Source of the DNA: Bacteroidales bacterium
GTDB lineage: Bacteria; Bacteroidota; Bacteroidia; Bacteroidales; F082
Reading direction: 5' to 3'
DNA: 64,000 nt
NCBI GenBank assembly: GCA_017439405.1
Contig: JAFSJF010000131.1
Coordinates: 25,233 to 89,232 of the forward strand
The notes below the pieces were generated by a model. It did no database searches. It saw only the letters and a program-made list of their open reading frames with translations, and was not told the origin of the DNA. Both the position numbers and the translations under genes were made by a program. This document shows positions 1 through 64,000 of the stretch, piece after piece; position 1 is the first letter of the stretch; each line of letters starts with the position of its first letter.

Positions 1-307
1 GGTCGTATTGGCCGTCGTAGAGAAGCTTGGCTATGAAAAGCACGAGGATGCCCATCAGCAAAGGCTCGGCAGGGAGGGAGATGGCCAAACCGGATTCTAA
101 TGCCTTCAAATTGACCGAAAGGGGTACTGTGAAAGCTGTGAGCAACAACACTTTATCCAACGAGAAGATGTAGAGCAGCAAAACGCCAAGCACCACGGGC
201 AGTCCGAAAAACAGGTAAGTGTTCTTCTTTACGACAAAGAACAGCCCCACGGCCACGAAGATGGCAGCGATGACATAAAGCCAGGCTATTTTTGCTCTTT
301 TCTCCAC
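1..307 (-). CDS. O-antigen polymerase/ligase-like membrane protein (N-terminal part)
   Basis: Only the first ~102 residues are in the window; the gene continues off the left edge. The translated part is almost entirely hydrophobic, with three likely membrane segments (WLYVIAAIFVAVGLFFVV, then FFGLPVVLGVLLLYIF, then LLMGILVLFIAKLL), as at the N-terminus of Wzy/O-antigen ligase proteins. I chose the GTG at 305-307, three bases after the stop of the upstream Wzz-like gene, which suggests translational coupling. The neighbours (two Wzz-like proteins and a Wzx flippase) make a surface-polysaccharide polymerase or ligase the natural reading. The family call rests on context plus hydrophobicity; no catalytic loop is visible here. 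Confidence 0.5.
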   Translation of the reverse strand, partial: MEKRAKIAWLYVIAAIFVAVGLFFVVKKNTYLFFGLPVVLGVLLLYIFSLDKVLLLTAFTVPLSVNLKALESGLAISLPAEPLLMGILVLFIAKLLYDGQYD

Positions 308-310
308 AAC

Positions 311-1246
311 TTAACGGTTTTCGGCAACGAAGCGCTTCCTGTTCTCGATGATGAAGATGACGACAATGGACAGCAGCAACGCACCCAAGGCACTCAATGC
401 GACCACTACCCAACGCACGGGGAAGGATTTCTTGTCGGCGGGGAAGGGCTCGTTGATGATGTTGGAGTAGGTGAGCTGCGAATGGAAGAAACGTAGCTCT
501 TTCTCGTAGTCGAGTTTGGTGGCGACATAAGTGTTGCCTTCTGCGGCAATCTTGGTGTGCAAGTCATGGATTTCGGCACCATACAGCTGAAGGTTGTTCT
601 GGATTTCGTTGGCTTTCGACGAACCGCTCAACAGGCTTCTCGTGGCCTCACGAGTTTGGCTGGAAATGTCGGAAAGCCCGTAGGTGGTGCAATATTCGGT
701 GTAGAGTCTTTTCAGCGAGTCGATGTTTTGCTGCTTCTCGCGCAACTGCCTTTCGTACATGGCGACAACTTCGCCAACCTTCTGAGTATGAAGGTAATGC
801 ACTTTTTGGTCGTAGAAGTTGAGTATGTCGCGTGCGATGTTGCAAGCCACAAACGGGTCTTTGTCCATCACGGTAATGCTGATGGCCTCGTAGGGAGTCT
901 TGCTGATCTTGATTTTGCTGTGGTACTCGTTGAGCATATAGGTCTTGCCAAACTTGTAGTTTTTGTCAATCCCATAGTCAGTCCAGAGGTCGTACTTTTC
1001 GATGATGGAATCCGTAATCGACTGAGAGTTGATGATTTGCAGCATCTGCTCGGTCTCGCTTTCATCTGAGTATGGGCTGATGTTGGCGGGATAGGCCACG
1101 GCCTCCGACTTGTAGAGCGGAGTGATGAATGTGGAGCTTGAGAAAATGGCTCCGCAAACGGCCGCAGCGAGGGTGATGATGAGGATGTGCCACTTCCATT
1201 TCAGGATGATTTGGACTAAGGAAAGGTTGTTGAAGTTGTTATCCAT
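311..1246 (-). CDS. Wzz/Wzc-type polysaccharide chain-length determinant
   Basis: A protein of about 311 residues with a cytoplasmic N-terminus, a first membrane segment (WHILIITLAAAVCGAIFSS), a long periplasmic region with a coiled-coil stretch (REKQQNIDSLKRLYTEY) and a second membrane segment near the C-terminus (WVVVALSALGALLLSIVVIF). This two-helix plan, with FITPLYKSEA after the first helix, is typical of Wzz proteins that set O-antigen or capsule chain length in the inner membrane. I start it at the ATG at 1244-1246 (MDNNFNNLSLVQ) and not at the ATG at 1315, which overlaps the upstream gene by 14 bases. There is no C-terminal Walker-type tyrosine-kinase domain, so it is Wzz-like and not Wzc. 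It is one of two adjacent paralogues. Confidence 0.8.
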   Translation of the reverse strand: MDNNFNNLSLVQIILKWKWHILIITLAAAVCGAIFSSSTFITPLYKSEAVAYPANISPYSDESETEQMLQIINSQSITDSIIEKYDLWTDYGIDKNYKFGKTYMLNEYHSKIKISKTPYEAISITVMDKDPFVACNIARDILNFYDQKVHYLHTQKVGEVVAMYERQLREKQQNIDSLKRLYTEYCTTYGLSDISSQTREATRSLLSGSSKANEIQNNLQLYGAEIHDLHTKIAAEGNTYVATKLDYEKELRFFHSQLTYSNIINEPFPADKKSFPVRWVVVALSALGALLLSIVVIFIIENRKRFVAENR

Positions 1247-1301
1247 GACTTGATTTGTTGTTTTCTGAATAGTGTGATTTGTGCTTGATGATCTTCTTAA
1301 T

Positions 1302-2369
1302 TCAATCTTTTTCAAGATGTTCGCGTTTTTTCTTGGCCGCTTCTTTTTCGGCCTCGCGGCGAAAAAAGCCTTTCGACCGATCGTAAGCCACGATGCAGAA
1401 AATGAGCAGCAGGAAAGTGCTCAATACCGTGACCACCACGATGATCCAACGCACAGGATAGCTCTTGCGCTCTGCTTGGAAGGCCGAGGTGACCACGAAC
1501 TTGTGTGGGATGAACTCGGTGGCATCCACCTTGGCTTCCTCGTATTTCGACTTCACCAAAGAGAGTTGCAGGCGGTCGTTGTCCAAACGCTCGTTGATGG
1601 CGTATGAGGCACCGCCATACTTGGCCAGAATGTCCAATTGCTCTTGTATGTTCCTGACCCCCTGTGTGTTGCTCTTACCAAGCTCGACGGCCAATTGCCT
1701 GCTGAGCATCTCCACTTGCGACTCGTAGTCGAACACGCCGAGCTTGCGAAGGGTGTTCAGCGAGTCCTCCAACAGGTGCATTTCGTTCCAAAGCGTGGTG
1801 TATTCCTGCTCTACGATACGGAACGCTTCGATGGCCACTTCCTTCTGCATTTGGTTCATGGTGCTGTCGAAGATTTCGGCAATCTCATTGGCGATTCGGG
1901 CCGAAAGAGCAGCATCGGAATCCAAAACGGTGATTTTCACCGCGTTGTATTCCGTACGGCGAAACTTGATACGACTGTCATACAGCTTGTTGAGCTTGGT
2001 GATGGGGTATTTGCTGTCGGGTTTGATTTTGTAATGCTCCATCAAGTTGAACCGGCTGATGACCTTGTCGCGCACGCGGTTCGAATTGAGTACCTGAAGC
2101 ATTTGCTCTGTCTGTTCGTCCTCGCCGAAGTTCATGATGTCCTTTTCCGACTGGTAGGTGGTGCTAATCAGCACTTTGGAGATGGAGTTGCTGGAAGTGG
2201 GGTAGATGATGGTCGTCGATTTGTAGAGCGGCGTGATGAAAAACGGCGAACTGAAAACGACTGCCAACACTGCCGCTGCTGCCAAAATGATGAGCAGAGG
2301 CCTGCGGTACTCCACAAGAAGCTTGCATAAGTATTTGGAACTGTAGGTGTTGCGTTTTTGTTCTTCCAT
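1302..2369 (-). CDS. Wzz/Wzc-type polysaccharide chain-length determinant (second copy)
   Basis: About 355 residues with the same plan as the next gene: a helix (PLLIILAAAAVLAVVFSSPFF) followed by ITPLYKSTT, a periplasmic coiled-coil region, a second helix (WIIVVVTVLSTFLLLIFCIVAY) and a basic, Glu/Lys-rich cytoplasmic tail ending near KKKREHLEKD. The start is the ATG at 2367-2369 (MEEQKRNTYS); the longer reading frame to 2435 would translate through a well-formed promoter. Products of this family sit in the inner membrane and tune polymer length with Wzy. The two tandem copies are diverged and may set different modal lengths or form hetero-oligomers; that is inference. Confidence 0.8.
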   Translation of the reverse strand: MEEQKRNTYSSKYLCKLLVEYRRPLLIILAAAAVLAVVFSSPFFITPLYKSTTIIYPTSSNSISKVLISTTYQSEKDIMNFGEDEQTEQMLQVLNSNRVRDKVISRFNLMEHYKIKPDSKYPITKLNKLYDSRIKFRRTEYNAVKITVLDSDAALSARIANEIAEIFDSTMNQMQKEVAIEAFRIVEQEYTTLWNEMHLLEDSLNTLRKLGVFDYESQVEMLSRQLAVELGKSNTQGVRNIQEQLDILAKYGGASYAINERLDNDRLQLSLVKSKYEEAKVDATEFIPHKFVVTSAFQAERKSYPVRWIIVVVTVLSTFLLLIFCIVAYDRSKGFFRREAEKEAAKKKREHLEKD

Positions 2370-2391
2370 GATTCGTTCTGAAATGAGTTGC

Positions 2392-2421
2392 CAAAGGTAG
2401 GAAATATTCCTGAAATGGCAA
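2392..2421 (-). promoter_or_regulatory. Bacteroidetes-type promoter for the wzz pair
   Basis: On the minus strand a TTG (2419-2421) is followed after 19 bases by TACCTTTG (2392-2399), matching -33 TTTG / -7 TAnnTTTG. It implies a leader of about 15-20 bases before the ATG at 2369. It gives the wzz pair and wzy a promoter separate from wzx. Confidence 0.75.
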
Positions 2422-2436
2422 TCAAAATAGTTCAAA

Positions 2437-3927
2437 TCAGGCGTTTTTTTCCTTTGGCAGGATGAGGCTGACGATTTCCTTCAGGCTGAGCAATCGGGTG
2501 AGGAAAACCAAGCCGCAATTGGCGACAAAGGCAATGCCAAAACCAAGCATCCAATTGATACTCAACTGCTTGAAAATGTAGGTAACCAAAGTGACGCTCG
2601 CGGCGAAAACGATGATGTTGAGCCAATAGCGTCCACCAATTTCCAATTTAAGGATGCGGTTGGCGAGCAAGTACTGCAAGAAAGCAGTGACCGCTTGCAC
2701 GCAGAGGCTGGTAGAGGCCGCCCCCACTGCCTTGAATCGTGGTATGACAATGAGATTCAGCAGGATATTGATGACTACGCCTGCCGCTGCCACGAGGTTG
2801 AGTTGCTTGAGGCTTCCATTTGCCGTGAGCAAAGTTCCAAAAACGTATGTTGTTGAAAGACAGAAGAAACTGCCCATAAGCAAGGGGAACACGTTGGCGT
2901 ATTGCCCGATGCGCACGAGGTAGGCGGCTTCGGTTTCGGCAGCTTCGGGGCGATACATCATCTGCATGATTTCCTGACGGTATAACACGCACATCACGAG
3001 GACGATGCCTGCCATGGCCACGATGACGTTGAACGAGGTCTTGACCAAGTTGTTGAGTTCCGTCTTGTTTTTCAGCGTGGCGGCAAACATGGGCAACAAC
3101 ATGATAGCGAAGAGGTTGGAGATGTTGTTGCCCGCGTCGAAGAGGCGGTAGGCGCGGCTATAGACCCCGGCTTGCACGCCCTTGTCGTCCAAAAGACGCT
3201 CAAGCAAGACTGGCTCAATGCGGCTATAGACGCTCATCAGCAGCACGAGCAGGGCGAAAGGCAGGCTTTGGCGCAGTATCTCCTTGAAAAACCGGAAGTT
3301 GATCTTGAAGTTGAGGCTTTCGACGCGGCGCAAGACGACGGTCAGGGCAAAGGCGATGGTGCAAACGTAGGCCACGGTCTGCGCCTGCAAGTACCAGATA
3401 ATGTTGAATTTCTCTCGCGGGAACCAGCCGCTCCACAACATGAGGCACATGAGCAGGATGGCCAACACGCGGTCGAAAACGCTCAAAATGCTGTCTTGCT
3501 TGAAGAGGAGCAGGCCTTGTATGTTTGAACGAAGATAAAGAATGAAAGAAAGCAGTATTTGGTTCAAGCCGCACCAAAGCAACAGCTTGAGTTTCAATCC
3601 TTCGCAATAGCCGAGGAAGTAGCCGACAATGAAGATGACCACGGCATAGAGCAGTCCCAACAGCAGCTTGGTTTCGGTGAGGCCGCCGAAGTGTTTCGAG
3701 AGGTTTTTCGGGTCTTGCGCGACGGCGCGGCTGTTGAAGTTGGTGATGCCGAGGTCGAGCAATATATAAAATAGGTAAGAGAAGTTGAACAGGGCTTGGT
3801 AGGTGCCGTAGGAGGCGTCGCCGAGCAGGTTTTGCACCTCGCGGTCGATGCCGAGAATCCAGAACGGCTTCACCAACAAGTTGAGAAACAGCAGGAAAAT
3901 GATATTTTTGATGAAGCGGTTGGGCAT
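2437..3927 (-). CDS. Wzx-type polysaccharide flippase (MATE/MOP superfamily)
   Basis: About 496 residues with a dozen or more hydrophobic segments spread along the length. It begins MPNRFIKNIIFLLFLNLLVKPFWILGIDREVQNLLG and carries YGTYQALFNFSYLFYILLDLGI, the usual opening of Bacteroidetes polysaccharide biosynthesis proteins of the MOP flippase superfamily. Such proteins flip lipid-linked oligosaccharide across the inner membrane. I prefer the ATG at 3925-3927 to the upstream ATG at 4020 because a TACTTTTG promoter element lies between them. It is the first gene of the minus-strand run wzx-wzz-wzz-wzy. Substrate cannot be read from the sequence. Confidence 0.85.
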   Translation of the reverse strand: MPNRFIKNIIFLLFLNLLVKPFWILGIDREVQNLLGDASYGTYQALFNFSYLFYILLDLGITNFNSRAVAQDPKNLSKHFGGLTETKLLLGLLYAVVIFIVGYFLGYCEGLKLKLLLWCGLNQILLSFILYLRSNIQGLLLFKQDSILSVFDRVLAILLMCLMLWSGWFPREKFNIIWYLQAQTVAYVCTIAFALTVVLRRVESLNFKINFRFFKEILRQSLPFALLVLLMSVYSRIEPVLLERLLDDKGVQAGVYSRAYRLFDAGNNISNLFAIMLLPMFAATLKNKTELNNLVKTSFNVIVAMAGIVLVMCVLYRQEIMQMMYRPEAAETEAAYLVRIGQYANVFPLLMGSFFCLSTTYVFGTLLTANGSLKQLNLVAAAGVVINILLNLIVIPRFKAVGAASTSLCVQAVTAFLQYLLANRILKLEIGGRYWLNIIVFAASVTLVTYIFKQLSINWMLGFGIAFVANCGLVFLTRLLSLKEIVSLILPKEKNA

Positions 3928-3949
3928 ATAGGCGTTGATGTTCAAACGG

Positions 3950-3957
3950 CAAAAGTA
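3950..3957 (-). promoter_or_regulatory. -7 element upstream of wzx
   Basis: TACTTTTG on the minus strand, 22 bases before the chosen wzx start. The surrounding TTTCCTACTTTTG resembles other strong promoters in this window (24405, 57400, 60246). No well-spaced -33 TTG is visible. Confidence 0.5.
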
Positions 3958-4040
3958 GGAAAAATTCCGTTTCAAGCGATTTTCGGCTCCCGTTTTGGAA
4001 ATTATGTGTATTTTTACCACCGCAAATTGATACCAAAACG

Positions 4041-4316
4041 ATGATCAAGGAAAAAGAGATAGCCGACACCATGGTTGACGAACTCGTTGATAATGAGAAA
4101 AGTCTGCTCCTCATCAACGACGACGTGAACACCTTTGAATACGTCATCGAGACGCTGATGAAGGTGTGCCACCACACCCGCGAGCAGGCCGAAACCTGCG
4201 CTTGGATTACGCACTACAAAGGCAAGTGCACCGTGATGCACGGCAGCTTCGAGGAACTGAAGCCTTATTACGACATCCTGCTTGACCATCAATTGACAGT
4301 AAAAATCACGGATTAA
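4041..4316 (+). CDS. clpS: ATP-dependent Clp protease adaptor ClpS
   Basis: A 91-residue protein with the ClpS signature INDDVNTFEYVIETLMKVC: N26-D27-D28 correspond to the N-degron-binding loop, and H58 in THYKGKC lies where family members have the pocket histidine. ClpS delivers N-end-rule substrates to the ClpA/ClpC unfoldase in the cytoplasm. The normal partner clpA/clpC is not next to it; its stop codon overlaps the ATG of the RelA/SpoT gene by one base (TAATG), so the two are probably translationally coupled. The start ATG follows a short leader with no strong Shine-Dalgarno sequence. Confidence 0.92.
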   Translation: MIKEKEIADTMVDELVDNEKSLLLINDDVNTFEYVIETLMKVCHHTREQAETCAWITHYKGKCTVMHGSFEELKPYYDILLDHQLTVKITD

Positions 4317-6535
4317 TGGCAAGCTACTCATCATTGGAACTGTTGTCCATCCAACGGGCCTACGAGGAGATGTTGGCCGACATCAACCCGTCTGTGAATG
4401 CGCCTGAGCATTTGGCCTTGATTGACAAGGCTTTCCGTTACTGCTTGGAGAAATACGATGGATGCTATTTGCCGTCAGGCAAGGCTTACATGTTTCATCT
4501 GATCGACATGGCGCGGATTGCCGTGGTGGAGGTGGGATTAGGCTACATTTCCGTCGTGGCGGCTTTCCTTCACGGCATCGACTATAAGAATGACGTCAGC
4601 ATCAAGGAACTGCAAGATCAGTTTGGGCGGACGGTGGCCATCGTATTGGAGGATTTCAGCCAAATCTCGAAGCTCGACACCGAAAAGGTTGCCTACAACT
4701 CCGACAACTTCCAGGTGATGTTCCTCTCGCTGATTGACGACATGCGTGCCGTGTTGCTGAAGATTGTGCACCGTGTTTATGACGTCAGAAACCAGAACGA
4801 TGTGCTTCCCGACCGTTTGGCGAAGTATTTCCATGAGATCAAGTACATCTACATTCCCATCGTGCACCGACTTGGATTGTACAAGCTGAAGGCCGAGCTT
4901 GAGGAGAAACTGATGCTCTACGAGAATCCTGCGATGTTTCAAGAGATAAAGGCCAAGATTGAAGCCACCCACGAGGCCCGAAAGAAGACGGCCGAGGACT
5001 TCATCTCGCGCATTTCGGAAAGCATCGACGCAGAGCTGGAACGTACCAAGAAGAACGGCAAGCACAAATATGCCTATTCCGTCAAGTGGCGCTTGAAGTC
5101 GATTCCTTCGATTTACGCCAAGATGAAAGCGCAGAACGTGCCCTTCGAGGAGGTCTATGACCTGATGGCGGCACGTGTCATCATCCGTTGCGCCCTGAAG
5201 GACGAGCAGGAGTGCTGCTGGAGCGTCTATTCGGCCATCACCAACCTCTTCGAGCCTATGCCCGAACGTCTCCGCGACTGGATTACGAAGCCGAAAGCCT
5301 CTGGATATGAGTCGCTTCACACGACGGTGAAGTACGACGACAAGCTTTGGTTCGAGGTGCAGATTCGCACCACGCGCATGGACGACATCGCCGAAACAGG
5401 GCAGGCTGCGCATTATTTATATAAAGGTGAGAAGGAGACATCCGAGGAATGGTTGCTCAATGTGCGCGAAGTGCTTGAAAACCCCGGATTGGTGTCGTTC
5501 GAGAACTCTTACAAGAAGATTTACAAATCCGATAAGATCTTCATCTTCACCCCAGAAGGCGACTTGAAACAGTTGCCGCTCGGCTCCACGGTGCTTGATT
5601 TCGCCTACGAAATCCACACCCGCGTGGGCGAGACCTGCAACGGCGCTCGCGTCAATGGGCGCATGGTGCCCATCCGACATGAACTGAACAACGGAGACAG
5701 AGTGGAAGTCATCACGAGCAAGAAACAGTCGCCCCGCGCCGACTGGCTCAACGTGGTTGTCACGGAAAAAGCAAAGAACAAGATTCGGCGCTATCTGAAG
5801 GAAGAGGAACTGAAGGAGTCGGAGATGGGTAAAGGACTGTTGCAGAGACGTTTGAAGAACTGGAAACTCCCGTTCTCGGAAACAGTGGTCGATATGTTAG
5901 TGAGGGAGTTCAAGTTGGAGAATTCCTTGCAGCTTTACCACCAAATCTCGACGGAGAAAATCGACATTACCGATGTGAAGCACTTCCTGACCATCAAGTT
6001 CGGCGAAATGGCTGAAAAGGCGGAAAGGCCTGCGCCTGAGCAAATTGAATCGAACAAGAAGGACGGCGGCCAAAGCGAAATGGAAGAGAGCCTTTCCATC
6101 GGCGAGGATATCGACCATGTGACCTACAAACTTGCAAAATGTTGCAATCCCATTCCTGGCGACCGCGTTTTTGGCTTCGTCACCAGCGATGGTACCATCA
6201 GCATACACCGCACTAACTGCCCAAATGCCAAAGGGTTGCAACAACGTTATGGCTACCGCATCATCAAAGTGAAATGGAACGGCATGGAGAGCAACGTCTC
6301 GCAAGCCACCATCAGCATCCATGGCCACGACGTGATGGGGCTGTTGGGCAGAATCACCAAAATCATCTCGGAAGACTTGCAGGTGAACATGAAAAACATC
6401 ATGTTCAACACCGACAAGGAAGGCTTCTTTCAGGGAAAAATCGTGCTACAAATCGCAGACGTGGCCGCTTTGGAACAATTGATGGACAAGATAAAATCCG
6501 TTGAAGGTATTATTGATGTCATTAGAATTGATTGA
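4316..6535 (+). CDS. relA: RelA/SpoT-family (p)ppGpp synthetase with degenerate hydrolase domain
   Basis: 739 residues with the full long-RSH order: HD-like hydrolase region (about 30-200), synthetase (about 240-390, with KYAYSVKWRLKSIPSIYAKM, YDLMAARVI, GYESLHTTV and VQIRTTRMDDIAETGQAAH), TGS (about 400-465, KIFIFTPEGDLKQLPLGSTVLDFAYEIHT), Cys-containing zinc-finger-like region (KLAKCCNPIPGD) and C-terminal ACT (about 660-739). In bifunctional Rel enzymes the second metal-binding HD reads HDxxED; here it is H86-G87-I-D-Y-K, so hydrolysis is probably lost while synthetase motifs are intact. The synthetase stretch RLRDWI resembles the basic RxKD class more than the acidic ExDD class. Named relA for the inferred synthetase-only activity; it could be catalogued as spoT/rel. 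Confidence 0.9.
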   Translation: MASYSSLELLSIQRAYEEMLADINPSVNAPEHLALIDKAFRYCLEKYDGCYLPSGKAYMFHLIDMARIAVVEVGLGYISVVAAFLHGIDYKNDVSIKELQDQFGRTVAIVLEDFSQISKLDTEKVAYNSDNFQVMFLSLIDDMRAVLLKIVHRVYDVRNQNDVLPDRLAKYFHEIKYIYIPIVHRLGLYKLKAELEEKLMLYENPAMFQEIKAKIEATHEARKKTAEDFISRISESIDAELERTKKNGKHKYAYSVKWRLKSIPSIYAKMKAQNVPFEEVYDLMAARVIIRCALKDEQECCWSVYSAITNLFEPMPERLRDWITKPKASGYESLHTTVKYDDKLWFEVQIRTTRMDDIAETGQAAHYLYKGEKETSEEWLLNVREVLENPGLVSFENSYKKIYKSDKIFIFTPEGDLKQLPLGSTVLDFAYEIHTRVGETCNGARVNGRMVPIRHELNNGDRVEVITSKKQSPRADWLNVVVTEKAKNKIRRYLKEEELKESEMGKGLLQRRLKNWKLPFSETVVDMLVREFKLENSLQLYHQISTEKIDITDVKHFLTIKFGEMAEKAERPAPEQIESNKKDGGQSEMEESLSIGEDIDHVTYKLAKCCNPIPGDRVFGFVTSDGTISIHRTNCPNAKGLQQRYGYRIIKVKWNGMESNVSQATISIHGHDVMGLLGRITKIISEDLQVNMKNIMFNTDKEGFFQGKIVLQIADVAALEQLMDKIKSVEGIIDVIRID

Positions 6536-6560
6536 ACAACAATGAAATAGATAGTTCGTT

Positions 6561-8186
6561 ATGAAAAAGAAATTGTTTTTTGTTTCACTTTCACTCTTTT
6601 TTGCCACTGTTTCAACATTGTCGCAGGCACAACCGACAAGTGGCGCGTTTGGAATCGACAAAGAGAAGAAAATCATCGTGGCTACGGGAAAACTTCCTGA
6701 TGACGCCAAGCTCGTGAAGGAAACCATCGAATACGAAGGCAAGCCCTATACTTTTTATAGGAGCGAAATGCCGATTATAACCATCACTACCGACGGCCCG
6801 ATTGTCAATTCGCCTGCCGTGCATGGCACCATCACCGTGACCGACCCCAACCGTCCGACCATCACGATGCACGCAGGATTCAAGATTCGAGGGACTTCGT
6901 CGCAGCAGTACGAAAAGAAGTCGTATCGCGTTGAGCTGTGGGCAGATGAGACGGGTTCTGTAATGGCCGACACCACTTTCCTCGGGCTTCGCAGCGACGA
7001 TGACTGGAACCTCGAAGCCATGTGGGCGCAGCCTTTGCGCCTCCGCGACAAGGTGGCCAACGAACTGTGGATGGAGATGTATTCGCTTTCATACGCTGCC
7101 GACGAGCCGGAGGCTCGCCCAGGCATTCGGATGGAATACGCCGACTTGTTCATAAACGGCGAATACTTAGGTGTTTACGCCTTGACCGAGCGCATGGATC
7201 GCAAACAGCTCCAATTGAAGAAATACAACGGCGAGCTGCGTGGATTGCTATACAAGGGCAATGGATCGGGTGCGCCGACTTTCGAGAGCTTGCCCGCTTT
7301 TGACAATACGCTCGACACTTGGGACAACTACGAGTGGGTCTATCCCAACGAAAGCGACACGGCCATCAACTGGAGCCATCTTTATAGCTTCACCAATTTC
7401 GTGATGAATGCTTCCGACAACGTTTTCAATGCACAATACAATGCCCAGTTCGACAAAGCCAACGCCATCGATTACTTCTTGTTTGTCAATGCGTTGCAGG
7501 CGATGGACAACATGGGCCGCAACCTGTTTCTGGCACGTTATAAGAAGTCGGGGACGTATTTCTACCTTCCTTGGGACCTCGACGCCATTTGGGGTTTGGA
7601 CACCGACGGAAGCCAGACCCACAACGCCGAAGGCTTGATGAGCAACGGCTTCTTCGACCGCCTGATGCACGACTGCGCCACCAACGGTTTTGCAGCGTCG
7701 GCCCAAACGCGCTACAACGCCTTGCGCAACACCATCCTAACTCAAGACCATATCATGCAATTGATTCAAAACCAATACGATGAGTTGCTTCAAAACGGTG
7801 CTTACGACCGCGAACACGAAGCCTGGCCCGACTTCACCGTTGACGAGAACCAACTGACCTATATGAGCGAATGGTTGGAGGCCCGTTTCGCCTACTTGGA
7901 TGCAGAAATCAACGCGGCTTGCGGCACTTGGGATGTTAATGAAGCCATTGAAAACCAATTGGTTGAAGTGTATCCGAATCCCGCAAAGGACAGAATCAAT
8001 GTGCAGCTTGCTGAAACGGGTGAGGCCTCTGTCAGTGTGTACGACATGACGGGAAGGAGGGTTTATACCCATTGCGCTGAAACACAATCTTTTGTCATCC
8101 CAACACAAGGTTTTACGAAAGGCATTTACACCTTATTGATTAATACGGGTAGTCGTCAGGAAGTGAGTAGGGTGGTGGTGGAGTAA
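6561..8186 (+). CDS. Secreted CotH-like protein with type IX sorting domain
   Basis: 541 residues. A signal peptide (KKKLFFVSLSLFFATVSTLSQAQ) is followed by a CotH-family region: FKIRGTSSQQYEKKSYRVEL, ADLFINGEYLGVYALTERMDRK, and FYLPWDLDAIWG, the Asp-rich motif seen in CotH kinases. The C-terminal ~75 residues (VEVYPNPAKDRINVQL ... VYDMTGRRVY ... GIYTLLINTG) form a Por-secretion-system tail, so it should cross the outer membrane by the type IX system and be cleaved or anchored at the surface. CotH proteins in Bacillus are atypical protein kinases; activity and substrate here are unknown. It starts 25 bases after the RelA/SpoT gene, and its stop lies 2 bases from the stop of the convergent gene. 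Confidence 0.85.
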   Translation: MKKKLFFVSLSLFFATVSTLSQAQPTSGAFGIDKEKKIIVATGKLPDDAKLVKETIEYEGKPYTFYRSEMPIITITTDGPIVNSPAVHGTITVTDPNRPTITMHAGFKIRGTSSQQYEKKSYRVELWADETGSVMADTTFLGLRSDDDWNLEAMWAQPLRLRDKVANELWMEMYSLSYAADEPEARPGIRMEYADLFINGEYLGVYALTERMDRKQLQLKKYNGELRGLLYKGNGSGAPTFESLPAFDNTLDTWDNYEWVYPNESDTAINWSHLYSFTNFVMNASDNVFNAQYNAQFDKANAIDYFLFVNALQAMDNMGRNLFLARYKKSGTYFYLPWDLDAIWGLDTDGSQTHNAEGLMSNGFFDRLMHDCATNGFAASAQTRYNALRNTILTQDHIMQLIQNQYDELLQNGAYDREHEAWPDFTVDENQLTYMSEWLEARFAYLDAEINAACGTWDVNEAIENQLVEVYPNPAKDRINVQLAETGEASVSVYDMTGRRVYTHCAETQSFVIPTQGFTKGIYTLLINTGSRQEVSRVVVE

Positions 8187-8188
8187 GC

Positions 8189-9457
8189 TCACTCCACCAT
8201 AATTTTCAATATCTCCACGTCGGTTTCCTTCATGCCGAGGCGACCGAGGCGGCCGATGTGGTCGATGGTCTCTTCGGCGGAACAGCCGATGATGCCGTCG
8301 CCGCCTTGGAGGTTGTCGCCGTGCTTGCTCATCTCGAAGCCGAGCAATCCCGCTTCGACTGAGAGGGCGATCTTGCCTGCGCACGACGGCTTGGCGCCGT
8401 CGCAGACGATGCCGGCGGCCATGCCCAAAGCGTTCTCCAAGGTGTGCTCGATCACGCTGAGGCCGTGCCCGAACAGGAAGGCGATGCCGCATCCCGAGGC
8501 GCACCCCGCGCTGACGGCACCGCAGTAGGCCGAAAGCCTGCCGATGCCAGTCTTCTGGTGGATGGCAACGAGGTTGGAAAGCGCGACGGCACGGATGGTG
8601 CGTTCCTCGTCGATGTTGAACTCCTCGGCGAAGGCGAGGATGGGCAGGCAAACGGTCATGCCTTGGTTGCCGCTGCCCGAGTTGATGATGACGGGCATCT
8701 CGCAGCCGCTCATGCGGGCGTCGCTGCCGGCGGCGGCCCAGGCCTTGGCGCGTTGGCGCACGTCGTTGTTGCAGCGCAGGAGCGTGTTACCCACATTGAC
8801 GCCCCATTGGTTCTTCAGGCCTTCCATGGCGATGGCCTTGTTGTAGGTCATCTGCCGCCCGATGATGGGTTTCAGGTCGGCGATGTCCGCAGTGGAGGCG
8901 AAATCAAAGATCTTGTCCAACTTGAGGCAACTGCGGTCGGTCATGTTGGCGTTGGTGTCGGTGCAATGGCCCTCAAACAGCTTCTCGCCGTCCTTCTCGA
9001 TGCTGACGATGTTGGTGTGGTGACCGGCAATCCTCACCTTAGAGCTGTGTTCGCCGCTGAAGAGGCTGACGGTCACGTCGAGGCGGGCGACGCTGTCCAA
9101 AGGAATGACGGTAATAGGCACGCTGTCAAGGAATTGCGCGATTTCCTGTTTCTGTTCCGGACGGACGTTGGCGATGACTTCAAGTCCGTTTTCAGGGTTG
9201 CCCGCCACGACTCCAGCCACCACCGAGGCTTTCAGGCCCTTCAGTCCGCCCGTGTTGGGCACGACGACGCTTTTCACGTTCTTGATGATGTTGCCGCTGG
9301 CCTCGATTTCCACCTTTTCGGGCGTGGTATTAAGTACTTTACGCGCTTTGGCGGCGGCGTAGGCGAGGCAAATCGGTTCGGTGCAGCCCATGGCAGGCAC
9401 GAGCTCCTCCTTGAGGATGTTCAGGTAGGCATTGTACAGACAATCGCTTTTTTCCAT
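8189..9457 (-). CDS. UPF0597/CyuA-family protein, probable L-cysteine desulfidase or L-serine deaminase
   Basis: About 422 residues starting MEKSDCLYNAYLNILKEELVPAMGCTEPICLAYAAAKA. The GCTEP motif, CEMPVIINSGSGNQG, YCGAVSAGCASGCG and IVCDGAKPSCAGKI supply the conserved cysteines of the UPF0597 (YhaM/CyuA) family, related to the alpha subunit of Fe-S L-serine dehydratases. Members break down L-cysteine to pyruvate, sulfide and ammonia, or have been called L-serine ammonia-lyases. The start at 9455-9457 is chosen because a TACCTTTG element lies just upstream, inside the longer open frame. Cytosolic; substrate not decided by sequence. Confidence 0.85.
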   Translation of the reverse strand: MEKSDCLYNAYLNILKEELVPAMGCTEPICLAYAAAKARKVLNTTPEKVEIEASGNIIKNVKSVVVPNTGGLKGLKASVVAGVVAGNPENGLEVIANVRPEQKQEIAQFLDSVPITVIPLDSVARLDVTVSLFSGEHSSKVRIAGHHTNIVSIEKDGEKLFEGHCTDTNANMTDRSCLKLDKIFDFASTADIADLKPIIGRQMTYNKAIAMEGLKNQWGVNVGNTLLRCNNDVRQRAKAWAAAGSDARMSGCEMPVIINSGSGNQGMTVCLPILAFAEEFNIDEERTIRAVALSNLVAIHQKTGIGRLSAYCGAVSAGCASGCGIAFLFGHGLSVIEHTLENALGMAAGIVCDGAKPSCAGKIALSVEAGLLGFEMSKHGDNLQGGDGIIGCSAEETIDHIGRLGRLGMKETDVEILKIMVE

Positions 9458-9474
9458 GACTTGAGATTTTGGCG

Positions 9475-9482
9475 CAAAGGTA
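9475..9482 (-). promoter_or_regulatory. -7 element of the cyuA-like gene
   Basis: TACCTTTG on the minus strand, 17 bases before the ATG at 9457. It supports the shorter start. A -33 match is not clear. Confidence 0.55.
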
Positions 9483-9525
9483 CAAAAAGAGGCGTTCAGA
9501 TGAAAAGAATCTTTCAGATTTTGCG

Positions 9526-11586
9526 TCAATTGCTCCGCGAAACCTCCACTTTGCTGATTTCCACTTCGTTGTTTTCAGACACGAACTCAATCCAAGTGTT
9601 GTCTTCGCTGAACCATTTGTAAAGCGAACCGATGCGGAAGATGAATGTCTTCTCGTCTTCGGTGGCGGCAACTGGAAGCACAAAACCGCCATTTTTTCCG
9701 CCGGAACTGCCGAAAGAGACAATCATCGGGAAGGTCTTCTCGGGATGTGGGTTGCGCACCTTGACGATGACATAGTTGGATCGGCGCACGGCCACTTCAA
9801 TCTTGTTGAAATCAAAGCGCTGGGCTTGACCGGCAGCCAACAGGATTGGATCGGAGTTCAGCTCATATAGCTTGTTTTGTTCGATGATTTCGCCGATGCG
9901 GGCAATCATCTCGGTGGGGTAGGTCTCTAAGTTGAGTTCCTCGGCCTTGGTGTAGGCTTCGATGGCCTTGTCGAAAGTGTTGGTCTTGAAGTTGGCGTCG
10001 CCCTCCTTGACGAAGGCGTTATATTGCGTTCTCAAAGCTGCAATGCGGTCGCTTTCGGCTTTCTCGGCGGCGGCAAGTTGGGCCGTTGCCGTTGGGTCGG
10101 CGGGCTTGTAAAACAGCGCTGACTGGTAGTGTGTGATGGCTTCGGCAAACTTTTCGGCATTCATGGCCGTGTTGCCGGCACCCATCGCGTGGTTGTAATG
10201 CTCCTCAATCTCGGCGGCCATCTGTGCCAATATGCCGTCGATTTCCTTGATTTTGGCTGAAGCGGCGGCATTGCCCTCGTCGAAAGCAACGACTTCCTGA
10301 TACTTTACTTTGGCGTTGGCATAGTCTTGTTGGGCAAACAAGGCATCGGCAGTGTCGAGCATGGTCTTGATGGTGGCTTGGCGTTCCGCTTCGGCGGCGG
10401 CGAGGGCTGCCTGGCGAGCGGCTTCCTCTTCGGCGGCGATGCGGGCTGCTTCCTCGGCGACCAGTCGTGCGGCCTCCTGTTCGGCAGCGATTCTTGCGGC
10501 TTCTTCCTCAGCGGCGATGCGAGCAGCCTCGGCCTCGGCGGCCAAACGCGCAGCTTCGGCTTCAGCTGCCAACCTTGCGGCTTCTTCCTCAGCGGCGATA
10601 CGCGCAGCTTCGGCTTCAGCAGCCAAACGCGCTGCCTCTGCTTCGGCGGCGATGCGTGCGGCTTCCTCGGCATCCTGCTGGGCGATGAGCGGGTCGAGGC
10701 GGGAAATCATGTCGGTGGCGTATGCGTCGCCAGAAACGACAGACAAGGCATTCTGATATTGCGCCTTGGCCTCACGATAGGCCTTGGCCTCATAGAGGCG
10801 GTCGGCCTCGGCAATGATGCCGTTGTATTGATCGGCAATGCCTTTGGCTGCTTGGTATTCGTTACGTTTGGCGTTGGCCGTCAAGTCGTTGGGAAACAAT
10901 TCCAAAGCCTGTTCGATTTTGCCGATGGCTGCATCGAAGTTCTTGCGCAGGCCGAATTGGGTGGCTTCTTCCATGAGCTTGTCGAAACGGGCGGTTTTCT
11001 CGGTGTACAGTTGCTTTTTCTGCTTGGCTTCGGCCAGTTTTTCCTTCGGTAATTTGTCGTTGGGGAATATCGCGATGGCGACCTCGAACTGCATGATGGC
11101 AGCGTCGAAGTTATCCTCTGCCAACAGCGTTTCTCCTTGACTCATAGCCAAATCGAAGGCGTCCTGCTTGTCCTTGCGTTCCTTCAGTATGGCGCGGATG
11201 GCATCGGCTTGTGCGGTGACGTATTTGTCTTGTGGAAACACGGCCAAAGCAGCTTCATACTCAACAAGAGCTTCCTCGTATCTCTCTTGTCCGTTGAGGC
11301 GGTCGCCTTCGTCCAAATGGGCGTAAAACACCTCCTGACGGGCACCGTCCTCCTGGATTTTCTTTACTGTTTCGCTCAGCTTTTGCTTGGCGGTGGGGTC
11401 GTTGGCCTTCTGTTTGAGGGCCATCTCGTAATAGGTCTTCGCGCTGATGTAGTCCTTGGCTCCGAACTTGTCGTTGCCTTTCTTCATCAGCGATTCGTAG
11501 GATTCGGTGTCTTGTGCTTGTATCGTGTTGGCACCCAGGGCAATGGCAGTGCCGAACAACAATGAGAATATGGCTTTCTTGTTCAT
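9526..11586 (-). CDS. Secreted/periplasmic TPR protein with TolA-like Ala/Glu repeat
   Basis: About 686 residues. Signal peptide NKKAIFSLLFGTAIALGANTIQAQ (start taken at 11584-11586; a second ATG lies three bases upstream). Then repeated TPR-like units (KGNDKFGAKDYISAKTYYEMALK, EGDRLNGQERYEEALVEYEAAL, ADALFAQQDYANAKVKYQEVV, and others) flank a central stretch of about 90 residues made of EAARLAAEAEAARIAAEEE-type heptad-like repeats predicted to form a long helix. The last ~120 residues are a non-repeat domain (DPILLAAGQAQRFDFNKIEVAVRRSNYVIVKVRNP). No enzymatic motif is seen. The helical spacer resembles TolA and may bridge the periplasm. Not assigned to a named family. Confidence 0.75.
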   Translation of the reverse strand: MNKKAIFSLLFGTAIALGANTIQAQDTESYESLMKKGNDKFGAKDYISAKTYYEMALKQKANDPTAKQKLSETVKKIQEDGARQEVFYAHLDEGDRLNGQERYEEALVEYEAALAVFPQDKYVTAQADAIRAILKERKDKQDAFDLAMSQGETLLAEDNFDAAIMQFEVAIAIFPNDKLPKEKLAEAKQKKQLYTEKTARFDKLMEEATQFGLRKNFDAAIGKIEQALELFPNDLTANAKRNEYQAAKGIADQYNGIIAEADRLYEAKAYREAKAQYQNALSVVSGDAYATDMISRLDPLIAQQDAEEAARIAAEAEAARLAAEAEAARIAAEEEAARLAAEAEAARLAAEAEAARIAAEEEAARIAAEQEAARLVAEEAARIAAEEEAARQAALAAAEAERQATIKTMLDTADALFAQQDYANAKVKYQEVVAFDEGNAAASAKIKEIDGILAQMAAEIEEHYNHAMGAGNTAMNAEKFAEAITHYQSALFYKPADPTATAQLAAAEKAESDRIAALRTQYNAFVKEGDANFKTNTFDKAIEAYTKAEELNLETYPTEMIARIGEIIEQNKLYELNSDPILLAAGQAQRFDFNKIEVAVRRSNYVIVKVRNPHPEKTFPMIVSFGSSGGKNGGFVLPVAATEDEKTFIFRIGSLYKWFSEDNTWIEFVSENNEVEISKVEVSRSN
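10390..10680 (-). repeat. Intragenic Ala/Glu codon repeat
   Basis: Imperfect tandem units of about 30 and 15 bases encode EAARLAAEAEAARIAAEEE. GC-rich third positions alternate (gcggct, gcagct), so units are not identical at DNA level. This is a likely site of length variation between strains by recombination or slippage. Confidence 0.8.
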
Positions 11587-11610
11587 CATGCTCGATTTAA
11601 TCCTTTTGTT

Positions 11611-11628
11611 AACGGACAAATGTCCGTT
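11611..11628. promoter_or_regulatory. Palindrome upstream of the TPR gene
   Basis: AACGGACA-AA-TGTCCGTT: two perfect 8-base arms around a 2-base centre, 25 bases upstream of the TPR start. It could be an operator or a short hairpin in the leader; it is not followed by a T-run, so it is not a terminator for the minus-strand dnaX transcript. Confidence 0.4.
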
Positions 11629-11702
11629 TTATTGTTTTCCGTTTTTATCATGTTGAAGGGGCTTGCACCAACTGCCTATTTCGTCCCTTCGGGAACGCAA
11701 CC

Positions 11703-11791
11703 CCTCAACTCCCAACTCTCAATTATCAATTATCTATTTTAAACTCCCAACTCCCAACTCTCAACACTCAACACTCAACACTCAACTCTCA
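11703..11791. repeat. Low-complexity tandem repeat of CAACTC/CAACACT units
   Basis: After dnaX ends on the minus strand, the plus strand reads CAACTCCCAACTCTCAATT, then ATCAATTATCTATTTTAAA, then further CAACTCC, CAACTCT and three CAACACT units in a row. It covers most of the gap between dnaX and the TPR gene. It has the appearance of a slippage-prone microsatellite with no coding potential. Confidence 0.7.
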
Positions 11792-13588
11792 AAGGTCTCC
11801 CTCCAATTTCAACTCAGTCTGCAAAGTCCTCAAATAAGGCCGTTCTTCAACCATCTTTTCGAATTTGTCCTTGTCGGTGTATGCCTCTATCTCAGCAGGG
11901 CGATCCATCACTTCGGGCTTGAGTTCAAACTGGTTGTTGTGCAGACTGTTCTTCAAGTGGTTTTTCAAAGCGCCCATGCCTTCCGTGTCTTGTTCGAAAA
12001 GCAGGTTGTCCACACTGAAATGGATCTCGAAACTCGGGCCTACCTTGGGGGTGTACTTGCCGATTGCCGCAGCGAAACTGGGCGACTGGTGTTTATAGCG
12101 GTTCACGAAATCGGCCCACGAAGCGGTGAGCTGCTCTTGCGTGAAAGCATTGTCCCATGCTTCCTCTGGCTCTTCGGCTTGTTTCCGGGCCTGTTGCATG
12201 GCCTGACTAATACTGATGCTGCTGGAAGTGCCACGAGGACGGATAGTCGGAGTGGGCTGAGCTGACGTCGAACCCGTCGGAACAGGAGTCGTTTGTTGTT
12301 GAATCGGTGATTGTTGGACTGTTGGATTGTCGGTGGACTGTGGGGCTGTTGGTTGGATAGGGTTGGGGGTGCGGTTGGACGGCAACGGGGCTTGCCCCGC
12401 TGTCAAAGGCGTTGCCGTGTTGCTGGTATTGGTTGGCTGGGTAGGCTTGTTTTGCGGTAGCTGCACTGCTTGCGCTGTAGGCAAATTTAGTGCCTGACTG
12501 CACAAGGCACACATCTTCAATAAAGCTATCTCCAAATGCAGGCGTTTGTTGTTGGCTGCGCGGTAGTCGATGTCGCATTGGTTGTTGATTTCCAATGCTT
12601 TGACAAGGAAGGGAAGGGGGCATGCCTGCGACTGGGCCAAATACCTCTGTCTCAGTTGCTCGCTGACTTCCAAAAGCTGCACCGTGATGGCATCCTTGCA
12701 CACCAAAAGACTCCTCAAATGGTTTCCCATGCCGCTCACGAAATGCTGAGGCTCAAAGCCTTTGCTGATGATGTCGTTCAATAACAATAGGATGTCGCTC
12801 GTGTGGCCTTGCAGGATGTGGTCGATGACCTGGAAATAATAGTCGTAGTCGAGCACGTTGAGGTTCTCGATGACCGACTTGTAGGTGATGTTCTTTCCGC
12901 TGAAACTCACCATCTGGTCGAAGATGGAGAGCGCGTCGCGCAAGGCGCCGTCAGCCTTCTGCGCGATGATGTTCAAGGCCTCAGGCTCGGCAACGACACC
13001 TTCGCTTTGGGCTACGAAAGCCAAATGCTTGGCGATGTCATCCACGGTGATCCGCTTGAAGTCGAAGATTTGGCATCGCGAGAGGATGGTGGGAATGATC
13101 TTGTGTTTCTCCGTCGTGGCGAGGATGAACTTGGCATATGCCGGCGGTTCCTCAAGGGTCTTCAAGAAGGCGTTGAAAGCCGCCGCCGAAAGCATGTGGA
13201 CCTCGTCGATGATATATACCTTGTATTGCCCGATTTGCGGCGGGATGCGCACTTGGTCAACCAAGCTGCGAATGTCTTCGACCGAGTTGTTCGACGCGGC
13301 GTCAAGCTCATAGATGTTGAACGACGCGTTGTTGTTGAAGGCGCGGCACGACTCGCATTCGTTGCAAGCCTCCATTGTTTCGGTCGGGTTGAGGCAGTTG
13401 ATGGTCTTGGCCATGATGCGTGCGCATGTGGTCTTGCCCACGCCGCGCGGACCGCAAAACAGGAAGGCTTGCGCCAAGGTGTTGTTGCGGATGGCGTTCT
13501 TCAACGTGTTGGTGATGGAGCCTTGGCCCACAACAGTGTCGAAGGTGATGGGCCTGTATTTTCTGGCGGATACAACGAAATTTTCCAT
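11789..13588 (-). CDS. dnaX: DNA polymerase III subunit gamma/tau
   Basis: 599 residues. The clamp-loader ATPase occupies the first ~360: ARKYRPITFDTVVGQ, Walker A GPRGVGKTT (46-54), a zinc-binding cluster (CLNPTETMEACNECESC), Walker B VYIIDEVHML, and sensor ATTEKHKIIPTILSRC. A Pro/Thr/Gln-rich linker (about 375-460, PTQPTNTSNTATPL...) leads to a tau-specific C-terminal domain that would contact the polymerase. The protein loads the sliding clamp and couples polymerase and helicase. I see no obvious slippery A-run that would yield a separate gamma form. It lies alone on the minus strand with its own promoter. Confidence 0.95.
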   Translation of the reverse strand: MENFVVSARKYRPITFDTVVGQGSITNTLKNAIRNNTLAQAFLFCGPRGVGKTTCARIMAKTINCLNPTETMEACNECESCRAFNNNASFNIYELDAASNNSVEDIRSLVDQVRIPPQIGQYKVYIIDEVHMLSAAAFNAFLKTLEEPPAYAKFILATTEKHKIIPTILSRCQIFDFKRITVDDIAKHLAFVAQSEGVVAEPEALNIIAQKADGALRDALSIFDQMVSFSGKNITYKSVIENLNVLDYDYYFQVIDHILQGHTSDILLLLNDIISKGFEPQHFVSGMGNHLRSLLVCKDAITVQLLEVSEQLRQRYLAQSQACPLPFLVKALEINNQCDIDYRAANNKRLHLEIALLKMCALCSQALNLPTAQAVQLPQNKPTQPTNTSNTATPLTAGQAPLPSNRTPNPIQPTAPQSTDNPTVQQSPIQQQTTPVPTGSTSAQPTPTIRPRGTSSSISISQAMQQARKQAEEPEEAWDNAFTQEQLTASWADFVNRYKHQSPSFAAAIGKYTPKVGPSFEIHFSVDNLLFEQDTEGMGALKNHLKNSLHNNQFELKPEVMDRPAEIEAYTDKDKFEKMVEERPYLRTLQTELKLEGDL

Positions 13589-13613
13589 GTCGGGATGGCA
13601 TTGTTTAAAACGA

Positions 13614-13621
13614 CAAAATTA
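13614..13621 (-). promoter_or_regulatory. -7 element of dnaX
   Basis: TAATTTTG on the minus strand, 25 bases before the dnaX ATG. A TTG lies 23 bases upstream (13645-13647), slightly longer than the usual spacing. Confidence 0.5.
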
Positions 13622-13670
13622 CGGATTTTCCCCTTTGCCTGAATCAACTTTAGACAATTTTCGCCTTTTT

Positions 13671-13702
13671 TTGCTTTGGCATTGAAATTCGTCTTATTTT
13701 TG
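13671..13702 (+). promoter_or_regulatory. Promoter of the deacetylase-like gene
   Basis: TTG (13671-13673, within TTTG) is followed after 21 bases by TATTTTTG (13695-13702). The first ATG is only 4 bases further, so the mRNA would be nearly leaderless or start at the second ATG (13713). Confidence 0.6.
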
Positions 13703-13706
13703 TCCC

Positions 13707-15017
13707 ATGAAAATGCTCGTCCACGTTCCGAGAATCACCGACCGCGTACTCTACACTTTCGATTTGCTGCTTAAGCAATCGCTGGGATTGGACTATGCGC
13801 TGACTGCAGATGTGGAGAGATACGGCGCCTACGAAGGCCCGAAAATGAACTATGGCCCACTGCGCCTGTGCGATGCTCCTTTCCAAAAGGCTGTAAATCT
13901 GCTGTTTGAGCGGCATATCAACGACCAAGAGACCACTTCGGTGGACTTTGAGGGCACCAAAGGGCTGTTTCCTGTCTATGGGAAAGGCTTGCTGATGCCT
14001 TTCGATGTGTTTGCAGCCTCCTTCTACCTCGTTTCGCGCTACGAGGAATACCTGCCTCAGGTGCGCGACAAGTATGGTCGCTTTCAGGCCGAATCGACGT
14101 GGATGTACGAAAACGGACTGCTTCAGAGGCCTTTGGTCGATATTTGGGCATTGGCTTTGAAGGAGCGGCTGAAGGTCGTCTATCCCGACCTGGCTTTCAA
14201 GGATAGGAAGTTCGAGTTCGTCCCGACATACGACATCGATGCGGCATGGGCCTACAAGCACAAGGGCCTGTACAGGACTATCGGGGGCTTCTTCAAGGAC
14301 TTGACCTCAGGCAACCGCGACGGGTTGCGCGAGCGCCATGAGGTGTTGTGCGGCAAACGGAAAGACCCCTTCGACTCGTTTGACTTCATGCTCGGCTTGC
14401 AAAAGGAGTTCAAGCTCAATCCGATATACTTCATCCTCTGCGGTGAATACGACACCAACGACAAGAACATTTCGCTTCGCAAGGAGGCTTTCCGCAACCT
14501 CATCAAGCGTTTGGGCGACTATGCTGATGTAGGCATTCATCCTTCATTCTCGTCATATCTCGATTTCCACAAGATGCGAGCCGAAATCAACGGGCTTTCG
14601 GAAGTGCTGCATCGCCCGCTTACCAAGAGCCGTCAACACTTCCTGAGGATGAATTTGCCGCGCAGTTACCAGAAACTCATAGAGTTGGATATCAGCGACG
14701 ACTACACGATGGGCTTCGCCTCGCAAGCCGGATTCCGTGCAGGCATCGCCGACTCATTCCGTTTCTTCGACCTTGAGAACGACATGGCCACCAACCTTTG
14801 GGTGCATCCTTTCGCCCTCATGGACGGCACCATGCGCGACTACCTCAACCTCGACGTTGAAGCCTCGCTTAGCCTCGCAAAACAGCTTGTGGACGAGGTG
14901 AAGGCCATAGGAGGAACGTTCATCTATCTCACCCACAACGAGACCCTTGGCGGCGAAAAGCGTTGGGTGGGCTGGCCCGAAATGTACAGAGAGCTTTTGG
15001 AGTATGTCTATGCGTGA
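13707..15017 (+). CDS. Polysaccharide deacetylase-like protein
   Basis: 436 residues. The second half has a NodB-like arrangement: VPTYDIDAAW (Asp-x-Asp of motif 1, about residues 173-181) and, later, YADVGIHPSFSSY, placing a histidine where metal-binding HxxxH/H residues sit, then ISDDYTMGFASQAGFRAGIADSFRFFD, typical of carbohydrate esterase 4 relatives in Bacteroidetes. The N-terminal ~160 residues form a separate domain common in these proteins. No signal peptide, so it acts in the cytoplasm or is membrane-associated through partners. It is 33 bases from the next gene (GNAT/FemAB-like), and the pair may be one unit acting on cell-surface glycan or peptide precursors; that role is inferred. 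Confidence 0.75.
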   Translation: MKMLVHVPRITDRVLYTFDLLLKQSLGLDYALTADVERYGAYEGPKMNYGPLRLCDAPFQKAVNLLFERHINDQETTSVDFEGTKGLFPVYGKGLLMPFDVFAASFYLVSRYEEYLPQVRDKYGRFQAESTWMYENGLLQRPLVDIWALALKERLKVVYPDLAFKDRKFEFVPTYDIDAAWAYKHKGLYRTIGGFFKDLTSGNRDGLRERHEVLCGKRKDPFDSFDFMLGLQKEFKLNPIYFILCGEYDTNDKNISLRKEAFRNLIKRLGDYADVGIHPSFSSYLDFHKMRAEINGLSEVLHRPLTKSRQHFLRMNLPRSYQKLIELDISDDYTMGFASQAGFRAGIADSFRFFDLENDMATNLWVHPFALMDGTMRDYLNLDVEASLSLAKQLVDEVKAIGGTFIYLTHNETLGGEKRWVGWPEMYRELLEYVYA

Positions 15018-15050
15018 CTGTTGCCAACACGACCTTTTAACCTTCTTTCC

Positions 15051-15980
15051 GTGATCCATTATCTCAAACATACTGAAATCGACTTCCGGAAATGGGACGA
15101 CCTCATTGCCCAACACGGCTTGGTTTACGCCCAATCGTGGTATTTGGACATCGTCCATCCGAATTGGGAGGCTCTGATCCTTGGCGATTACGAGGCCGTC
15201 ATGCCGCTGACGGGCGGCAAGAAGTTCGGTGTACATTATCTCTTCCAACCGTTTTTTGTGCAGCAGCTGGGCATCTTCTCGAGACAGCCATTGTCGCCCG
15301 AGATGCAGAGTCGGTTTTTGCAATCCATTCCCCAAAAATTCCGTTTTTGCGAAATCCGATTGAATGAAAGCAATGCTTTAGATGGTAATATGCAAGATAT
15401 TGGATACCATAGGAATATAGTGTTGGATTTGAATCGGGACTATGACACGATTCGCGCCAACTATCACAACAACACCAGGCGCAACCTTGTCAAGGCTTTG
15501 GGTAACCACCTTGAAATCTCTTATGGCTATAAACTATGCGATGTCATTGCCTTGTTCAGGGCTAATCGTGGCGCGAGGGTCGGGGTTTGGGGCGATGCGG
15601 AATATGCCACGTTGGAACGTTTGTACAAGGTAGCCGTACGCCACGATGCCGCCTTTGTTGTCGGAGTTAGGCCGACGACAACCCACGAGTTGCTTTGTGG
15701 AGGGCTGTATCTGATGACCGACAGTCGCGTCATTTTCCTTTTCTCGGGTTGCAGCGAGCGAGGCAGGCAACTGAATGCCATGACTTTGATGATGGACGAG
15801 GCCATCAAGGACTTCTCCGGCAAGCCTGTGACCTTCGACTTCGAAGGCTCCGACGACGACAACCTGGCACGGTTCTACCTCGGTTTCGGCGGCGAAGAAA
15901 GATGCTATCCGGCTTATTCATTCAATACGCTCCCACCTTTTGGGAATGTGCTGCTGAAAGCTTGGAAAAAGTGGAGATAA
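15051..15980 (+). CDS. GNAT/FemAB-like acyltransferase superfamily protein
   Basis: About 309 residues from a GTG start at 15051 (read as MIHYLKHTEIDFRKWDD), chosen over the TTG at 15021 because this is where homologous-looking N-termini begin. HYLKHTEIDFRKWD, YLFQPFFVQQLGIFS, YHNNTRRNLVKA and the C-terminal FDFEGSDDDNLARFYLGFGGE are features of Bacteroidetes proteins with an Acetyltransf_6/FemAB-like fold. Such proteins transfer acyl or aminoacyl groups from CoA or tRNA. Donor and acceptor are unknown. It follows the deacetylase-like gene closely and ends 36 bases from the convergent PNGase F-like gene. Confidence 0.6.
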   Translation: MIHYLKHTEIDFRKWDDLIAQHGLVYAQSWYLDIVHPNWEALILGDYEAVMPLTGGKKFGVHYLFQPFFVQQLGIFSRQPLSPEMQSRFLQSIPQKFRFCEIRLNESNALDGNMQDIGYHRNIVLDLNRDYDTIRANYHNNTRRNLVKALGNHLEISYGYKLCDVIALFRANRGARVGVWGDAEYATLERLYKVAVRHDAAFVVGVRPTTTHELLCGGLYLMTDSRVIFLFSGCSERGRQLNAMTLMMDEAIKDFSGKPVTFDFEGSDDDNLARFYLGFGGEERCYPAYSFNTLPPFGNVLLKAWKKWR

Positions 15981-16016
15981 AGCCTTGTTGCGAGCCTTGT
16001 GGAGGCGCCAGGACTT

Positions 16017-17699
16017 TCATTTCTCGTACAAAACCACTCCCGAAACCATCCAGTGACTAAAGCTCTCGCCTTCGTCTTTGCCTTGTGGAATGGCGACGCG
16101 CAAGGTGTGCTTTCCAGGTTTCAAGTCGTTGAGGTTGAACCAGACAGGATTGGTGACTGTTCCGGGACACCAGCCTGATCGTGAAAGGTCGGAAGAGGAA
16201 AGGCCGTTCCAGAAGTTGCCCGAGACGGGGTTTTGGTCGCGGAAGGTGGCGCAGTCGCACCGCCACGGCGTATGCGTGAAACGTATCACGCCGTCTATGA
16301 AGATGGCGTTTTCCTTTGGGTTGAACTCGTCGCCGCCGTCCCAGCCTCCGTGACCAGTGCTGATGTAGCGCAGTTGCACGTTTTCAGCACCTTCCGGAAT
16401 CGAGAACTCCACTTCGAGACTGTCGGTGGCAAACAAGCGTCCATAGTTTTGTCCGCTCATTTCCAGAACGTTGCAAGTGTTGAACAATGGGATGGAATGC
16501 TGTTTTAGCGGTTTGTCGCTCCATTTGTCATCGTTGGGATAGGCGAGGAGATCCAATGATAGCTTGTGTCCGCCACGGTCGTAGTTCCCAATGAAGGCAC
16601 CAATGAGCACGTCGCCGCGCAATCTGTCACGCAACTCGCTGATTTCCTGCTTGTAGTGGTTTTCCTCAGCCCATTCCAAGCCGTCGATTTGAACGCGGTC
16701 GTTGAAATGGCCAGCGCCAAACGATGTGAAGAAACGCACCAATTCAATGGGCGGCAGGTAGTCTTTTTCCGCCTTGATGCCTTGGTATTCCTTGCCGTCT
16801 TTGCCAACGAAAACGGGCAAAGTCTGCAGGTCTTGCAGCCCGTCCTTGAAACTTTTGGCCGATTCGGTCGGGATGACGAAAACGGAGGCAGAGCGGTCGT
16901 AGGCGTCGCCATTTGAGCGTTGGCGGATTTCGGCAAAGATCTGGTAATGCTCAGGCAACAAGGGCAGCTTCATCCGTTTGACAATCAACGTGCCGTGACT
17001 GAAATGGATGACCGTGTCGAAGGGAATCTCTCCTGTAAAAGGCTCGTAGTCAGCGAAGTTGATTTGCTCATCCTCAAAAACAGGAATGCGCATGACAAGT
17101 TTGTCCTTGCGCAGTTGGTTGAGTTCTCGTGAGGTTTTGTGTTCACCTTTGTATTCGGGGATGAAGTCGATAAGTGCAAATTTTTGCTCTTTAACTTCCT
17201 TCAAATCAGTGATGTATGACCCATTTCTCATGCAGCGCACCATCACGCCGTTCAAGCGACCTAATCCAGGCATGGGCGTGGCCTCGAAATCGAGGCTCTC
17301 AGTCATCCAAACTTCAATGGTGTTGGAGTTGATGCTTGTCTTGTATTTCTTGCAATGGTAGCCCAACAAATCCTCGATACCTTCTTCGCTGAAAACCATA
17401 TCGTTATCGGTCAAATGGTAGGCACTGTGGAATTTTCCGTCGGCAAATTCCATGAGGGAGAAAACGGAGTCCTGGGCATAGTCCACGTATGTAGTGTTTT
17501 CGGCATAGCCAGGAATGGGGTTCGACAGTTTCTTTTCCACAGTCTTGATTTTTAGGCGTCTGCCACTTTCCATCACTTTTACGTATGCAGTGTCTTGTTC
17601 CGTAACGCCTTTGGCATAGCTTTGGTAAGTGAGTGCGTGCTGACCGTAAGCGGTCGCGGTGCCAAATAGGGTCAGTAAGGCGAAAAATAAGTGTTTCAT
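16017..17699 (-). CDS. PNGase F-like peptide:N-glycosidase with N-terminal GLPGLI-like domain
   Basis: 560 residues with a signal peptide (KHLFFALLTLFGTATAYG). The C-terminal part carries the PNGase F signature: GHGGWDGGDEFNPKENAIFIDG, FTHTPWRCDCATFRD, SSSDLSRSGWCPGTVTNPV and LKPGKHTLRVAIPQGKDEGESFSHW. The middle (about 225-275, VIHFSHGTLIVKRMKLP ... DRSASVFVIP) matches the first beta-sandwich of that enzyme. The N-terminal ~190 residues (LLGYHCKKYKTSINSNTIEVWMTESLDFEATPMPGLGRLNGVMV) look like a GLPGLI-family domain, so the layout recalls the PNGase F-II type with an extra N-terminal domain. Function: release of N-glycans from glycoproteins in the periplasm or outside. Start at the ATG at 17697-17699. 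Confidence 0.85.
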   Translation of the reverse strand: MKHLFFALLTLFGTATAYGQHALTYQSYAKGVTEQDTAYVKVMESGRRLKIKTVEKKLSNPIPGYAENTTYVDYAQDSVFSLMEFADGKFHSAYHLTDNDMVFSEEGIEDLLGYHCKKYKTSINSNTIEVWMTESLDFEATPMPGLGRLNGVMVRCMRNGSYITDLKEVKEQKFALIDFIPEYKGEHKTSRELNQLRKDKLVMRIPVFEDEQINFADYEPFTGEIPFDTVIHFSHGTLIVKRMKLPLLPEHYQIFAEIRQRSNGDAYDRSASVFVIPTESAKSFKDGLQDLQTLPVFVGKDGKEYQGIKAEKDYLPPIELVRFFTSFGAGHFNDRVQIDGLEWAEENHYKQEISELRDRLRGDVLIGAFIGNYDRGGHKLSLDLLAYPNDDKWSDKPLKQHSIPLFNTCNVLEMSGQNYGRLFATDSLEVEFSIPEGAENVQLRYISTGHGGWDGGDEFNPKENAIFIDGVIRFTHTPWRCDCATFRDQNPVSGNFWNGLSSSDLSRSGWCPGTVTNPVWFNLNDLKPGKHTLRVAIPQGKDEGESFSHWMVSGVVLYEK

Positions 17700-17701
17700 A
17701 T

Positions 17702-18241
17702 CTAATATGCTATAAATCCGATAATTCCTGATAATACGATAAGCAAGATAGGGTTGGCCTTGAAGAAATAGGAAGCCACGAAAGACAAAACGCAGACAAT
17801 CACGCTGATATTGTGTTGCCCACGACCGAAATCCGAAAAGTTTTGGGTATTCATCATGGAGAGTCCGGCTGCGAAGATGAGTCCGGCGATGGCAGGTTTC
17901 AGGCCTTTCAAGGTGTTGTCCATCAATGGGTTGTCCTTTTTTTTCATGAACAGTCTAAGGATGAGATACACCATGATGACGGACGGCAGGCAAAGCGCAA
18001 ACGAGGCCAACAGCGAGCCACCGAAACCCGCCGTGGTATAGCCCACGTAGGTCGCCAAATTGATGGAAATCGGGCCGGGGGTCATCTGCGAGATGGCCAC
18101 CATGTCGGCAAACTCGGTTGTGGTCATCCAAGCGTAGTGGTCCACCACTTCGTGTTGGATGAGCGAGAGCATGGCATAGCCGCCGCCGAAGCCCAACACG
18201 CCGATTTTCACGAACACCCAAAGCAACTGCAAGTAAATCAT
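17702..18241 (-). CDS. Chromate transporter ChrA family, C-terminal half-protein
   Basis: 179 residues, the second of two half-length ChrA proteins. FVKIGVLGFGGGYAMLSLIQHEVV and DMVAISQMTPGPISINLATYVGY are the conserved ChrA motifs, followed by several membrane helices. It overlaps the upstream half gene by 4 bases (ATGA), so the pair is translationally coupled and probably forms a heterodimer. ChrA proteins export chromate or related oxyanions across the inner membrane; the natural substrate in an anaerobe is uncertain. Confidence 0.88.
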   Translation of the reverse strand: MIYLQLLWVFVKIGVLGFGGGYAMLSLIQHEVVDHYAWMTTTEFADMVAISQMTPGPISINLATYVGYTTAGFGGSLLASFALCLPSVIMVYLILRLFMKKKDNPLMDNTLKGLKPAIAGLIFAAGLSMMNTQNFSDFGRGQHNISVIVCVLSFVASYFFKANPILLIVLSGIIGFIAY

Positions 18242-18873
18242 GGCTTGGCCTCCTTCCTCTCCTGACGTGGGTCGGGGGACTTTGGACTTATGATTGTCCT
18301 CTGTCTTCCGTCCTCCGTCTTCTGTCCTTTAGTCTCGCGTCTTTGAATAATTACCGCGTAAATCATGCTTCCCGCGATGGCGGTAAGGATGACGTAGGCA
18401 GGTGAAATCTTGCACCACCAAATGAGAAACACCGTCGTGATGGGGATGATGGCGGTTTTCCAAGTCACCTTGGCCGACTTGATCATGCGCAGGGAAGGGG
18501 CGAGGATGAGCGCGACCACGCACGGACGGATGCCCTTGAAGATGCGCTCCATCACGGGCTGTTCGCGGTACTCGCGGAATACCGTGGCCAAAAGCAGAAT
18601 GATGGTGATGCTGGGGATGATGGCGCCGAGCATGGCGGCGAAAGCGCCTTTCGCACCCGCGATTCGATGGCCGACATACAAGGCCGTATTGACGGCAAAC
18701 ACACCCGGCAGCGACTGCACCACGGCAATCATGTCCCAAAACTCGTCCGTCGGAATCCATTTCTTTTGGTCCACGACAGCCTTCTCCACCATCGACAGCA
18801 TGGCATAGCCGCCGCCGAGGGTGAAGGCCCCGATTTTGAAGAAAGTGAGGAAGAGTTGCAGCGGCTTTTTCAT
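18238..18873 (-). CDS. Chromate transporter ChrA family, N-terminal half-protein
   Basis: 211 residues, the partner of the gene at 17702. FKIGAFTLGGGYAMLSMVEKAVV and DMIAVVQSLPGVFAVNTALYVGHRIAG are the ChrA motifs, in the inverted-repeat copy where the usual PGP reads LPG. About five or six hydrophobic segments are seen before a short, charged, Lys/Arg/Glu-rich tail (QRRETKGQKTEDGRQRTI) that looks like unstructured extra sequence. The start ATG sits 5 bases after a TAATTTTG element. Confidence 0.88.
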   Translation of the reverse strand: MKKPLQLFLTFFKIGAFTLGGGYAMLSMVEKAVVDQKKWIPTDEFWDMIAVVQSLPGVFAVNTALYVGHRIAGAKGAFAAMLGAIIPSITIILLLATVFREYREQPVMERIFKGIRPCVVALILAPSLRMIKSAKVTWKTAIIPITTVFLIWWCKISPAYVILTAIAGSMIYAVIIQRRETKGQKTEDGRQRTIISPKSPDPRQERKEAKP

Positions 18874-18877
18874 GGCG

Positions 18878-18885
18878 CAAAATTA
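18878..18885 (-). promoter_or_regulatory. -7 element of the chrA pair
   Basis: TAATTTTG on the minus strand immediately before the chrA ATG; a very short or absent leader would follow. It is back to back with the ybjQ promoter. Confidence 0.4.
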
Positions 18886-18916
18886 AAGGTTTTTCGCTCA
18901 ATAAATGAAAAATACA

Positions 18917-18924
18917 TATTTTTG
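18917..18924 (+). promoter_or_regulatory. -7 element of the ybjQ-gltS unit
   Basis: TATTTTTG, 49 bases before the ybjQ ATG. No good -33 TTG is present; TTTTC occurs at about the right distance. Confidence 0.45.
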
Positions 18925-18972
18925 CAGGCGAATTAACAAAAACTGCAATTTGGTCATTTAAAACAACACATT

Positions 18973-19293
18973 ATGATACTTACGACTACACCAAACATTG
19001 AGGGCCGCACTATCATTGAATACAAAGGTGTCGTATTCGGAGAAGTGATTGCTGGAGTGAATTTCGTCAAGGATTTTGGAGCCAGCATTAGGAATATTAT
19101 TGGCGGACGTTCAGGTTCATACGAGTCAGAGCTTGTCGAGGCTCGCACTCAATCTCTGAAAGAGTTGGAAGAACGTGCCCGTACAATGGGTGCAGACGCG
19201 GTTGTCGGCGTTGACATTGATTATGAAGTGCTTGGCACGAACAATGGGATGTTGATGGTCTCGGCAAGTGGAACTGCTGTAAAATTAGCATAG
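18973..19293 (+). CDS. YbjQ/UPF0145-family protein
   Basis: 106 residues starting [26 protein letters not shown], with [42 protein letters not shown], the hallmark of the YbjQ family. Members form small pentamer-like rings of unknown function, sometimes called heavy-metal-binding because of a domain name. It is 31 bases upstream of gltS and probably co-transcribed. Cytosolic; no catalytic residues are obvious. Confidence 0.9.
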
Positions 19294-19324
19294 AAAAAAT
19301 GTTGAATGTCAAATAATTACAATT

Positions 19325-20737
19325 ATGATACTCTTAGATTCCTCTGTAATGACCTTCGACCGGCCAGAGGCTTGGCAATGGTTGATTCAGTTCTGCATTT
19401 TGGCGACGGCCCTCCTCTTGGGTAACGTGCTGAGAACCAAAGTCCCATTCCTGAACAAGAGCTTGCTGCCCTCGGCCTTGCTCGGCGGTTTGCTGTTGCT
19501 CGTTTTCAAGGCTTTTCCCAACTGCCGCGAAATCATCAACAAGCCGATGATGGAGATTGTGACCTATCATGCCTTAGGCTTGGGTTTTGTTGCTTTGGCC
19601 TTGAAAAACAATAAGATAGAGTCGAAATCAACGCCGATGAAGGTGATTGAAACGGGTGCTTTGACGGCTTCCACATACGTCATACAAGGCATCGTTGGTT
19701 TGTTGGTATCCATCCCGTTTTTCCTTTTCGGCAAGAGATTGTTCTACGCGGCTGGACTGTTATTGCCGATGGGTTACGGCCAAGGGCCTGGACAAGCCTT
19801 GAACTTCGGAAAGATTTTCACGGGCTGGGCCACACAGCAGGGCTTGGACTTCCCTGGAGCCGACTTCGGGCTTTCCATAGCGGCGATGGGCTTCATCGTG
19901 GGCAGCGTGGTGGGCGTGATTTATATGAATATATTACGTAGAAAGGGTGTCTTGTCGAGAAAGAAAATCGCTGACGCACAAGTGAATACATTAAAAGACT
20001 ATGAAAGCGAGGGCGAGATTCCCGATGCCGAGTCAATCGACAAGCTCTCGGTGCAGATTTGCATGGTGCTGTTCGTCTATTTCCTTGTGTATCTGTTCAC
20101 TAACTGGATACAAGGCATGGAGTTGGGCAAGTTTGGCGAAAACACGCTGAAACCCATGCTTTGGGGCTTCAATTTCCTGATTGGCACGCTGTTCGGCATT
20201 CTTTTCAAGTCCATACTGAAACGCTTCAAGAAGGCAAAGATTATGAGTCGCGAGTACATCAACAACTACATGCTCAACCGCATCAGCGGCTTTTGCTTCG
20301 ACATCATGATTGTGGCGGGCACGGCGGCCATCAGTTTCGAGAATTTCGGAAAATTCGTGTTGCCATTCATTATCATTGTCACTTTGGGTGCCATCGTCAC
20401 CTTTGTCTATGTGTTGTGGATTTCCAAGCACCTGTATCCCAACTACAAGTACGAAGGCTTCTTCTCGATGTTCGGGATGCTGACAGGCACGGCCAGCAAC
20501 GGCATGATTCTTTTGCGCGAAATCGACCCGAAGTTTGAGACACCTGCCGCCAATAACCTCGTTTTGCAGACTCTTTCTGCCATTGTGCTCGGATTTCCCG
20601 TTCTGCTGTTGATGGGCTATGCTCCGCAAAGCCTGAACGCCACTTGGGTAACGCTTGGCATTTTGGTACTTTTCTGGGCTGCCTTGACGGTTTTCATGTT
20701 GCGGACGAAGGTTTTCAAGCGGAGGAAGAAAGAGTGA
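19325..20737 (+). CDS. gltS: Sodium:glutamate symporter GltS family
   Basis: 470 residues, with about ten to twelve membrane segments. LLPSALLGGLLLLVF, MGYGQGPGQALNFGKIF and MLTGTASNGMILLREIDP correspond to the two re-entrant motif regions of GltS transporters. The family imports glutamate with sodium across the inner membrane. A long cytoplasmic loop (about 205-245, RRKGVLSRKKIADAQVNTLKDYESEGE) separates the halves. A strong terminator follows within 30 bases of the stop. Confidence 0.85.
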   Translation: MILLDSSVMTFDRPEAWQWLIQFCILATALLLGNVLRTKVPFLNKSLLPSALLGGLLLLVFKAFPNCREIINKPMMEIVTYHALGLGFVALALKNNKIESKSTPMKVIETGALTASTYVIQGIVGLLVSIPFFLFGKRLFYAAGLLLPMGYGQGPGQALNFGKIFTGWATQQGLDFPGADFGLSIAAMGFIVGSVVGVIYMNILRRKGVLSRKKIADAQVNTLKDYESEGEIPDAESIDKLSVQICMVLFVYFLVYLFTNWIQGMELGKFGENTLKPMLWGFNFLIGTLFGILFKSILKRFKKAKIMSREYINNYMLNRISGFCFDIMIVAGTAAISFENFGKFVLPFIIIVTLGAIVTFVYVLWISKHLYPNYKYEGFFSMFGMLTGTASNGMILLREIDPKFETPAANNLVLQTLSAIVLGFPVLLLMGYAPQSLNATWVTLGILVLFWAALTVFMLRTKVFKRRKKE

Positions 20738-20764
20738 TTTTGCAAGACACAATCTCCCTATTCC

Positions 20765-20796
20765 AAAAAAAGCACCCCGAAACGAGGTGCTTTTTT
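20765..20796. terminator. Bidirectional rho-independent terminator
   Basis: AAAAAAAGCACC (20765-20776) pairs with GGTGCTTTTTT (20786-20796) around a 9-base loop. A-run and T-run on both sides let it serve gltS from the left and the TonB receptor from the right. Confidence 0.92.
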
Positions 20797-20818
20797 CGTA
20801 AGGATGCTTCCGTTCAGA

Positions 20819-23800
20819 TTAGAAGTTGAAGCGGAGGTTCAGGGCAGCCGACCAAGTGGAGTAGGTGCTGGCGTACTCGCTCCAGATGGGGTTGGTGAAC
20901 TGGTAGGTGTAGGGGTTCTCGTCCGTGCCGTTGCCCGTCAGCTTGATGATGTCGCTGCTGCTCAGGCGCTGCATGTTGCCCCAGCCTCTCCAGAACAGGT
21001 TGGCGATGTTCTTCACATCCACGCCGAAGCTGATGCTTTCGCCACCATGGAACTTGTAGGTTCTCTCATACTTGAAGTTGAAGGTGTGTCTCCAAGGAGC
21101 GATGGCGCCGCCACGCTCGGCATACTGGCCACGGTGCGTGCTCAAGTACTTGTCGGCCTTGATGAAGTCGTTGAAGTCGGCCTTGTTCTCGGCACTCACG
21201 AAAGGCATGGTCTCGAGTTCGGCTTCCGTCGGGATGTAGGCCAAGCTGTTGGAGCCGCCGTCACCGTTGACGTTGCTGGTCATGGTGTAGCTGTAGCGGG
21301 TGTAGCTGTAGCCACCGATGTAGCAGTGGTTGAAGCCTTCATAGTAGAGGCCGATGGTCTCGTTGGTGTGTTGGCCGGTGGCCCAGTTCCAGCCCACGTT
21401 GACGAGGACTCGGTTGGGTGACACATAGCTGCTGTAGCCCAGTTCGTGGACGTTGGAGCCGTTGATGCCGAAAGCGTTGGTGTTGTAAGCCGAAGTGACT
21501 TGGTCGCCGATAGCGTCGGTCACGTTCTTGCCTTCAGCATAGGTATAGGCGGCCATGAGGTCGAGGCCGAAGTTGAAGCGCTTGCTCAACTGACCGGTGA
21601 CGCTGTAGTAGTAACCGTTCTTGTCGGTGTTGGTAATATAATAAGGAGTGACGGCCTTATTGAGCGAGTTCATGATGCCCTCGCTGGTCCACGTCATTCT
21701 TTCGCCAGGTTCGCCTGGAAGCTGGATGGTGCCGTTCTCAACAATTCCGAGCTTGGTGACGGCCACGGAGGTGATGTCCTTGTTGTAGATGCCTTCCACA
21801 GTGGCCTTGATGCCGCCGGGGATTTCGATGTCGGCAGCCAAGCTGCTCTTCCAGGTTTGGGGCATGCGGAGGTTCTGGTCCATGATGGTGGTGGACTGGG
21901 GAGCCGGCAGGTCGCCCGTCAGCAGGAGGTCGGCGTTGTTGGCGATGATTTCGTTCGGGTTGGTGAAGAACTTGATTTGCTCTTCTTCGTTACTGTTGAT
22001 GTACTGGTTCTGCAGGCAGTTGGAGTTACCTACGGTGGAGACGATCCACACGAAGGGCAGACGGCCCGTATAGAGGCCCGAACCGCCGCGGATGATGTAC
22101 TTGCGGTCGCCGGTGAGGTCCCAGTTGAAGCCCAAGCGGGGCGAGAAGTTCACGCGTGCCTTGGGCATGTTGGCGGTCGATAAACCGTAGATGGTGGAAG
22201 GAACAGCTTCGCCGTTGGCGTTGGTGTAGAACGACTCGACGGCGGCAAGAGAGTCAAACTCCCTGTTGGTGTTGTAGCCGGCAATCGAAGGATACCACGG
22301 CACCTCGACACGGAGACCAGCAGTGAGCCTGAAGTTCTCGCTGAAGGTCAACTCGTCTTGGGCATAGACCGAACCTTGCATGTAGTTGAAGGAAGGATAG
22401 ACCTGGGTGTGGTTTTCGTTGTTGCCGTATGTGATGGCGAAAGCACGCGGGTTGGCGTTGGTCACGAAGTCGTTCCAGCTGTTATAGACATAGTAGCCGG
22501 CACCGCCTTGCATGAACCCGTTCTTGGTATTGTCGAACTCATACTGGAGACCGAAGGTTAAGTTGTTGATGCCAGCGAGGTAGGTGAACTCGTCAGTGAC
22601 AACAGCGGTCTGCACGTCGCGGAGGTTGCCGTAGGTGAACGGGTCGGGACCGAAGCTGGTGTAAACAGCCGGGGTGCCATCCTCAAGGGGCTCAAGAATA
22701 TCGACGGTGGGGAAGAGGTCGCCCACGAAGCTACGAGGCTCATACTGATGCGAATACGTGGCACGCAACATGTTGTTGGCGCGGCCGCTCAGGAAGCTAT
22801 GATTCCACTCGGCGGCGACGGAGCTGAAGTTCTGCTCCTGGAAGTAACGGCTGCTCTCGAAGTAGAGGGCATATTCCGATGTACGGCCGTAGGTGTTGCG
22901 GTTATAGACGCTGCTCGACAGCGGGTTGATGGAGCTCGAAGGAGCGGTGGAATACTTGTTCTTCACCAAGCTGTAGCGGACGTTGATCTTGTCGTTGGCA
23001 CCGGCGTTCCAGTCCAAACGGGCGAGCAACTTGATGTCGGGCGTGCTGGCGCTGTAGTTCTGGTAGCGACCAGGGTCATAGCCGTAAGTGGTTTGGAGGT
23101 AGTTCTTGATTTCCTCCATCTTCTCGACCGTAGGACGGTTGTACTGTGTGCTTCCGCCGTACTCCTGTTCCTCACTTTCGCGGGCAAAGCTGGTTTGGCC
23201 AGGGTCAACGTCGCTCTGGTACTCGAAGTTCACGAAGAAGAACAGCTTGTCTCTCACGATGGGGCCGCCGACGCTGAAGCCAACGGTGTTGTCCAACGAT
23301 TGTGAGAGCTTCAGGCGCTCCGGGAAGTTGCCGAACTCGTCTTTTTTGCCGAACTTGGTGCCGATGAGACCGTCGTTGGTGAAGTAGTCGTACACGCTGA
23401 CGTGCCAGTTGTTGGTACCGCTCTTGGTGACGGCATTGATGGCACCACCAGTGAAGCCGCTATGACGCACGTCGAAAGGCGTGATGTTGATGGTCATGGC
23501 TTCGATGGCGTCCAACGAGATGGGGCTGCCGCCAGCAGGCAGGTTGCCGCCGATACCGAAGGCGTTGTTGAAGGCAGCACCGTCAACGGTGACGTACGAC
23601 GAGCGGTAGTTGCCGCCGCCGATGGCCAGACCGTTGGAAGTGGCAGCGGCCTGAGGAGTCAGGGCCATCACGTCGTTCAAGCTGCGGGTGATGGTGGGCA
23701 GGGCGGTGATTTGCTCCGTACTCACCGTGGTGGTGGCACCGGCGCGGTCGCTGTCCATGCCATTGCTGATGGCCTCGGCTGCGACGACGACTTCGCCCAA

Positions 23801-24136
23801 GCCGATGGACTCTTCATTCATGCGGACGTTCAAGATCTTGGTCTCACCCAAAGTGGCGGTAATGCCTTCTTGGATAACCGTTTGGAAACCAACCATGCGG
23901 TACTCAACCTTATAAGGGCCGCCTGGACGGATGTTGAGCAAACGGTAGTTGCCGTTCGCATCGGCTACAGCATAATACTGTGCGCCAGAAGGGGTGTGAG
24001 TGGCTACAACGGTCGCACCCGGCAACACACCTTTTCTCTGGTCGGTGATCTTGCCGCTGATGCTCGATGAAGTCACTTGAGCCATGAGGCTCACTGTGGC
24101 AATTAAAGCCACGAACAGGGTAAGTAACTTTTTCAT
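20819..24136 (-). CDS. Oar-like TonB-dependent outer-membrane receptor
   Basis: About 1105 residues from the ATG at 24134-24136. Signal peptide MKKLLTLFVALIATVSLMAQ, then a carboxypeptidase-regulatory-like domain (SSISGKITDQRKGVLPGATVVATHTPSG ... GNYRLLNIRPGGPYKVEYRMVGF), a plug (EVVVAAEAI ... TEQITALPTITRSLNDVMALTPQ; MTINITPFDVRHSGFTGGAINAVTKSGTN) and a long beta-barrel ending NLRFNF. The MTINITPFDVRHSGFTGGAINAVTKSG segment is characteristic of the Oar subgroup. It has no SusD-like partner beside it, so a glycan role is unproven. The longer open frame upstream is ruled out by a TATATTTG promoter element inside it. Confidence 0.88.
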   Translation of the reverse strand: MKKLLTLFVALIATVSLMAQVTSSSISGKITDQRKGVLPGATVVATHTPSGAQYYAVADANGNYRLLNIRPGGPYKVEYRMVGFQTVIQEGITATLGETKILNVRMNEESIGLGEVVVAAEAISNGMDSDRAGATTTVSTEQITALPTITRSLNDVMALTPQAAATSNGLAIGGGNYRSSYVTVDGAAFNNAFGIGGNLPAGGSPISLDAIEAMTINITPFDVRHSGFTGGAINAVTKSGTNNWHVSVYDYFTNDGLIGTKFGKKDEFGNFPERLKLSQSLDNTVGFSVGGPIVRDKLFFFVNFEYQSDVDPGQTSFARESEEQEYGGSTQYNRPTVEKMEEIKNYLQTTYGYDPGRYQNYSASTPDIKLLARLDWNAGANDKINVRYSLVKNKYSTAPSSSINPLSSSVYNRNTYGRTSEYALYFESSRYFQEQNFSSVAAEWNHSFLSGRANNMLRATYSHQYEPRSFVGDLFPTVDILEPLEDGTPAVYTSFGPDPFTYGNLRDVQTAVVTDEFTYLAGINNLTFGLQYEFDNTKNGFMQGGAGYYVYNSWNDFVTNANPRAFAITYGNNENHTQVYPSFNYMQGSVYAQDELTFSENFRLTAGLRVEVPWYPSIAGYNTNREFDSLAAVESFYTNANGEAVPSTIYGLSTANMPKARVNFSPRLGFNWDLTGDRKYIIRGGSGLYTGRLPFVWIVSTVGNSNCLQNQYINSNEEEQIKFFTNPNEIIANNADLLLTGDLPAPQSTTIMDQNLRMPQTWKSSLAADIEIPGGIKATVEGIYNKDITSVAVTKLGIVENGTIQLPGEPGERMTWTSEGIMNSLNKAVTPYYITNTDKNGYYYSVTGQLSKRFNFGLDLMAAYTYAEGKNVTDAIGDQVTSAYNTNAFGINGSNVHELGYSSYVSPNRVLVNVGWNWATGQHTNETIGLYYEGFNHCYIGGYSYTRYSYTMTSNVNGDGGSNSLAYIPTEAELETMPFVSAENKADFNDFIKADKYLSTHRGQYAERGGAIAPWRHTFNFKYERTYKFHGGESISFGVDVKNIANLFWRGWGNMQRLSSSDIIKLTGNGTDENPYTYQFTNPIWSEYASTYSTWSAALNLRFNF

Positions 24137-24219
24137 AGAAAAACAATTTAAGTTAGAAATTTGATTGAGTTGATTGATTATCATTGAATAAATGTACTTT
24201 TTCCCTCCAAAATCCGGTG

Positions 24220-24227
24220 CAAATATA
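24220..24227 (-). promoter_or_regulatory. -7 element of the Oar-like receptor
   Basis: TATATTTG on the minus strand, implying a leader of about 75 bases before the ATG at 24136. The 24137-24440 interval otherwise holds only AT-rich sequence and the divergent promoter at 24411. Confidence 0.5.
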
Positions 24228-24410
24228 AGGCTTTCCTCCCAAAGCCTCTCCCTTTTTCCTCCAACATTTTTCTTTTTTTCGGGAAAAGAAATCAACATTA
24301 GTTGTTTATAACTTGATAAACCTTTGTCAAAGAAATCGTTGGGGGCGGAAAAGCTACTGTTTCGGCATTTACTATATAATTTTAATGTGGCTTCATTCCG
24401 AAATATTTCC

Positions 24411-24418
24411 TACTTTTG
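24411..24418 (+). promoter_or_regulatory. -7 element upstream of the small lipoprotein
   Basis: TACTTTTG preceded by TTTCC, 22 bases before the ATG at 24441. No clear -33. Confidence 0.5.
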
Positions 24419-24440
24419 CCACAAATAAAATAGGAAAGAT

Positions 24441-24812
24441 ATGAGAAAATCCATCATCCTTGTTTGCATAACAGTCTTTTTATCAATGCTTTGCGCTTGC
24501 CGAAACGGTCATTCAAAGGCGTGTTCGGGTTTGGAGAAGGATATGGCGCACATCGAAAGCCAAATCCTCGAGACCACCAGTTGCGACGACTTGCAAATGC
24601 TGGGTTTCGGGATTTTGGGACTGAGGTCCGACATCGAGAACGCCAGCATCGGACTTTCTGTCTCTGAAGAGGAAACGAAAACTCTGACAGCGTTGGCCGA
24701 CCGTTTGGAAGCCCTTTGGCGCAACAAGTGGAACGACCTTGGCTGTGACGCCAAATATGAGGAAGACGACGAACTGTATTCCTCAAGCGACGATGATTAT
24801 CCCACCTTGTAG
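24441..24812 (+). CDS. Small lipoprotein of unknown function
   Basis: 123 residues. The N-terminus MRKSIILVCITVFLSMLCAC ends in a lipobox-like L-C-A-C, with Cys20 as the likely lipidation site. The mature part is acidic and helical (LEKDMAHIESQILETTSCDDLQML, SVSEEETKTLTALADRLEALW) and ends in an Asp/Ser-rich tail (DDELYSSSDDDYPTL). I do not recognise a family. It is followed closely by the small membrane protein and mutL. Confidence 0.65.
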   Translation: MRKSIILVCITVFLSMLCACRNGHSKACSGLEKDMAHIESQILETTSCDDLQMLGFGILGLRSDIENASIGLSVSEEETKTLTALADRLEALWRNKWNDLGCDAKYEEDDELYSSSDDDYPTL

Positions 24813-24856
24813 CCTTTCGGTCGAGGTGGCTTTATGAACCTTCAACAATTTGAGAC

Positions 24857-25165
24857 ATGGCATTCTTTTTTAAACATAATCCAAAGAAATTCAATTACAT
24901 ACCACGCTATTATGACCCTGAAAAAGAAGCGTGGGAACAGAAAAAGGCCGAGCTGGGCTACGATGCCAAGCTGAGCCACGAGGAGCAGTTTCGCGCCCAA
25001 ATGCGCCGAAGCTGGAGCGTCAAGAAGGACGAGGAAAGCAAGGAGGAACAGCGCACCAAGCTGATTCGTAGAATCGTGCTTGGCGTGTTTGTGGCTTTCA
25101 TCTTCTACTTCATTTTCTGCACTCCGCTGATGACCAACATCGTTAGCGGCTTGATGGGTAAATAG
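24857..25165 (+). CDS. Small C-tail-anchored membrane protein of unknown function
   Basis: 102 residues. A basic and charged soluble part (FKHNPKKFNYIPRYYDPEKEAWEQKKAELGYDAKLSHEEQFRAQMRRSW) is followed by one membrane helix (RRIVLGVFVAFIFYFIFCTPLMTNIVSG) close to the C-terminus. It ends 2 bases before mutL, so the two are probably co-translated. No function is known to me. Confidence 0.75.
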   Translation: MAFFFKHNPKKFNYIPRYYDPEKEAWEQKKAELGYDAKLSHEEQFRAQMRRSWSVKKDEESKEEQRTKLIRRIVLGVFVAFIFYFIFCTPLMTNIVSGLMGK

Positions 25166-25167
25166 TC

Positions 25168-27006
25168 ATGCTTGATGTCATCAAACTCTTGCCCGACAGT
25201 GTCGCCAACCAGATTGCGGCTGGGGAGGTGATACAACGTCCCGCCTCAGCCGTCAAGGAGCTGATGGAGAACGCCTTGGATGCCGGAGCCACCCAAATCG
25301 ACCTTGTGGTGAAGGACGCCGGCAAGTCGCTCATCATGGTCATCGACAACGGTTGCGGCATGTCGGAAACGGACGCGCGTCTCTGCTTTGAGCGGCACGC
25401 CACCTCGAAAATCAGTCGTGCCGAAGACCTGTTCGCCATCCGTACGATGGGTTTCCGTGGCGAGGCTTTGGCCAGCATCGCCGCTATCGCACAGGTGGAA
25501 CTAAAGACACGCCGCAAGGAGGACGAGGTGGGCACCAAGATTGTCAACGAAGGCTCGGTGGTCAAGGAACAAAGCCTGGTACCCATGTCGGTAGGCACGA
25601 GCTTCACCGTCAAGAACCTGTTTTTCAACGTCCCCGCACGGCGCAACTTCCTCAAGTCGCCGCAGGCTGAGATGCGCCACATTGTGGAAGAGTTCACTCG
25701 CGCAACGTTGATGAACCCTGAAACAGGCTTCACGCTGACGAGCGATGGCAAAGAACTCTATCACCTTTATTCAGGCAACCTAAAACAGCGTATCATGGGG
25801 TTGTTTGGGAGCAACTATGCAGAGAAGCTGCTGCCTGTCAACCAAGACTCGGAGCGGGTGTGCATACACGGCTTCATTGTCAAGGCCGAATACGCAAAGA
25901 AGACGCGCGGCGAGCAGTATTTCTTTGTGAACAAGCGCTTTATCAAACACGCCTACCTGCACCACGCCATAGAGAATGCCTTCATGGAGATGATTCCGAA
26001 GGACAGCTTTCCGGGCTATTTTCTCAATATCGAAGTCAATCCAGCCGACATCGACATCAACATTCATCCTACCAAGACCGAGGTCAACTTTCTGGACGTC
26101 AAGTTGGTGTATGCCATCCTTCACGCTGCCGTTCGCAAAGCCATCGGGCAGCACAACCTTTCGCCGACCATCGACTTCACCGAAACGCCCGACCTGAACA
26201 TCGATTTCGGAGAGGTGGCCAAATCCTCAAGCCCTTTGATTATGCCCAATGTGCCTGTCGATGAAATGTTCAATCCTTTCGTTCAAACGACTTCAAGTCA
26301 GTATGTTAGGTCGAGATGGAACGATTTTCCGCAGCATCGCGACAAGCCATCGGGCGACTGGCGGCAACTCTACGGAGAGCGCATAGGCCTGCCGTCTGTT
26401 AATAATAATGACGTGGAGGACGAAAATGCTGCCGAAACCTCTGCGAACACCCAGTATCTGCAAGTGAGCCAGACCTATATCGTTACCACGGTGAGGTCGG
26501 GTATCTTGCTGATTGACCAACATTTGGCACACACACGGGTGTTGTTTGAGAAGTATCTGAAACAGATGGAAAACCATAGTGGCGCCTCGCAGCAGGATCT
26601 GTTTCCTCAGGCTTTGACCCTCAACCTTAACGACGCCTCGCTGCTAAAAGAGTTGCAACCCGAGTTGGAAAACCTCGGATTCGTGTTGGAACAGGCCACC
26701 CCGACCACTTTCATGATAAATGGAACGCCCTCCGACTCGGCTGGTTGCGATATCCTGGAGCTTGTGGAAAAGATTTTGGACAACTACAAAATAAACCGCA
26801 CCGACTTGCAGTTAGACAGAAAGCTGAACATGGCTAAGACAATGGCCATGCAACTGTCCATCAAGGCGCAAACGAGGCTGACCGAACCAGAGATGCAAAA
26901 TCTTGTGGACCAGCTTTTTGCCTGCAACGTGCCGGAAATCGCGCCGAATGGGAAGAAGATATATGTTATCATTGGAATGGAAGAGTTGATGGAGAAACTT
27001 CGATAA
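25168..27006 (+). CDS. mutL: DNA mismatch repair protein MutL
   Basis: 612 residues. GHKL ATPase motifs: ELMENALDAGAT (motif I), DNGCGM (II), RHATSKI and TMGFRGEALASIAAI (III). The transducer has NKRFIKHAYLHHAIENAF and NIHPTKTEVNF. The C-terminal dimerisation domain contains LLIDQHLAHTRVLFE in place of the DQHAxxERxxxE endonuclease motif, so the nicking activity seen in many MutL proteins is probably missing. It coordinates mismatch recognition and strand excision. The ATG at 25168 directly follows the upstream small gene. Confidence 0.97.
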   Translation: MLDVIKLLPDSVANQIAAGEVIQRPASAVKELMENALDAGATQIDLVVKDAGKSLIMVIDNGCGMSETDARLCFERHATSKISRAEDLFAIRTMGFRGEALASIAAIAQVELKTRRKEDEVGTKIVNEGSVVKEQSLVPMSVGTSFTVKNLFFNVPARRNFLKSPQAEMRHIVEEFTRATLMNPETGFTLTSDGKELYHLYSGNLKQRIMGLFGSNYAEKLLPVNQDSERVCIHGFIVKAEYAKKTRGEQYFFVNKRFIKHAYLHHAIENAFMEMIPKDSFPGYFLNIEVNPADIDINIHPTKTEVNFLDVKLVYAILHAAVRKAIGQHNLSPTIDFTETPDLNIDFGEVAKSSSPLIMPNVPVDEMFNPFVQTTSSQYVRSRWNDFPQHRDKPSGDWRQLYGERIGLPSVNNNDVEDENAAETSANTQYLQVSQTYIVTTVRSGILLIDQHLAHTRVLFEKYLKQMENHSGASQQDLFPQALTLNLNDASLLKELQPELENLGFVLEQATPTTFMINGTPSDSAGCDILELVEKILDNYKINRTDLQLDRKLNMAKTMAMQLSIKAQTRLTEPEMQNLVDQLFACNVPEIAPNGKKIYVIIGMEELMEKLR

Positions 27007-27124
27007 GTTTGATAGTTGAAAGTAGTATTGTAGGGAAGATTGGGAAGACGGTGTATTGCCATGAAAACAGGTATAAACCACCACAAAAAAATGAAAAATA
27101 TGTGAAACCAGAAATCATAGGAAA

Positions 27125-28051
27125 ATGAACGAACAATTCAGCCCAACAGGATTCAAGGTGTTGCCGACAATTGTAAAGAACATATTGATAATCAATGTTT
27201 TGATGTATTTGGCCACAATCACTTTGACCCGTTTCAACATCGACCTGACCGACGTCCTTGGCTTGCACTTCTTCAGAGCTTCCGACTTCAGGATTTACCA
27301 GATTATCACCTACATGTTCATGCACGCCAATTTCGGGCATTTGTTTTTCAACATGTTCGCCCTATGGATGTTCGGCAACACGCTCGAAAACCTTTGGGGA
27401 TCGAAGCGTTTCTTGCTGTTCTACATGGTCTGCGGCATCGGGGCAGGCTTGTGCCAGGAATTGGTTCAATACATCCAATACACGACCTCGTTGGCGCAAT
27501 ACTCAACGGTGAATCTTGGCGGCCAAATCGTCACCATGGACACCTATTTGAACATGATGAACACCGTGGGCGCATCTGGCGCTGTCTATGGCCTGCTTTT
27601 GGCTTTCGGCATGATGTTCCCTAACTCGATGATTTACTTCTACTTCCTGATTCCCATCAAGGCGAAGTGGTTCGTCATCGGATATGCGGTCATTGAGCTG
27701 ATTACTGGGCTGACGGGTTTCGACAACGTGGCGCATTTCGCCCACCTTGGCGGCATGTTGTTCGGATTGCTGCTGATTTTGTATTGGAGGAAAAACCCAG
27801 CGGGTCAGGACAAGAATTTCAGGAAACTGAAGGATATAATCCAATCATGGAAGGATCGGTCACGCACGAAATACACGCCCTTCGAGGAGATTCGCGACGA
27901 GCAACGCGTATCTCGCGATGATGGCGAATACAACCGCCAAAAGGCTGAAAGAGAGCGCAATGTGGATGCCATCTTGGACAAGATTTCCAAAAGTGGCTAC
28001 GCCAGCCTGACCGATGAGGAAAAGGAGTTTTTGTTCAAAAACAGCAAGTGA
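27125..28051 (+). CDS. Rhomboid-family intramembrane serine protease
   Basis: 308 residues. The catalytic serine is Ser151 in VGASGAVYG and the catalytic histidine is His207 in VAHFAHLGGMLFG; HANFGHLFFNMFALWMFG supplies the conserved HxxxN region. Six or so membrane helices are followed by a charged cytoplasmic tail of about 75 residues. Rhomboids cleave membrane-spanning substrates within the bilayer; the substrate is unknown. The stop is one base before the ATG of the following EEP-family gene, so they form an operon. Confidence 0.92.
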   Translation: MNEQFSPTGFKVLPTIVKNILIINVLMYLATITLTRFNIDLTDVLGLHFFRASDFRIYQIITYMFMHANFGHLFFNMFALWMFGNTLENLWGSKRFLLFYMVCGIGAGLCQELVQYIQYTTSLAQYSTVNLGGQIVTMDTYLNMMNTVGASGAVYGLLLAFGMMFPNSMIYFYFLIPIKAKWFVIGYAVIELITGLTGFDNVAHFAHLGGMLFGLLLILYWRKNPAGQDKNFRKLKDIIQSWKDRSRTKYTPFEEIRDEQRVSRDDGEYNRQKAERERNVDAILDKISKSGYASLTDEEKEFLFKNSK

Positions 28052-28052
28052 G

Positions 28053-29159
28053 ATGGTTAGGAGAGAGCGCGGATTTTTCGGGAAGCTGTTGGTGTTCATC
28101 TTGGCATTGTTGGCTTTCATCGGGCTGATAGCCATGACGTTAAGCGTCGTGAATCCTTATCTCGACCCGAAGAAGTTCAGCTGGGCTTCGTTTTTCGGCT
28201 TGGCCTTTTGGGAGATTTTTGCTTTTAATTTATTGATTTTCTTTTTGTTGTTATTTCTTTGGTCGCGCAAGGTTTGGATTGCGGTCCTGGCTTTGGTGGT
28301 GGCCATTCCAGGCATTCGTAAATCGCTTTCCTTTGGCAAGCCCGTGAATGAAAGCGGCTATATTCGCGTGATGAGCTACAATGTACACAATTTCATCCAT
28401 TTAAATAATGAGATGGAAAAAAAAGACTTTGCCTACGAAATCATGGACAAGGTGCGAGAACAGAATCCCGATGTGCTTTGTTGTCAGGAGTTTAACGGTT
28501 TTAGTTCCAAGATGTCACGAGCACAATGTATCGAGGAATTCGCACAAGGTGCCGGATTCCAGCATGTCTATTACAACAAAAAAAGGAATTACGGGGGCAA
28601 TGTCATCTTTTCGAAATACCCATTGGCCAAGGCCACGGAAGAGAGTCGTTTGGAGAAGGAAGTCACTTCGGGTGTCATGGTCTCTGTCGATGCTGGCGAC
28701 AAGGGTAGGTTTTATGTAGCCAATCTTCACTTGGTTTCATTTCAGATTACGGAGGGCGAGATTAACGTGCTGACCAATTCCAACGAGTTGCGCAACCAGT
28801 TCGACACGGTAGGCATGACGGTGGCGCGAAAGCTGAAATACGCCTTTGAACGTCGCAGCGAGGAGCTTTCCGGGGTGCTGGAATCCGTGGCCCAGTTGGA
28901 CTGCCCGGTGATTATGTGTGGCGACTTCAACGACACGCCGCTTTCCTACACTTACAGGCAGATGCAAAAGGCGGGTTTCATGGATTCGTTTACGAAGGTG
29001 GGGCGCGGCATCAAGCCGACATACGCCGGGAAACTGCCTTTGATGCGCATTGATTACATTTGGGGGAATAGCCAAATTAAGCCGCTGGATTTCAGGCGAA
29101 TACATTATAAGGCCTCAGACCATTATCCCATCGTTTTGGATTTTTCAATTCAACAATGA
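28053..29159 (+). CDS. Membrane-anchored endonuclease/exonuclease/phosphatase-family protein
   Basis: About 368 residues from the ATG at 28053, just after the rhomboid stop. Two or three N-terminal membrane helices (KLLVFILALLAFIGLIAMTL; FAFNLLIFFLLLFLW; VWIAVLALVVAIPGI) precede a catalytic domain with the EEP motifs IRVMSYNVHNF, PDVLCCQEFNG, GDFNDTPLSY and IDYIWGN ... KASDHYPIVLDF. The set of Asn, Glu, Asp and His residues is complete. The family covers phosphodiesterases acting on phospholipids, nucleotides or DNA. Attachment to the membrane suggests a phosphoester at the periplasmic face, which is inference. Confidence 0.85.
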   Translation: MVRRERGFFGKLLVFILALLAFIGLIAMTLSVVNPYLDPKKFSWASFFGLAFWEIFAFNLLIFFLLLFLWSRKVWIAVLALVVAIPGIRKSLSFGKPVNESGYIRVMSYNVHNFIHLNNEMEKKDFAYEIMDKVREQNPDVLCCQEFNGFSSKMSRAQCIEEFAQGAGFQHVYYNKKRNYGGNVIFSKYPLAKATEESRLEKEVTSGVMVSVDAGDKGRFYVANLHLVSFQITEGEINVLTNSNELRNQFDTVGMTVARKLKYAFERRSEELSGVLESVAQLDCPVIMCGDFNDTPLSYTYRQMQKAGFMDSFTKVGRGIKPTYAGKLPLMRIDYIWGNSQIKPLDFRRIHYKASDHYPIVLDFSIQQ

Positions 29160-29223
29160 CATTATTTGGCAGCCTATGTGACAGTCCTGCAACTGAATAA
29201 CTTAACAACTTAACAACTATAAA

Positions 29224-30606
29224 ATGACACTGATTAAATCCATCTCCGGCATTCGCGGCACCATCGGGGGCCAGCCGGGCGACAACTTGACTCCTATCGA
29301 CATGGTGAAATTCACCGCCGCTTTCGTGAAATATGTGCAACACCGTGGTGTCAAACGGCCCAAAATCGTGGTGGGTCGCGACGCGCGTCTCTCAGGATTC
29401 CTTGTGAATCAGGTGGTTTGCGGTACTTTGCAAGCCATGGGTGCCGACGTGCTCGACATCGGCCTGAGCACCACGCCCACCACCGAAATCGCCGTCACAG
29501 GTCTGAAAGCCGACGCTGGCATCATCCTTACGGCGAGCCACAATCCTGCGCAATGGAACGCCTTGAAACTCCTCAACGAGAAGGGCGAGTTCATCTCCGC
29601 TGCCGAAGGCGCATGGTTGCTTGATGTGGCCTCCAAGGACGATTTCGAGTTTGTTCCGATTGAGCAAATCGGTAATTATCAACAAGTTGAAGGCTGGATG
29701 GACAAGCACGTTGAGATGGTCTGCCAACTGCCGTTGGTGAACAAGGAGGTCATTGCCAAGGCCAACTTCAAGGTGGCCGTGGACGCGGTCAATTCCACTG
29801 GCGGCATCGCTATCCCGAAGATGTTGCGCGCCCTCGGGGTGAATGAGGTGCTTGAGCTTAATTGCGAGCCGACGGGCAAGTTTGCCCATACGCCTGAGCC
29901 GCTGGCCCAAAACTTGACCGACATCTGCCGCTACGTCAAGGAGCAAGGTTGCGACTTCGGCGTGGTCGTCGATCCTGACGTTGACCGCTTGGTCTTCGTC
30001 AAGGAGGACGGTGAATTGTTTGGAGAGGAATACACATTGGTCTCGGTGGCCGACTTCATCCTGAAGCACACACCTGGTCCGACGGTCAGTAACCTGTCTT
30101 CGACCCGCGCTTTAAGAGACGTGACGCAAAAGCATGGCCAACAATACTTTGCCGCTGCCGTTGGCGAGGTCAACGTAGTGGAGAAGATGAAGGAAGTCGG
30201 TGCAGTCATCGGTGGCGAGGGTAACGGTGGTGTCATCTATCCTGAGTTGCACTACGGTCGCGACGCGCTCGTAGGCACGGCCTTGTTCCTCACGCAATTG
30301 GCCGAAAAGAAGGTGAAATGCTCCGAGCTGAAGAAGGAATACCCGGCATATTTCATGTCGAAGAACAAGATTCAACTGACACCCACTACCGACGTGGACG
30401 GCATTTTGGCCAAGTTTGCCGAGAAGTTTAAGAATGAGCAGGTTACAACTATCGACGGTGTGAAGATCGACTTCGCTGAGGGTTGGGTGCATCTGCGCAA
30501 GTCGAACACCGAGCCCATCATCCGCATCTACAGCGAGGGCAAGACCGAAGCCGATGCCGAGCGTTTCGCCGAAATGATTCTGGACGAGGCGCGGAAGATG
30601 GTGTGA
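29224..30606 (+). CDS. glmM: Phosphoglucosamine mutase/phosphomannomutase family (GlmM-like)
   Basis: 460 residues. The phosphoserine loop is TASHNPAQWNALKL, the metal loop is DPDVDRLVF, the sugar loop is GGEGNGGVIYP, and the phosphate-binding end is RKSNTEPIIRIYSE. The start MTLIKSISGIRGTIGG is typical of Bacteroidetes GlmM, which makes glucosamine-1-phosphate for UDP-GlcNAc and hence for peptidoglycan and LPS. Substrate within the alpha-D-phosphohexomutase family cannot be fixed by eye. A short AACTTAAC tandem sits just before the start, and a terminator follows. Confidence 0.85.
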   Translation: MTLIKSISGIRGTIGGQPGDNLTPIDMVKFTAAFVKYVQHRGVKRPKIVVGRDARLSGFLVNQVVCGTLQAMGADVLDIGLSTTPTTEIAVTGLKADAGIILTASHNPAQWNALKLLNEKGEFISAAEGAWLLDVASKDDFEFVPIEQIGNYQQVEGWMDKHVEMVCQLPLVNKEVIAKANFKVAVDAVNSTGGIAIPKMLRALGVNEVLELNCEPTGKFAHTPEPLAQNLTDICRYVKEQGCDFGVVVDPDVDRLVFVKEDGELFGEEYTLVSVADFILKHTPGPTVSNLSSTRALRDVTQKHGQQYFAAAVGEVNVVEKMKEVGAVIGGEGNGGVIYPELHYGRDALVGTALFLTQLAEKKVKCSELKKEYPAYFMSKNKIQLTPTTDVDGILAKFAEKFKNEQVTTIDGVKIDFAEGWVHLRKSNTEPIIRIYSEGKTEADAERFAEMILDEARKMV

Positions 30607-30632
30607 GTTAAACGGAAACACGCACAAATCTC

Positions 30633-30680
30633 AATATGTCGCGAACGGTCGCTTCCTTGATAGGAGGCGGCTGTTTTTTT
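30633..30680 (+). terminator. Terminator after glmM-like gene (repeat-family member)
   Basis: AACGGTCGCTTCC (30644-30656) pairs with GGAGGCGGCTGTT (30663-30675), 13 pairs including three G-U, followed by a T-run. The stretch just before it, AATATGTCGCGAACGGTCGC, is nearly the same as at 45961. Confidence 0.85.
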
Positions 30681-30743
30681 GTGAATCGGGCGACCTGCAT
30701 GACAAAAAAACAAAAAACTGTCTCCTTGTATCAAAAAATCCTT

Positions 30744-30751
30744 TATCTTTG
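30744..30751 (+). promoter_or_regulatory. -7 element of upp
   Basis: TATCTTTG, 22 bases before the upp ATG. A TTG lies 15 bases upstream (30726-30728), closer than ideal. Confidence 0.5.
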
Positions 30752-30773
30752 TGCCAACTTAACACTTGATCTT

Positions 30774-31430
30774 ATGATACAAATCCACGAATTAGGCGCA
30801 TCCGACAGCATCTTCAACCAGTTTATGGCCGAACTGCGCGACACCGCCATCCAGCAAGACCGCCTGCGCTTCCGCCATAACCTCGAACGCATTGGCGGAA
30901 TCATGGCCTACGAAATCAGCAAGACCATGGACTATGAGACCCATGAGGTGGTCACCCCCTTAGGCATCAAGGAGACAAGGCTGCTGAAGGAACAGCCTGT
31001 CATCGCCACCATACTGCGGGCCGGCGTGCCTTTCCACAACGGAATGCTCGACATGTTCGACCATGCCGACAGCGCGTTCATCGCGGCCTACCGCAAATAC
31101 GACAAGAACGAGGACTACGAAATCAGGGTAGAGTATTACTCCTCGCCCGAGCTCGACGGCAAAGTGCTCATCCTCTGCGACCCGATGTTGGCCACGGGCG
31201 AGTCCATCGTGAAGACCTTGGACGGCCTGCTCAACGAGATGGAGCCTAAGCACATCCACATCGCGGCCGCCGTGGCCAGCGCCGATGGCTTGGAGCACGT
31301 GAAGCGCAAGCTGTCGCGCAAGCCCGTCACCATCTGGGTGGGCAGCATCGACGAGGAACTGACCGCCAAGGCCTACATCGTTCCGGGCATTGGCGACGTG
31401 GGCGACTTGGCTTATGGAGAAAAGAGATAA
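30774..31430 (+). CDS. upp: Uracil phosphoribosyltransferase
   Basis: 218 residues from the ATG at 30774; the longer open frame contains the promoter and is rejected. ILRAGVPFHNGML, the PRPP loop VLILCDPMLATGESIV, and the uracil-binding end YIVPGIGDVGDLAYG identify it. It salvages uracil with PRPP to UMP in the cytosol. Its last codons overlap a 32-codon frame that leads to the NSS transporter gene. Confidence 0.95.
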   Translation: MIQIHELGASDSIFNQFMAELRDTAIQQDRLRFRHNLERIGGIMAYEISKTMDYETHEVVTPLGIKETRLLKEQPVIATILRAGVPFHNGMLDMFDHADSAFIAAYRKYDKNEDYEIRVEYYSSPELDGKVLILCDPMLATGESIVKTLDGLLNEMEPKHIHIAAAVASADGLEHVKRKLSRKPVTIWVGSIDEELTAKAYIVPGIGDVGDLAYGEKR

Positions 31431-31512
31431 CAAATTTTGTACGGCGCTTCAACAGGTACAGCCAGAGGCATTGACGGAAGGACTACTGAACTTGTTGGAA
31501 GGTCCGGCATAA
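31414..31512 (+). CDS. Possible 32-residue small protein or leader peptide
   Basis: An ATG inside the upp stop region opens a frame MEKRDNKFCTALQQVQPEAL... that ends in LLNLLEGPA with TAA at 31510-31512, 11 bases before the transporter ATG. The peptide is amphipathic and has no membrane segment. Position suggests translational coupling from upp to the transporter, or a small subunit. There is no family match that I know; it could be chance. Confidence 0.3.
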   Translation: MEKRDNKFCTALQQVQPEALTEGLLNLLEGPA

Positions 31513-31523
31513 AAGCGAAAAAC

Positions 31524-32876
31524 ATGACAGAAATCAAGAAAAAACGCGATGGCTTCGGCTCGAAGATCGGCATTATCGCCGCAGCTGCAGGCTCGGCCAT
31601 CGGATTAGGCAACATCTACCGCTTCCCTTGCGAATTGGGCAACAACGGCGGTGCAGCATTCTTGTTGGTCTATTTGGTCGTTGTCATCTTCCTCGGCGTC
31701 CCCGTGATGTTGTCGGAGTTGGCCATTGGACGACGCTCACAGAGCAACGCAGTGGGGGCGTTCAAAAAACTGGCTCCGAAATCGGCTTGGCCTTTGGTCG
31801 GATACTTGGGTGTTTTGTGCGGCTTCATTATTTTCGCGTTCTATTCCACCGTCTCGGGCTGGACGTTGGAGTACATCGTCAAGGCTGTGACCAACTCATT
31901 CAGAGGCAAGGATTTGGCCACCATTGAACAGGACTTCGCCGATTTCCACAACATGGGTTGGCGCAACGTGATGTGGCAAGCCGTTTTCATCTTCTTGACT
32001 GGTTTCGTGGTTTTCAAAGGCGTGCAAGACGGTATCGAAAAATACGCCAAAATCCTCATGCCCCTGCTTTTTGTTATCCTCGTTGTGCTTGGCATCCGTT
32101 CAGTGACTTTGCCTGGAGCAGGCGAGGGGCTTTCGTTCCTCTTCAAGCCTGATTTCTCGAAGATTACGGGCAAGGTGCTCATCAACGCCCTCGGGCAGGG
32201 CTTCTTCTCGCTGAGCCTTGGCATGGGCGTGCTCATCACTTACGGCTCCTATATCAAAAAGAGCGACAACCTCACTTCGACGGCGTTTTCTGTCGTGATT
32301 GCCGACACCCTGATTGCTCTTTTGGCGGGCATCGTCATCTTTCCCGCCGCATTCTCGTTCGGGATCAACCCAAAGGCGGGAATGGGTTTGGTATTCAATA
32401 CGATACCTATGATTTTCAACCAAATGGCAGGTGGCTATTTCTTCTGCATCATCTTCTTCGTGCTGTTGGCCATAGCCGCGCTGACCTCTACGATTTCGCT
32501 CCTTGAGGTCGTGGTGGCCTACGTTTCGGAACAGCTTCACATCAAGCGGCAGTGGGCCACCATCGTGGCCTGCGCCATCAGTTTGTTGGTGGGTGCTTTC
32601 GCCTCGCTGAGCCTGATGGAAAACACGCCGTTCACCATATGCGGCAAGACCATGTTCGACGCGATGGACTTCATCTCGTCCAATGTCATGCTGCCTCTCG
32701 GCGGGATGCTGATCGTCATCTTCGTCGGCTGGAAGATGGGCAAAAGCCAATTCTTTGCCGAAGTGGCCAACGAAGGTGCGCTGAAAGCGCCAATGAAGGC
32801 AATAATTTACTTCATTATCAGGTATTTGGCTCCATTGGCAATTGCAGTGGTGTTCGTCACAGGACTCATTAAATGA
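31524..32876 (+). CDS. Sodium-dependent transporter of the NSS (SLC6/LeuT) family
   Basis: About 450 residues, eleven or so membrane helices. The first carries the family motif AAAGSAIGLGNIYRFPCELGNNGGAAF; the sixth reads LGQGFFSLSLGMGVLITYGSY. These proteins import amino acids or related amines with sodium across the inner membrane. I start at the ATG at 31524 (MTEIKKKRDGFGSKIG); the open frame upstream from a TTG has no conserved look. The HhH gene follows after 6 bases. Confidence 0.9.
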   Translation: MTEIKKKRDGFGSKIGIIAAAAGSAIGLGNIYRFPCELGNNGGAAFLLVYLVVVIFLGVPVMLSELAIGRRSQSNAVGAFKKLAPKSAWPLVGYLGVLCGFIIFAFYSTVSGWTLEYIVKAVTNSFRGKDLATIEQDFADFHNMGWRNVMWQAVFIFLTGFVVFKGVQDGIEKYAKILMPLLFVILVVLGIRSVTLPGAGEGLSFLFKPDFSKITGKVLINALGQGFFSLSLGMGVLITYGSYIKKSDNLTSTAFSVVIADTLIALLAGIVIFPAAFSFGINPKAGMGLVFNTIPMIFNQMAGGYFFCIIFFVLLAIAALTSTISLLEVVVAYVSEQLHIKRQWATIVACAISLLVGAFASLSLMENTPFTICGKTMFDAMDFISSNVMLPLGGMLIVIFVGWKMGKSQFFAEVANEGALKAPMKAIIYFIIRYLAPLAIAVVFVTGLIK

Positions 32877-32882
32877 GAAACG

Positions 32883-33794
32883 ATGGATGGGTTGCGCAAG
32901 TGGTTTACTTTCAGTAAGGTAGAGCGTATTGCTGTCATCACGATAGGGGTCTGTATCCTCGCCTTGGTGTTGGCTTGCCTCTTGTGGAGGCCGAGGGTCT
33001 CTTTGGACGAGGCCTCGCTCCACAACCTTGACTCGCTCTTGGCTTTGCGTCGGGCGGCGGTGGAAGAAATGGAGCAACAAAAGGCCTCGCAATCGCAGGA
33101 AATGGCCGAGTTGCAGCCCTTCCCCTTCAACCCAAATACGATGACTGAGGAGGAAGGACGCCGTATTGGACTTACTGACAAGCAGATACGCAATATCATT
33201 AACTACCGTGACAAGGGTGGGAAGTTCTATTCGAAGAACGACGTGGCCAAGCTCTACACCATCAGTGAAGAGGATTTCGCACAGTTGGAGTCTTATATCG
33301 TCCTGCCCGAAGTGGCACGCAAGGAATACGCCAAACCCAAGACAGAAACCAAGGAGAACCAAAATGTTGTGGAAGAAAAGAAGGTGCAGAAAACGATTCC
33401 CGTAGTGGATTTGAACACTGCCGATTCGGCGCTGCTGACCGAGTTGCCGCAGATTGGACCATACACGGCGGCTCGAATCGTGGCCTATCGGGAGAAATTG
33501 GGCGGCTATCTCAACAAAGAGCAGCTTTTGGAGGTGAAGGGCATGGATGAGGCACGCTATAACGTCGCTGCACCTTATATTAAAATAGGTGACGCCGACG
33601 TTGCAAGAATCGACGTGAACCGCGCGGACTTCAAGACCTTGGTGAACCATCCATACCTCAACTACAACCAAGTGAAGCGCATTTTCAACCAACGCGAGAA
33701 ACGCGGCATGATCAAGGACTGGAACCAGCTCAAGGCCTTGCTGGAGGAAGTGGAACCTGTCAATCCTTTGATGGAGCGGTATGTGAAATTCTGA
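32883..33794 (+). CDS. Membrane-anchored helix-hairpin-helix protein (ComEA-like)
   Basis: 303 residues. One N-terminal membrane helix (VERIAVITIGVCILALVLACLLW), a short coiled-coil region, then three HhH units: about 85-145 (FNPNTMTEEEGRRIGLTDKQIRNIINYRDKGG), about 178-235 (DLNTADSALLTELPQIGPYTAARIVAYREKLGG) and about 240-300 (DVNRADFKTLVNHPYLNYNQVKRIFNQREK). HhH motifs bind DNA without sequence preference; similar ComEA proteins hold incoming DNA in the periplasm. A role in DNA uptake is inferred. Confidence 0.85.
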   Translation: MDGLRKWFTFSKVERIAVITIGVCILALVLACLLWRPRVSLDEASLHNLDSLLALRRAAVEEMEQQKASQSQEMAELQPFPFNPNTMTEEEGRRIGLTDKQIRNIINYRDKGGKFYSKNDVAKLYTISEEDFAQLESYIVLPEVARKEYAKPKTETKENQNVVEEKKVQKTIPVVDLNTADSALLTELPQIGPYTAARIVAYREKLGGYLNKEQLLEVKGMDEARYNVAAPYIKIGDADVARIDVNRADFKTLVNHPYLNYNQVKRIFNQREKRGMIKDWNQLKALLEEVEPVNPLMERYVKF

Positions 33795-33856
33795 GAAATG
33801 GATGCACGTTTTTTGGTTATTTGTTATTTTTGCGCCCGATTTATAATTGATTTGCC

Positions 33857-35119
33857 ATGCGAAAACCCTGTCTCATCCTTCTTCTTTTGGTTATGGCCTT
33901 GCCAACAAAGGCCGCCTATCTCCTCATCCCGATGGACGAAACGCAAACCAACCACCTGAAAGCCTACGGCGTGGCCTATTGGGTGCTGCAGCGCGAGGTG
34001 GAAATCAGCTGGCTGCTGAACTATAGGGGAGGGAGCTACCTGATTCCCTACCATGAGATGTTTGAGCGCGAGTGCAAGATGCGCAACGTGTCATACAACG
34101 TCATCGCCGACGCGCAGGCGGATGCGGTCTTGGCCGAAATTGCCGACCCGGGCGTCAACATGGACGAGATGAAACTGCAAAAGGTGCCGCGCGTGGCCGT
34201 GTATGCGCCCAAGAACAACCTGCCTTGGGACGATGCCGTCACCCTAGTCTTGACATACGCCGAGATACCATACGATGTTGTCTATGACGATGAGGTGCTG
34301 CAAGGCGTTCTGCCTTCCTATGACTGGCTCCACCTGCATCATGAGGACTTCACGGGGCAGTACGGCAAGTTTTGGGCACGCTACCGCAGCTATCCTTGGT
34401 ATCAGGAGGATGTGCGCCAACAGGAGGCCACCGCGCAAAAGTGGGGTTTCGGCAAGGTCTCGCAGTTGAAACTCGCAGTGGCCAAGAAAATCCGCGAGTT
34501 CGTGGCGGGCGGCGGCTACATGTTCGCCATGTGCTCGGCCCCCGACAGCTTCGATGTGGCCCTTGCCGCCGACGGCCTCGACATCTGCGACTACATGTTC
34601 GACGGCGACCCAATCCGCGGCGGCGACCCGCAACGCCTTGACTATGAGAATTGTTTCGCGTTCACCGATTTCAAGGTCTCCACCAACCCACAGGAGTATG
34701 AAATCTCCAACATCGACGTCACGCAGGGACGGATGCAGCGTGTGAGGGAAGAGAACGACTATTTCCTGCTTTTCGACTTCTCCGCCAAATGGGACCCCGT
34801 GCCGACCATGCTCACGCAGTGCCACGAGCGCCTCGTCAAAGGCTTCATGGGTCAGACCACAGCCTTCAACAAGGCCACGGTAAAGCCGTCGGTCATCGTT
34901 TTGGGCGACAACGGCGCACTCAACGAGGACCGCTACATCCACGGCAACTTCGGCAACGGCTTCTGGACTTTCCTCGGCGGACACGACCCCGAGGACTACC
35001 AGCACATCGTCGGCGACCCGCCAACCGAACTCGACATGCACCCCAACTCGCCCGGCTATAGGCTCATCTTGAACAACATTTTGTTCCCTGCGGCAAAGAA
35101 AAAGGAGCAGAAAACATAA
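33857..35119 (+). CDS. Exported protein often labelled 'asparagine synthetase B'; function unknown
   Basis: 420 residues, with a signal peptide (RKPCLILLLLVMALPTKA) and the opening YLLIPMDETQTNHLKAYGVAYWVLQREVEISWLLNYRGGSYL, which I associate with a Bacteroidetes family named asparagine synthetase B in databases. I see neither an N-terminal Cys nucleophile nor the synthetase ATP motif SGGLDS, so that name is not justified. The alpha/beta pattern with EFVAGGGYMFAMCSAPDSFD resembles a class I glutamine amidotransferase-like (ThuA/flavodoxin-like) fold. Secreted to the periplasm or beyond. Confidence 0.65.
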   Translation: MRKPCLILLLLVMALPTKAAYLLIPMDETQTNHLKAYGVAYWVLQREVEISWLLNYRGGSYLIPYHEMFERECKMRNVSYNVIADAQADAVLAEIADPGVNMDEMKLQKVPRVAVYAPKNNLPWDDAVTLVLTYAEIPYDVVYDDEVLQGVLPSYDWLHLHHEDFTGQYGKFWARYRSYPWYQEDVRQQEATAQKWGFGKVSQLKLAVAKKIREFVAGGGYMFAMCSAPDSFDVALAADGLDICDYMFDGDPIRGGDPQRLDYENCFAFTDFKVSTNPQEYEISNIDVTQGRMQRVREENDYFLLFDFSAKWDPVPTMLTQCHERLVKGFMGQTTAFNKATVKPSVIVLGDNGALNEDRYIHGNFGNGFWTFLGGHDPEDYQHIVGDPPTELDMHPNSPGYRLILNNILFPAAKKKEQKT

Positions 35120-35126
35120 ATTTTCC

Positions 35127-35134
35127 TATTTTTG
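35127..35134 (+). promoter_or_regulatory. -7 element of the protease array
   Basis: TATTTTTG, 29 bases before the ATG of the first C10 protease. It overlaps the longer reading frame, supporting the start at 35164. Confidence 0.5.
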
Positions 35135-35163
35135 TGGCCTTGAAACCCCATAATTCTCAGCCT

Positions 35164-38100
35164 ATGAAAAAAACCTTGCTTTTCGTTTTGGCCCTTTGTC
35201 TGGGCATTCCGCCCTTAACGGCCAACCCGGTTGAAGTGTTCAAGGCACGACGTTTGGGCTGGCAATTCGTCTCCCACAAGGCGTTTTCAGCCCGAAATGC
35301 CGCAGACGACCTCTCGTTGGCCTACACTTTCCGCGCCGACAACGGCACGGCCACGGCTTATGTCTTCAATTTCAGCGGTGGCTTTGTCGTCGTCGCAGCC
35401 GACGATGCCTATTCGCCCATCCTCGGCTATTCCGATTGCGGTCATTTCGACTATGACCGTGCCCCCGACGGCCTCCTCTTCATGCTTGGCGAACTCTCAT
35501 CCGACGTTGCGGAAACCGTTGCCAATCGTCGTGTCGTTTCGTCTGAGGTCGTTTGCCAATGGAAAAACCTTGAGACTTTCGGAATCCTGCACCCTGACCG
35601 CGGCGCATCCGTCGTCGGGCCGTTGGTGCAGCAGAAGTGGAACCAGGATCCGCCCTACAACATGTATGTCCCTAACGGTTATCCGACAGGTTGCGTCGCT
35701 ACGGCAATGGCCCAGCTGATGAAATACTGGGAATGGCCGACAACGGGAACTGGTGAGCATAGCTACCAATGGAACGGCCAGACTTTGTCGGCCAATTTCG
35801 GCGAAACGACGTATGACTGGGCAAACATGATCGACTTTTACGGCTCAAATGCCTCCCAAGAGCAGAAAGAAGCCGTTGCCACGCTGATGTGGCATTGCGG
35901 CGTGGCGGTCGATATGAACTATGCTTCCGACGGCAGCGGCGCCTATTCCGTCGATGTCCCGGCTGCAATCAGCGAGTATTTCTCCTACTCGGAACATGCC
36001 GAGCACATCGCGAAGGCGGGCTATGCCTACAACGATTGGATTGCCCTGCTGAAGTCGAACATTGACCAGCAGATTCCGCTGTATTATTCCGGCCAAAGCA
36101 CCAGCGGAGGCCACGCTTTCATTTGCGACGGCTACGACGTTGACGGCTTGTTCCACTTCAACTGGGGCTGGGGCGGTTCGTCCAACGGCTACTTCCGCAT
36201 CGATGGGGAAGACTTCGAATACAGCGGTGGCCAAGCCATCGTTTACGACTTCATCCCCAACACGGTTTACAACCAGATGCCCAAGGCTGCCGAAAGCCTG
36301 AGCGTCGGCATCGACAGCGATGTGTCGCTCGTCGGCCATTTGAGCTGGACCAACCCCACCGAAACCGTCACGGGCGAGGCTCTGGGCACCATCGAGAAGG
36401 TGCTTGTGAAACGCAACGGCAAGGTCGTTGGCGAAGTGGCCGGGGTTGCACCAGGCCAAGCCGTGACCTATGATGACGAGGTGCCCTATTTCGACCAGTT
36501 TGAATATACCGTTCAGGTGGTCAATGGCGGCCACTATGGTCGCACCGTTTCCACCACGGCGGTCTTCGGGCCTTATTGCGGCTGGAAAGTCACCATGACC
36601 TCTTCCAATTTCCTTGGTTGGGACGGCGGTGGCATCACCGTGCAGAACGCGGCAGGCTCATACATCGACTTCCTGACCACCAACACGGCCAGTGCTTCGT
36701 TGCAAATCTTCCAAATGGCCTTGGGAAACAACAACCTTTATTGGACTGCGCCCAACTCGTCCATCAGCAGCCTCTCCTTCAAGATCAGGGATGCCGATAA
36801 CCAGGTCGTCTATCAGTATGAAGGCTCTTCGTCGGGATTGGAGCCAGGGCTCATCAAGACCTTGAACAACAGTTGCGGCAACGAGAACATCTGCGAGTCG
36901 CCCTACAACCTGAAAGCCGTCATCGACCCCGAAAACGACCGTACCGTCATCCTCACTTGGGACAGTGACCATACGCCCGAGTTCGGCTATTGCATCTATC
37001 GCGACGGCTACTTGTTCAATATGGCGCACGACAAGCAATACATTGATGCCGACACGGAGATTGGTGGCCATTGCTACTACATCACGGCCCTTTGCAATGG
37101 CGGCGAGACCGATAATTCCAACGAGTATTGTATCACTTCTGGTATGGGCTGCGACGCGCCCATCGACCTTTATTTCAACTACACGACGAACAATAAGGTG
37201 CAGCTTTATTGGACTGTGCCCGAAACCGAAGGCGTCTCGGGCTACGAAGTGTATCGCAAGACCGACGAAACGCCTTTCAAGCTGATCAAGCGTGTCGTGA
37301 CGAACAATTACAGGGACAACAGCGCCATCCCCGGAACCCATTACCAATATGCCGTGAAAGCGGTTTACAATGAAATCGGTTGCAGCTCGGCCTATGCCAA
37401 TGACAGGTTTGATGCCGACAAGTTCTATATAGACGTGGATTGGCTGAACGCACCCGCCGACCTCCAAGCCGTTCTGGACGAGGTGACAATGACCGTCAAC
37501 CTGCAATGGAAGCCAGCATTCCAAGCTGACTTCTATAAATTAACGCGCAACGGCTTGACCATTAGCGAAATGACCGAGACTGTTTTCACCGATGAGAGTC
37601 TCGAGGCAGGGCAAACTTACTGCTATCAGGTGGAAGCGTTTGGCGACGGTTTCGACAATAGTTCCGAGGAAGTCTGTGTCGAAACGCCTGTCGCGCCCGA
37701 ACCGCCCGTCTTGCCTTGCCCTGCGCCGTATGACTTCCGTTATACTCACGTGCCTGCCGATAGGATTAGCCTCACATGGAGCCATCCCATCGAAGAACGT
37801 TTGCCCGACCATTTCATCTTGACCGTCATTGACCATCTGGCTGGCGACACCACGGATGTCGCCGTCACGATGGAGGACAATTTCCTCTATCAAGAGGTCA
37901 TTAATACCAACGGAATGGACAAGTCTTTCAAAATCAGGGCAGTGTATTCCGATTGCGAGTCGGAATACGGTTCGACCGAAGCGGGCGAGGACTTCATCCG
38001 TTTCTGTAATTTGGCCATAGGCGAGAACCCGTTTGACGGATTGAAGCTCTATCCCAATCCCGTCACGGGACGAATCACCGTCGAAGCCCCGAATGCCGCT

Positions 38101-38259
38101 TCTGTTGCAGTTCATAATCTTGTGGGCCAGTGTGTTGCGAAACAAGTTCTTGTCAACGGTTCGACACAAATCGACATGGAAACTTGCCCCAATGGTGTAT
38201 ATTTTGTCAAGGTGAGCGACGGTATCAGTTCCATCGTGAGGAAAATCGTCAAGATGTGA
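35164..38259 (+). CDS. Secreted C10 (streptopain-like) cysteine protease 1
   Basis: 1031 residues from the ATG at 35164. Order: signal peptide (KKTLLFVLALCLGIPPLTA); Spi-type propeptide (about 20-130, FKARRLGWQFVSHKAF ... VFNFSGGFVVVAADDAYSPILGYS); C10 protease with catalytic Cys177 (YPTGCVATAMAQLMKYWEW), His317 (SGGHAFICDGY) and FHFNWGWGG; then Fn3-like and beta-sandwich domains; and a type IX sorting tail (LKLYPNPVTGRITVEA ... GVYFVKVSDG). It is likely made as a zymogen, moved to the surface by the type IX system and activated by propeptide removal. Longest of four tandem paralogues, by extra C-terminal modules. Confidence 0.9.
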   Translation: MKKTLLFVLALCLGIPPLTANPVEVFKARRLGWQFVSHKAFSARNAADDLSLAYTFRADNGTATAYVFNFSGGFVVVAADDAYSPILGYSDCGHFDYDRAPDGLLFMLGELSSDVAETVANRRVVSSEVVCQWKNLETFGILHPDRGASVVGPLVQQKWNQDPPYNMYVPNGYPTGCVATAMAQLMKYWEWPTTGTGEHSYQWNGQTLSANFGETTYDWANMIDFYGSNASQEQKEAVATLMWHCGVAVDMNYASDGSGAYSVDVPAAISEYFSYSEHAEHIAKAGYAYNDWIALLKSNIDQQIPLYYSGQSTSGGHAFICDGYDVDGLFHFNWGWGGSSNGYFRIDGEDFEYSGGQAIVYDFIPNTVYNQMPKAAESLSVGIDSDVSLVGHLSWTNPTETVTGEALGTIEKVLVKRNGKVVGEVAGVAPGQAVTYDDEVPYFDQFEYTVQVVNGGHYGRTVSTTAVFGPYCGWKVTMTSSNFLGWDGGGITVQNAAGSYIDFLTTNTASASLQIFQMALGNNNLYWTAPNSSISSLSFKIRDADNQVVYQYEGSSSGLEPGLIKTLNNSCGNENICESPYNLKAVIDPENDRTVILTWDSDHTPEFGYCIYRDGYLFNMAHDKQYIDADTEIGGHCYYITALCNGGETDNSNEYCITSGMGCDAPIDLYFNYTTNNKVQLYWTVPETEGVSGYEVYRKTDETPFKLIKRVVTNNYRDNSAIPGTHYQYAVKAVYNEIGCSSAYANDRFDADKFYIDVDWLNAPADLQAVLDEVTMTVNLQWKPAFQADFYKLTRNGLTISEMTETVFTDESLEAGQTYCYQVEAFGDGFDNSSEEVCVETPVAPEPPVLPCPAPYDFRYTHVPADRISLTWSHPIEERLPDHFILTVIDHLAGDTTDVAVTMEDNFLYQEVINTNGMDKSFKIRAVYSDCESEYGSTEAGEDFIRFCNLAIGENPFDGLKLYPNPVTGRITVEAPNAASVAVHNLVGQCVAKQVLVNGSTQIDMETCPNGVYFVKVSDGISSIVRKIVKM

Positions 38260-38330
38260 TCATAAGTCCATAATATTGTCGAAAACCTTTTTGAAATCGT
38301 TTAAAATCTTAATAATCAAAATCCTAATCA

Positions 38331-40592
38331 ATGAAGAAAGTATTGTTTCTGATGGTGGCTGCGGTCTTGTTCTTGGGTCGTGCCATCGCTTCGCCGGTTG
38401 ACGTGGAGCAAGCCCGTCGGCTCGGCTTGAAGTATGTGCAGCGCAACGCTGCCAGGCAAGTGGTCAATCTTGACCTCGCTTACACACAATCGACTGAGAG
38501 CGGCACCGAAGCCCTCTATGTCTTCAACTTCGACGGTGGTTTCATCATCGTGGCCGCCGACAATGTGGCGCAACCCATCCTTGCCTTTGGCGAGGAAGGC
38601 CAGTTCGACGCCAACCACATCCCTGACGGCTTGGCGTATTATCTGCGCCACTATGCCCGCCAGATTGCCTATGCCGTGGAGAACCATCTCCAACCCGAAC
38701 CAGAAATCCTCTCGCAATGGGAAAACATCGGCGAGGTGGACAATGTCGGCAACTCGCGCGGCGACGTGGCTCCGTTGGTCAGCACCAACTGGAACCAAGA
38801 CAACCCTTACAACTATTACTGCCCGTCAGGACAGGGTGGCCCTGGTGGCCATGCCTATGCGGGCTGCGTCGCAACGGCCATGTCAATGGTGCTGAAGAAA
38901 TGGAATTGGCCCGACCACGGCCAAGGCAACCACAGCTACACGCCCGACGGCTATCCTACCCAAACTGTTGACTTCGAGAGCACTTACTACGACTGGAACA
39001 ACATGCCCAACTCGGCCAACGGCAGCAACTATCAAGCCATCGCCTTGCTGATGTACCACTGCGGCGTGGCAGTTGACATGATGTACGGCCCAGGCTCGTC
39101 GGGAGCCTACTCCCATGACGTTCCGGAAGCCATTGCCAACTACTTCCGCTACACAAGCCACACCAACCGGCTTGACCGCGACATCTACAGCCGCGCCGAA
39201 TGGGAAGAGATGCTCATCGCCAACCTCGAGGAAGGCTTCCCGTTGTACTATTCGGGCAGCGAGCCAAGCGGCGGCCATGCCTTCGTTTGCGACGGCTACC
39301 GCGAAAGCGACCGTAAATTCCACTTCAACTGGGGCTGGAGCGGTTACGGCAACAACTACTATGCCATTGACGCATTGAACCCTCCTGGGTCGCACTTCAA
39401 CGACGGCCAATCCGCCATTTTCGACATGATACCCGACTACATCTACGACGCCCTCATTCCCGCAGCGCAAGACCTTAGCGTGAACGCAACCAACGCCAAC
39501 TCCAAAACGGGCCTCATCACTTGGACCAATCCCACCAATTCGCTTGGCGGCGAGATCTTGGCCAACATCGACCAAGTGGTGCTGTTGCGTAACGGCGTCC
39601 AGATTTTCAGCCAATCCAATGTCGTGCCGGGCGAAGCCATGAGCTTCGAAGACAACGTGCCTGAATTCGACTGCTACACTTACCAGCTTTACTACCTTTC
39701 CAACAACGAGAAAGGCCGGTTCGCCAAAACCAAGTTCCAATACGGCCCAACTTGCACTTGGAAAGTCGTTGGCCAAACCACCAACTTCCAAGGCTGGAAC
39801 GGTGGCAAGCTGCAAGTCCTCAATTCGTTTGGCTCCGTGATCGAAGAAATCACCATGACCTCCTCGACCCCCATCAGCGAGCAGGTGCGTATGCCTGAAG
39901 GCAATCTGACTTTCAAATGGGTGGCTCCCGATACGCAAGTCGGCAGCATGACCATCAACATCAAGAATTCGGCCAACAGTTCGGTTTACAGCAATACGGG
40001 CAACTCGAGCCAATTTCCCGCCACGCTCTATTCAGGCGACAACGACTGCGACGGCTGCCAGCCTCCGCAAGGACTTAACGGCGAATACCAATGGTCGGGT
40101 GAGGGCTTCGGCACCCTGCTCACATGGACCTACGACAACGACCCCCAGTCGTTCAAAGTGTATCGAAGCACTGATGGCGTTGATTATGAGATTGTTGCCA
40201 CCGTTGACAAGACCGAGCGCGAATACTTCGACGCGGTGGAAGCAGGCAGCTATTATTATAAGGTGACCGCCTATCGCAGCTATTGCGAATCCACTCCGGC
40301 TTGGACGCAGTCGGGCGATGCCGATTACGTCCTAATCGAAGTGACCTCCGTTGGGGAAGATGCCGTCGCTTGCGGTGTTTTCCCGAATCCCGCCAATGCC
40401 ACGCTCTGCGTTGAGGCTGAAGGCCTGATCCAAGTGGCGGTTTTCAACCTGATGGGACAGTTGGTGCTTAGCCAGACAGCCTACGAAGACGGCATGGTCA
40501 TCAACACATCAGGTTTCGCCGAAGGGGTTTATTCGGTCAGCCTTAGGACTAAGACTGGCACTGTCACGAGGCGTTTTGCCGTAATGCATTGA
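38331..40592 (+). CDS. Secreted C10 cysteine protease 2
   Basis: 753 residues, the shortest of the array. Signal peptide KKVLFLMVAAVLFLGRAIA; propeptide ending near 150; protease with Cys179 (YAGCVATAMSMVLKKWNWP), His316 (SGGHAFVCDGY) and FHFNWGWSG; one beta-sandwich unit plus one Fn3-like unit; sorting tail from about 675 (CGVFPNPANATLCVEAEGLIQVAVFNLMGQLV). It lacks the second Fn3-like unit seen in copies 3 and 4. No clear promoter lies in the 71-base gap before it, so it may be read with copy 1; a terminator follows. Confidence 0.9.
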   Translation: MKKVLFLMVAAVLFLGRAIASPVDVEQARRLGLKYVQRNAARQVVNLDLAYTQSTESGTEALYVFNFDGGFIIVAADNVAQPILAFGEEGQFDANHIPDGLAYYLRHYARQIAYAVENHLQPEPEILSQWENIGEVDNVGNSRGDVAPLVSTNWNQDNPYNYYCPSGQGGPGGHAYAGCVATAMSMVLKKWNWPDHGQGNHSYTPDGYPTQTVDFESTYYDWNNMPNSANGSNYQAIALLMYHCGVAVDMMYGPGSSGAYSHDVPEAIANYFRYTSHTNRLDRDIYSRAEWEEMLIANLEEGFPLYYSGSEPSGGHAFVCDGYRESDRKFHFNWGWSGYGNNYYAIDALNPPGSHFNDGQSAIFDMIPDYIYDALIPAAQDLSVNATNANSKTGLITWTNPTNSLGGEILANIDQVVLLRNGVQIFSQSNVVPGEAMSFEDNVPEFDCYTYQLYYLSNNEKGRFAKTKFQYGPTCTWKVVGQTTNFQGWNGGKLQVLNSFGSVIEEITMTSSTPISEQVRMPEGNLTFKWVAPDTQVGSMTINIKNSANSSVYSNTGNSSQFPATLYSGDNDCDGCQPPQGLNGEYQWSGEGFGTLLTWTYDNDPQSFKVYRSTDGVDYEIVATVDKTEREYFDAVEAGSYYYKVTAYRSYCESTPAWTQSGDADYVLIEVTSVGEDAVACGVFPNPANATLCVEAEGLIQVAVFNLMGQLVLSQTAYEDGMVINTSGFAEGVYSVSLRTKTGTVTRRFAVMH

Positions 40593-40613
40593 TGCCCAAA
40601 TTAATCCAAAAAG

Positions 40614-40645
40614 AAGGAAATGCCTTGTGCGTTTCCTTTTTTTTT
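40614..40645 (+). terminator. Terminator between protease 2 and protease 3
   Basis: AGGAAATGC (40615-40623) pairs with GCGTTTCCT (40629-40637) around CTTGT, then a run of ten or more Ts. The -7 of the next gene begins within the end of the T-run. Confidence 0.85.
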
Positions 40646-40652
40646 ATATTTG
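40625..40652 (+). promoter_or_regulatory. Promoter of protease 3
   Basis: TTG (40625-40627), 17 bases, TATATTTG (40645-40652). The -33 lies inside the terminator loop, so the two signals are interlocked. The leader is about 20-25 bases. Confidence 0.65.
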
Positions 40653-40680
40653 CAGCCTCAATTCTTAAAACATTCCAATT

Positions 40681-43242
40681 ATGAAGAAAGCAATGCTTAT
40701 TTTGATGGCGTTGGCATTGGCAAGCTCGCTGGTGCAAGCGCGTCCCGTCGATCGGCAAACTGCCCAAAGGCTGGCGCAGTCTTTTGTGACAGCCAACTTT
40801 GAGTTCAGCCGTCAAAGCGCCGACCTTGCCTTGGTCAAGACCGCATTTTCCGACAGGGGAGAGGCCTGCTACTATGTGTTCAATGTGGGCACAACGGGCT
40901 TTGTCATCCTTGCAGCCGATGACTGTGTGCGTCCCGTGATTGGCTATTCCGACGAGGGCGTTTTTGACCCGTCCGACATGGCGCCAGCCTTGGCCGACTA
41001 CCTTGAACGCACCCGTAAGGGCATCATGGCCGAGTCAGGGAGAGGAACAACGGGCAACGCCAAGGTCAGGGCCGACTGGGACAGTCTTGAGCGTACGGGG
41101 CGCCTCGTGTCGCGGCATGGCGGTAGGGAGGATGGATACCTCTGCGAGACCAAGTGGAACCAGAACTATCCCTACAACTATTTCTGCCCCGAAAGCGAAG
41201 ATGGTCCTGGTGGCCATTGCTATGCAGGTTGTGTGGCTACGGCAGCCGCCCAACTGATGAAATACTGGAACCATCCGCTCCAAGGGCAAGGTACCTACAC
41301 CTATGTCCCAGAAGACCATCCGGAATACGGTCCCCTGACTGCCAATTTCGGTGAGACCTACTATGATTGGGACAACATGCCCAATACCATTAGTGCCAGC
41401 TCGCCGATAGAACAGATTGAAGCAGTGGCCTTGCTGATGTATCATGCAGGCGTCAGCGTTGACATGAACTACCGTCCCACCAGCAGCGGTGCTGTCACGG
41501 GAAAGCTTTGCCAAACGATGCCCGCCTATTTCTTCTATACACCAGCGATGGACAACCTGTATCGCGAAGACTACACTCATGAGGGGTACATGCAGTTGAT
41601 CGTCAACGCCATTGATATGGATTGGCCCATGGTTCACCGTGGCGGTGGCCATGCCTACGTACTCGATGGATACAACGATAACGACATGGTTCATTTCAAC
41701 TGGGGTTGGAGTGGCAACAGCGACGGATGGTTCAACATCGACGACCATGGCTACTCCGATGGCGAGAGCGTCATCTATAACTATGTTCCTGCCGAAGTTT
41801 ACGCTGCCACGCCCAACGTCCCCACCAACGTCGTGTCCACCGCATTCGGCGAAGGTGCGCTTGGTGCCATCGTTTCGTGGACCAATCCCCTCATCACCCT
41901 GACAGATAACGCTTTGGAAAGCATCGACCAAATCGTGGTGGAACGTAACGGCAAGGTGGTTTATTCAGACGACAACGTCGAGCCGGGTGCGGAGATGAGT
42001 TTCACGGACGAGAGCATCCCGTTCTACGACAGCTACCAATATGCCGTCTATGCCGTCACCAACGGACAGCGTGGCGCGTCGGCCTTCGCCGAAACTGTCC
42101 TCGTAGGTCCGTCGTGCGAATGGAAGATTGTCATGCAAACCTCATCCTTCCATGGATGGGACGGCGCCTATGTCTCCTTATACAACGCTGCCGGAACGGA
42201 GGTTTGCCGTCAGACGGTGACTTCCTCGACACCCGCGTCATACAACTTTGACGTGCCGTTGGGCAACGTCAGTTTCGGCTGGACAGCCCCCGCCAATCCG
42301 GTGAACAACATCACGCTCGTCATCAAGGATGCTTATGGGAACACGGTTTACACCTATTCCGGCCACAGCAACGGCATGGAGGAAGGGATTTTCCTGTGCA
42401 TGAACAATAATTGCGGCAACGATCAGCCTTCCGAAGCGCCCTTTGGCTTGGTGGCCACGATGGAAGACGGCAATGCGGTGCTGGCTTGGGACGATGGCGG
42501 TCATGTGCCTGAATATGGCTACAACATCTATCGCGACGAGCGACTCTACGGTTTCTCGACGGAAACGCACTTCGTTGACGAGAACCTCTCCGAGGGCCAT
42601 TGCTACACTGTGACGGCCTTGGGCGTAGGCGGCGAGACAACACACAGCAACGAGACCTGCGCATCAGCAGGCGAGTGCATGGCCGCCCACGACTTTTTCT
42701 TCGAATATACGGGAAGCTCATACAAAATCAAGTTGTTGTGGGAAAAGCCCGAAGTCAACGATGGGCTGTCGGGCTACTACCTCTATCGCAAGCAAGGCGA
42801 GAACGGAACCTACGAGCGCATCAAGCTGCTTGGCGCATCGGCAACCTCGTTCACCGACAACACAGCCAACGAGGAAGGCGACTACTACTATCGCCTTTAT
42901 TCCTATTATTCCGCCACCGACTGCACTTCGTCGCCGGCATCGGTCAAATATGACCCCAACCTGTTCTACCTGCATGTATATTACTCTCCAACTGGCGTTT
43001 GGGAACAAGAGACGACAAGCCTGAGCCTGTATCCCAATCCCGCCGACCAGACCCTGCGGATTGAAGCTGAAGGCCTCGTTCAGGTGACGGTTTGCGACAT
43101 GCTTGGACAAGTGGTCAGCCAACAGGAATGTAACCGCAACGAACTGATCGTCAACACTTCAAGTCTCAGCGAAGGCCTGTATTTGGTGACGGTACGCACG
43201 GCAAACGCCACGATGACCCGTCGCCTGTCGGTAATCCACTGA
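40681..43242 (+). CDS. Secreted C10 cysteine protease 3
   Basis: 853 residues. Signal peptide KKAMLILMALALASSLVQA; propeptide (YYVFNVGTTGFVILAADDCVRPVIGYSDEG); protease with Cys184 (YAGCVATAAAQLMKYWNHP), His324 (GGGHAYVLDGY) and VHFNWGWSG; a beta-sandwich; two Fn3-like units, the second with IKLLWEKPEVNDGLSGYYLYRK; and a sorting tail (LSLYPNPADQTLRIEAEGLVQVTVCDMLGQVV). By eye it is closest to copy 4, sharing the same domain count and phrase-level identity in the last Fn3 unit. It has its own promoter. Confidence 0.9.
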   Translation: MKKAMLILMALALASSLVQARPVDRQTAQRLAQSFVTANFEFSRQSADLALVKTAFSDRGEACYYVFNVGTTGFVILAADDCVRPVIGYSDEGVFDPSDMAPALADYLERTRKGIMAESGRGTTGNAKVRADWDSLERTGRLVSRHGGREDGYLCETKWNQNYPYNYFCPESEDGPGGHCYAGCVATAAAQLMKYWNHPLQGQGTYTYVPEDHPEYGPLTANFGETYYDWDNMPNTISASSPIEQIEAVALLMYHAGVSVDMNYRPTSSGAVTGKLCQTMPAYFFYTPAMDNLYREDYTHEGYMQLIVNAIDMDWPMVHRGGGHAYVLDGYNDNDMVHFNWGWSGNSDGWFNIDDHGYSDGESVIYNYVPAEVYAATPNVPTNVVSTAFGEGALGAIVSWTNPLITLTDNALESIDQIVVERNGKVVYSDDNVEPGAEMSFTDESIPFYDSYQYAVYAVTNGQRGASAFAETVLVGPSCEWKIVMQTSSFHGWDGAYVSLYNAAGTEVCRQTVTSSTPASYNFDVPLGNVSFGWTAPANPVNNITLVIKDAYGNTVYTYSGHSNGMEEGIFLCMNNNCGNDQPSEAPFGLVATMEDGNAVLAWDDGGHVPEYGYNIYRDERLYGFSTETHFVDENLSEGHCYTVTALGVGGETTHSNETCASAGECMAAHDFFFEYTGSSYKIKLLWEKPEVNDGLSGYYLYRKQGENGTYERIKLLGASATSFTDNTANEEGDYYYRLYSYYSATDCTSSPASVKYDPNLFYLHVYYSPTGVWEQETTSLSLYPNPADQTLRIEAEGLVQVTVCDMLGQVVSQQECNRNELIVNTSSLSEGLYLVTVRTANATMTRRLSVIH

Positions 43243-43283
43243 CGTTTTTTTCTGCCAAAAACACAGCATATTGGATTTTTTCC

Positions 43284-43291
43284 TATATTTG
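43284..43291 (+). promoter_or_regulatory. -7 element of protease 4
   Basis: TATATTTG, 54 bases before the ATG at 43346. The surrounding TTTCCTATATTTGC resembles the protease 3 promoter; no well-spaced TTG. Confidence 0.5.
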
Positions 43292-43345
43292 CGCCCTTGA
43301 TTTCTAAACAACTAATCCAAATAAATAAAAACAAAACTAACACCA

Positions 43346-45943
43346 ATGAAAAAGTATTTGATGAGTATGCTTGCCTTGGTTCTCGGCATCGGTGTGGCGC
43401 AAGCCAATCCGGTCGGTGTGAGCCAGGCCAAGTATGTCGGACAACAGTTTGTCCAGGCCAATTTCGAACAAGCCCGTCAAAGCTCGGAGCTTACCCTGGT
43501 TTACACGGGTGTATCCAACCGTGGCGAAGCCTGTTTTTATGTCTTCAATGTCGGCAGCGAGGGTCATGTCATTGTCTCCGCCGATGATTTCTATCGTCCT
43601 ATCCTCGCTTATTCCAGCGAAGGAGTTTTCGATTCCGAAAACATCAACCCCGCGTTGGGCTACATGCTGGATCAGGTGATTGCCAAACGTAGTGGGAAGC
43701 TCACGGGTGTCGCCGACCCTAAAACCGCAGCCGAATGGCAGAGCGTGTCGAACACGGGCAAGCTGGTTTCGCGCAACGGCGGAAAAAGAGCCGAGTACCT
43801 TGTGCAGACCAAGTGGAACCAAAGTCCGGCCCCGTACAACAGCATGTGCCCCGACGATCCCCAAAGTCCCAATTCCGGTTATCATGCCTATGTGGGTTGC
43901 GTGGCAACCGCCATGTCACAGATTATGAAATACTGGAATCATCCCACTCAAGGCCAAGGGACCCATTCCTACAACCATCCGAAATACGGGTACCAAAGCG
44001 CCAATTACGGTGCCACGACTTACGACTGGGATAACATGTTGAACACCTATGGCAGCAACAACTACACTCCAGAACAGGGGGAGGCAGTCGCAACGCTTTG
44101 CTACCATTGCGGCGTTTCCGTGAACATGGACTATGGCGGCGACATCGAGGAAGGTAGCGGCGCCAGCACAGAAAGCGTGCCCTCTGCCATTTCTTCCTAC
44201 TTCCGTTATACGAATGCCGCTTCCGTTTTGAACAAGTCAAACGTCACGGTGTGGATGAACACGTTGAAAGAGGCTTTCGACATGGGCTGGCCCATGTATT
44301 ATGCCGGTGTCGAATCAGGCGCCCCTTATGGCCATGCCTTCATTTGCGACGGCTACGACGACAACGATTACTTCCACTTCAACTGGGGATGGGGCGGCAG
44401 TGGCGACAACTGGTTCCTCATCGACGAGATCGATTACAACTCGCAGAACAAGATCGTCACCAACTTCGTCCCTGTCGATGTGTACAACAGCACGGCTAAG
44501 GCACCTACCAACTTGAATGTCACCCCCGAAAGCCCTACCGCGCTGTCAGCACAAGTCTCCTGGATTAATCCTTCCCAAGCCTTGAACAACAGCGCATTGG
44601 CCTCCATCGACCAGATTGTGGTTTGCCGCAACGGGGAGGTTATCTTCACGCAAGCCAATGTCGCCCCTGGCGCATCGATGACCATTACCGACAGCAATGT
44701 CCCACGCTACGACAACTTCATCTACACGGTGTATGCCATCTGCAATGGCAGCCACGGCAAACTCGCTTATTCCAGCAGCATCGGCTTTGGCCCCACTTGT
44801 GCTTGGACGGTCAATGTCTCTCAGGCTTCATTCACAGGGTTTAAGGGTGGAGCCATCCATGTTTACAACGCTGCCGGCACCGAAGTCGCCCAAGTGACCA
44901 CCAACAGCTCCAACGTCCAGTCGTTCTCTGTCGATGTGCCGCTTGGACATGTCTATTTCGGCTGGTCGGCCCCGACCCAATCGGGTGCGTTCAATATGGG
45001 CTTCACCATCAAGGATTCGCAGAACAATACGGTTTACACCTATTCGGGCTCTTCCGACGATATGCCTGAAGGCATATTCTACGAAGGCAACAACGGCTGT
45101 GGAAGCCAAGTAGGTACGGGTGTCCCATCCAACCTGATCGCCTTGGTCGATTCCGACAACTCCTACAACATCAACGTTTCGTGGGACGGCGTGAACGACG
45201 AGGGCTATGGCTACACTGTTTACCGCGACAACCTGCTCTACCGCCTCATTCCCAATGCCACTTCTTTCGTCGATGAGAACGCTCCGTTGGGCGGTCACTG
45301 CTATCGCATCGGCTTCCTCAGCAATGGCGGCGAGAATGGCCAATACTCCAACGAGTCGTGCGCCACATCGGGCGAATGCTACGCCCCGCGCAACCTTGAC
45401 TATGAATACACGGGCAGCAACAACAAGATCAAACTGTTGTGGGACCGTCCGGAAACTACCGAGGGACTGTCGGGCTACTACCTTTTCAGAAAGACCGACG
45501 ACACTGAATACGAGCGCATCAAGCTGATTGGCGCCAATGCCACGAGCTACACCGACAATACGGCCAACGGCGACGGAACTTGGTATTACTATAAGCTCTA
45601 TGCCTGCTACAACGACCTTGATTGCGTTTCAGCTCCTGCCAACTGGATTAATGACGAGAACCAGTTCTTCCTCCACGTCCTCTATTCAATTGACGGCATT
45701 GAGGAGACGGGAAGCAGCATGGTGTCGCTCTATCCGAACCCTGCCAACAACATGTTTACCGTGGAAGGCGAACTCCTACGCCACGTCACGGTTTACAACG
45801 CCATTGGCCAAAGGGTGTACGATGCCGACTGCGAAGGCAACTCTTCAGTCATCACGCTGAACGGTGTTGAGACTGGAATCTACATGGTGCGCGTCGCCAC
45901 TGAGAACGGCAGCGTCACCAAGCGCATCACGATCATACGGTAA
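43346..45943 (+). CDS. Secreted C10 cysteine protease 4
   Basis: 865 residues. Signal peptide KKYLMSMLALVLGIGVAQA; propeptide (CFYVFNVGSEGHVIVSADDFYRPILAYSSEG); protease with Cys185 (YVGCVATAMSQIMKYWNHP), His330 (PYGHAFICDGY) and FHFNWGWGG; beta-sandwich; two Fn3-like units (the second IKLLWDRPETTEGLSGYYLFRK); and a sorting tail (VSLYPNPANNMFTVEGELLRHVTVYNAIGQRV). Same plan as copy 3, so a recent duplication is likely. It ends the array and is closed by a hairpin terminator. Confidence 0.9.
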   Translation: MKKYLMSMLALVLGIGVAQANPVGVSQAKYVGQQFVQANFEQARQSSELTLVYTGVSNRGEACFYVFNVGSEGHVIVSADDFYRPILAYSSEGVFDSENINPALGYMLDQVIAKRSGKLTGVADPKTAAEWQSVSNTGKLVSRNGGKRAEYLVQTKWNQSPAPYNSMCPDDPQSPNSGYHAYVGCVATAMSQIMKYWNHPTQGQGTHSYNHPKYGYQSANYGATTYDWDNMLNTYGSNNYTPEQGEAVATLCYHCGVSVNMDYGGDIEEGSGASTESVPSAISSYFRYTNAASVLNKSNVTVWMNTLKEAFDMGWPMYYAGVESGAPYGHAFICDGYDDNDYFHFNWGWGGSGDNWFLIDEIDYNSQNKIVTNFVPVDVYNSTAKAPTNLNVTPESPTALSAQVSWINPSQALNNSALASIDQIVVCRNGEVIFTQANVAPGASMTITDSNVPRYDNFIYTVYAICNGSHGKLAYSSSIGFGPTCAWTVNVSQASFTGFKGGAIHVYNAAGTEVAQVTTNSSNVQSFSVDVPLGHVYFGWSAPTQSGAFNMGFTIKDSQNNTVYTYSGSSDDMPEGIFYEGNNGCGSQVGTGVPSNLIALVDSDNSYNINVSWDGVNDEGYGYTVYRDNLLYRLIPNATSFVDENAPLGGHCYRIGFLSNGGENGQYSNESCATSGECYAPRNLDYEYTGSNNKIKLLWDRPETTEGLSGYYLFRKTDDTEYERIKLIGANATSYTDNTANGDGTWYYYKLYACYNDLDCVSAPANWINDENQFFLHVLYSIDGIEETGSSMVSLYPNPANNMFTVEGELLRHVTVYNAIGQRVYDADCEGNSSVITLNGVETGIYMVRVATENGSVTKRITIIR

Positions 45944-45960
45944 ACACACGTGATTATTCA

Positions 45961-46009
45961 AATATGTCGCAAACGGTCGCCTCGACTATCGGGGTGGCCG
46001 TTTGTTTTT
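45961..46009 (+). terminator. Terminator after the protease array (repeat-family member)
   Basis: AAACGGTCGCC (45971-45981) pairs with GGTGGCCGTTT (45993-46003), 11 pairs with two G-U, then GTTTTTC. The preceding AATATGTCGC is shared with the terminator at 30633. It lies 3 bases from the convergent kinase gene. Confidence 0.85.
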
Positions 46010-46011
46010 CA

Positions 46012-48489
46012 CTATCCGACGCCAAGCTTGTCATCCAGCATGTCGAGCAATTCGTCGGCTTGGGCCATGAATCGGATGGCGTCGTCTTTCCAATTGGGAT
46101 AGTCCGTCGCGATTCCTTTGCCGCGCAGCGCGTTCATCCGCGACAAGAATGAAGTGTCACGTTCCAATTGCGCGAACATCGGGAGCATCTTGTGGCAAAT
46201 TGCCTGGGTTCCAACAAAATCCTCACGCTCAATCAAGGCATTGAGGGAGACCAAGTCGTCGGCTGTTGAGTGGGCAAATACCTCCAAGACTTGTCGGATG
46301 GACTCAGCGTCATGCCCCATCGATTCGCAGAAAACAGGGAACACCTCCGACAGCGGGCTGTTGTTTTCGCCTTCGGAATCGCTTGAAGCGATACTTCCGA
46401 ATAGCGATTCCAACTGTTTCATGTTGAATGGTTTCTGCAAGAAACCGTCAAAGCCTTCATCCTTTGCTTTTTCGGTGGAGTATTCAATGCGTCCGGTCAT
46501 GAGTATGATGGGCTTCTTGTCATCAACCTCCTTGACAAGATAGAGGATGTCGTTGCCGCTCACGACACCCATTTCACGATCGGTGAGAATTAAATCGTAT
46601 GATTGGAGTTGCTGCAAAGCATTGTCAAAGTCGTTCATCGAACGGCAGGGAATGGCTTGGTGGCCAAGACGATGGAGCATGTTGCCAATTACCGAAAGTA
46701 GCGTATTGTCGTCGTCGATGACTAAAATGTTCAGGCTTTTCTTCCTGTCATCGCCTTTTTTCTCCATTTCATCAGTGTTTTCCTCTGCCTTGTTTTCGTA
46801 TTGCGCTTCTTCTATTGGCAGTCTTACTTCGAAATGGGAGCCTTTCCCTACCTCGGATTCGATATGGATTTCGCCGTTCATCAGGCTGACCAAGCCTTTT
46901 ACGACCGACATCCCATACCCGCTGCCCTCGGCGAACTGGTTATAGGTCTCGATACGCACAAAAGGCTTGAAAACATCATCCAGCTTGTCTTTCGGAATGC
47001 CAACGCCCGTGTCGGTGATGTCGAAAACCAGCAATCCGCGACCCATTCTTGCCTTGAAACTGACGCTGCCTTCCAAGGTGTATTTGATGCCATTGGATAT
47101 AAGATTGTTAATTATCTGCTTGATTTTCAGTTTGTCTGATGAAATGTAAGTGTGGCTTTCTATTGTAGTCTCGAACAGGAAACGCAGGTTTTTCTGCTTC
47201 GCGACAGGGTCGAACATCTCTGCGGTCTCTTGGCAAAGCTGGTGCAGGTCGAAGGTCTCATTGCTTACTTGCAGTTTGCCTTGTTCGAGGCTGGAGTATT
47301 CCAAAAGGTTGTTCAATAGGTTTAGAATGTGTTCGGCTGATTTTTGTATTGAGTTGATTTCCTTTTCGTTGTCTCCTTTTTCCATCAGCTCGACATAGCC
47401 CATGATTGAACTCAGCGGCGCCTTGATGTCGTGTGAGACGGAAAGCAGCAGCTTGTGTCGGCTTTCCATGGTTTCCTCGGTCTTCCGTTTGGCTTCTTCG
47501 GCAGCACGGCGTGCACGGTAACCTTTGTTTACATCGCTGATAATCAGGATGACAAATATGATGATGAGCAGCAATGTGGTCGCCCCGATGAGGACGGAGA
47601 TGTGGGTGTTTTCTTCAATGAGGGCCTCGCTTTTGCCGATTTCAGCCACTGCGGAGTCGAGAATCTCTTGGTTGAGGCGTATCAGCAAGGTGGAAATCTG
47701 CTCGGAGAGCTGGTTGTCGGCCCTGACCAATTCCTGGGTCTTGCTTTCATACTCCTTGATCTTGTTCCAGTATTCGGTCTTGGCCTTGTCGGACAGCACG
47801 CGCAGGTCGGCGAGGATGGTGAGCGAATCGGGGCGTTGCTGCTGGATGCGAAGAGTGTCGGTACGCTCGACGTAAATGTGAACAAGGCTGTCTACCGTTG
47901 GGTTGTCGGGCTTGAACACGTTGCCAAGCCGCCCCCAAAAGCCTTTCTTTTCTGTCTTGGGAATGTGGATGACGGTGTCTTTCGAAACGGTGGTAACCAC
48001 AATCTCTTCCTCGGGTTGAGGAGGAAGGTAGTCGTCAATGGTGCGGTCGAATTCGGCCAAGGGGTTGAAGTCGTGAAACTGCCTCGAAAGCTCGTTGCTG
48101 ATTCTGCCCTTGCTCTTGATGAGTCTTCCTATCTCACTTACCATCATCTTGTTGTCTTCGCTGATTTCAATTAGCATCAGCGAATCGGCTTGGTCGGTGA
48201 GCTTTTTGCAAACGCTGTTGAACTGCTTTTTGTATTTGGATTGCTCGGTGAAGGCGTAGAGGTTGGCCGCTGTCTGTGCCTCATGGACGTTTTTGGTGAA
48301 ACGGTTGGCCCAGTCGAGGGCCATGTGCTGGGTGTCGATGTTGGTCCTTTGGTTTTCAATGGTTTTGCGTAGGTTGAAGATGTAATAGAACAAAGCCATG
48401 CACAAGGCGATGACGAACAGGTAGGCGATGACGATTTTCCAACTCGTCCGCCGCTCGATGGAGGTCTTGCTATGGTTTTGTTTCGGCAT
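46012..48489 (-). CDS. Hybrid sensor histidine kinase with receiver and Hpt domains
   Basis: 825 residues. A membrane helix near 18-40 and another near 300-320 enclose a large, mostly helical periplasmic sensor. Then HisKA (KLLLSVSHDIKAPLSSIMGYVEL), HATPase_c (NNLISNGIKYTLEG, DTGVGIPKDKL, GSGYGMSVVKGL), a receiver domain (LNILVIDDDNTLL ... YDLILTDREMG, phospho-Asp in LTDRE; LQKPF Lys), and a C-terminal Hpt (QAICHKMLPMFAQLE with the phospho-His). The phosphorelay therefore runs His-Asp-His within one chain and needs a separate output regulator that is not next to it. The signal is unknown. Confidence 0.9.
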   Translation of the reverse strand: MPKQNHSKTSIERRTSWKIVIAYLFVIALCMALFYYIFNLRKTIENQRTNIDTQHMALDWANRFTKNVHEAQTAANLYAFTEQSKYKKQFNSVCKKLTDQADSLMLIEISEDNKMMVSEIGRLIKSKGRISNELSRQFHDFNPLAEFDRTIDDYLPPQPEEEIVVTTVSKDTVIHIPKTEKKGFWGRLGNVFKPDNPTVDSLVHIYVERTDTLRIQQQRPDSLTILADLRVLSDKAKTEYWNKIKEYESKTQELVRADNQLSEQISTLLIRLNQEILDSAVAEIGKSEALIEENTHISVLIGATTLLLIIIFVILIISDVNKGYRARRAAEEAKRKTEETMESRHKLLLSVSHDIKAPLSSIMGYVELMEKGDNEKEINSIQKSAEHILNLLNNLLEYSSLEQGKLQVSNETFDLHQLCQETAEMFDPVAKQKNLRFLFETTIESHTYISSDKLKIKQIINNLISNGIKYTLEGSVSFKARMGRGLLVFDITDTGVGIPKDKLDDVFKPFVRIETYNQFAEGSGYGMSVVKGLVSLMNGEIHIESEVGKGSHFEVRLPIEEAQYENKAEENTDEMEKKGDDRKKSLNILVIDDDNTLLSVIGNMLHRLGHQAIPCRSMNDFDNALQQLQSYDLILTDREMGVVSGNDILYLVKEVDDKKPIILMTGRIEYSTEKAKDEGFDGFLQKPFNMKQLESLFGSIASSDSEGENNSPLSEVFPVFCESMGHDAESIRQVLEVFAHSTADDLVSLNALIEREDFVGTQAICHKMLPMFAQLERDTSFLSRMNALRGKGIATDYPNWKDDAIRFMAQADELLDMLDDKLGVG

Positions 48490-48496
48490 GGAGCTG

Positions 48497-48504
48497 CAAA
48501 GATA
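48497..48504 (-). promoter_or_regulatory. -7 element of the hybrid kinase gene
   Basis: TATCTTTG on the minus strand, 7 bases before the kinase ATG. It faces the nucleotidase -7 element only 11 bases away, so the two polymerases would exclude each other. Confidence 0.45.
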
Positions 48505-48515
48505 AAACTTTTTCC

Positions 48516-48523
48516 TAAATTTG
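48516..48523 (+). promoter_or_regulatory. -7 element of the nucleotidase gene
   Basis: TAAATTTG, 25 bases before the ATG at 48549. No clear -33 TTG. Confidence 0.45.
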
Positions 48524-48548
48524 CAGCAAATTCAACCGCCTTTGACCT

Positions 48549-50006
48549 ATGAACAAAAAGAAGTTGCTGCTGTTGCTCGCCTTGTCGGCGATAGTTTTGT
48601 GCCTTGTCCTCCACAATCAACCGAAAGACAGGGTTGAACCAGTCGAAACGCCAATGGCCGCCGGTGAAACAGAGGTGAACATTCTCACTGTGAACGACAT
48701 GCACTCGGCCATCGACCAATTCCCTAAATTCGCTGCCATGGTTGACAGCCTGCGTGCCATTGATCCCGACTTGCTGCTTTTTTCGGCGGGCGACAACCGC
48801 ACGGGCAACCCCGTCAACGACCAATACCGTCCGACCAATTACCCGATGATAGCCCTGATGAACCAAGTCGGTTTTGACGCCAACACGGTGGGCAACCACG
48901 AGTGGGACGGTGGCATCGAAGCCTTGCAAAACGATATCGAACGCGCCCGTTTCCCGTTCCTTTGCGCCAATGTCTTTGTCCCCGACACGGTGAAATTGGA
49001 CGTGAAACCTTATGTGTTGGTTGAAAGCAAGGGCATTAAGTTAGCTGTCGTAGGCATGATTGAGTTACGGGCTGACGGCTTCCCTGGAGCGCATCCCGCC
49101 AACATGAATAAAGTGCAGTTCAAGCGGGCTGACAAGGTGCTTTCTAATTACCAATTCCTTAAGAACCAGTCTAATGCATTCGTTTTGCTTTCGCATTGCG
49201 GCTTGGAGGACGACCTTGAGCTGGCGCAAGCCAACCCTTGGATGGATGTCATCATCGGCGGACACACCCACACCTTGATAGAGCATCCCTCCGAGACCAA
49301 CGGCGTGCTGGTTACGCAGTCAGGCTCGGGCTTGAGATTCGCCACCTTGGTGAAACTGAGGTTCAAGGATGGGGAATTGATGGAAAAGCAAGCCATAGTA
49401 TTGAATGTCAATAATGTGAAAAAAGAGAACGCTTCTATCAGGGAAATGGTCGATGGCTTCAACGATGCTCCAGAGTTGAAGGAGACGCTTGCCACAGCAG
49501 TCAACAAGTTCGCGAATCGGGAAGAACTGGGATGCATGGTGACAGATGCCATACGTGAGGTTTCGGGTGCCGATTTCGCCTTCCAGAACACGGGAGGCCT
49601 GCGTATCGACTATTTGAAAAAGGGGCCTATCACCGTGAAGGACGTTTACACCATCGACCCTTTCGGAAACGAAATCGTTGTATATCAGATGACCGGACAT
49701 CAACTGAAGCGGTTCATCGCCAATACATACAAGAAAAACGGCGGATTCCCCTCGTATGTCTCCGGCATGACTTACGAAGTGAATGATAACGGAAAGGATA
49801 TACGTGTTTTCGTAACGCCCGACAAGGGGAATTTCTCGACAAAGAATATATATAAGGTGGCCATCAACAGCTATATGGCCTCCACGGTAAACATCGAAAG
49901 CCTCGATGAAGGGCAAAGCCTCTATATGACCACCGAAGAAGCGTTGATTGAATTTTTGCGCAAATACAAAACTGTTGACTATCAAGGTGTTTCTAGAACG
50001 AGATAA
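48549..50006 (+). CDS. 5'-nucleotidase/metallophosphatase (UshA-like)
   Basis: 485 residues. An N-terminal hydrophobic segment (KKKLLLLLALSAIVLCLVL) exports or anchors it. Metal-binding motifs are VNDMHSAI (where many members have DxH), FSAGDNRTGN, NTVGNHEWDGG, LLSHCG and IIGGHTHT; the C-terminal nucleotide-binding domain has FQNTGGLRID and TIDPFGNEIV. It would dephosphorylate nucleotides in the periplasm for nucleoside uptake. The first metal motif reading NDMH and not DxH is a small departure from the usual form. It precedes the galactose-mutarotase gene but each has its own promoter. Confidence 0.88.
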   Translation: MNKKKLLLLLALSAIVLCLVLHNQPKDRVEPVETPMAAGETEVNILTVNDMHSAIDQFPKFAAMVDSLRAIDPDLLLFSAGDNRTGNPVNDQYRPTNYPMIALMNQVGFDANTVGNHEWDGGIEALQNDIERARFPFLCANVFVPDTVKLDVKPYVLVESKGIKLAVVGMIELRADGFPGAHPANMNKVQFKRADKVLSNYQFLKNQSNAFVLLSHCGLEDDLELAQANPWMDVIIGGHTHTLIEHPSETNGVLVTQSGSGLRFATLVKLRFKDGELMEKQAIVLNVNNVKKENASIREMVDGFNDAPELKETLATAVNKFANREELGCMVTDAIREVSGADFAFQNTGGLRIDYLKKGPITVKDVYTIDPFGNEIVVYQMTGHQLKRFIANTYKKNGGFPSYVSGMTYEVNDNGKDIRVFVTPDKGNFSTKNIYKVAINSYMASTVNIESLDEGQSLYMTTEEALIEFLRKYKTVDYQGVSRTR

Positions 50007-50013
50007 AAAATGG

Positions 50014-50045
50014 TTTGCATGATTTAAACCGTTTTTGTAATTTTG
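50014..50045 (+). promoter_or_regulatory. Promoter of the aldose epimerase gene
   Basis: TTTG (50014-50017), 20 bases, TAATTTTG (50038-50045): a full match to the Bacteroides consensus, 33 bases before the ATG at 50079. Confidence 0.8.
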
Positions 50046-50078
50046 CAGCCCAAATTTTGAAGATTGAAATCGAAAAAG

Positions 50079-51230
50079 ATGAAAAAAGCATTGTCGATTT
50101 TTGCAATTGCCTTATTGTTAGCAAGTTGCGGACCAAAGAAGAAACAAGTCCAATTGTTAGATGCCGCAAATTTCAATACAGAAGTGAACGGTAAGAAAGT
50201 GTCGCTTTATACTTTGCATAATGGCTTTCTCACGATGCAAGTGACCAACTATGGAGGCAGGGTGGTCGCCCTTTGGGTGCCTGACCGTCAGGGCAGTTAT
50301 GAAGACGTTGTTCTGGGCTATGACCATATTGACAAGTATTTGAACAATGCTGGAGAGCGTTATCTCGGTGCCGTTGTCGGACGTTGTGCCAACCGCATCT
50401 CCAACGGTTCCTTCACATTGAATGGCGTTGAGTATCAGCTTCCTAAGAATGAAGGCGAGAACACGCTTCACGGAGGTCTCGTTGGGGCAGACAAGATGGT
50501 TTGGGACGTGGTTTCGGCCAACGACAGTGTCTTGGAGATGCATGCCTTGTTTGAAGACGGCATGGACGGCTTTCCAGGCAACCTTGACATGACCATGACC
50601 TACAAGCTGACGAGTGACAACCAGTTCCAAATCAGATATAAAGCCACGACAGATGCGCCCACTTTGTGCAACTTCTCGCACCATTCGTTCTTCAACCTGA
50701 AAGGAGAGGGCAACGGCACCATCCTCGACCAAGAGCTTCAGATCAACTCCCGATACATGACCACCATCGATGAGCATTTGATTACTACAGGCAAGTTCTC
50801 GGGTGTGAAGGCTACGCCTTTTGACTTCAAGGAGTCGCACCCCATCGGCGACCACATTGGTGACGTGGATGAGCAGTTAGCCAACGCCAAGGGCTATGAC
50901 CACAACTGGATTGTGGACAAGAGCGACCCGAAAGCCTACACATGGTGCGCCACGTTGACCGATCCTGCCAGCGGACGCCAGATGCAGGTGTGGAGCGACC
51001 AAGTGGGATTGCAGTTCTACAGCGGCAACTTCTTTGACGGCAAGGGAACAGGAAAATGCGGCAAACCTTTGGGCTATCGAGAAGGCCTGGCACTCGAAAC
51101 CCAGTATTTCCCCGATGCCATCAACCATGAGGCCTTGGCTCCGTTCCCAGTGCTTGAGCCAGGTCAGGAGTACCGACATTTCTGCGACTACAAGTTTTCA
51201 GTAATGCCGAAAGAAGGAAAGAGCAAATGA
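50079..51230 (+). CDS. Lipoprotein aldose 1-epimerase (galactose mutarotase)
   Basis: About 383 residues from the ATG at 50079. The N-terminus ends in the lipobox LLASC, so it is membrane-tethered outside the cytoplasm. GalM motifs are present: YGGRVVALWVPDR, GAVVGRCANRISNGSF, ENTLHGGL, NFSHHSFFNLKG (catalytic His), DHNWIVD and LETQYFPDAINH (catalytic Glu). It interconverts alpha and beta anomers of galactose or glucose, presumably sugars freed by surface hydrolases. A terminator follows. Confidence 0.93.
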   Translation: MKKALSIFAIALLLASCGPKKKQVQLLDAANFNTEVNGKKVSLYTLHNGFLTMQVTNYGGRVVALWVPDRQGSYEDVVLGYDHIDKYLNNAGERYLGAVVGRCANRISNGSFTLNGVEYQLPKNEGENTLHGGLVGADKMVWDVVSANDSVLEMHALFEDGMDGFPGNLDMTMTYKLTSDNQFQIRYKATTDAPTLCNFSHHSFFNLKGEGNGTILDQELQINSRYMTTIDEHLITTGKFSGVKATPFDFKESHPIGDHIGDVDEQLANAKGYDHNWIVDKSDPKAYTWCATLTDPASGRQMQVWSDQVGLQFYSGNFFDGKGTGKCGKPLGYREGLALETQYFPDAINHEALAPFPVLEPGQEYRHFCDYKFSVMPKEGKSK

Positions 51231-51245
51231 TGCATTAAAGTTGAG

Positions 51246-51276
51246 CCTCGCGTCCGATGGATGCGAGGTTTTTTTT
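51246..51276 (+). terminator. Terminator after the epimerase gene
   Basis: CCTCGCGTCC (51246-51255) pairs with GGATGCGAGG (51259-51268) around GAT, one G-U pair, then eight Ts. The T-run merges into the next promoter. Confidence 0.88.
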
Positions 51277-51283
51277 ATTTTTG
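51276..51283 (+). promoter_or_regulatory. -7 element of the VOC/ABC-F pair
   Basis: TATTTTTG, 21 bases before the ATG at 51305. Confidence 0.5.
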
Positions 51284-51304
51284 CGGTATCAAATTCTTAC
51301 GATT

Positions 51305-51766
51305 ATGCTGAAATTCAAATGCCCGCTGCTTGCGGTTACCGACATGGAGAAATCCATCCGTTTCTATGAGGAAGTCATTGGCGACAGGGTCGCGATGAAC
51401 TTTGGTGAGAATGTGCAATTTGAGGGAGGCTTCGCACTCCAAGGGATGGTCAAGTGGAAAACGATGCTTCATAATGCCAAAGTCAGACGCAACGGCAACG
51501 CATCGGAACTCTACTTCGAGGAAGACGATTTCGATGGTTTCATTGACTACCTGAAGGGATTTTCCGAAATCCTTTATGTCCATGGCGTTGAGGAGATGCC
51601 TTGGGGACAACGTGTCGTCCGCTTCTATGACCCTGATTTTCATATTATTGAGGTGGGCGAAGCGATGGACACCGTGATTAGGAATCTGCTCAAATCGGGA
51701 ATGACAGTGGAGCAGGTTTCAGAGAAGTCGCAATATCCCATCGAGTACGTCAAGCGGTTTGCGTGA
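51305..51766 (+). CDS. VOC (glyoxalase/bleomycin resistance) superfamily protein
   Basis: About 153 residues from the ATG at 51305. One full VOC unit in the first ~115 residues (CPLLAVTDMEKSIRFYEEVIGDRV ... GQRVVRFYDPDFHIIEVGE), followed by a short helical C-terminal extension (VIRNLLKSGMTVEQVSEKSQYPIEYVKRFA) that looks like a minimal helix-turn-helix. The catalytic activity is unknown. The TGA stop overlaps the ATG of the ABC-F gene. Confidence 0.8.
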   Translation: MLKFKCPLLAVTDMEKSIRFYEEVIGDRVAMNFGENVQFEGGFALQGMVKWKTMLHNAKVRRNGNASELYFEEDDFDGFIDYLKGFSEILYVHGVEEMPWGQRVVRFYDPDFHIIEVGEAMDTVIRNLLKSGMTVEQVSEKSQYPIEYVKRFA

Positions 51767-53526
51767 TGAACTGTTTATCCGTCAATTCCATCTCCAAGTC
51801 GTTTGGAATCAAGACGTTGTTTTCAGATGTGACCTTCGGCATCGAGAAAGGAGACAAGACAGCCTTGATTGCCGCAAACGGATCGGGCAAATCGACCATG
51901 TTGAAGATTCTGGTGGGGAAGGAGTCGCCCGACACAGGGACAATCATCTATGCTAACGACTTGAAAATAGGCTATTTGGAGCAATTGCCCGTGTATCCCG
52001 CCGGCACATGCATTGCTGACTTGCTCGCCGATCTGGATGAGGAACAGCACCTGAAAGCTCGGCAATACCTGACCCGTTTTGCGTTGAATGACTTGGCGCA
52101 ATCCGTTGACGAGCTTTCGGGCGGACAGGTGAAACGGCTTGCTTTGGCCTTAGTCTTGCTCCATGACCCCGATTTCCTGATTCTTGACGAGCCTACCAAC
52201 CATTTGGATGTGGAAATGGTGGAATGGCTAGAAAAGTTCCTCACCCAGTCGAACATGACGCTGCTGATGGTCACTCACGACCGTTATTTCCTTGACCGTG
52301 TGTGCAATAAGATTTTCGAACTTTACCAGGGCGTGATGTACACCCACAACGGCAATTTCGACTATTATGTGCAAAAAAGTCGCGAACGCGAGGAGGTGAA
52401 ACGCACCACTGCCGAACGCAATAGCCAGTTGTTGAAACATGAATTGGAATGGATGCGCAGTACACCGCAAGCACGTACAGGCAAGGCTAAGAGTCGCATA
52501 GACGCCTTTTTCGATCTGAAAGAGCGCTCGAAATACCAGGAACAAGACTATCGCTTGGAATTTGGCCTGAATATGCAGCGTTTGGGTGGCAAGATATTGG
52601 AAATGAGCAATGTGTCGAAATCCTACGGCAACCTTTCCGTCCTTCGCGACTTCGACTATGTCTTCAAGCGTGGCGAGCGCATTGGTTTGATTGGGAAAAA
52701 CGGCGTGGGGAAATCGACATTCCTAAACTTGATTACCGGCCGGATTTTGCCCGATAGGGGACGTATAAAAACCGGAGAAACTGTAAGTTACGGTTATTAC
52801 CGACAGGAAGGCATCCAGTTTGATGAGGGCAAAAGCGTTATCGACACCTTGCGTGACATAGCCGAAGTTGTCAATTACGGCAAGGACAAGGTATATACCG
52901 CCGACCAGCTGTTGTCGCATTTCATGTTTCCCTACAAGATGCACCGACAGCCTGTTGCCTTGCTCAGTGGTGGCGAGAAACGCAGGCTTTACCTGCTCAC
53001 GGTTCTCGTCAGCAATCCCAATTTCCTCATCCTTGACGAGCCTACTAACGACTTGGATTTGTTGACTTTACAAAAGTTGGAGGACTTTCTGCAAGGCTAC
53101 AAAGGCTGTCTTTTGGTGGTTTCGCATGACCGTTTCTTTATGGATCAAGTAGTGGATCAACTCTTTGTGTTTCAAGGCGATGGCAATGTAAAGGGCTTCA
53201 TGGGCAACTACAGCCAATATAAGGACTATTTGGATGCCAAGCAACGCAAGGAACGCAAAGAAAAGTCGGCTGAAAGGAAAGAGGACCCCCGTCCCGTCAA
53301 ACAGCGTGAGAAAGTGAAACGCTCGTTCAAGGAACAGCGTGAGTATGAACAACTTGCCCAAGAGCTTGCTGACCTTGAATCCGAAAAACAAGGCATAGAG
53401 CTTTCCTTGAATTCCGAAACTGACTACCAAAAGCTTCATCAAATGGGCAACCGCTTGCAGGAAATCAAGAGCCTGTTGGACGAAAAGGAGATGCGATGGC
53501 TTGAATTGGACGAGATCGGAGGTTGA
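51766..53526 (+). CDS. ABC-F family ATPase (Uup-like)
   Basis: 586 residues from the ATG at 51766 (GTG at 51763 is possible). Two ABC domains without membrane helices: Walker A AANGSGKS and GKNGVGKS, signatures LSGGQ and LSGGE, Walker B FLILDEPTNHLD and FLILDEPTNDLD. The linker between domains (about 200-270) is charged, and the C-terminal ~80 residues form a coiled coil (EQREYEQLAQELADLESEK) as in Uup. ABC-F proteins act on the ribosome or, for Uup, on DNA/ribosome-linked events. It does not look like a dedicated antibiotic-protection member, though that cannot be excluded by eye. Confidence 0.92.
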   Translation: MNCLSVNSISKSFGIKTLFSDVTFGIEKGDKTALIAANGSGKSTMLKILVGKESPDTGTIIYANDLKIGYLEQLPVYPAGTCIADLLADLDEEQHLKARQYLTRFALNDLAQSVDELSGGQVKRLALALVLLHDPDFLILDEPTNHLDVEMVEWLEKFLTQSNMTLLMVTHDRYFLDRVCNKIFELYQGVMYTHNGNFDYYVQKSREREEVKRTTAERNSQLLKHELEWMRSTPQARTGKAKSRIDAFFDLKERSKYQEQDYRLEFGLNMQRLGGKILEMSNVSKSYGNLSVLRDFDYVFKRGERIGLIGKNGVGKSTFLNLITGRILPDRGRIKTGETVSYGYYRQEGIQFDEGKSVIDTLRDIAEVVNYGKDKVYTADQLLSHFMFPYKMHRQPVALLSGGEKRRLYLLTVLVSNPNFLILDEPTNDLDLLTLQKLEDFLQGYKGCLLVVSHDRFFMDQVVDQLFVFQGDGNVKGFMGNYSQYKDYLDAKQRKERKEKSAERKEDPRPVKQREKVKRSFKEQREYEQLAQELADLESEKQGIELSLNSETDYQKLHQMGNRLQEIKSLLDEKEMRWLELDEIGG

Positions 53527-53539
53527 GCAATCATTGCTA

Positions 53540-55774
53540 TCAGAATCCCACACTCACCCCAGCCATGAAATTGATTCCCGGCTGCTGCAAGTAGGCGCGG
53601 CTGTGGAAGTAATAATAGGTGGTCTCTGAGCTATAATCATCAACCCAGTCGCCGACCCAAGCGTTGAGGCGGTACTGGTGGTTGGTCAGGTTGTTGACGG
53701 CCAAGCTGAAGCGGATCTCTTGTCCGCCTTTGAGTTGCCATGCATAGCTGGCGCGCAGGTTGAGCAGGAAATAGGGGTCGAGGGCATAGACTTCGCGCGA
53801 GGTGTTGTCGCAGTATTGCTTGCCCACATACTTGCCGATGACTTGCAGCTTGGCACCGTTGAAAGGCTTGAAGGTGGCGATGGCGGCCCCCACGATTGAA
53901 GGCGAGAACGACAGGTTGGTGTTTTTCGTGTAGCTGACCATGACGCTGTCGCCGTCGTTGAAGTCGGTGAAGGTGTAGTCCAAGATCTTGTTTTGGCTCA
54001 GGGTGAGGTTCCCGTCGAGGCTGAACCACTTGGTGAAGCGGTAGCCGGCAGCCAGTTCCACGCCGATGCGGTACGACCTATCGACGTTCTCCATCAGCGC
54101 GTAGCCCGACGAACTGAGGTCGCCAGAAGGGGTGAGCTGGTCTTTGTAGAGCATGGCGTAGAGGTTGGCTTTCAGGGTGAAGTCGCTCTTTTCGAGGTCG
54201 TAGCCGAGCTCAAGGTCGAGCATGGTCTCAGGCCTGACGTCGTGGCCGTTCTCAATGGCATCCTTGATGTCGGATCGGGTAGGCTCGCGGTGGGTCAAGC
54301 CGGCCACGAAGAACAGCTTGCTGTACGGGCTGATAAGGTAGCGCGTGCCGAGTTTCGGGTTGAAAAACAGGTAGTTTTGGCGATAGTCGAGGCTGTCGAA
54401 GGTGTCGTCCATGCCTTTGAGCGTGTAGTTGACGTAGCGCAGTTGGATGTCGGCGTAGATGTTGTAGCTCGGCGTGATGTCGTAGGCCAATCTCAGGAAG
54501 GTGGTGTTGTCGTGCTTTTGGCCACGGTTGCGATACCATTCGTAGGGCGTTTTCTCGCTGATTTCCAGTGGGTGCGTTCCGTCAAGGCTCAAGTCGTCTT
54601 GTGCCCAGATGAGGTTGCCGAAGTGCCAGCCGTCGTAATAGAGATAGGTGTCGCCCAATGAGGCGCTGAAACGCTCGGTTTGGAAGGCCGCCGACAGCAC
54701 GCCCGTGTAGCCGTTGTTGTCCATCTTCTTGCGGTGGACGAAGTCGCTCTTCGAGGTGCCGCTGAGGCTTGTGAGGCCATAGTAGGAGCCGGGTTTCTTG
54801 TTGTCCTTGTATTGCTCGTAGTAGCCATCGCCGTGGGTGTAGTCGAAGGCGGCGTTCAAGGTCCAATGCTCGTCGGGGCGGAACGAATAATAGAGTTGGT
54901 AGTGGCGTTGGTTATAGTTATCTGTCTCATTGTCATAGTAATGCACCTTGCCGAACTCGTCGTAATAGGAGCCCACGCCGTTAAAGGTCGGGTCTTGGTC
55001 GAGGTCATCGGCGGAGGCGCCGTCCCAAGTGATGCCGGTGCGCTGGTGGCCCATGATGAACACGGCCTTCAGCAGCGAGCGTTTGCCGTACCAGCCGCCG
55101 TTGAGGAAGAGGCTCTGTTGGTCGGCCTTGCCGTTGCGCACGAAGCCGTCGCTGTTCAAGCCATTGTAGGCCAGGTCGAAGGAGAAACCGCTCTTGGTGC
55201 GGCCCGTGCCTGCCGTCACGCCAAATTGCTTGGTGTTGAACGATCCGTAGGACAAGTCGGCCTTGGCGTAGGGCTTGGGTGCCACGGTAAAGGTCTGCAA
55301 ATTCAAGGCACCGCCGATCGAGGCCGAACCGCCGCTTGATGCACCGATACCGCGCTGCAACTGAATGCTTTGCGCCATGCCGCCGAGGTTGGGGATGTTG
55401 TACCAAAACACCGACTGGCTCTCAGGGTCGTTGAGCGTGATGCCGTTGATGTTCACATTGATGCGGGTCGCGTCAACGCCACGGATGCGGATGGCGGTGG
55501 CGCCCACCATGCCGTTTTCGCCGCTGACGACCACCGAAGGCTCCGATTCGAGCTGGTAGGGAAGGGATGGGATGAGACGAACCTCTTCCAACTGCTTGCG
55601 GCTCATCTCGGAAGTGGTGAGCGGCGTTTTCTTGTCCACATGAGAGCTGTTGATGACCACTTCGTTGAGCGTCACTGTGTCGAGCACTTGGCCGTTGACG
55701 GCGATGTTTTGTGCGCGGAGGCCTGTCGTCAGCATCGTGGCGAAGGCGAGGAGAAGATGTTGTTTTTTGAGCAT
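53540..55774 (-). CDS. TonB-dependent receptor under TPP-riboswitch control (probable thiamine uptake)
   Basis: 744 residues. Signal peptide LKKQHLLLAFATMLTTGLRAQ; a plug (TLNEVVINSSHVDKKTPLTTSEMSRKQLEEVRLIPSLPYQLESEPSVVVSGENGMVGATAIRIRG); and a barrel ending PGINFMAGVSVGF. There is no carboxypeptidase-like N-terminal domain, unlike SusC or Oar types. The upstream TPP riboswitch is the main evidence for substrate: thiamine-regulated outer-membrane receptors of Bacteroidetes are known to be preceded by this element. It should bring thiamine or a precursor through the outer membrane, powered by TonB. No inner-membrane thiamine transporter is adjacent. Stop codon converges with the ABC-F gene. 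Confidence 0.9.
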   Translation of the reverse strand: MLKKQHLLLAFATMLTTGLRAQNIAVNGQVLDTVTLNEVVINSSHVDKKTPLTTSEMSRKQLEEVRLIPSLPYQLESEPSVVVSGENGMVGATAIRIRGVDATRINVNINGITLNDPESQSVFWYNIPNLGGMAQSIQLQRGIGASSGGSASIGGALNLQTFTVAPKPYAKADLSYGSFNTKQFGVTAGTGRTKSGFSFDLAYNGLNSDGFVRNGKADQQSLFLNGGWYGKRSLLKAVFIMGHQRTGITWDGASADDLDQDPTFNGVGSYYDEFGKVHYYDNETDNYNQRHYQLYYSFRPDEHWTLNAAFDYTHGDGYYEQYKDNKKPGSYYGLTSLSGTSKSDFVHRKKMDNNGYTGVLSAAFQTERFSASLGDTYLYYDGWHFGNLIWAQDDLSLDGTHPLEISEKTPYEWYRNRGQKHDNTTFLRLAYDITPSYNIYADIQLRYVNYTLKGMDDTFDSLDYRQNYLFFNPKLGTRYLISPYSKLFFVAGLTHREPTRSDIKDAIENGHDVRPETMLDLELGYDLEKSDFTLKANLYAMLYKDQLTPSGDLSSSGYALMENVDRSYRIGVELAAGYRFTKWFSLDGNLTLSQNKILDYTFTDFNDGDSVMVSYTKNTNLSFSPSIVGAAIATFKPFNGAKLQVIGKYVGKQYCDNTSREVYALDPYFLLNLRASYAWQLKGGQEIRFSLAVNNLTNHQYRLNAWVGDWVDDYSSETTYYYFHSRAYLQQPGINFMAGVSVGF

Positions 55775-55829
55775 AACTCGTTGATTTAAAGATTAATAAT
55801 TCATTAAATCAATAGAGGAATGATGAGGA

Positions 55830-55923
55830 ACTCGATTCCCTGCGCCGGCATTACCCGTATCAGGTTCAAAGGGTTTGATCTCAGCCTGTCTTTCAATCCG
55901 CTTGCGCGGATAAGGCACCCCTA
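55830..55923 (-). promoter_or_regulatory. TPP (THI-box) riboswitch
   Basis: On the minus strand: GGGGTGCC (55914-55921), a variable hairpin, GGCTGAGATCAAACCCTTTG, then GAACCTGATACGGGTAATGC and CGGCGCAGGGAA. These are the invariant P2/J and P4/P5 segments of the TPP aptamer. No T-run terminator lies between it and the ATG at 55774, so control is more likely at translation initiation. The transcript starts almost at its 5' edge. Confidence 0.95.
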
Positions 55924-55933
55924 ATTGACGCGG

Positions 55934-55941
55934 CAAAGATA
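55934..55941 (-). promoter_or_regulatory. -7 element of the TPP-riboswitch transcript
   Basis: TATCTTTG on the minus strand, ending 11 bases before the aptamer. Position fits transcription starting just before the riboswitch. Confidence 0.65.
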
Positions 55942-55961
55942 AGGATTTTTTCTTTTCTCGC

Positions 55962-56050
55962 TTGCCTTTCCTGAAAATTGCTTGTTTTGCCCAAGGATGC
56001 GACACAAAAGATATGGCTAAAGAAAGCGCATTCTTCGCTTTGTTCCTTAA
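55962..56050 (+). repeat. Degenerate copy (A) of the promoter-leader cassette
   Basis: Plus-strand TTG, ~17 bases, TTGTTTTG (decayed -7), then GCCC...ATGGC and AAAGCG-CATTCTT-CGCTTT followed by GTTCCTTA. It aligns with the copies at 58784, 61101 and 61821 but the -7 has lost its TA. No plus-strand gene follows; it lies after the stop of the minus-strand fic gene, where the hairpin might end fic transcripts. Confidence 0.6.
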
Positions 56051-56066
56051 AGGAAACCTTTGATAA

Positions 56067-57137
56067 TCACACAATTTTTGAATTAATGGCAAGGACATGC
56101 CACCGTCCGTCATCTCGCCTGTCCAAAAAGCCTTTCTTCCTCATCCCTTCAAGCATCTTTTGTATGGCCGAATAGTTGATTCCAAGTGATTGGGCCAATT
56201 CTTTGTAGGTCAAATGGGGATTGGCAGACATGAGGTTTAACATGCGGTTTCCTGTCTCGCTTCTGAACCTGATCATTTGCCCGTCGTACCACCAAGTGTC
56301 AACATTGGAGTTCTTAACAATGCCAATGTCGCATTGCAACTCTTCGCACACCGTCTTTCGGAAGAAAGCGAGAAACGAAGCTATCTTCCCTAAAGGAGCA
56401 TTGGCACCCTCTGAAGGAATTTTGCCCACTTTCTGGTCGGAACGATGCAAAGCTTCAAGGTATTCTGGTTTCTTGCGGTTACGTATGACTATCATCGGCC
56501 ATCCATGACGAGCCAAGGTGTAGTTCGCCATCAAGCGGGCAATCCGTCCGTTACCGTCCTCAAAAGGGTGGATGCGGATATATCGGTAATGGAATAGAGC
56601 AGCCAATTCCACGGGTGAGAGTTTCCCTTCCCTTTCAGCATCATTATACCAGTCCACAAGTTCTGTCATCAAAAGTGGAGTCTCCTCGGGAGATGCATAT
56701 TCGAATCGGTCTCCGTAGCGCGTGATGACGCTGTTAGGACGAGTCTTGTATTGTCCTGCATGGACAGTATAGCTGGTAGTGCCACCACTGGGCAGGTCAC
56801 GATAGACGGTGTAATCTTCGCGCAGCAAAACCTTATGCAACTGACGAATAAAGTTCTGAGTCAGAGGCATGTTCTTGTCCTGCACCACCTCTTTCACCAT
56901 CTCCACCCCTACCTGACTGGCTTTCATATCGACAAAATCCTTCAAGTCGCCCTCACCGCTCACCTTACCGAAAAGCAACAGCAACTCAGTCTGACCGTAA
57001 GTCAGCGTGTTGCCTTCAATGTGGTTGCTGTTAAAATTGTATTCTGTCGTGAACTTGTTCCGCAGCAATTCCTCTTGCTTCTTTGAAAGAGGTTGCAGCG
57101 ACATCCATTCATTGTATGATTCTTCCGGACTCATCAT
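56067..57137 (-). CDS. Fic-domain protein (AMPylase-like) with winged-helix C-terminus
   Basis: About 356 residues. I choose the ATG at 57135-57137 since AGAAAGG lies 6 bases upstream; a GTG at 57212 would run into the operator region. Residues 37-43 (SNHIEGN) are the autoinhibitory S/TxxxE(G/N)N motif with Glu41, N-terminal to the Fic core (class II). The active-site loop HPFEDGNGRIAR starts at His190 and is intact. The last ~60 residues are a winged helix (LTYKELAQSLGINYSAIQKMLEGMRKKGFLDRR). Fic proteins transfer AMP or other phosphates to protein hydroxyls. The DNA-binding end suggests autoregulation through the repeats at 57196-57289. Confidence 0.9.
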   Translation of the reverse strand: MMSPEESYNEWMSLQPLSKKQEELLRNKFTTEYNFNSNHIEGNTLTYGQTELLLLFGKVSGEGDLKDFVDMKASQVGVEMVKEVVQDKNMPLTQNFIRQLHKVLLREDYTVYRDLPSGGTTSYTVHAGQYKTRPNSVITRYGDRFEYASPEETPLLMTELVDWYNDAEREGKLSPVELAALFHYRYIRIHPFEDGNGRIARLMANYTLARHGWPMIVIRNRKKPEYLEALHRSDQKVGKIPSEGANAPLGKIASFLAFFRKTVCEELQCDIGIVKNSNVDTWWYDGQMIRFRSETGNRMLNLMSANPHLTYKELAQSLGINYSAIQKMLEGMRKKGFLDRRDDGRWHVLAINSKIV

Positions 57138-57195
57138 TAATATCCTTTCTTCCTTATGTGTTTTGGCAAACGAATCTTTTATCTTTTTATTGTTT

Positions 57196-57289
57196 ACACC
57201 ACCATTTTTCACTGGTCACACACCACTATTTTCAATAAAAAATGAAAAATCCTGTTTGCACCACCTATTGAAATTGGTGTTACACCACC
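57196..57289. promoter_or_regulatory. Iterated ACACCACC operator upstream of fic
   Basis: Four copies of (A/G)CACCAC(C/T) at 57196, 57220, 57258 and 57282. The two inner steps of each pair are 24 bases apart, separated by 38. The last copy also forms GGTGT-T-ACACC with an inverted half-site at 57276. The array lies 60-150 bases upstream of the fic start and resembles cooperative repressor sites. Confidence 0.6.
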
Positions 57290-57403
57290 GTAACCTCTCG
57301 TAACAAACGCACAGCACATTCCATTAAAATGATAGTTCGCTAATTTATTGCAGCAAAAATAGAAAAATTTCCTCATATCCCCTTCCCCAATCCAAATTTT
57401 CCC

Positions 57404-57411
57404 TACTTTTG
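57404..57411 (+). promoter_or_regulatory. Promoter of the candidate structured RNA
   Basis: TACTTTTG in TTTTCCCTACTTTTG. The following leader, including TCTATGTAAAAAA, is shared with the promoter region at 60250. Confidence 0.5.
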
Positions 57412-57640
57412 TCATTCAACAACAAAACCCCAATCTATGTAAAAAACAGAAGACATCATATTGACATACACAAAATAGCGATTCGAAGCTGTTCTTGAAC
57501 TCCAATTTACCACTCGTCCTTTCGGGGACAACTCATCAAGAGCAAGTTTTCAATTTGCCGTTGTATTTGGCGTGGAAACTTGTTTGATGAGTGGGCGTGG
57601 TAACCCGGAGTTCAGGCAAGTGACATTTCCACGCTTTTTT
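57412..57640 (+). ncRNA. Candidate structured RNA with terminator (unassigned)
   Basis: A 567-base gap without a convincing gene holds a nested fold. P1: TGAACTCC (57496-57503) with GGAGTTCA (57607-57614). P2: TTACCAC (57507-57513) with GTGGTAA (57597-57603). P3: GTCCT-TTCG-GGGAC (57516-57529), a UUCG-type hairpin. P4: ACTCATCAA plus CAAGTTT (57531-57549) with AAACTTG plus TTGATGAGT (57576-57592). At the end TTTCCACGC (57626-57634) followed by six Ts can pair with GCGTGGAAA (57570-57578), which competes with P4, or its CCACGC with GCGTGG (57595-57600), which competes with P2. So a terminator exists whose arms are shared with the main fold. Either a free-standing RNA or a switch-like leader for the XRE gene at 57780. 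Not matched to a known family by eye. Confidence 0.5.
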
Positions 57641-57669
57641 CGTGCTGTTTTTGTGATGACAGACAAGCA

Positions 57670-57701
57670 CCGTAAATAATTTTGACAAAACCGTAAATAA
57701 T
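57670..57701. promoter_or_regulatory. Direct-repeat operator upstream of the XRE gene
   Basis: CCGTAAATAAT at 57670-57680 and again at 57691-57701, 21 bases apart, i.e. two helical turns on one DNA face. A TAATTTTG (57677-57684) overlaps the first copy. Likely binding sites for the downstream regulator. Confidence 0.5.
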
Positions 57702-57740
57702 AGCGACTGTAATCATAAAACAAAACCGCATCCATATCAA

Positions 57741-57748
57741 TACATTTG
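57741..57748 (+). promoter_or_regulatory. -7 element of the XRE gene
   Basis: TACATTTG, 32 bases before the ATG at 57780, just downstream of the direct repeats. Confidence 0.45.
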
Positions 57749-57779
57749 CCGCTTTAATACAAAATGAAGAAATCAGTTC

Positions 57780-58124
57780 ATGGCCAAACCACACAGAATA
57801 CACATCGGACAACTTATCAAAGAGGTATTTGACGAAAAAGGAATAAGCGTGACCGAGTTCGCCCGTCGCATCAATTATGCCAGGCCCAATGTGTATTCCA
57901 TTTTTGAGCGATACGATATTGGCGTGGAGCAACTCATCGACATTTCTGAAGCCTTGGGCCACAACTTCCTTGACGATGTCCAACTGAAAAGCGGCTTGGA
58001 ATCGCAGCTTACGACGCGCCAACTGAATGTGCATCTCAACTTTGAAGCGTTTTCGCCCGAAATGGCCGAGCGGATTTCCTTGTTGCTGAAGGAATTGGCG
58101 GAAACAGGAAACCATGTCGCATAA
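57780..58124 (+). CDS. XRE-family helix-turn-helix regulator
   Basis: 114 residues. The N-terminal ~60 residues form a helix-turn-helix (IGQLIKEVFDEKGISVTEFARRINYARPNVYSIFERYDIGVEQLIDISEALGHNF). The rest, with a run of helices (SPEMAERISLLLKELAETGN), may mediate dimerisation. Upstream direct repeats spaced by 21 bases suggest it controls its own promoter. No toxin or phage gene is directly linked; the broken DUF4160 gene follows. Confidence 0.85.
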   Translation: MAKPHRIHIGQLIKEVFDEKGISVTEFARRINYARPNVYSIFERYDIGVEQLIDISEALGHNFLDDVQLKSGLESQLTTRQLNVHLNFEAFSPEMAERISLLLKELAETGNHVA

Positions 58125-58156
58125 TGCAGCTTGCGGAGAAGTTTTTTTTGATTGTA

Positions 58157-58188
58157 TTTGCGACATAATTATAATTTATCTATTTTTG
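58157..58188 (+). promoter_or_regulatory. Promoter of the DUF4160-DUF2442 pair
   Basis: TTTG (58157-58160), 20 bases, TATTTTTG (58181-58188): consensus match, 22 bases before the DUF4160 start. Confidence 0.7.
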
Positions 58189-58210
58189 CACGCATATAAA
58201 CATTGTCATT

Positions 58211-58468
58211 ATGCCAACTATATCAGAGTTTTTCGGTATAAAAATCATACTAAGGTTCATCGACCACAACCCGCCTCATTTCCATGCCACCTATCAGAAC
58301 GACAAGGTTTCCATCTAAATTGAAAACGGCAAGGTGAAGGGCGAAATCTCGGAAAGGGCTTTGCGCCTCATTTTGGAATGGCTTGACTTGCACCGCGAAG
58401 AAATTAAAGAAGCCTGGGAGCAAGCCTCCAAAGGTGAAAACCCGAACAAAATCGAACCCTTAAAATAA
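58211..58468 (+). pseudogene. DUF4160 gene broken by an in-frame stop
   Basis: Translation from the ATG at 58211 gives MPTISEFFGIKIILRFIDHN, PPHFHATYQNDKVSI, then TAA at 58316-58318 (codon 36), then in the same frame IENGKVKGEISERALRLILEWLDLHREEIKEAW ... IEPLK and TAA at 58466. Both halves match DUF4160 (HNPPHFHA; RALRLxLEWxxLH), whose members are about 80-90 residues. A single-base change to TAA is the simplest cause; a sequencing error or readthrough is possible. No ATG restarts the second half. Confidence 0.8.
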
Positions 58469-58471
58469 AAT

Positions 58472-58720
58472 ATGGATATAATGTGGAAAGAAATTATCAG
58501 TGCAGAATACATTGGCGGGTACAAAATGTTCTTGTTGTTCAATGACGGGCAAAAACGCATCTTCGACTTTTTGCCCTTGATAAATCGTTATCCCGTATTC
58601 AAGCCCTTGCATGACTTGGATTTGTTCAAGGCGTTCACCATTACCGACACACTCGAATGGAACGACGGCAACATTGACATTGCGCCTGAATACATTTACG
58701 AAAACGGCGTGAAAGCCTAA
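58472..58720 (+). CDS. DUF2442-family small protein
   Basis: 82 residues (ATG at 58472 or 58481). IISAEYIGGYKMFLLFNDGQKRIFDFLPL and the ending TITDTLEWNDGNIDIAPEYIYENG match DUF2442, which is commonly coded beside DUF4160, in an arrangement that looks like a toxin-antitoxin or paired regulatory module. It starts 3 bases after the broken partner. Its product is intact although the partner is not. Confidence 0.85.
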   Translation: MDIMWKEIISAEYIGGYKMFLLFNDGQKRIFDFLPLINRYPVFKPLHDLDLFKAFTITDTLEWNDGNIDIAPEYIYENGVKA

Positions 58721-58783
58721 TTGTATTACACTCCCAATTCGCCACCCTGTGCATAGCGAATTTCAAATTGGAAACTGAGACAA

Positions 58784-58898
58784 ATTGTTGCAGTTTTTTG
58801 TTTTTCCCCTTGCATTTCCCAAAATTTGCCTATCTTTGCCCCGCCAAGCCAAGAGATTGGCCCGGCCAGAGAAAGCGCATTCTTCGCTTTGTTCCTCA
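58784..58898 (+). repeat. Promoter-leader cassette, copy B
   Basis: TTG (58810-58812), 18 bases, TATCTTTG (58831-58838), then CCCCGCCAA, a hairpin GCCAA-GAGA-TTGGC closed by GCC/GGC, then CAGAGAAAGCGCATTCTTCG and CTTTGTTCCTCA (hairpin AAAGCG/CGCTTT at 58872-58890). It shares the upstream TTGTTGCAGTTTTTTG with copy D. It should drive the DUF1016 gene at 58977. Confidence 0.8.
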
Positions 58899-58902
58899 CA
58901 AT

Positions 58903-58919
58903 AACGCATTTGATGCGTT
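58903..58919 (+). repeat. Hairpin in the DUF1016 leader
   Basis: AACGCA-TTTGA-TGCGTT, six perfect pairs with a 5-base loop, just after cassette B and about 60 bases before the ATG. No T-run follows. Confidence 0.5.
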
Positions 58920-58976
58920 TCGGCATAAATTTTCACGTTACAAAAAGAACATTTTATTCCCTAACAGCTTAGAAAT

Positions 58977-60170
58977 ATGACAAAAGACAGTGCAATGCCT
59001 CAATCAGCCTATCTTCATGCTGCCCACACCATCAAGGATGCAATACTGTCTGCACAATATGAGGCGGCCCGTGGTGTCAACAACATCCAATTGATGCTCT
59101 ATTATGCCATAGGACGCTATATTTCTGCCAATACCCGAAAAAAGAATTGGGGAACAGGGGCACTCGCCGAAATAAGCCGTCTGCTAAAAGAAGAAATGCC
59201 AGGATTGAGAGGATATTCCGTGTCGAACCTCAAGCTTATGCGCATCTTCTATGAGGCATGGAGCGACCTTGACGCCAATTCGCCAGTTAAAACTGACGAA
59301 TTAGGTTCCCCAGCGATTTCGCCAGTTAAAACTGACGAAATCCAAAAACCTTGCAGCCCTACCGTATCATTTGAAGGAATCGCCATCCTGCCGTTCAACT
59401 TCCCTGCCATCGATGCATTCCCTGCCAATGATTTCCGAAGCATAGGCTTTACGCATCATTCCGAAATACTTGTCAAATGCAAGAACCGGGCAGAACGTCT
59501 GTTCTATATCTCCCTCTGCGCCCGCGAGCATCTCACCCCTGACGGCATAAAAAACTGCATCAAGCAAGGTCTTTACGCGCAACGTGGCAGCATGCCTAAC
59601 AATTTCCTGCAAAAATTACCGGCCGGCAACCTCGCCAAACGGGCTATCCTTGCATTCAAAGACCAATACATGCTTGATTTCATCAATGTTGAGGAACTTG
59701 GCGCACGCGACATCGAGGAAGTGAACGAAGCCGTGGTCGAACAGCAAATCGTTGACAACATCAAGAAGTTCATCCTTCGCTTTGGCAAGGATTTCTTGTT
59801 TGTCGGAAACCAATACACCATTACGGTTGCTGGACACGACCATCGCATCGACCTGTTGTTTTTCAACCGCGAGTTGGATTGTCTTGTGGCCGTTGAACTG
59901 AAAACCGGGCCTTTCAAAAACATCTATCTTGGCGAACTGAACGGGTATTTGCGCCTGCTTGACGACTATGTGCGCAAGCCTCACGAGAACCCGAGCATTG
60001 GCATAGTGCTTTGCAAGAGTGCCGACCGCACATACGTGGAATATATGATTCAGGATTACGACAAGCCCATGGGTGTGGCCACCTATAAAACCGCCACCGA
60101 TATGCCCGACCGTCTCCGTAATGCCCTGCCAAGCCAAGAATCGTTGATGAAACTGATGGATGGAGAGTGA
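58977..60170 (+). CDS. DUF1016/YhcG-family PD-(D/E)xK nuclease-like protein
   Basis: 397 residues. The N-terminal domain (about 10-100, AAHTIKDAILSAQYEAARGVNNIQLMLYYAIGRYISANTRKKNWGTGALAEISRLLKEE) and C-terminal domain with IDLLFFNRELDCLVAVELKTG (PD-(D/E)xK core: Asp, Glu-x-Lys) match YhcG. Between them lies an odd linker (about 102-125) with SPVKTDE twice, coded by two copies of a near-palindrome. YhcG-like proteins are linked to DNA restriction or mobile elements; the function is unproven. Expressed from cassette B. Confidence 0.88.
   Translation: MTKDSAMPQSAYLHAAHTIKDAILSAQYEAARGVNNIQLMLYYAIGRYISANTRKKNWGTGALAEISRLLKEEMPGLRGYSVSNLKLMRIFYEAWSDLDANSPVKTDELGSPAISPVKTDEIQKPCSPTVSFEGIAILPFNFPAIDAFPANDFRSIGFTHHSEILVKCKNRAERLFYISLCAREHLTPDGIKNCIKQGLYAQRGSMPNNFLQKLPAGNLAKRAILAFKDQYMLDFINVEELGARDIEEVNEAVVEQQIVDNIKKFILRFGKDFLFVGNQYTITVAGHDHRIDLLFFNRELDCLVAVELKTGPFKNIYLGELNGYLRLLDDYVRKPHENPSIGIVLCKSADRTYVEYMIQDYDKPMGVATYKTATDMPDRLRNALPSQESLMKLMDGE
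59279..59339 (+). repeat. Two near-palindromic repeats inside the DUF1016 gene
   Basis: TTCGCCAGTT-AA-AACTGACGAA occurs at 59279-59300 and 59318-59339, 39 bases apart (13 codons). Arms match at nine of ten positions. The spacing preserves the reading frame, adding two SPVKTDE units to the protein linker. Confidence 0.8.
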
Positions 60171-60249
60171 TTCATCATCGAATCTTACGTTTTTCCTCCA
60201 AATCTTTCTCATTTTTTCTAAAAAGCCCTTCCCCTATCACTTTTTTCCC

Positions 60250-60257
60250 TACTTTTG
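60250..60257 (+). promoter_or_regulatory. Promoter of the RAYT transcript
   Basis: TACTTTTG in TTTTTTCCCTACTTTTG, resembling 57404 in both upstream CCCTTCCCC and the downstream TCTATGTAAAAAA. It precedes the REP cluster and the transposase. Confidence 0.5.
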
Positions 60258-60313
60258 CCAACATCATCAAAACACATTCTATGTAAAAAAAGGACAAATA
60301 TCGCCCAAATGTA

Positions 60314-60427
60314 GAGACGCAAAATTTTGCGTCTCACAATCATCCAAATAATCAAATCAGAGACGCAAGATTTTTCGTCTCACAATCATCCAAACAATCA
60401 AATCAGAGACGCAAGATTTTGCGACTC
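60314..60427. repeat. Three tandem REP palindromes upstream of the RAYT gene
   Basis: Palindromes GAGACGCAA(A/G)-ATTTTGCGTCTC type at 60314-60335, 60360-60381 and 60406-60427, with period 46. The spacers (ACAATCATCCAAA(T/C)AATC, then AAATCA) are almost the same. The second copy has one mismatch (TTTTTCGTCTC) and the third has GCGACTC. They are probably the substrate family of the adjacent transposase. Confidence 0.88.
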
Positions 60428-60447
60428 TACAAACCGAAACGACAATC

Positions 60448-61080
60448 ATGGCCGATTTATACAAAAACAAATACCGCATACCAACCGCCCGCGCCACTTG
60501 GCACGATTACAAAGGCGGTTCGTATTTTGTCACGATTTGCACCAAAAATCGGGAATTCTTTTTCGGTGACATAAATAATGGTGAAATGAATTATTCCTCT
60601 CTCGGTCAATCTGCCATTGATTGTTTGCAACAAATCCCCACACATTTCCCACATGTGGAAATCCCAATTTTCGTCGTGATGCCCAACCATATTCACGCCA
60701 TCGTCATCATCAACGCCCTTGCCCCCTCTGTAGAGACGCAAAATCTTGCGTCTCAAAATCATACCATCAATCCATTGGAGACGCAAGATTTTGCGTCTCT
60801 ACAACAGGCCAAACAAAAATTCGGGCCACAATCGAAAAACCTGGCATCGGTGGTTCGTGGTTTCAAGATTGGTGTCACCAAATTTGCGAACGAAAACGAC
60901 CTTTCTTTTGCATGGCAACCTCGTTTTCACGACCACATCATCCGCAACCATCACGAAATGAGCCTTATCGCTGATTACATCCAAAATAATGTAATCAGAT
61001 GGAAGGACGATTGCTTCTATGGCAGCAAGAGCATCCCTGCCATAAATGAATCTGAAGATTCATACCAACAATTTTTCTGA
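60448..61080 (+). CDS. REP-associated tyrosine transposase (RAYT, IS200/Y1 family)
   Basis: 210 residues. GGSYFVTICTKNREFFFG opens the domain; the HUH metal site is PNHIHAIVII; the likely nucleophile is the Tyr of LIADYIQNNVIRWKDD; HDHIIRNHHEM fits the end of the fold. The stretch between the HUH motif and the later helices (about residues 90-118) contains VETQNLAS and LETQDFAS, coded by two REP palindromes inside the gene, so its own repeats lie in its coding region without breaking the frame. RAYTs are thought to spread REPs. The ORF is full length and may be active. Confidence 0.88.
   Translation: MADLYKNKYRIPTARATWHDYKGGSYFVTICTKNREFFFGDINNGEMNYSSLGQSAIDCLQQIPTHFPHVEIPIFVVMPNHIHAIVIINALAPSVETQNLASQNHTINPLETQDFASLQQAKQKFGPQSKNLASVVRGFKIGVTKFANENDLSFAWQPRFHDHIIRNHHEMSLIADYIQNNVIRWKDDCFYGSKSIPAINESEDSYQQFF
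60733..60799. repeat. Two REP palindromes inside the RAYT coding sequence
   Basis: Copies at 60733-60754 and 60778-60799, 45 bases apart, both with arms GAGACGCAA and TTGCGTCTC and complete to the last pair. The 45-base spacing is a multiple of three, and the 46-base spacing upstream is not, consistent with selection to stay in frame here. Confidence 0.88.
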
Positions 61081-61100
61081 CACACATTTTTTTCATCTTT

Positions 61101-61218
61101 CCCATTGCAAAAGCAAAAAATTGCCTATCTTTGCCCCGCCAAGCCGATGGCTACTGAGCTTGTCGAAGTAGAGAAAACGGCTCGGCCAGAGAAAGCGCAT
61201 TCTTCGCTTTGTTCCTCA
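61101..61218 (+). repeat. Promoter-leader cassette, copy C
   Basis: TTG (61105-61107), 18 bases, TATCTTTG (61126-61133), CCCCGCCAA, a hairpin with stem GCCG/CGGC and a larger loop, GGCCAGAG, then AAAGCG-CATTCTT-CGCTTT (61192-61210) and GTTCCTCA. It is followed after about 50 bases by the toxin-antitoxin operon. Confidence 0.8.
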
Positions 61219-61267
61219 ACATGATTTACACTTTCAGATTTGTATAGGCCACACAAAACAAAAAAAC

Positions 61268-61498
61268 ATGGAAACCATAACATTGCAATTCAACCCAAAC
61301 AGTGCATTTGCTGCGGCATTGGCCTCATTGCTGCGTGATGCCAAGGATGTGAACGTGATGGAAAAACGCATAACCCCAAAACGCCACCGCAAAACCAATT
61401 ATGAAAAGACGCTTGAAGCCATCCGGGATGCCAATGAAGACAAAAACCTGACAAGTTATGCCAGCGTTGATGAGCTTTTCGAAAAACTTGGTATATGA
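61268..61498 (+). CDS. Antitoxin of a type II toxin-antitoxin pair
   Basis: 76 residues, METITLQFNPNSAFAAALASLLRDAKDVNVMEKR, with a basic middle (KRITPKRHRKTNYEK) and acidic end (SYASVDELFEKLGI). Position directly before a YafQ-like toxin with a 4-base ATGA overlap marks it as the antitoxin. The fold is likely a short beta-strand/helix DNA-binding head with a toxin-wrapping tail; I cannot name the antitoxin family with certainty. Confidence 0.75.
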   Translation: METITLQFNPNSAFAAALASLLRDAKDVNVMEKRITPKRHRKTNYEKTLEAIRDANEDKNLTSYASVDELFEKLGI

Positions 61499-61776
61499 AT
61501 TACGAGGTTAAGACAACCAAACAATTCGATAAAGATGCCAACCTTTGTGTAAGGCGAGGATATGACACGACCAAACTTCGCGAGGCAATTAGCTTGCTAT
61601 CAGAAACGGGGACACTGCCACAACGGTTCAAGCCACATAAGCTAACCGGCGAATATAAAGGCGCATGGGAATGTCACATCGGACCCGATTGGCTGATGAT
61701 TTACAACAAAGAAAAAACTATCAAACTGATAAGGCTTATCCGTACCGGCACCCATGCCGACCTTTTCGGGAAATGA
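61495..61776 (+). CDS. YafQ/RelE-family mRNA interferase toxin
   Basis: 93 residues. YEVKTTKQFDKDANLCVRRGYD, KPHKLTGEYKGAWECHIGPDWLMIY and the ending LIRLIRTGTHADLFGK match the YafQ family, including the ECHI-PDW-IY and RTGTHxDLF segments that carry catalytic histidines. It cleaves mRNA on the ribosome when freed from its antitoxin. Overlap with the antitoxin is ATGA (61495-61498). Confidence 0.93.
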   Translation: MNYEVKTTKQFDKDANLCVRRGYDTTKLREAISLLSETGTLPQRFKPHKLTGEYKGAWECHIGPDWLMIYNKEKTIKLIRLIRTGTHADLFGK

Positions 61777-61820
61777 CGTTTTGCCAACCAAATTGAAAAA
61801 ACAGACAAAAAACTGCAGCA

Positions 61821-61938
61821 ATTTGTTGCAGTTTTTTGTTTTTTCCCTTGCATTTTCCATTTTCTTCGTATCTTTGCCCCGCCAAACCACATGAAGTGGA
61901 ATGGCCAGAGAAAGCGCATTCTTCGCTTTGTTCCTCAG
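61821..61938 (+). repeat. Promoter-leader cassette, copy D
   Basis: TTG (61848-61850), 18 bases, TATCTTTG (61869-61876), CCCC, GCCA-AA-CCAC-ATGAA-GTGG-AA-TGGC hairpin, CAGAG, AAAGCG-CATTCTT-CGCTTT (61911-61929) and GTTCCTCA. Upstream TTGTTGCAGTTTTTTG matches copy B. It should drive the CXXX-repeat peptide and its maturase. Confidence 0.8.
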
Positions 61939-62168
61939 CAGTGAACTTGGACACTTCACATTAGTATATGAGGAATAATGAGTTGGGGCGGCTTTCACTG
62001 TTTAATGTTTGTGTATTTCATGTACCTTACATAAACAGTGGAGCTTACCGTATCCATTATTTTAATATACTAGGGAGTCCAAGCCCAACTGCTGAAAATA
62101 AGGATAAGTTTGGGAGGCTCCGCTCTGTTTGCCATTATTCAGTTCTGAACCAACAAAAAAGAAATAAA
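61939..62168 (+). promoter_or_regulatory. Long folded 5' leader of the CXXX-repeat peptide mRNA
   Basis: About 230 bases with no convincing gene. CACTGTTT (61996-62003) pairs with AAACAGTG (62033-62040), extended by ATGT/ACAT. AGTTGGG(G)C (61981-61989) pairs with GCCCAACT (62083-62090); the latter can instead fold with AGTTTGGG downstream, together with GGAGTCC and GGCTCC. So two alternative folds share one strand. The frame from 61968 is open but does not look like protein. Confidence 0.4.
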
Positions 62169-62816
62169 ATGGAAAACAAAGAGAAAAACGAAACGCAAAA
62201 CCGAAGGGAATTCTTCAAGCAGGCGGCAAAAAAGGCTTTGCCGATTTTGGGGGCAATTACGTTAGGTAGTTTGCCTCAAATAATTAAAGCAAACAATGAA
62301 GCATTAGGTTGTACTTCAGGGTCATGCTATATGGTATGTGGTTATTCGTGTCAAAAAGGTTGTAGTGACGATTGTTTAACTTCTTGCAAAGGGAATTGCA
62401 AACGAACGTGTTCGGGTGGAAGTAGCGGCGAATACAGTGGATCTACTTCATCTTCATCTTCATCTTCATCATCCTATGATTATCCTCAACAATCATTTTC
62501 AAGTTGTACCGACTGCTCTGGAGGATGCAAGGACAGTTGTTCTGCTGGATGTAGGACAACATGTACTGGTAATTGTGGAAATAATTGTATCGGCAAATGT
62601 AAAGCAAGTTGTGCGGACGATTGTTCTTCTACATGCAAAAGTGGGTGTAAAGGTCAATGTACTGCTTCTTGCTCTGCCATGTGTAAAGAAGACTGCTTTT
62701 ATGAGTGTAAAACCACATGTAAAGGATGCAAAAACACATGCATGGGTTCATGCGCAACTGGATGCACTTATTCTTGCTTTACATATTGCTCGGGATGTGG
62801 CAGGTCGGCTTATTAA
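62169..62816 (+). CDS. CXXX-repeat peptide precursor with Tat-like leader (RiPP)
   Basis: 215 residues. Residues 1-47 form a leader with a twin-arginine-like motif (NRREFFKQAAKK) and a hydrophobic segment (ALPILGAITLGSLP). The rest holds 35 cysteines: block 1 (48-81, 9 Cys) and block 2 (113-210, 26 Cys) with strict Cys every fourth residue, interrupted only by one CX4C, and three CX2C steps. A Ser-rich linker (82-112) contains nine Ser in a row. X residues are mostly small or charged (CKGN, CSDD, CTGN). This is the target type of CXXX-repeat radical SAM modification systems. Start at the ATG at 62169; its codon use is more AT-rich than the maturase after it. Confidence 0.85.
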   Translation: MENKEKNETQNRREFFKQAAKKALPILGAITLGSLPQIIKANNEALGCTSGSCYMVCGYSCQKGCSDDCLTSCKGNCKRTCSGGSSGEYSGSTSSSSSSSSSYDYPQQSFSSCTDCSGGCKDSCSAGCRTTCTGNCGNNCIGKCKASCADDCSSTCKSGCKGQCTASCSAMCKEDCFYECKTTCKGCKNTCMGSCATGCTYSCFTYCSGCGRSAY

Positions 62817-62842
62817 CTAATTCCAAACTAAAGAGTTAATAA

Positions 62843-64000
62843 ATGACACTGATTAAAGAAGATGCCCAACCTTGGCAGTCCGGCATGGCGAAAAACATCA
62901 CTTTCATCGTCACAAAGGACTGCCAGTTGGCCTGCAAATATTGCTACCTTGTGGGCAAGAACGTGAAGGAACGTATGCCTTGGGAGGTGGCCAAGACCTT
63001 CATCGACTATGTGCTTGACCATGAGAACGACCCCGATTTCGCTTACGAGTCGGTGGTGTGGGACTTCATCGGCGGAGAGCCCTTCCTGGAGATAGATCTC
63101 ATCGACAAGATTTGCGACTACATCAAAACTGAACTCTTCCGTCGCAACCACCACTGGTTCAACTCGTACCGTTTCTCCTTCTCCACCAACGGCATCAACT
63201 ACCACGAGAAGGCCGTGCAGGACTTCATCAAGAAGAACCGCGAACACCTCTCCATCGGCATCACCATCGACGGGACGGAGAAGAAGCACAACATTAACCG
63301 CGTGTATAAGATTACCGAGAAAGGCTCCTACAAGGATGTGGTGAAGAACATCCCGCTGTGGCTGGAGCAGTTCCCGGGCGGCGGCACCAAGGTCACCATC
63401 TCGTCGGCGGACGTCCCGTATATCACCGAGAGCGTGCTACACCTCTATTCCTTGGGCATCCACGAGGTCAACATCAATGTGGTGTTCGAGGATGTGTGGC
63501 AAGAAGGCGACGACCTCCGCTTTGAGGAACAGCTGATGCAACTCGCCGACGCCATCATCGACGGAGGCTATTATCAGGACTATGCCTGTTCCTTCTTCTC
63601 GGAGCATATCGGCAAGCCGCAAGACCCGGAGCGCGACAACCAGAACTGGTGCGGCGCGGGCAAGATGCTCAGCGTGGACGCGGCGGGCAACCTCTACCCT
63701 TGCACCCGCTTCGCGCAATACTCTTTGAGGGACAAGGAGACTTGGACTATCGGCAACATCCACGACGGCATCGACAAGAACAAGCTGCGTCCCTTCCTCA
63801 CCCTCGACCGCACGACGCAAAGCCCGCAGAAGTGCATCGAATGTGAGGTGGCAAGCGGTTGCGCCTGGTGCCAAGGCGAGAACTTCGACGCGGCACAGAC
63901 CCACACCGTGTTTGAACGCGCCACGGCCATCTGCCTCATGCACAAGGCCCGCGTGCGCGCCAACAACTACTACTGGAACAAGCTCTACCGCAAGCTCGAA
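62843..64000 (+). CDS. Radical SAM-SPASM peptide maturase of the CXXX-repeat system (3' end outside window)
   Basis: 386 residues visible, no stop reached. The radical SAM cluster is C27-x3-C31-x2-C34 (TKDCQLACKYCYLVG); GGEP follows in DFIGGEPFLEID; FSTNGINY is the next strand. The C-terminal SPASM cluster has Cys270-x11-Gly-x4-Cys287, then Cys331-x2-Cys334-x5-Cys340-x2-Cys343 and Cys364, so it holds one or two auxiliary Fe-S clusters. The spacing of 26 bases from the precursor gene shows they work together: it should install radical-made links at or near the cysteines. Cytosolic action before Tat export is inferred. Confidence 0.9.
   Translation, partial: MTLIKEDAQPWQSGMAKNITFIVTKDCQLACKYCYLVGKNVKERMPWEVAKTFIDYVLDHENDPDFAYESVVWDFIGGEPFLEIDLIDKICDYIKTELFRRNHHWFNSYRFSFSTNGINYHEKAVQDFIKKNREHLSIGITIDGTEKKHNINRVYKITEKGSYKDVVKNIPLWLEQFPGGGTKVTISSADVPYITESVLHLYSLGIHEVNINVVFEDVWQEGDDLRFEEQLMQLADAIIDGGYYQDYACSFFSEHIGKPQDPERDNQNWCGAGKMLSVDAAGNLYPCTRFAQYSLRDKETWTIGNIHDGIDKNKLRPFLTLDRTTQSPQKCIECEVASGCAWCQGENFDAAQTHTVFERATAICLMHKARVRANNYYWNKLYRKLE

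What the first reader, a model, noticed from the sequence alone, without database searches (positions are those of the whole stretch)
62169..64000. CXXX-repeat RiPP locus: 35-cysteine Tat-leader peptide with its radical SAM-SPASM maturase
The precursor has 9 plus 26 cysteines, nearly all spaced CX3C, split by a nine-serine run, after a leader with NRREFFKQ and a hydrophobic stretch. The next gene is a radical SAM enzyme with an intact CX3CX2C site and seven SPASM cysteines. Computational surveys (NCBIfam-style CXXX-repeat target and maturase families) name such pairs, but I know of no solved product. A Tat-type leader would mean the product is modified and folded in the cytoplasm and then exported, which fits a metal-loaded or cross-linked fibre-like surface peptide. 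The linker suggests two separately modified domains.
Basis: partly seen in the sequence, partly recalled or inferred. Interest (0 to 1): 0.9.

Follow-up and report, generated by a model that had tools for sequence, protein, structure and literature searches.

The report
Tat-exported cysteine-repeat peptide system
A gut-type Bacteroidales bacterium makes a peptide with a cysteine at almost every fourth position, has a radical enzyme next to it that very likely modifies those cysteines, and appears to export the finished product through its own dedicated twin-arginine gate, an export route I found described for no other peptide of this class.

Summary
The 215-aa precursor (62169-62816) has 35 cysteines, 9+26, with 29 of 34 spacings exactly four residues (shuffles: mean 3.5, maximum 12). 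The next gene (62843-64000, cut by the contig end) is TIGR04115, the CXXX-repeat radical SAM maturase (616.9 bits, cut-off 350). In 80 named loci the usual order is precursor(s), TIGR04115, TIGR04119, TIGR04116, TatA, TatC; of 60 with at least 5 kb downstream, 52 carry both TatA and TatC. In the window's genome the rest of the operon, including a second TatA-TatC, ends another contig (C155). Two outlying loci with fused maturases have a leader without twin arginines, no Tat genes nearby and ABC transporters instead. The second maturase keeps seven SPASM-like cysteines but lacks the CX3CX2C site. Product chemistry, metal loading and role remain unknown; the Asp/Glu-acceptor chemistry of PapB cannot account for most cysteines.

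The parts
62169..62816 (+). CXXX-repeat precursor, 215 aa, 35 Cys
   Evidence: ORF; spacing statistics; TIGR04117 47.1 bits, below its cut-off of 50; best relatives among the 133 others are in L088 and L047, 50% and 48% identity
62169..62291 (+). Twin-arginine leader (RR at 62202-62207), hydrophobic stretch, possible signal-peptidase end near IIKA
   Evidence: Sequence; a twin-arginine leader in 134 of 153 frames chosen only by having 4 or more CX3C
62310..62411 (+). First CXXX module, 9 Cys
62412..62504 (+). Linker with nine-serine run
62505..62798 (+). Second CXXX module, 26 Cys
62843..64000 (+). Radical SAM/SPASM maturase TIGR04115, 386 codons held, 3' end cut by contig end
   Evidence: 616.9 bits against cut-off 350; closest solved structure 5wgg, E 2.6e-19
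62921..62944 (+). CX3CX2C radical SAM cluster motif
   Evidence: invariant in 34 of 34
63650..63934 (+). SPASM region, seven conserved Cys
   Evidence: invariant in 34 of 34

Best explanation
This is a RiPP-type peptide maturation system whose product leaves the cytoplasm by its own Tat translocase. The precursor carries a strongly conserved leader that is at once (inferred) the docking tag for the maturation proteins and a Tat signal peptide. In the cytoplasm the radical SAM/SPASM enzyme (TIGR04115), probably in complex with TIGR04119 (a SPASM-bearing relative that has lost the radical SAM site) and the small protein TIGR04116, modifies the cysteines of the CXXX repeats, most likely forming thioether-type or other sulfur cross-links one repeat at a time. 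The stiffened product is then passed, folded, through TatA-TatC encoded in the same operon, and the leader is removed by signal peptidase; in a minority of relatives a lipobox predicts a lipid anchor instead. The mature peptide would then act in the periplasm or at the cell surface. Shown by sequence: precursor, enzyme, operon order in relatives, twin-arginine leader, linked TatAC, and the seven-Cys pattern without CX3CX2C in TIGR04119. Inferred: that contigs C118 and C155 adjoin, complex formation, cross-link chemistry, Tat dependence, location and role.
For: TIGR04115 616.9 bits. Conserved order in the 80 named loci: TIGR04115 80, TIGR04119 79, TIGR04116 76, TatA 68, TatC 64; of the 60 with at least 5 kb downstream, TIGR04119 60, TIGR04116 59, TatA 54, TatC 52. 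Own genome: end of TIGR04119, then TIGR04116 (102.3 bits, cut-off 50), TatA and TatC at the end of contig C155, 90-96% identical to L047 for TIGR04119, TIGR04116 and TatC, 81% for the TatA frame, while a separate TatC lies on C52. Of 149 genomes of the family, 17 of 22 with TIGR04115 over cut-off have two or more TatC, against 5 of the other 127. In a TatC tree 33 operon copies need 3 label changes against 21.1 when shuffled; 26 of 33, own C155 included, form one group, own C52 outside it. Leader: Leu 124 and Pro 129 of 134 at places that the search motif did not fix. Two loci with a non-RR leader, pAPRE01 (L159/L160) and L165, have fused maturases, no TatA or TatC by tblastn in the DNA held, and ABC transporters, L165 also an S8 protease. 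The TIGR04115-TIGR04119 fusion of pAPRE01, 487 and 278.8 bits in one protein, argues that the two work together.
Against: No product, modification or export has been measured. Eight of 60 named loci lack linked TatC, six of them also TatA, and L161 has an RR leader without TatAC in 18 kb, so linkage is usual, not obligatory. One of the 17 genomes, G122, has a broken enzyme and five TatC matches, its enzyme pieces being listed twice on two contigs. The TatC tree needs three changes; L070 and L104 operon TatC group with the own C52 copy, five others form a third group, and the tree tool flagged several long branches. The precursor is under the TIGR04117 cut-off. On pAPRE01 the ABC transporters may serve the neighbouring lanthipeptide genes instead.
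Confidence: 0.75

Rival explanations
1. Thiol-rich metal sponge: the cysteines stay mostly free, bind a metal (such as Cu(I)) in the cytoplasm, and the loaded peptide leaves by Tat, as predicted for the copper storage protein Csp1; the radical SAM enzyme makes only a few modifications or a minor chelating group, as MNIO enzymes do in bufferins.
For: MtCsp1 and MtCsp2 are predicted to leave by Tat, potentially with Cu(I) bound (PMC6747150, passages read); bufferins are Cys-rich, signal-peptide-bearing, copper-chelating RiPPs, about 16% of Buf2 lipoprotein-like (PMC12452194, passages read). Cores here reach 51 Cys.
Against: X residues are G, S, T or N in 65% of cases, which does not favour a Csp-like helical bundle, though the mean helix propensity differs little from the enzyme's (0.60 against 0.55 kcal/mol, scale recalled). 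No metal gene was recognised by eye among the 25 clusters found in six or more of the 80 loci; at least two of these clusters were not identified.
Confidence: 0.2
2. Ranthipeptide of the PapB kind: each Cys is linked through sulfur to the beta- or gamma-carbon of an Asp or Glu near it.
For: PapB is the second-best NCBIfam match (185.9 bits), and PapB links Cys to Asp or Glu at CX3D/E and tolerates other spacings (PMC9413430, abstract and passages read).
Against: Under the PapB cut-off of 340. D+E per Cys is 0.2 at the median, under half in 125 of 134 cores, zero in 9; the window core has 11 D/E for 35 Cys. The pAPRE01 candidate precursor has no Asp or Glu within ten residues of its four Cys.
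Confidence: 0.07
3. Secreted antimicrobial: the loci are bacteriocin clusters and the variable cores are toxins against neighbours.
For: Several very different precursors in one locus (one in 41 loci, two or more in 35, none in 4 of 80), gut and rumen sources in the record titles, patchy spread (TIGR04116 over cut-off in 8 of 295 genomes of the order).
Against: No immunity gene or exporter other than Tat was recognised among the recurrent clusters (by eye, two not identified); 15 of 134 have a strict lipobox and a few precursors run on into another domain (L115, FISUMP 37.3 bits, under its cut-off of 41.65), which points to the cell's own envelope.
Confidence: 0.15

Closest known systems
NCBIfam CXXX-repeat system (TIGR04115, TIGR04116, TIGR04117, TIGR04119)
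   Same: Enzyme far over the TIGR04115 cut-off; TIGR04116 over cut-off in the own genome; TIGR04119 over cut-off in L047.
   Different: Precursor just under TIGR04117; the dedicated Tat translocase is not in the family names I could see (the records' comments were not available here).
PapB / ranthipeptide maturases
   Same: Second-best named family; radical SAM; Cys motifs with a four-residue step.
   Different: Acceptor Asp/Glu missing for most cysteines; score below cut-off; Tat leader here.
SCIFF maturase CteB (PDB 5wgg; that name is recalled, the file says 'Radical SAM domain protein') and QhpD (name recalled)
   Same: Closest solved structure, E 2.6e-19; families TIGR03974 at 103.9 and TIGR03906 at 100.2 bits.
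   Different: Both far below cut-off (425 and 453).
Bufferins (MNIO-modified)
   Same: Cys-rich RiPP precursors carrying a signal peptide, some with lipoprotein signals or fused domains (PMC12452194, passages).
   Different: Different enzyme class (MNIO); Sec, not Tat, signal peptides.
Copper storage protein Csp1
   Same: Cysteine-rich and a predicted Tat route (PMC6747150, passages).
   Different: Four-helix bundle; no modifying enzyme named in the passages read.

Membership tests
TIGR04115 CXXX-repeat radical SAM maturase | Score over curated cut-off of 350 bits | tested here: met
   616.9 bits over 359 of 359 positions
TIGR04115 CXXX-repeat radical SAM maturase | CX3CX2C and SPASM cysteines | tested here: met
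   C27/31/34 and seven SPASM Cys, 34 of 34
TIGR04117 CXXX target peptide | Score over curated cut-off of 50 bits | tested here: not met
   47.1 bits, 45.6 in the genome search; of seven precursors of other loci scanned, one reached the cut-off (L047 1434, 50.2) and six did not (17.1 to 49.5)
CXXX-repeat system | TIGR04116 in the same operon | tested here: met
   102.3 bits on C155, joined to this operon by inference; 59 of 60 loci
CXXX-repeat system | TIGR04119 in the same operon | tested here: inconclusive
   Own genome holds only its last 39 residues at the C155 end; no match over cut-off; 60 of 60 loci with at least 5 kb downstream
Tat substrate | Twin-arginine motif followed by a hydrophobic stretch | tested here: met
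   NRREFFK; consensus motif recalled, no signal-peptide predictor was available
Tat substrate | Tat translocase in the genome | tested here: met
   Two TatC, C52 and C155
Tat substrate | Export depends on TatC | not testable with these tools
   needs a tatC mutant assay
PapB ranthipeptide | Score over NF047865 cut-off of 340 | tested here: not met
   185.9 bits
PapB ranthipeptide | One Asp/Glu acceptor per Cys | tested here: not met
   11 D/E for 35 Cys
RiPP | Enzymatically modified core | not testable with these tools
   mass spectrometry needed

The most novel reading that the evidence does not exclude
A class of RiPPs exported by its own Tat translocase because a two-subunit radical SAM/pseudo-radical-SAM complex turns each CXXX repeat into a rigid sulfur cross-link before export. 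As the residue four places on is usually another cysteine and carboxylate acceptors are scarce, the linkage could be new (for example Cys sulfur to a carbon of the next Cys, a thioacetal ladder), giving a long rod-like surface peptide of up to about fifty linked cysteines.
Probability: 0.25. Interest if true: 0.85.

Novelty: new variant of a known kind. Interest (0 to 1): 0.62.

Why it matters
Bacterial RiPPs usually leave by ABC transporters (established knowledge); [quoted passage not shown] A Tat translocase dedicated to such a peptide would mean the product folds or cross-links before export, which makes the order of maturation and export directly testable. Related modification proteins occur with ABC transporters and leaders without twin arginines elsewhere, giving a natural swap experiment. 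The enzyme is common in ruminant and gut Bacteroidales (207 of 214 pattern matches in genome contigs encode a relative; the best 80 were seen), yet my searches found no paper on its product.

Tried and rejected
TIGR04116 as a Tat-proofreading chaperone: rejected, because it is also present at the two loci without RR leader or Tat genes. At first I took the Anaerococcus copy for truncated; its second half lies in another frame.

Csp-like helical bundle: weakened by the Gly/Ser/Thr/Asn-rich X residues, but the propensity difference is small, so it is not excluded.

Ordinary Tat leaders of the same loci as a control for leader conservation: among 27 regex hits, 25 are TatC itself, one (L074) is another membrane-type protein, and only one (L094 17958-19586) looks like a Tat substrate; no conclusion.

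A hairpin between precursor and enzyme (62810-62842) as a conserved attenuator: of 77 loci examined (window included) 45 have a gap of 60 or less; only a few of these show a strong hairpin, and neither place nor sequence is conserved.

TIGR04114 repeat model in the own genome: no match, but it rang in no control genome either, so nothing follows. A profile of TIGR04116 found nothing convincing among solved structures (best E 0.13). A first TatC tree failed on a missing row name and was rebuilt. A plasmid search with an operon TatC gave 123 records of which 5 were listed; it adds nothing to the argument.

Literature: ten searches. None of the papers listed was on this family or on a Tat-exported radical SAM RiPP; I judged most by title and start of abstract, and three lists were partial (20 of 29, 8 of 27, 6 of 15). 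The library is open-access only. Passages read by term search: PMC10352776, PMC9413430, PMC12452194, PMC12636315, PMC6747150. No paper was read whole.

Full report
What is there. The precursor runs from 62169 to 62816 and the radical SAM gene from 62843 to the window end, 26 bases apart. The window is the last 64,000 bases of contig C118 of the held genome, so nothing downstream is on this contig. The precursor has 35 Cys in two modules of 9 and 26 around a linker with nine serines; 29 of 34 Cys-to-Cys steps are exactly four, against a mean of 3.5 and a maximum of 12 in 20,000 shuffles. The TIGR04117 search of this genome found no second precursor at E 0.001.

What the enzyme is. It scores 616.9 bits for TIGR04115 (cut-off 350); the next family is PapB at 185.9, under its cut-off of 340. 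Closest solved structure: 5wgg, titled 'Radical SAM domain protein' and known to me as CteB (recalled), E 2.6e-19. In 34 aligned sequences (the window's and 33 picked from the 80 named loci) CX3CX2C and seven SPASM cysteines are invariant, as are C91 and C249.

The rest of the operon. A named-genome scan found 207 relatives; the best 80 loci were kept. Clustering of their ORFs gives a usual order after the precursors: TIGR04115 in 80, a protein of about 318 aa in 79, one of about 91 aa in 76, TatA in 68, TatC in 64. Scanned on L047, these are TIGR04119 (230.2 bits, cut-off 150), TIGR04116 (101, cut-off 50), TatA (59.7, cut-off 53.9) and TatC (157.9, cut-off 132.7). In the 60 loci with at least 5 kb of downstream DNA: 60, 59, 54 and 52, with 52 having both Tat genes; the other eight were rechecked by tblastn, which found no TatC in any and TatA in two. 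The own genome has the last 39 residues of TIGR04119, then TIGR04116, TatA and TatC, at the end of contig C155, 95, 96, 81 and 90% identical to L047 (the TatA query included a frame extension), and a second TatA-TatC pair on C52. That C118 and C155 are neighbours is an inference.

Is Tat really tied to this system? In the same 149 genomes of the family, 22 have TIGR04115 over cut-off; 17 of these have two or more TatC, against 5 of the other 127, one of which (G123) has a split TIGR04115. One of the 17, G122, has an enzyme broken by stops and five TatC matches. Of the five TIGR04115 genomes with one TatC, four have it beside TIGR04115 by position, and one (G117) does not. The TatC tree used 33 operon copies (every second one of the named loci, plus the own C155 copy) and 30 others: operon copies need 3 label changes against 21.1 in shuffles; 26 of 33 form one group. 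Against a clean story: L070 and L104 group with the own C52 TatC, five more form a third group, and long branches were flagged, so Tat was perhaps recruited or replaced more than once.

The leader. Frames were chosen only by having four or more CX3C: 153 in 80 loci plus the window; 134 match RR.[FLIM][FLI][RK], all on the enzyme's strand. Of the 19 others I judge 13 to be chance frames, three precursors cut by a contig end (L055, L084, L122), one without its N-terminus (L073), one second fragment (L082) and one with the motif changed (L086 8988). The majority pattern is LQSRREFFKKAAKKALPILG. The search motif fixed RR and restricted the next places, so F 131, F 132 and K 129 of 134 are partly by construction; S 101, A 111, A 108, L 124 and P 129 of 134 are not. 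That is more than I would expect of a plain Tat signal (no control could be made), so I infer that the maturation proteins read it too. Fifteen of 134 have a strict lipobox. The cores hold 8 to 51 Cys (median 15); 2233 of 2571 steps are four, against at most 302 in 300 shuffles; X2 is Gly in 38%, X3 is Ser, Gly or Thr in 71%.

Natural swap of the export route. On plasmid pAPRE01 of Anaerococcus prevotii, TIGR04115 and TIGR04119 are one 728-aa protein (487 and 278.8 bits); the peptide before it has CX3CX3CX3C and no twin arginines, and ABC transporters and a lanthionine synthetase follow; the transporters may serve the lanthipeptide instead. In L165, another Bacteroidales family, a Cys-repeat peptide without RR is followed by an ABC transporter, an S8 protease and a fused enzyme, although that genome has a TatC elsewhere. 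No TatA or TatC was found by tblastn at E 0.01 in the 18.9 kb of pAPRE01 held or in the 18 kb of L165. Of the eight regions fetched, four (L162, L166, L167, L168) have TIGR04115, RR leaders, TatA and TatC, one (L161) TIGR04115 and an RR leader without TatA or TatC, one (L165) TIGR04115 with neither; two (L163, L164) have TIGR04116 without TIGR04115. The modification proteins stay while leader and exporter change together; with two non-Tat cases this is suggestive, not statistical.

TIGR04119. In 60 aligned sequences (of the 79 found) eight Cys are invariant; seven (C189, C207, C256, C259, C264, C267, C286) are spaced like a SPASM domain (pattern recalled) and there is no conserved CX3CX2C. Profile links to radical SAM/SPASM proteins exist but are modest (5wgg E 0.008; TIGR04085 17.7 bits, under its cut-off of 27; hhalign probability 37.6, E 0.00034). 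I read it as a degenerate radical SAM partner, and the fusions support joint action.

Chemistry and role. PapB joins Cys to Asp or Glu (PMC9413430, passages); here D+E per Cys is 0.2 at the median and the window core has 11 for 35, so most cysteines must end otherwise: linked to another acceptor, perhaps the neighbouring repeat, or left free for metal. I think cross-linking before Tat export is the most likely course, mainly because Tat carries folded cargo and a radical SAM enzyme acts in the cytoplasm (both established knowledge). The role is open; lipoboxes and the fused domains (L115, sub-threshold FISUMP) favour the cell envelope over a secreted antibiotic.

Novelty. The protein families are NCBIfam's. 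The TIGR04117 model aligns from residue 4 of the precursor, so it covers the leader and its curators had seen such leaders. What I did not find in print, within the searches listed under Tried and rejected, is a Tat translocase dedicated to a RiPP; the library lacks subscription journals and NCBIfam's own comments were not available.

Noticed in passing
window 60313-60822: Four copies of a palindromic GAGACGCAAAATTTTGCGTCTC-type repeat, two before and two inside ORF 60448-61080, whose protein looks like a REP-associated transposase (VMPNHIHAIV motif, recalled; no Pfam match; repeats).
   Followed up: partly
window 58772-58898, 61067-61218, 61810-61937 (also 56003-56049): Dispersed element of about 130 bases, three copies with TATCTTTG and a fourth partial one, resembling a Bacteroidetes promoter -7 element (recalled); one copy ends about 230 bases before the precursor.
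   Followed up: no
window 57780-58124: Small HTH gene (HTH_3 22.3 bits, just under its cut-off of 23); a gene like it (compare L050 3665-4009) lies near 18 of the 80 operons; possible regulator.
   Followed up: no
window 61268-61776 and 58977-60170: A YafQ-type toxin gene (106.4 bits) with a small gene directly before it, and a YhcG-type PDDEXK nuclease with DUF1016, between the HTH gene and the precursor.
   Followed up: no
L115 4429-5655 and L082 8739-9461: CXXX precursors continuing into another domain: FISUMP 37.3 bits, below the cut-off of 41.65, in L115; a weak Lcl_C match (18.8 bits, cut-off 34.9) in L082.
   Followed up: partly
L163 and L164 (G381): Two TIGR04116-like genes (94.3 and 51 bits) with no TIGR04115 or TIGR04119 found by tblastn in the 18 kb around each.
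   Followed up: partly
L112 and L123, between last precursor and enzyme: Strong hairpins (-21.7 and -19.0 kcal/mol) in the 53-base gaps, perhaps transcript attenuators at these loci.
   Followed up: no
L159 2392-2650: TIGR04116 of plasmid pAPRE01 is split between two reading frames.
   Followed up: partly
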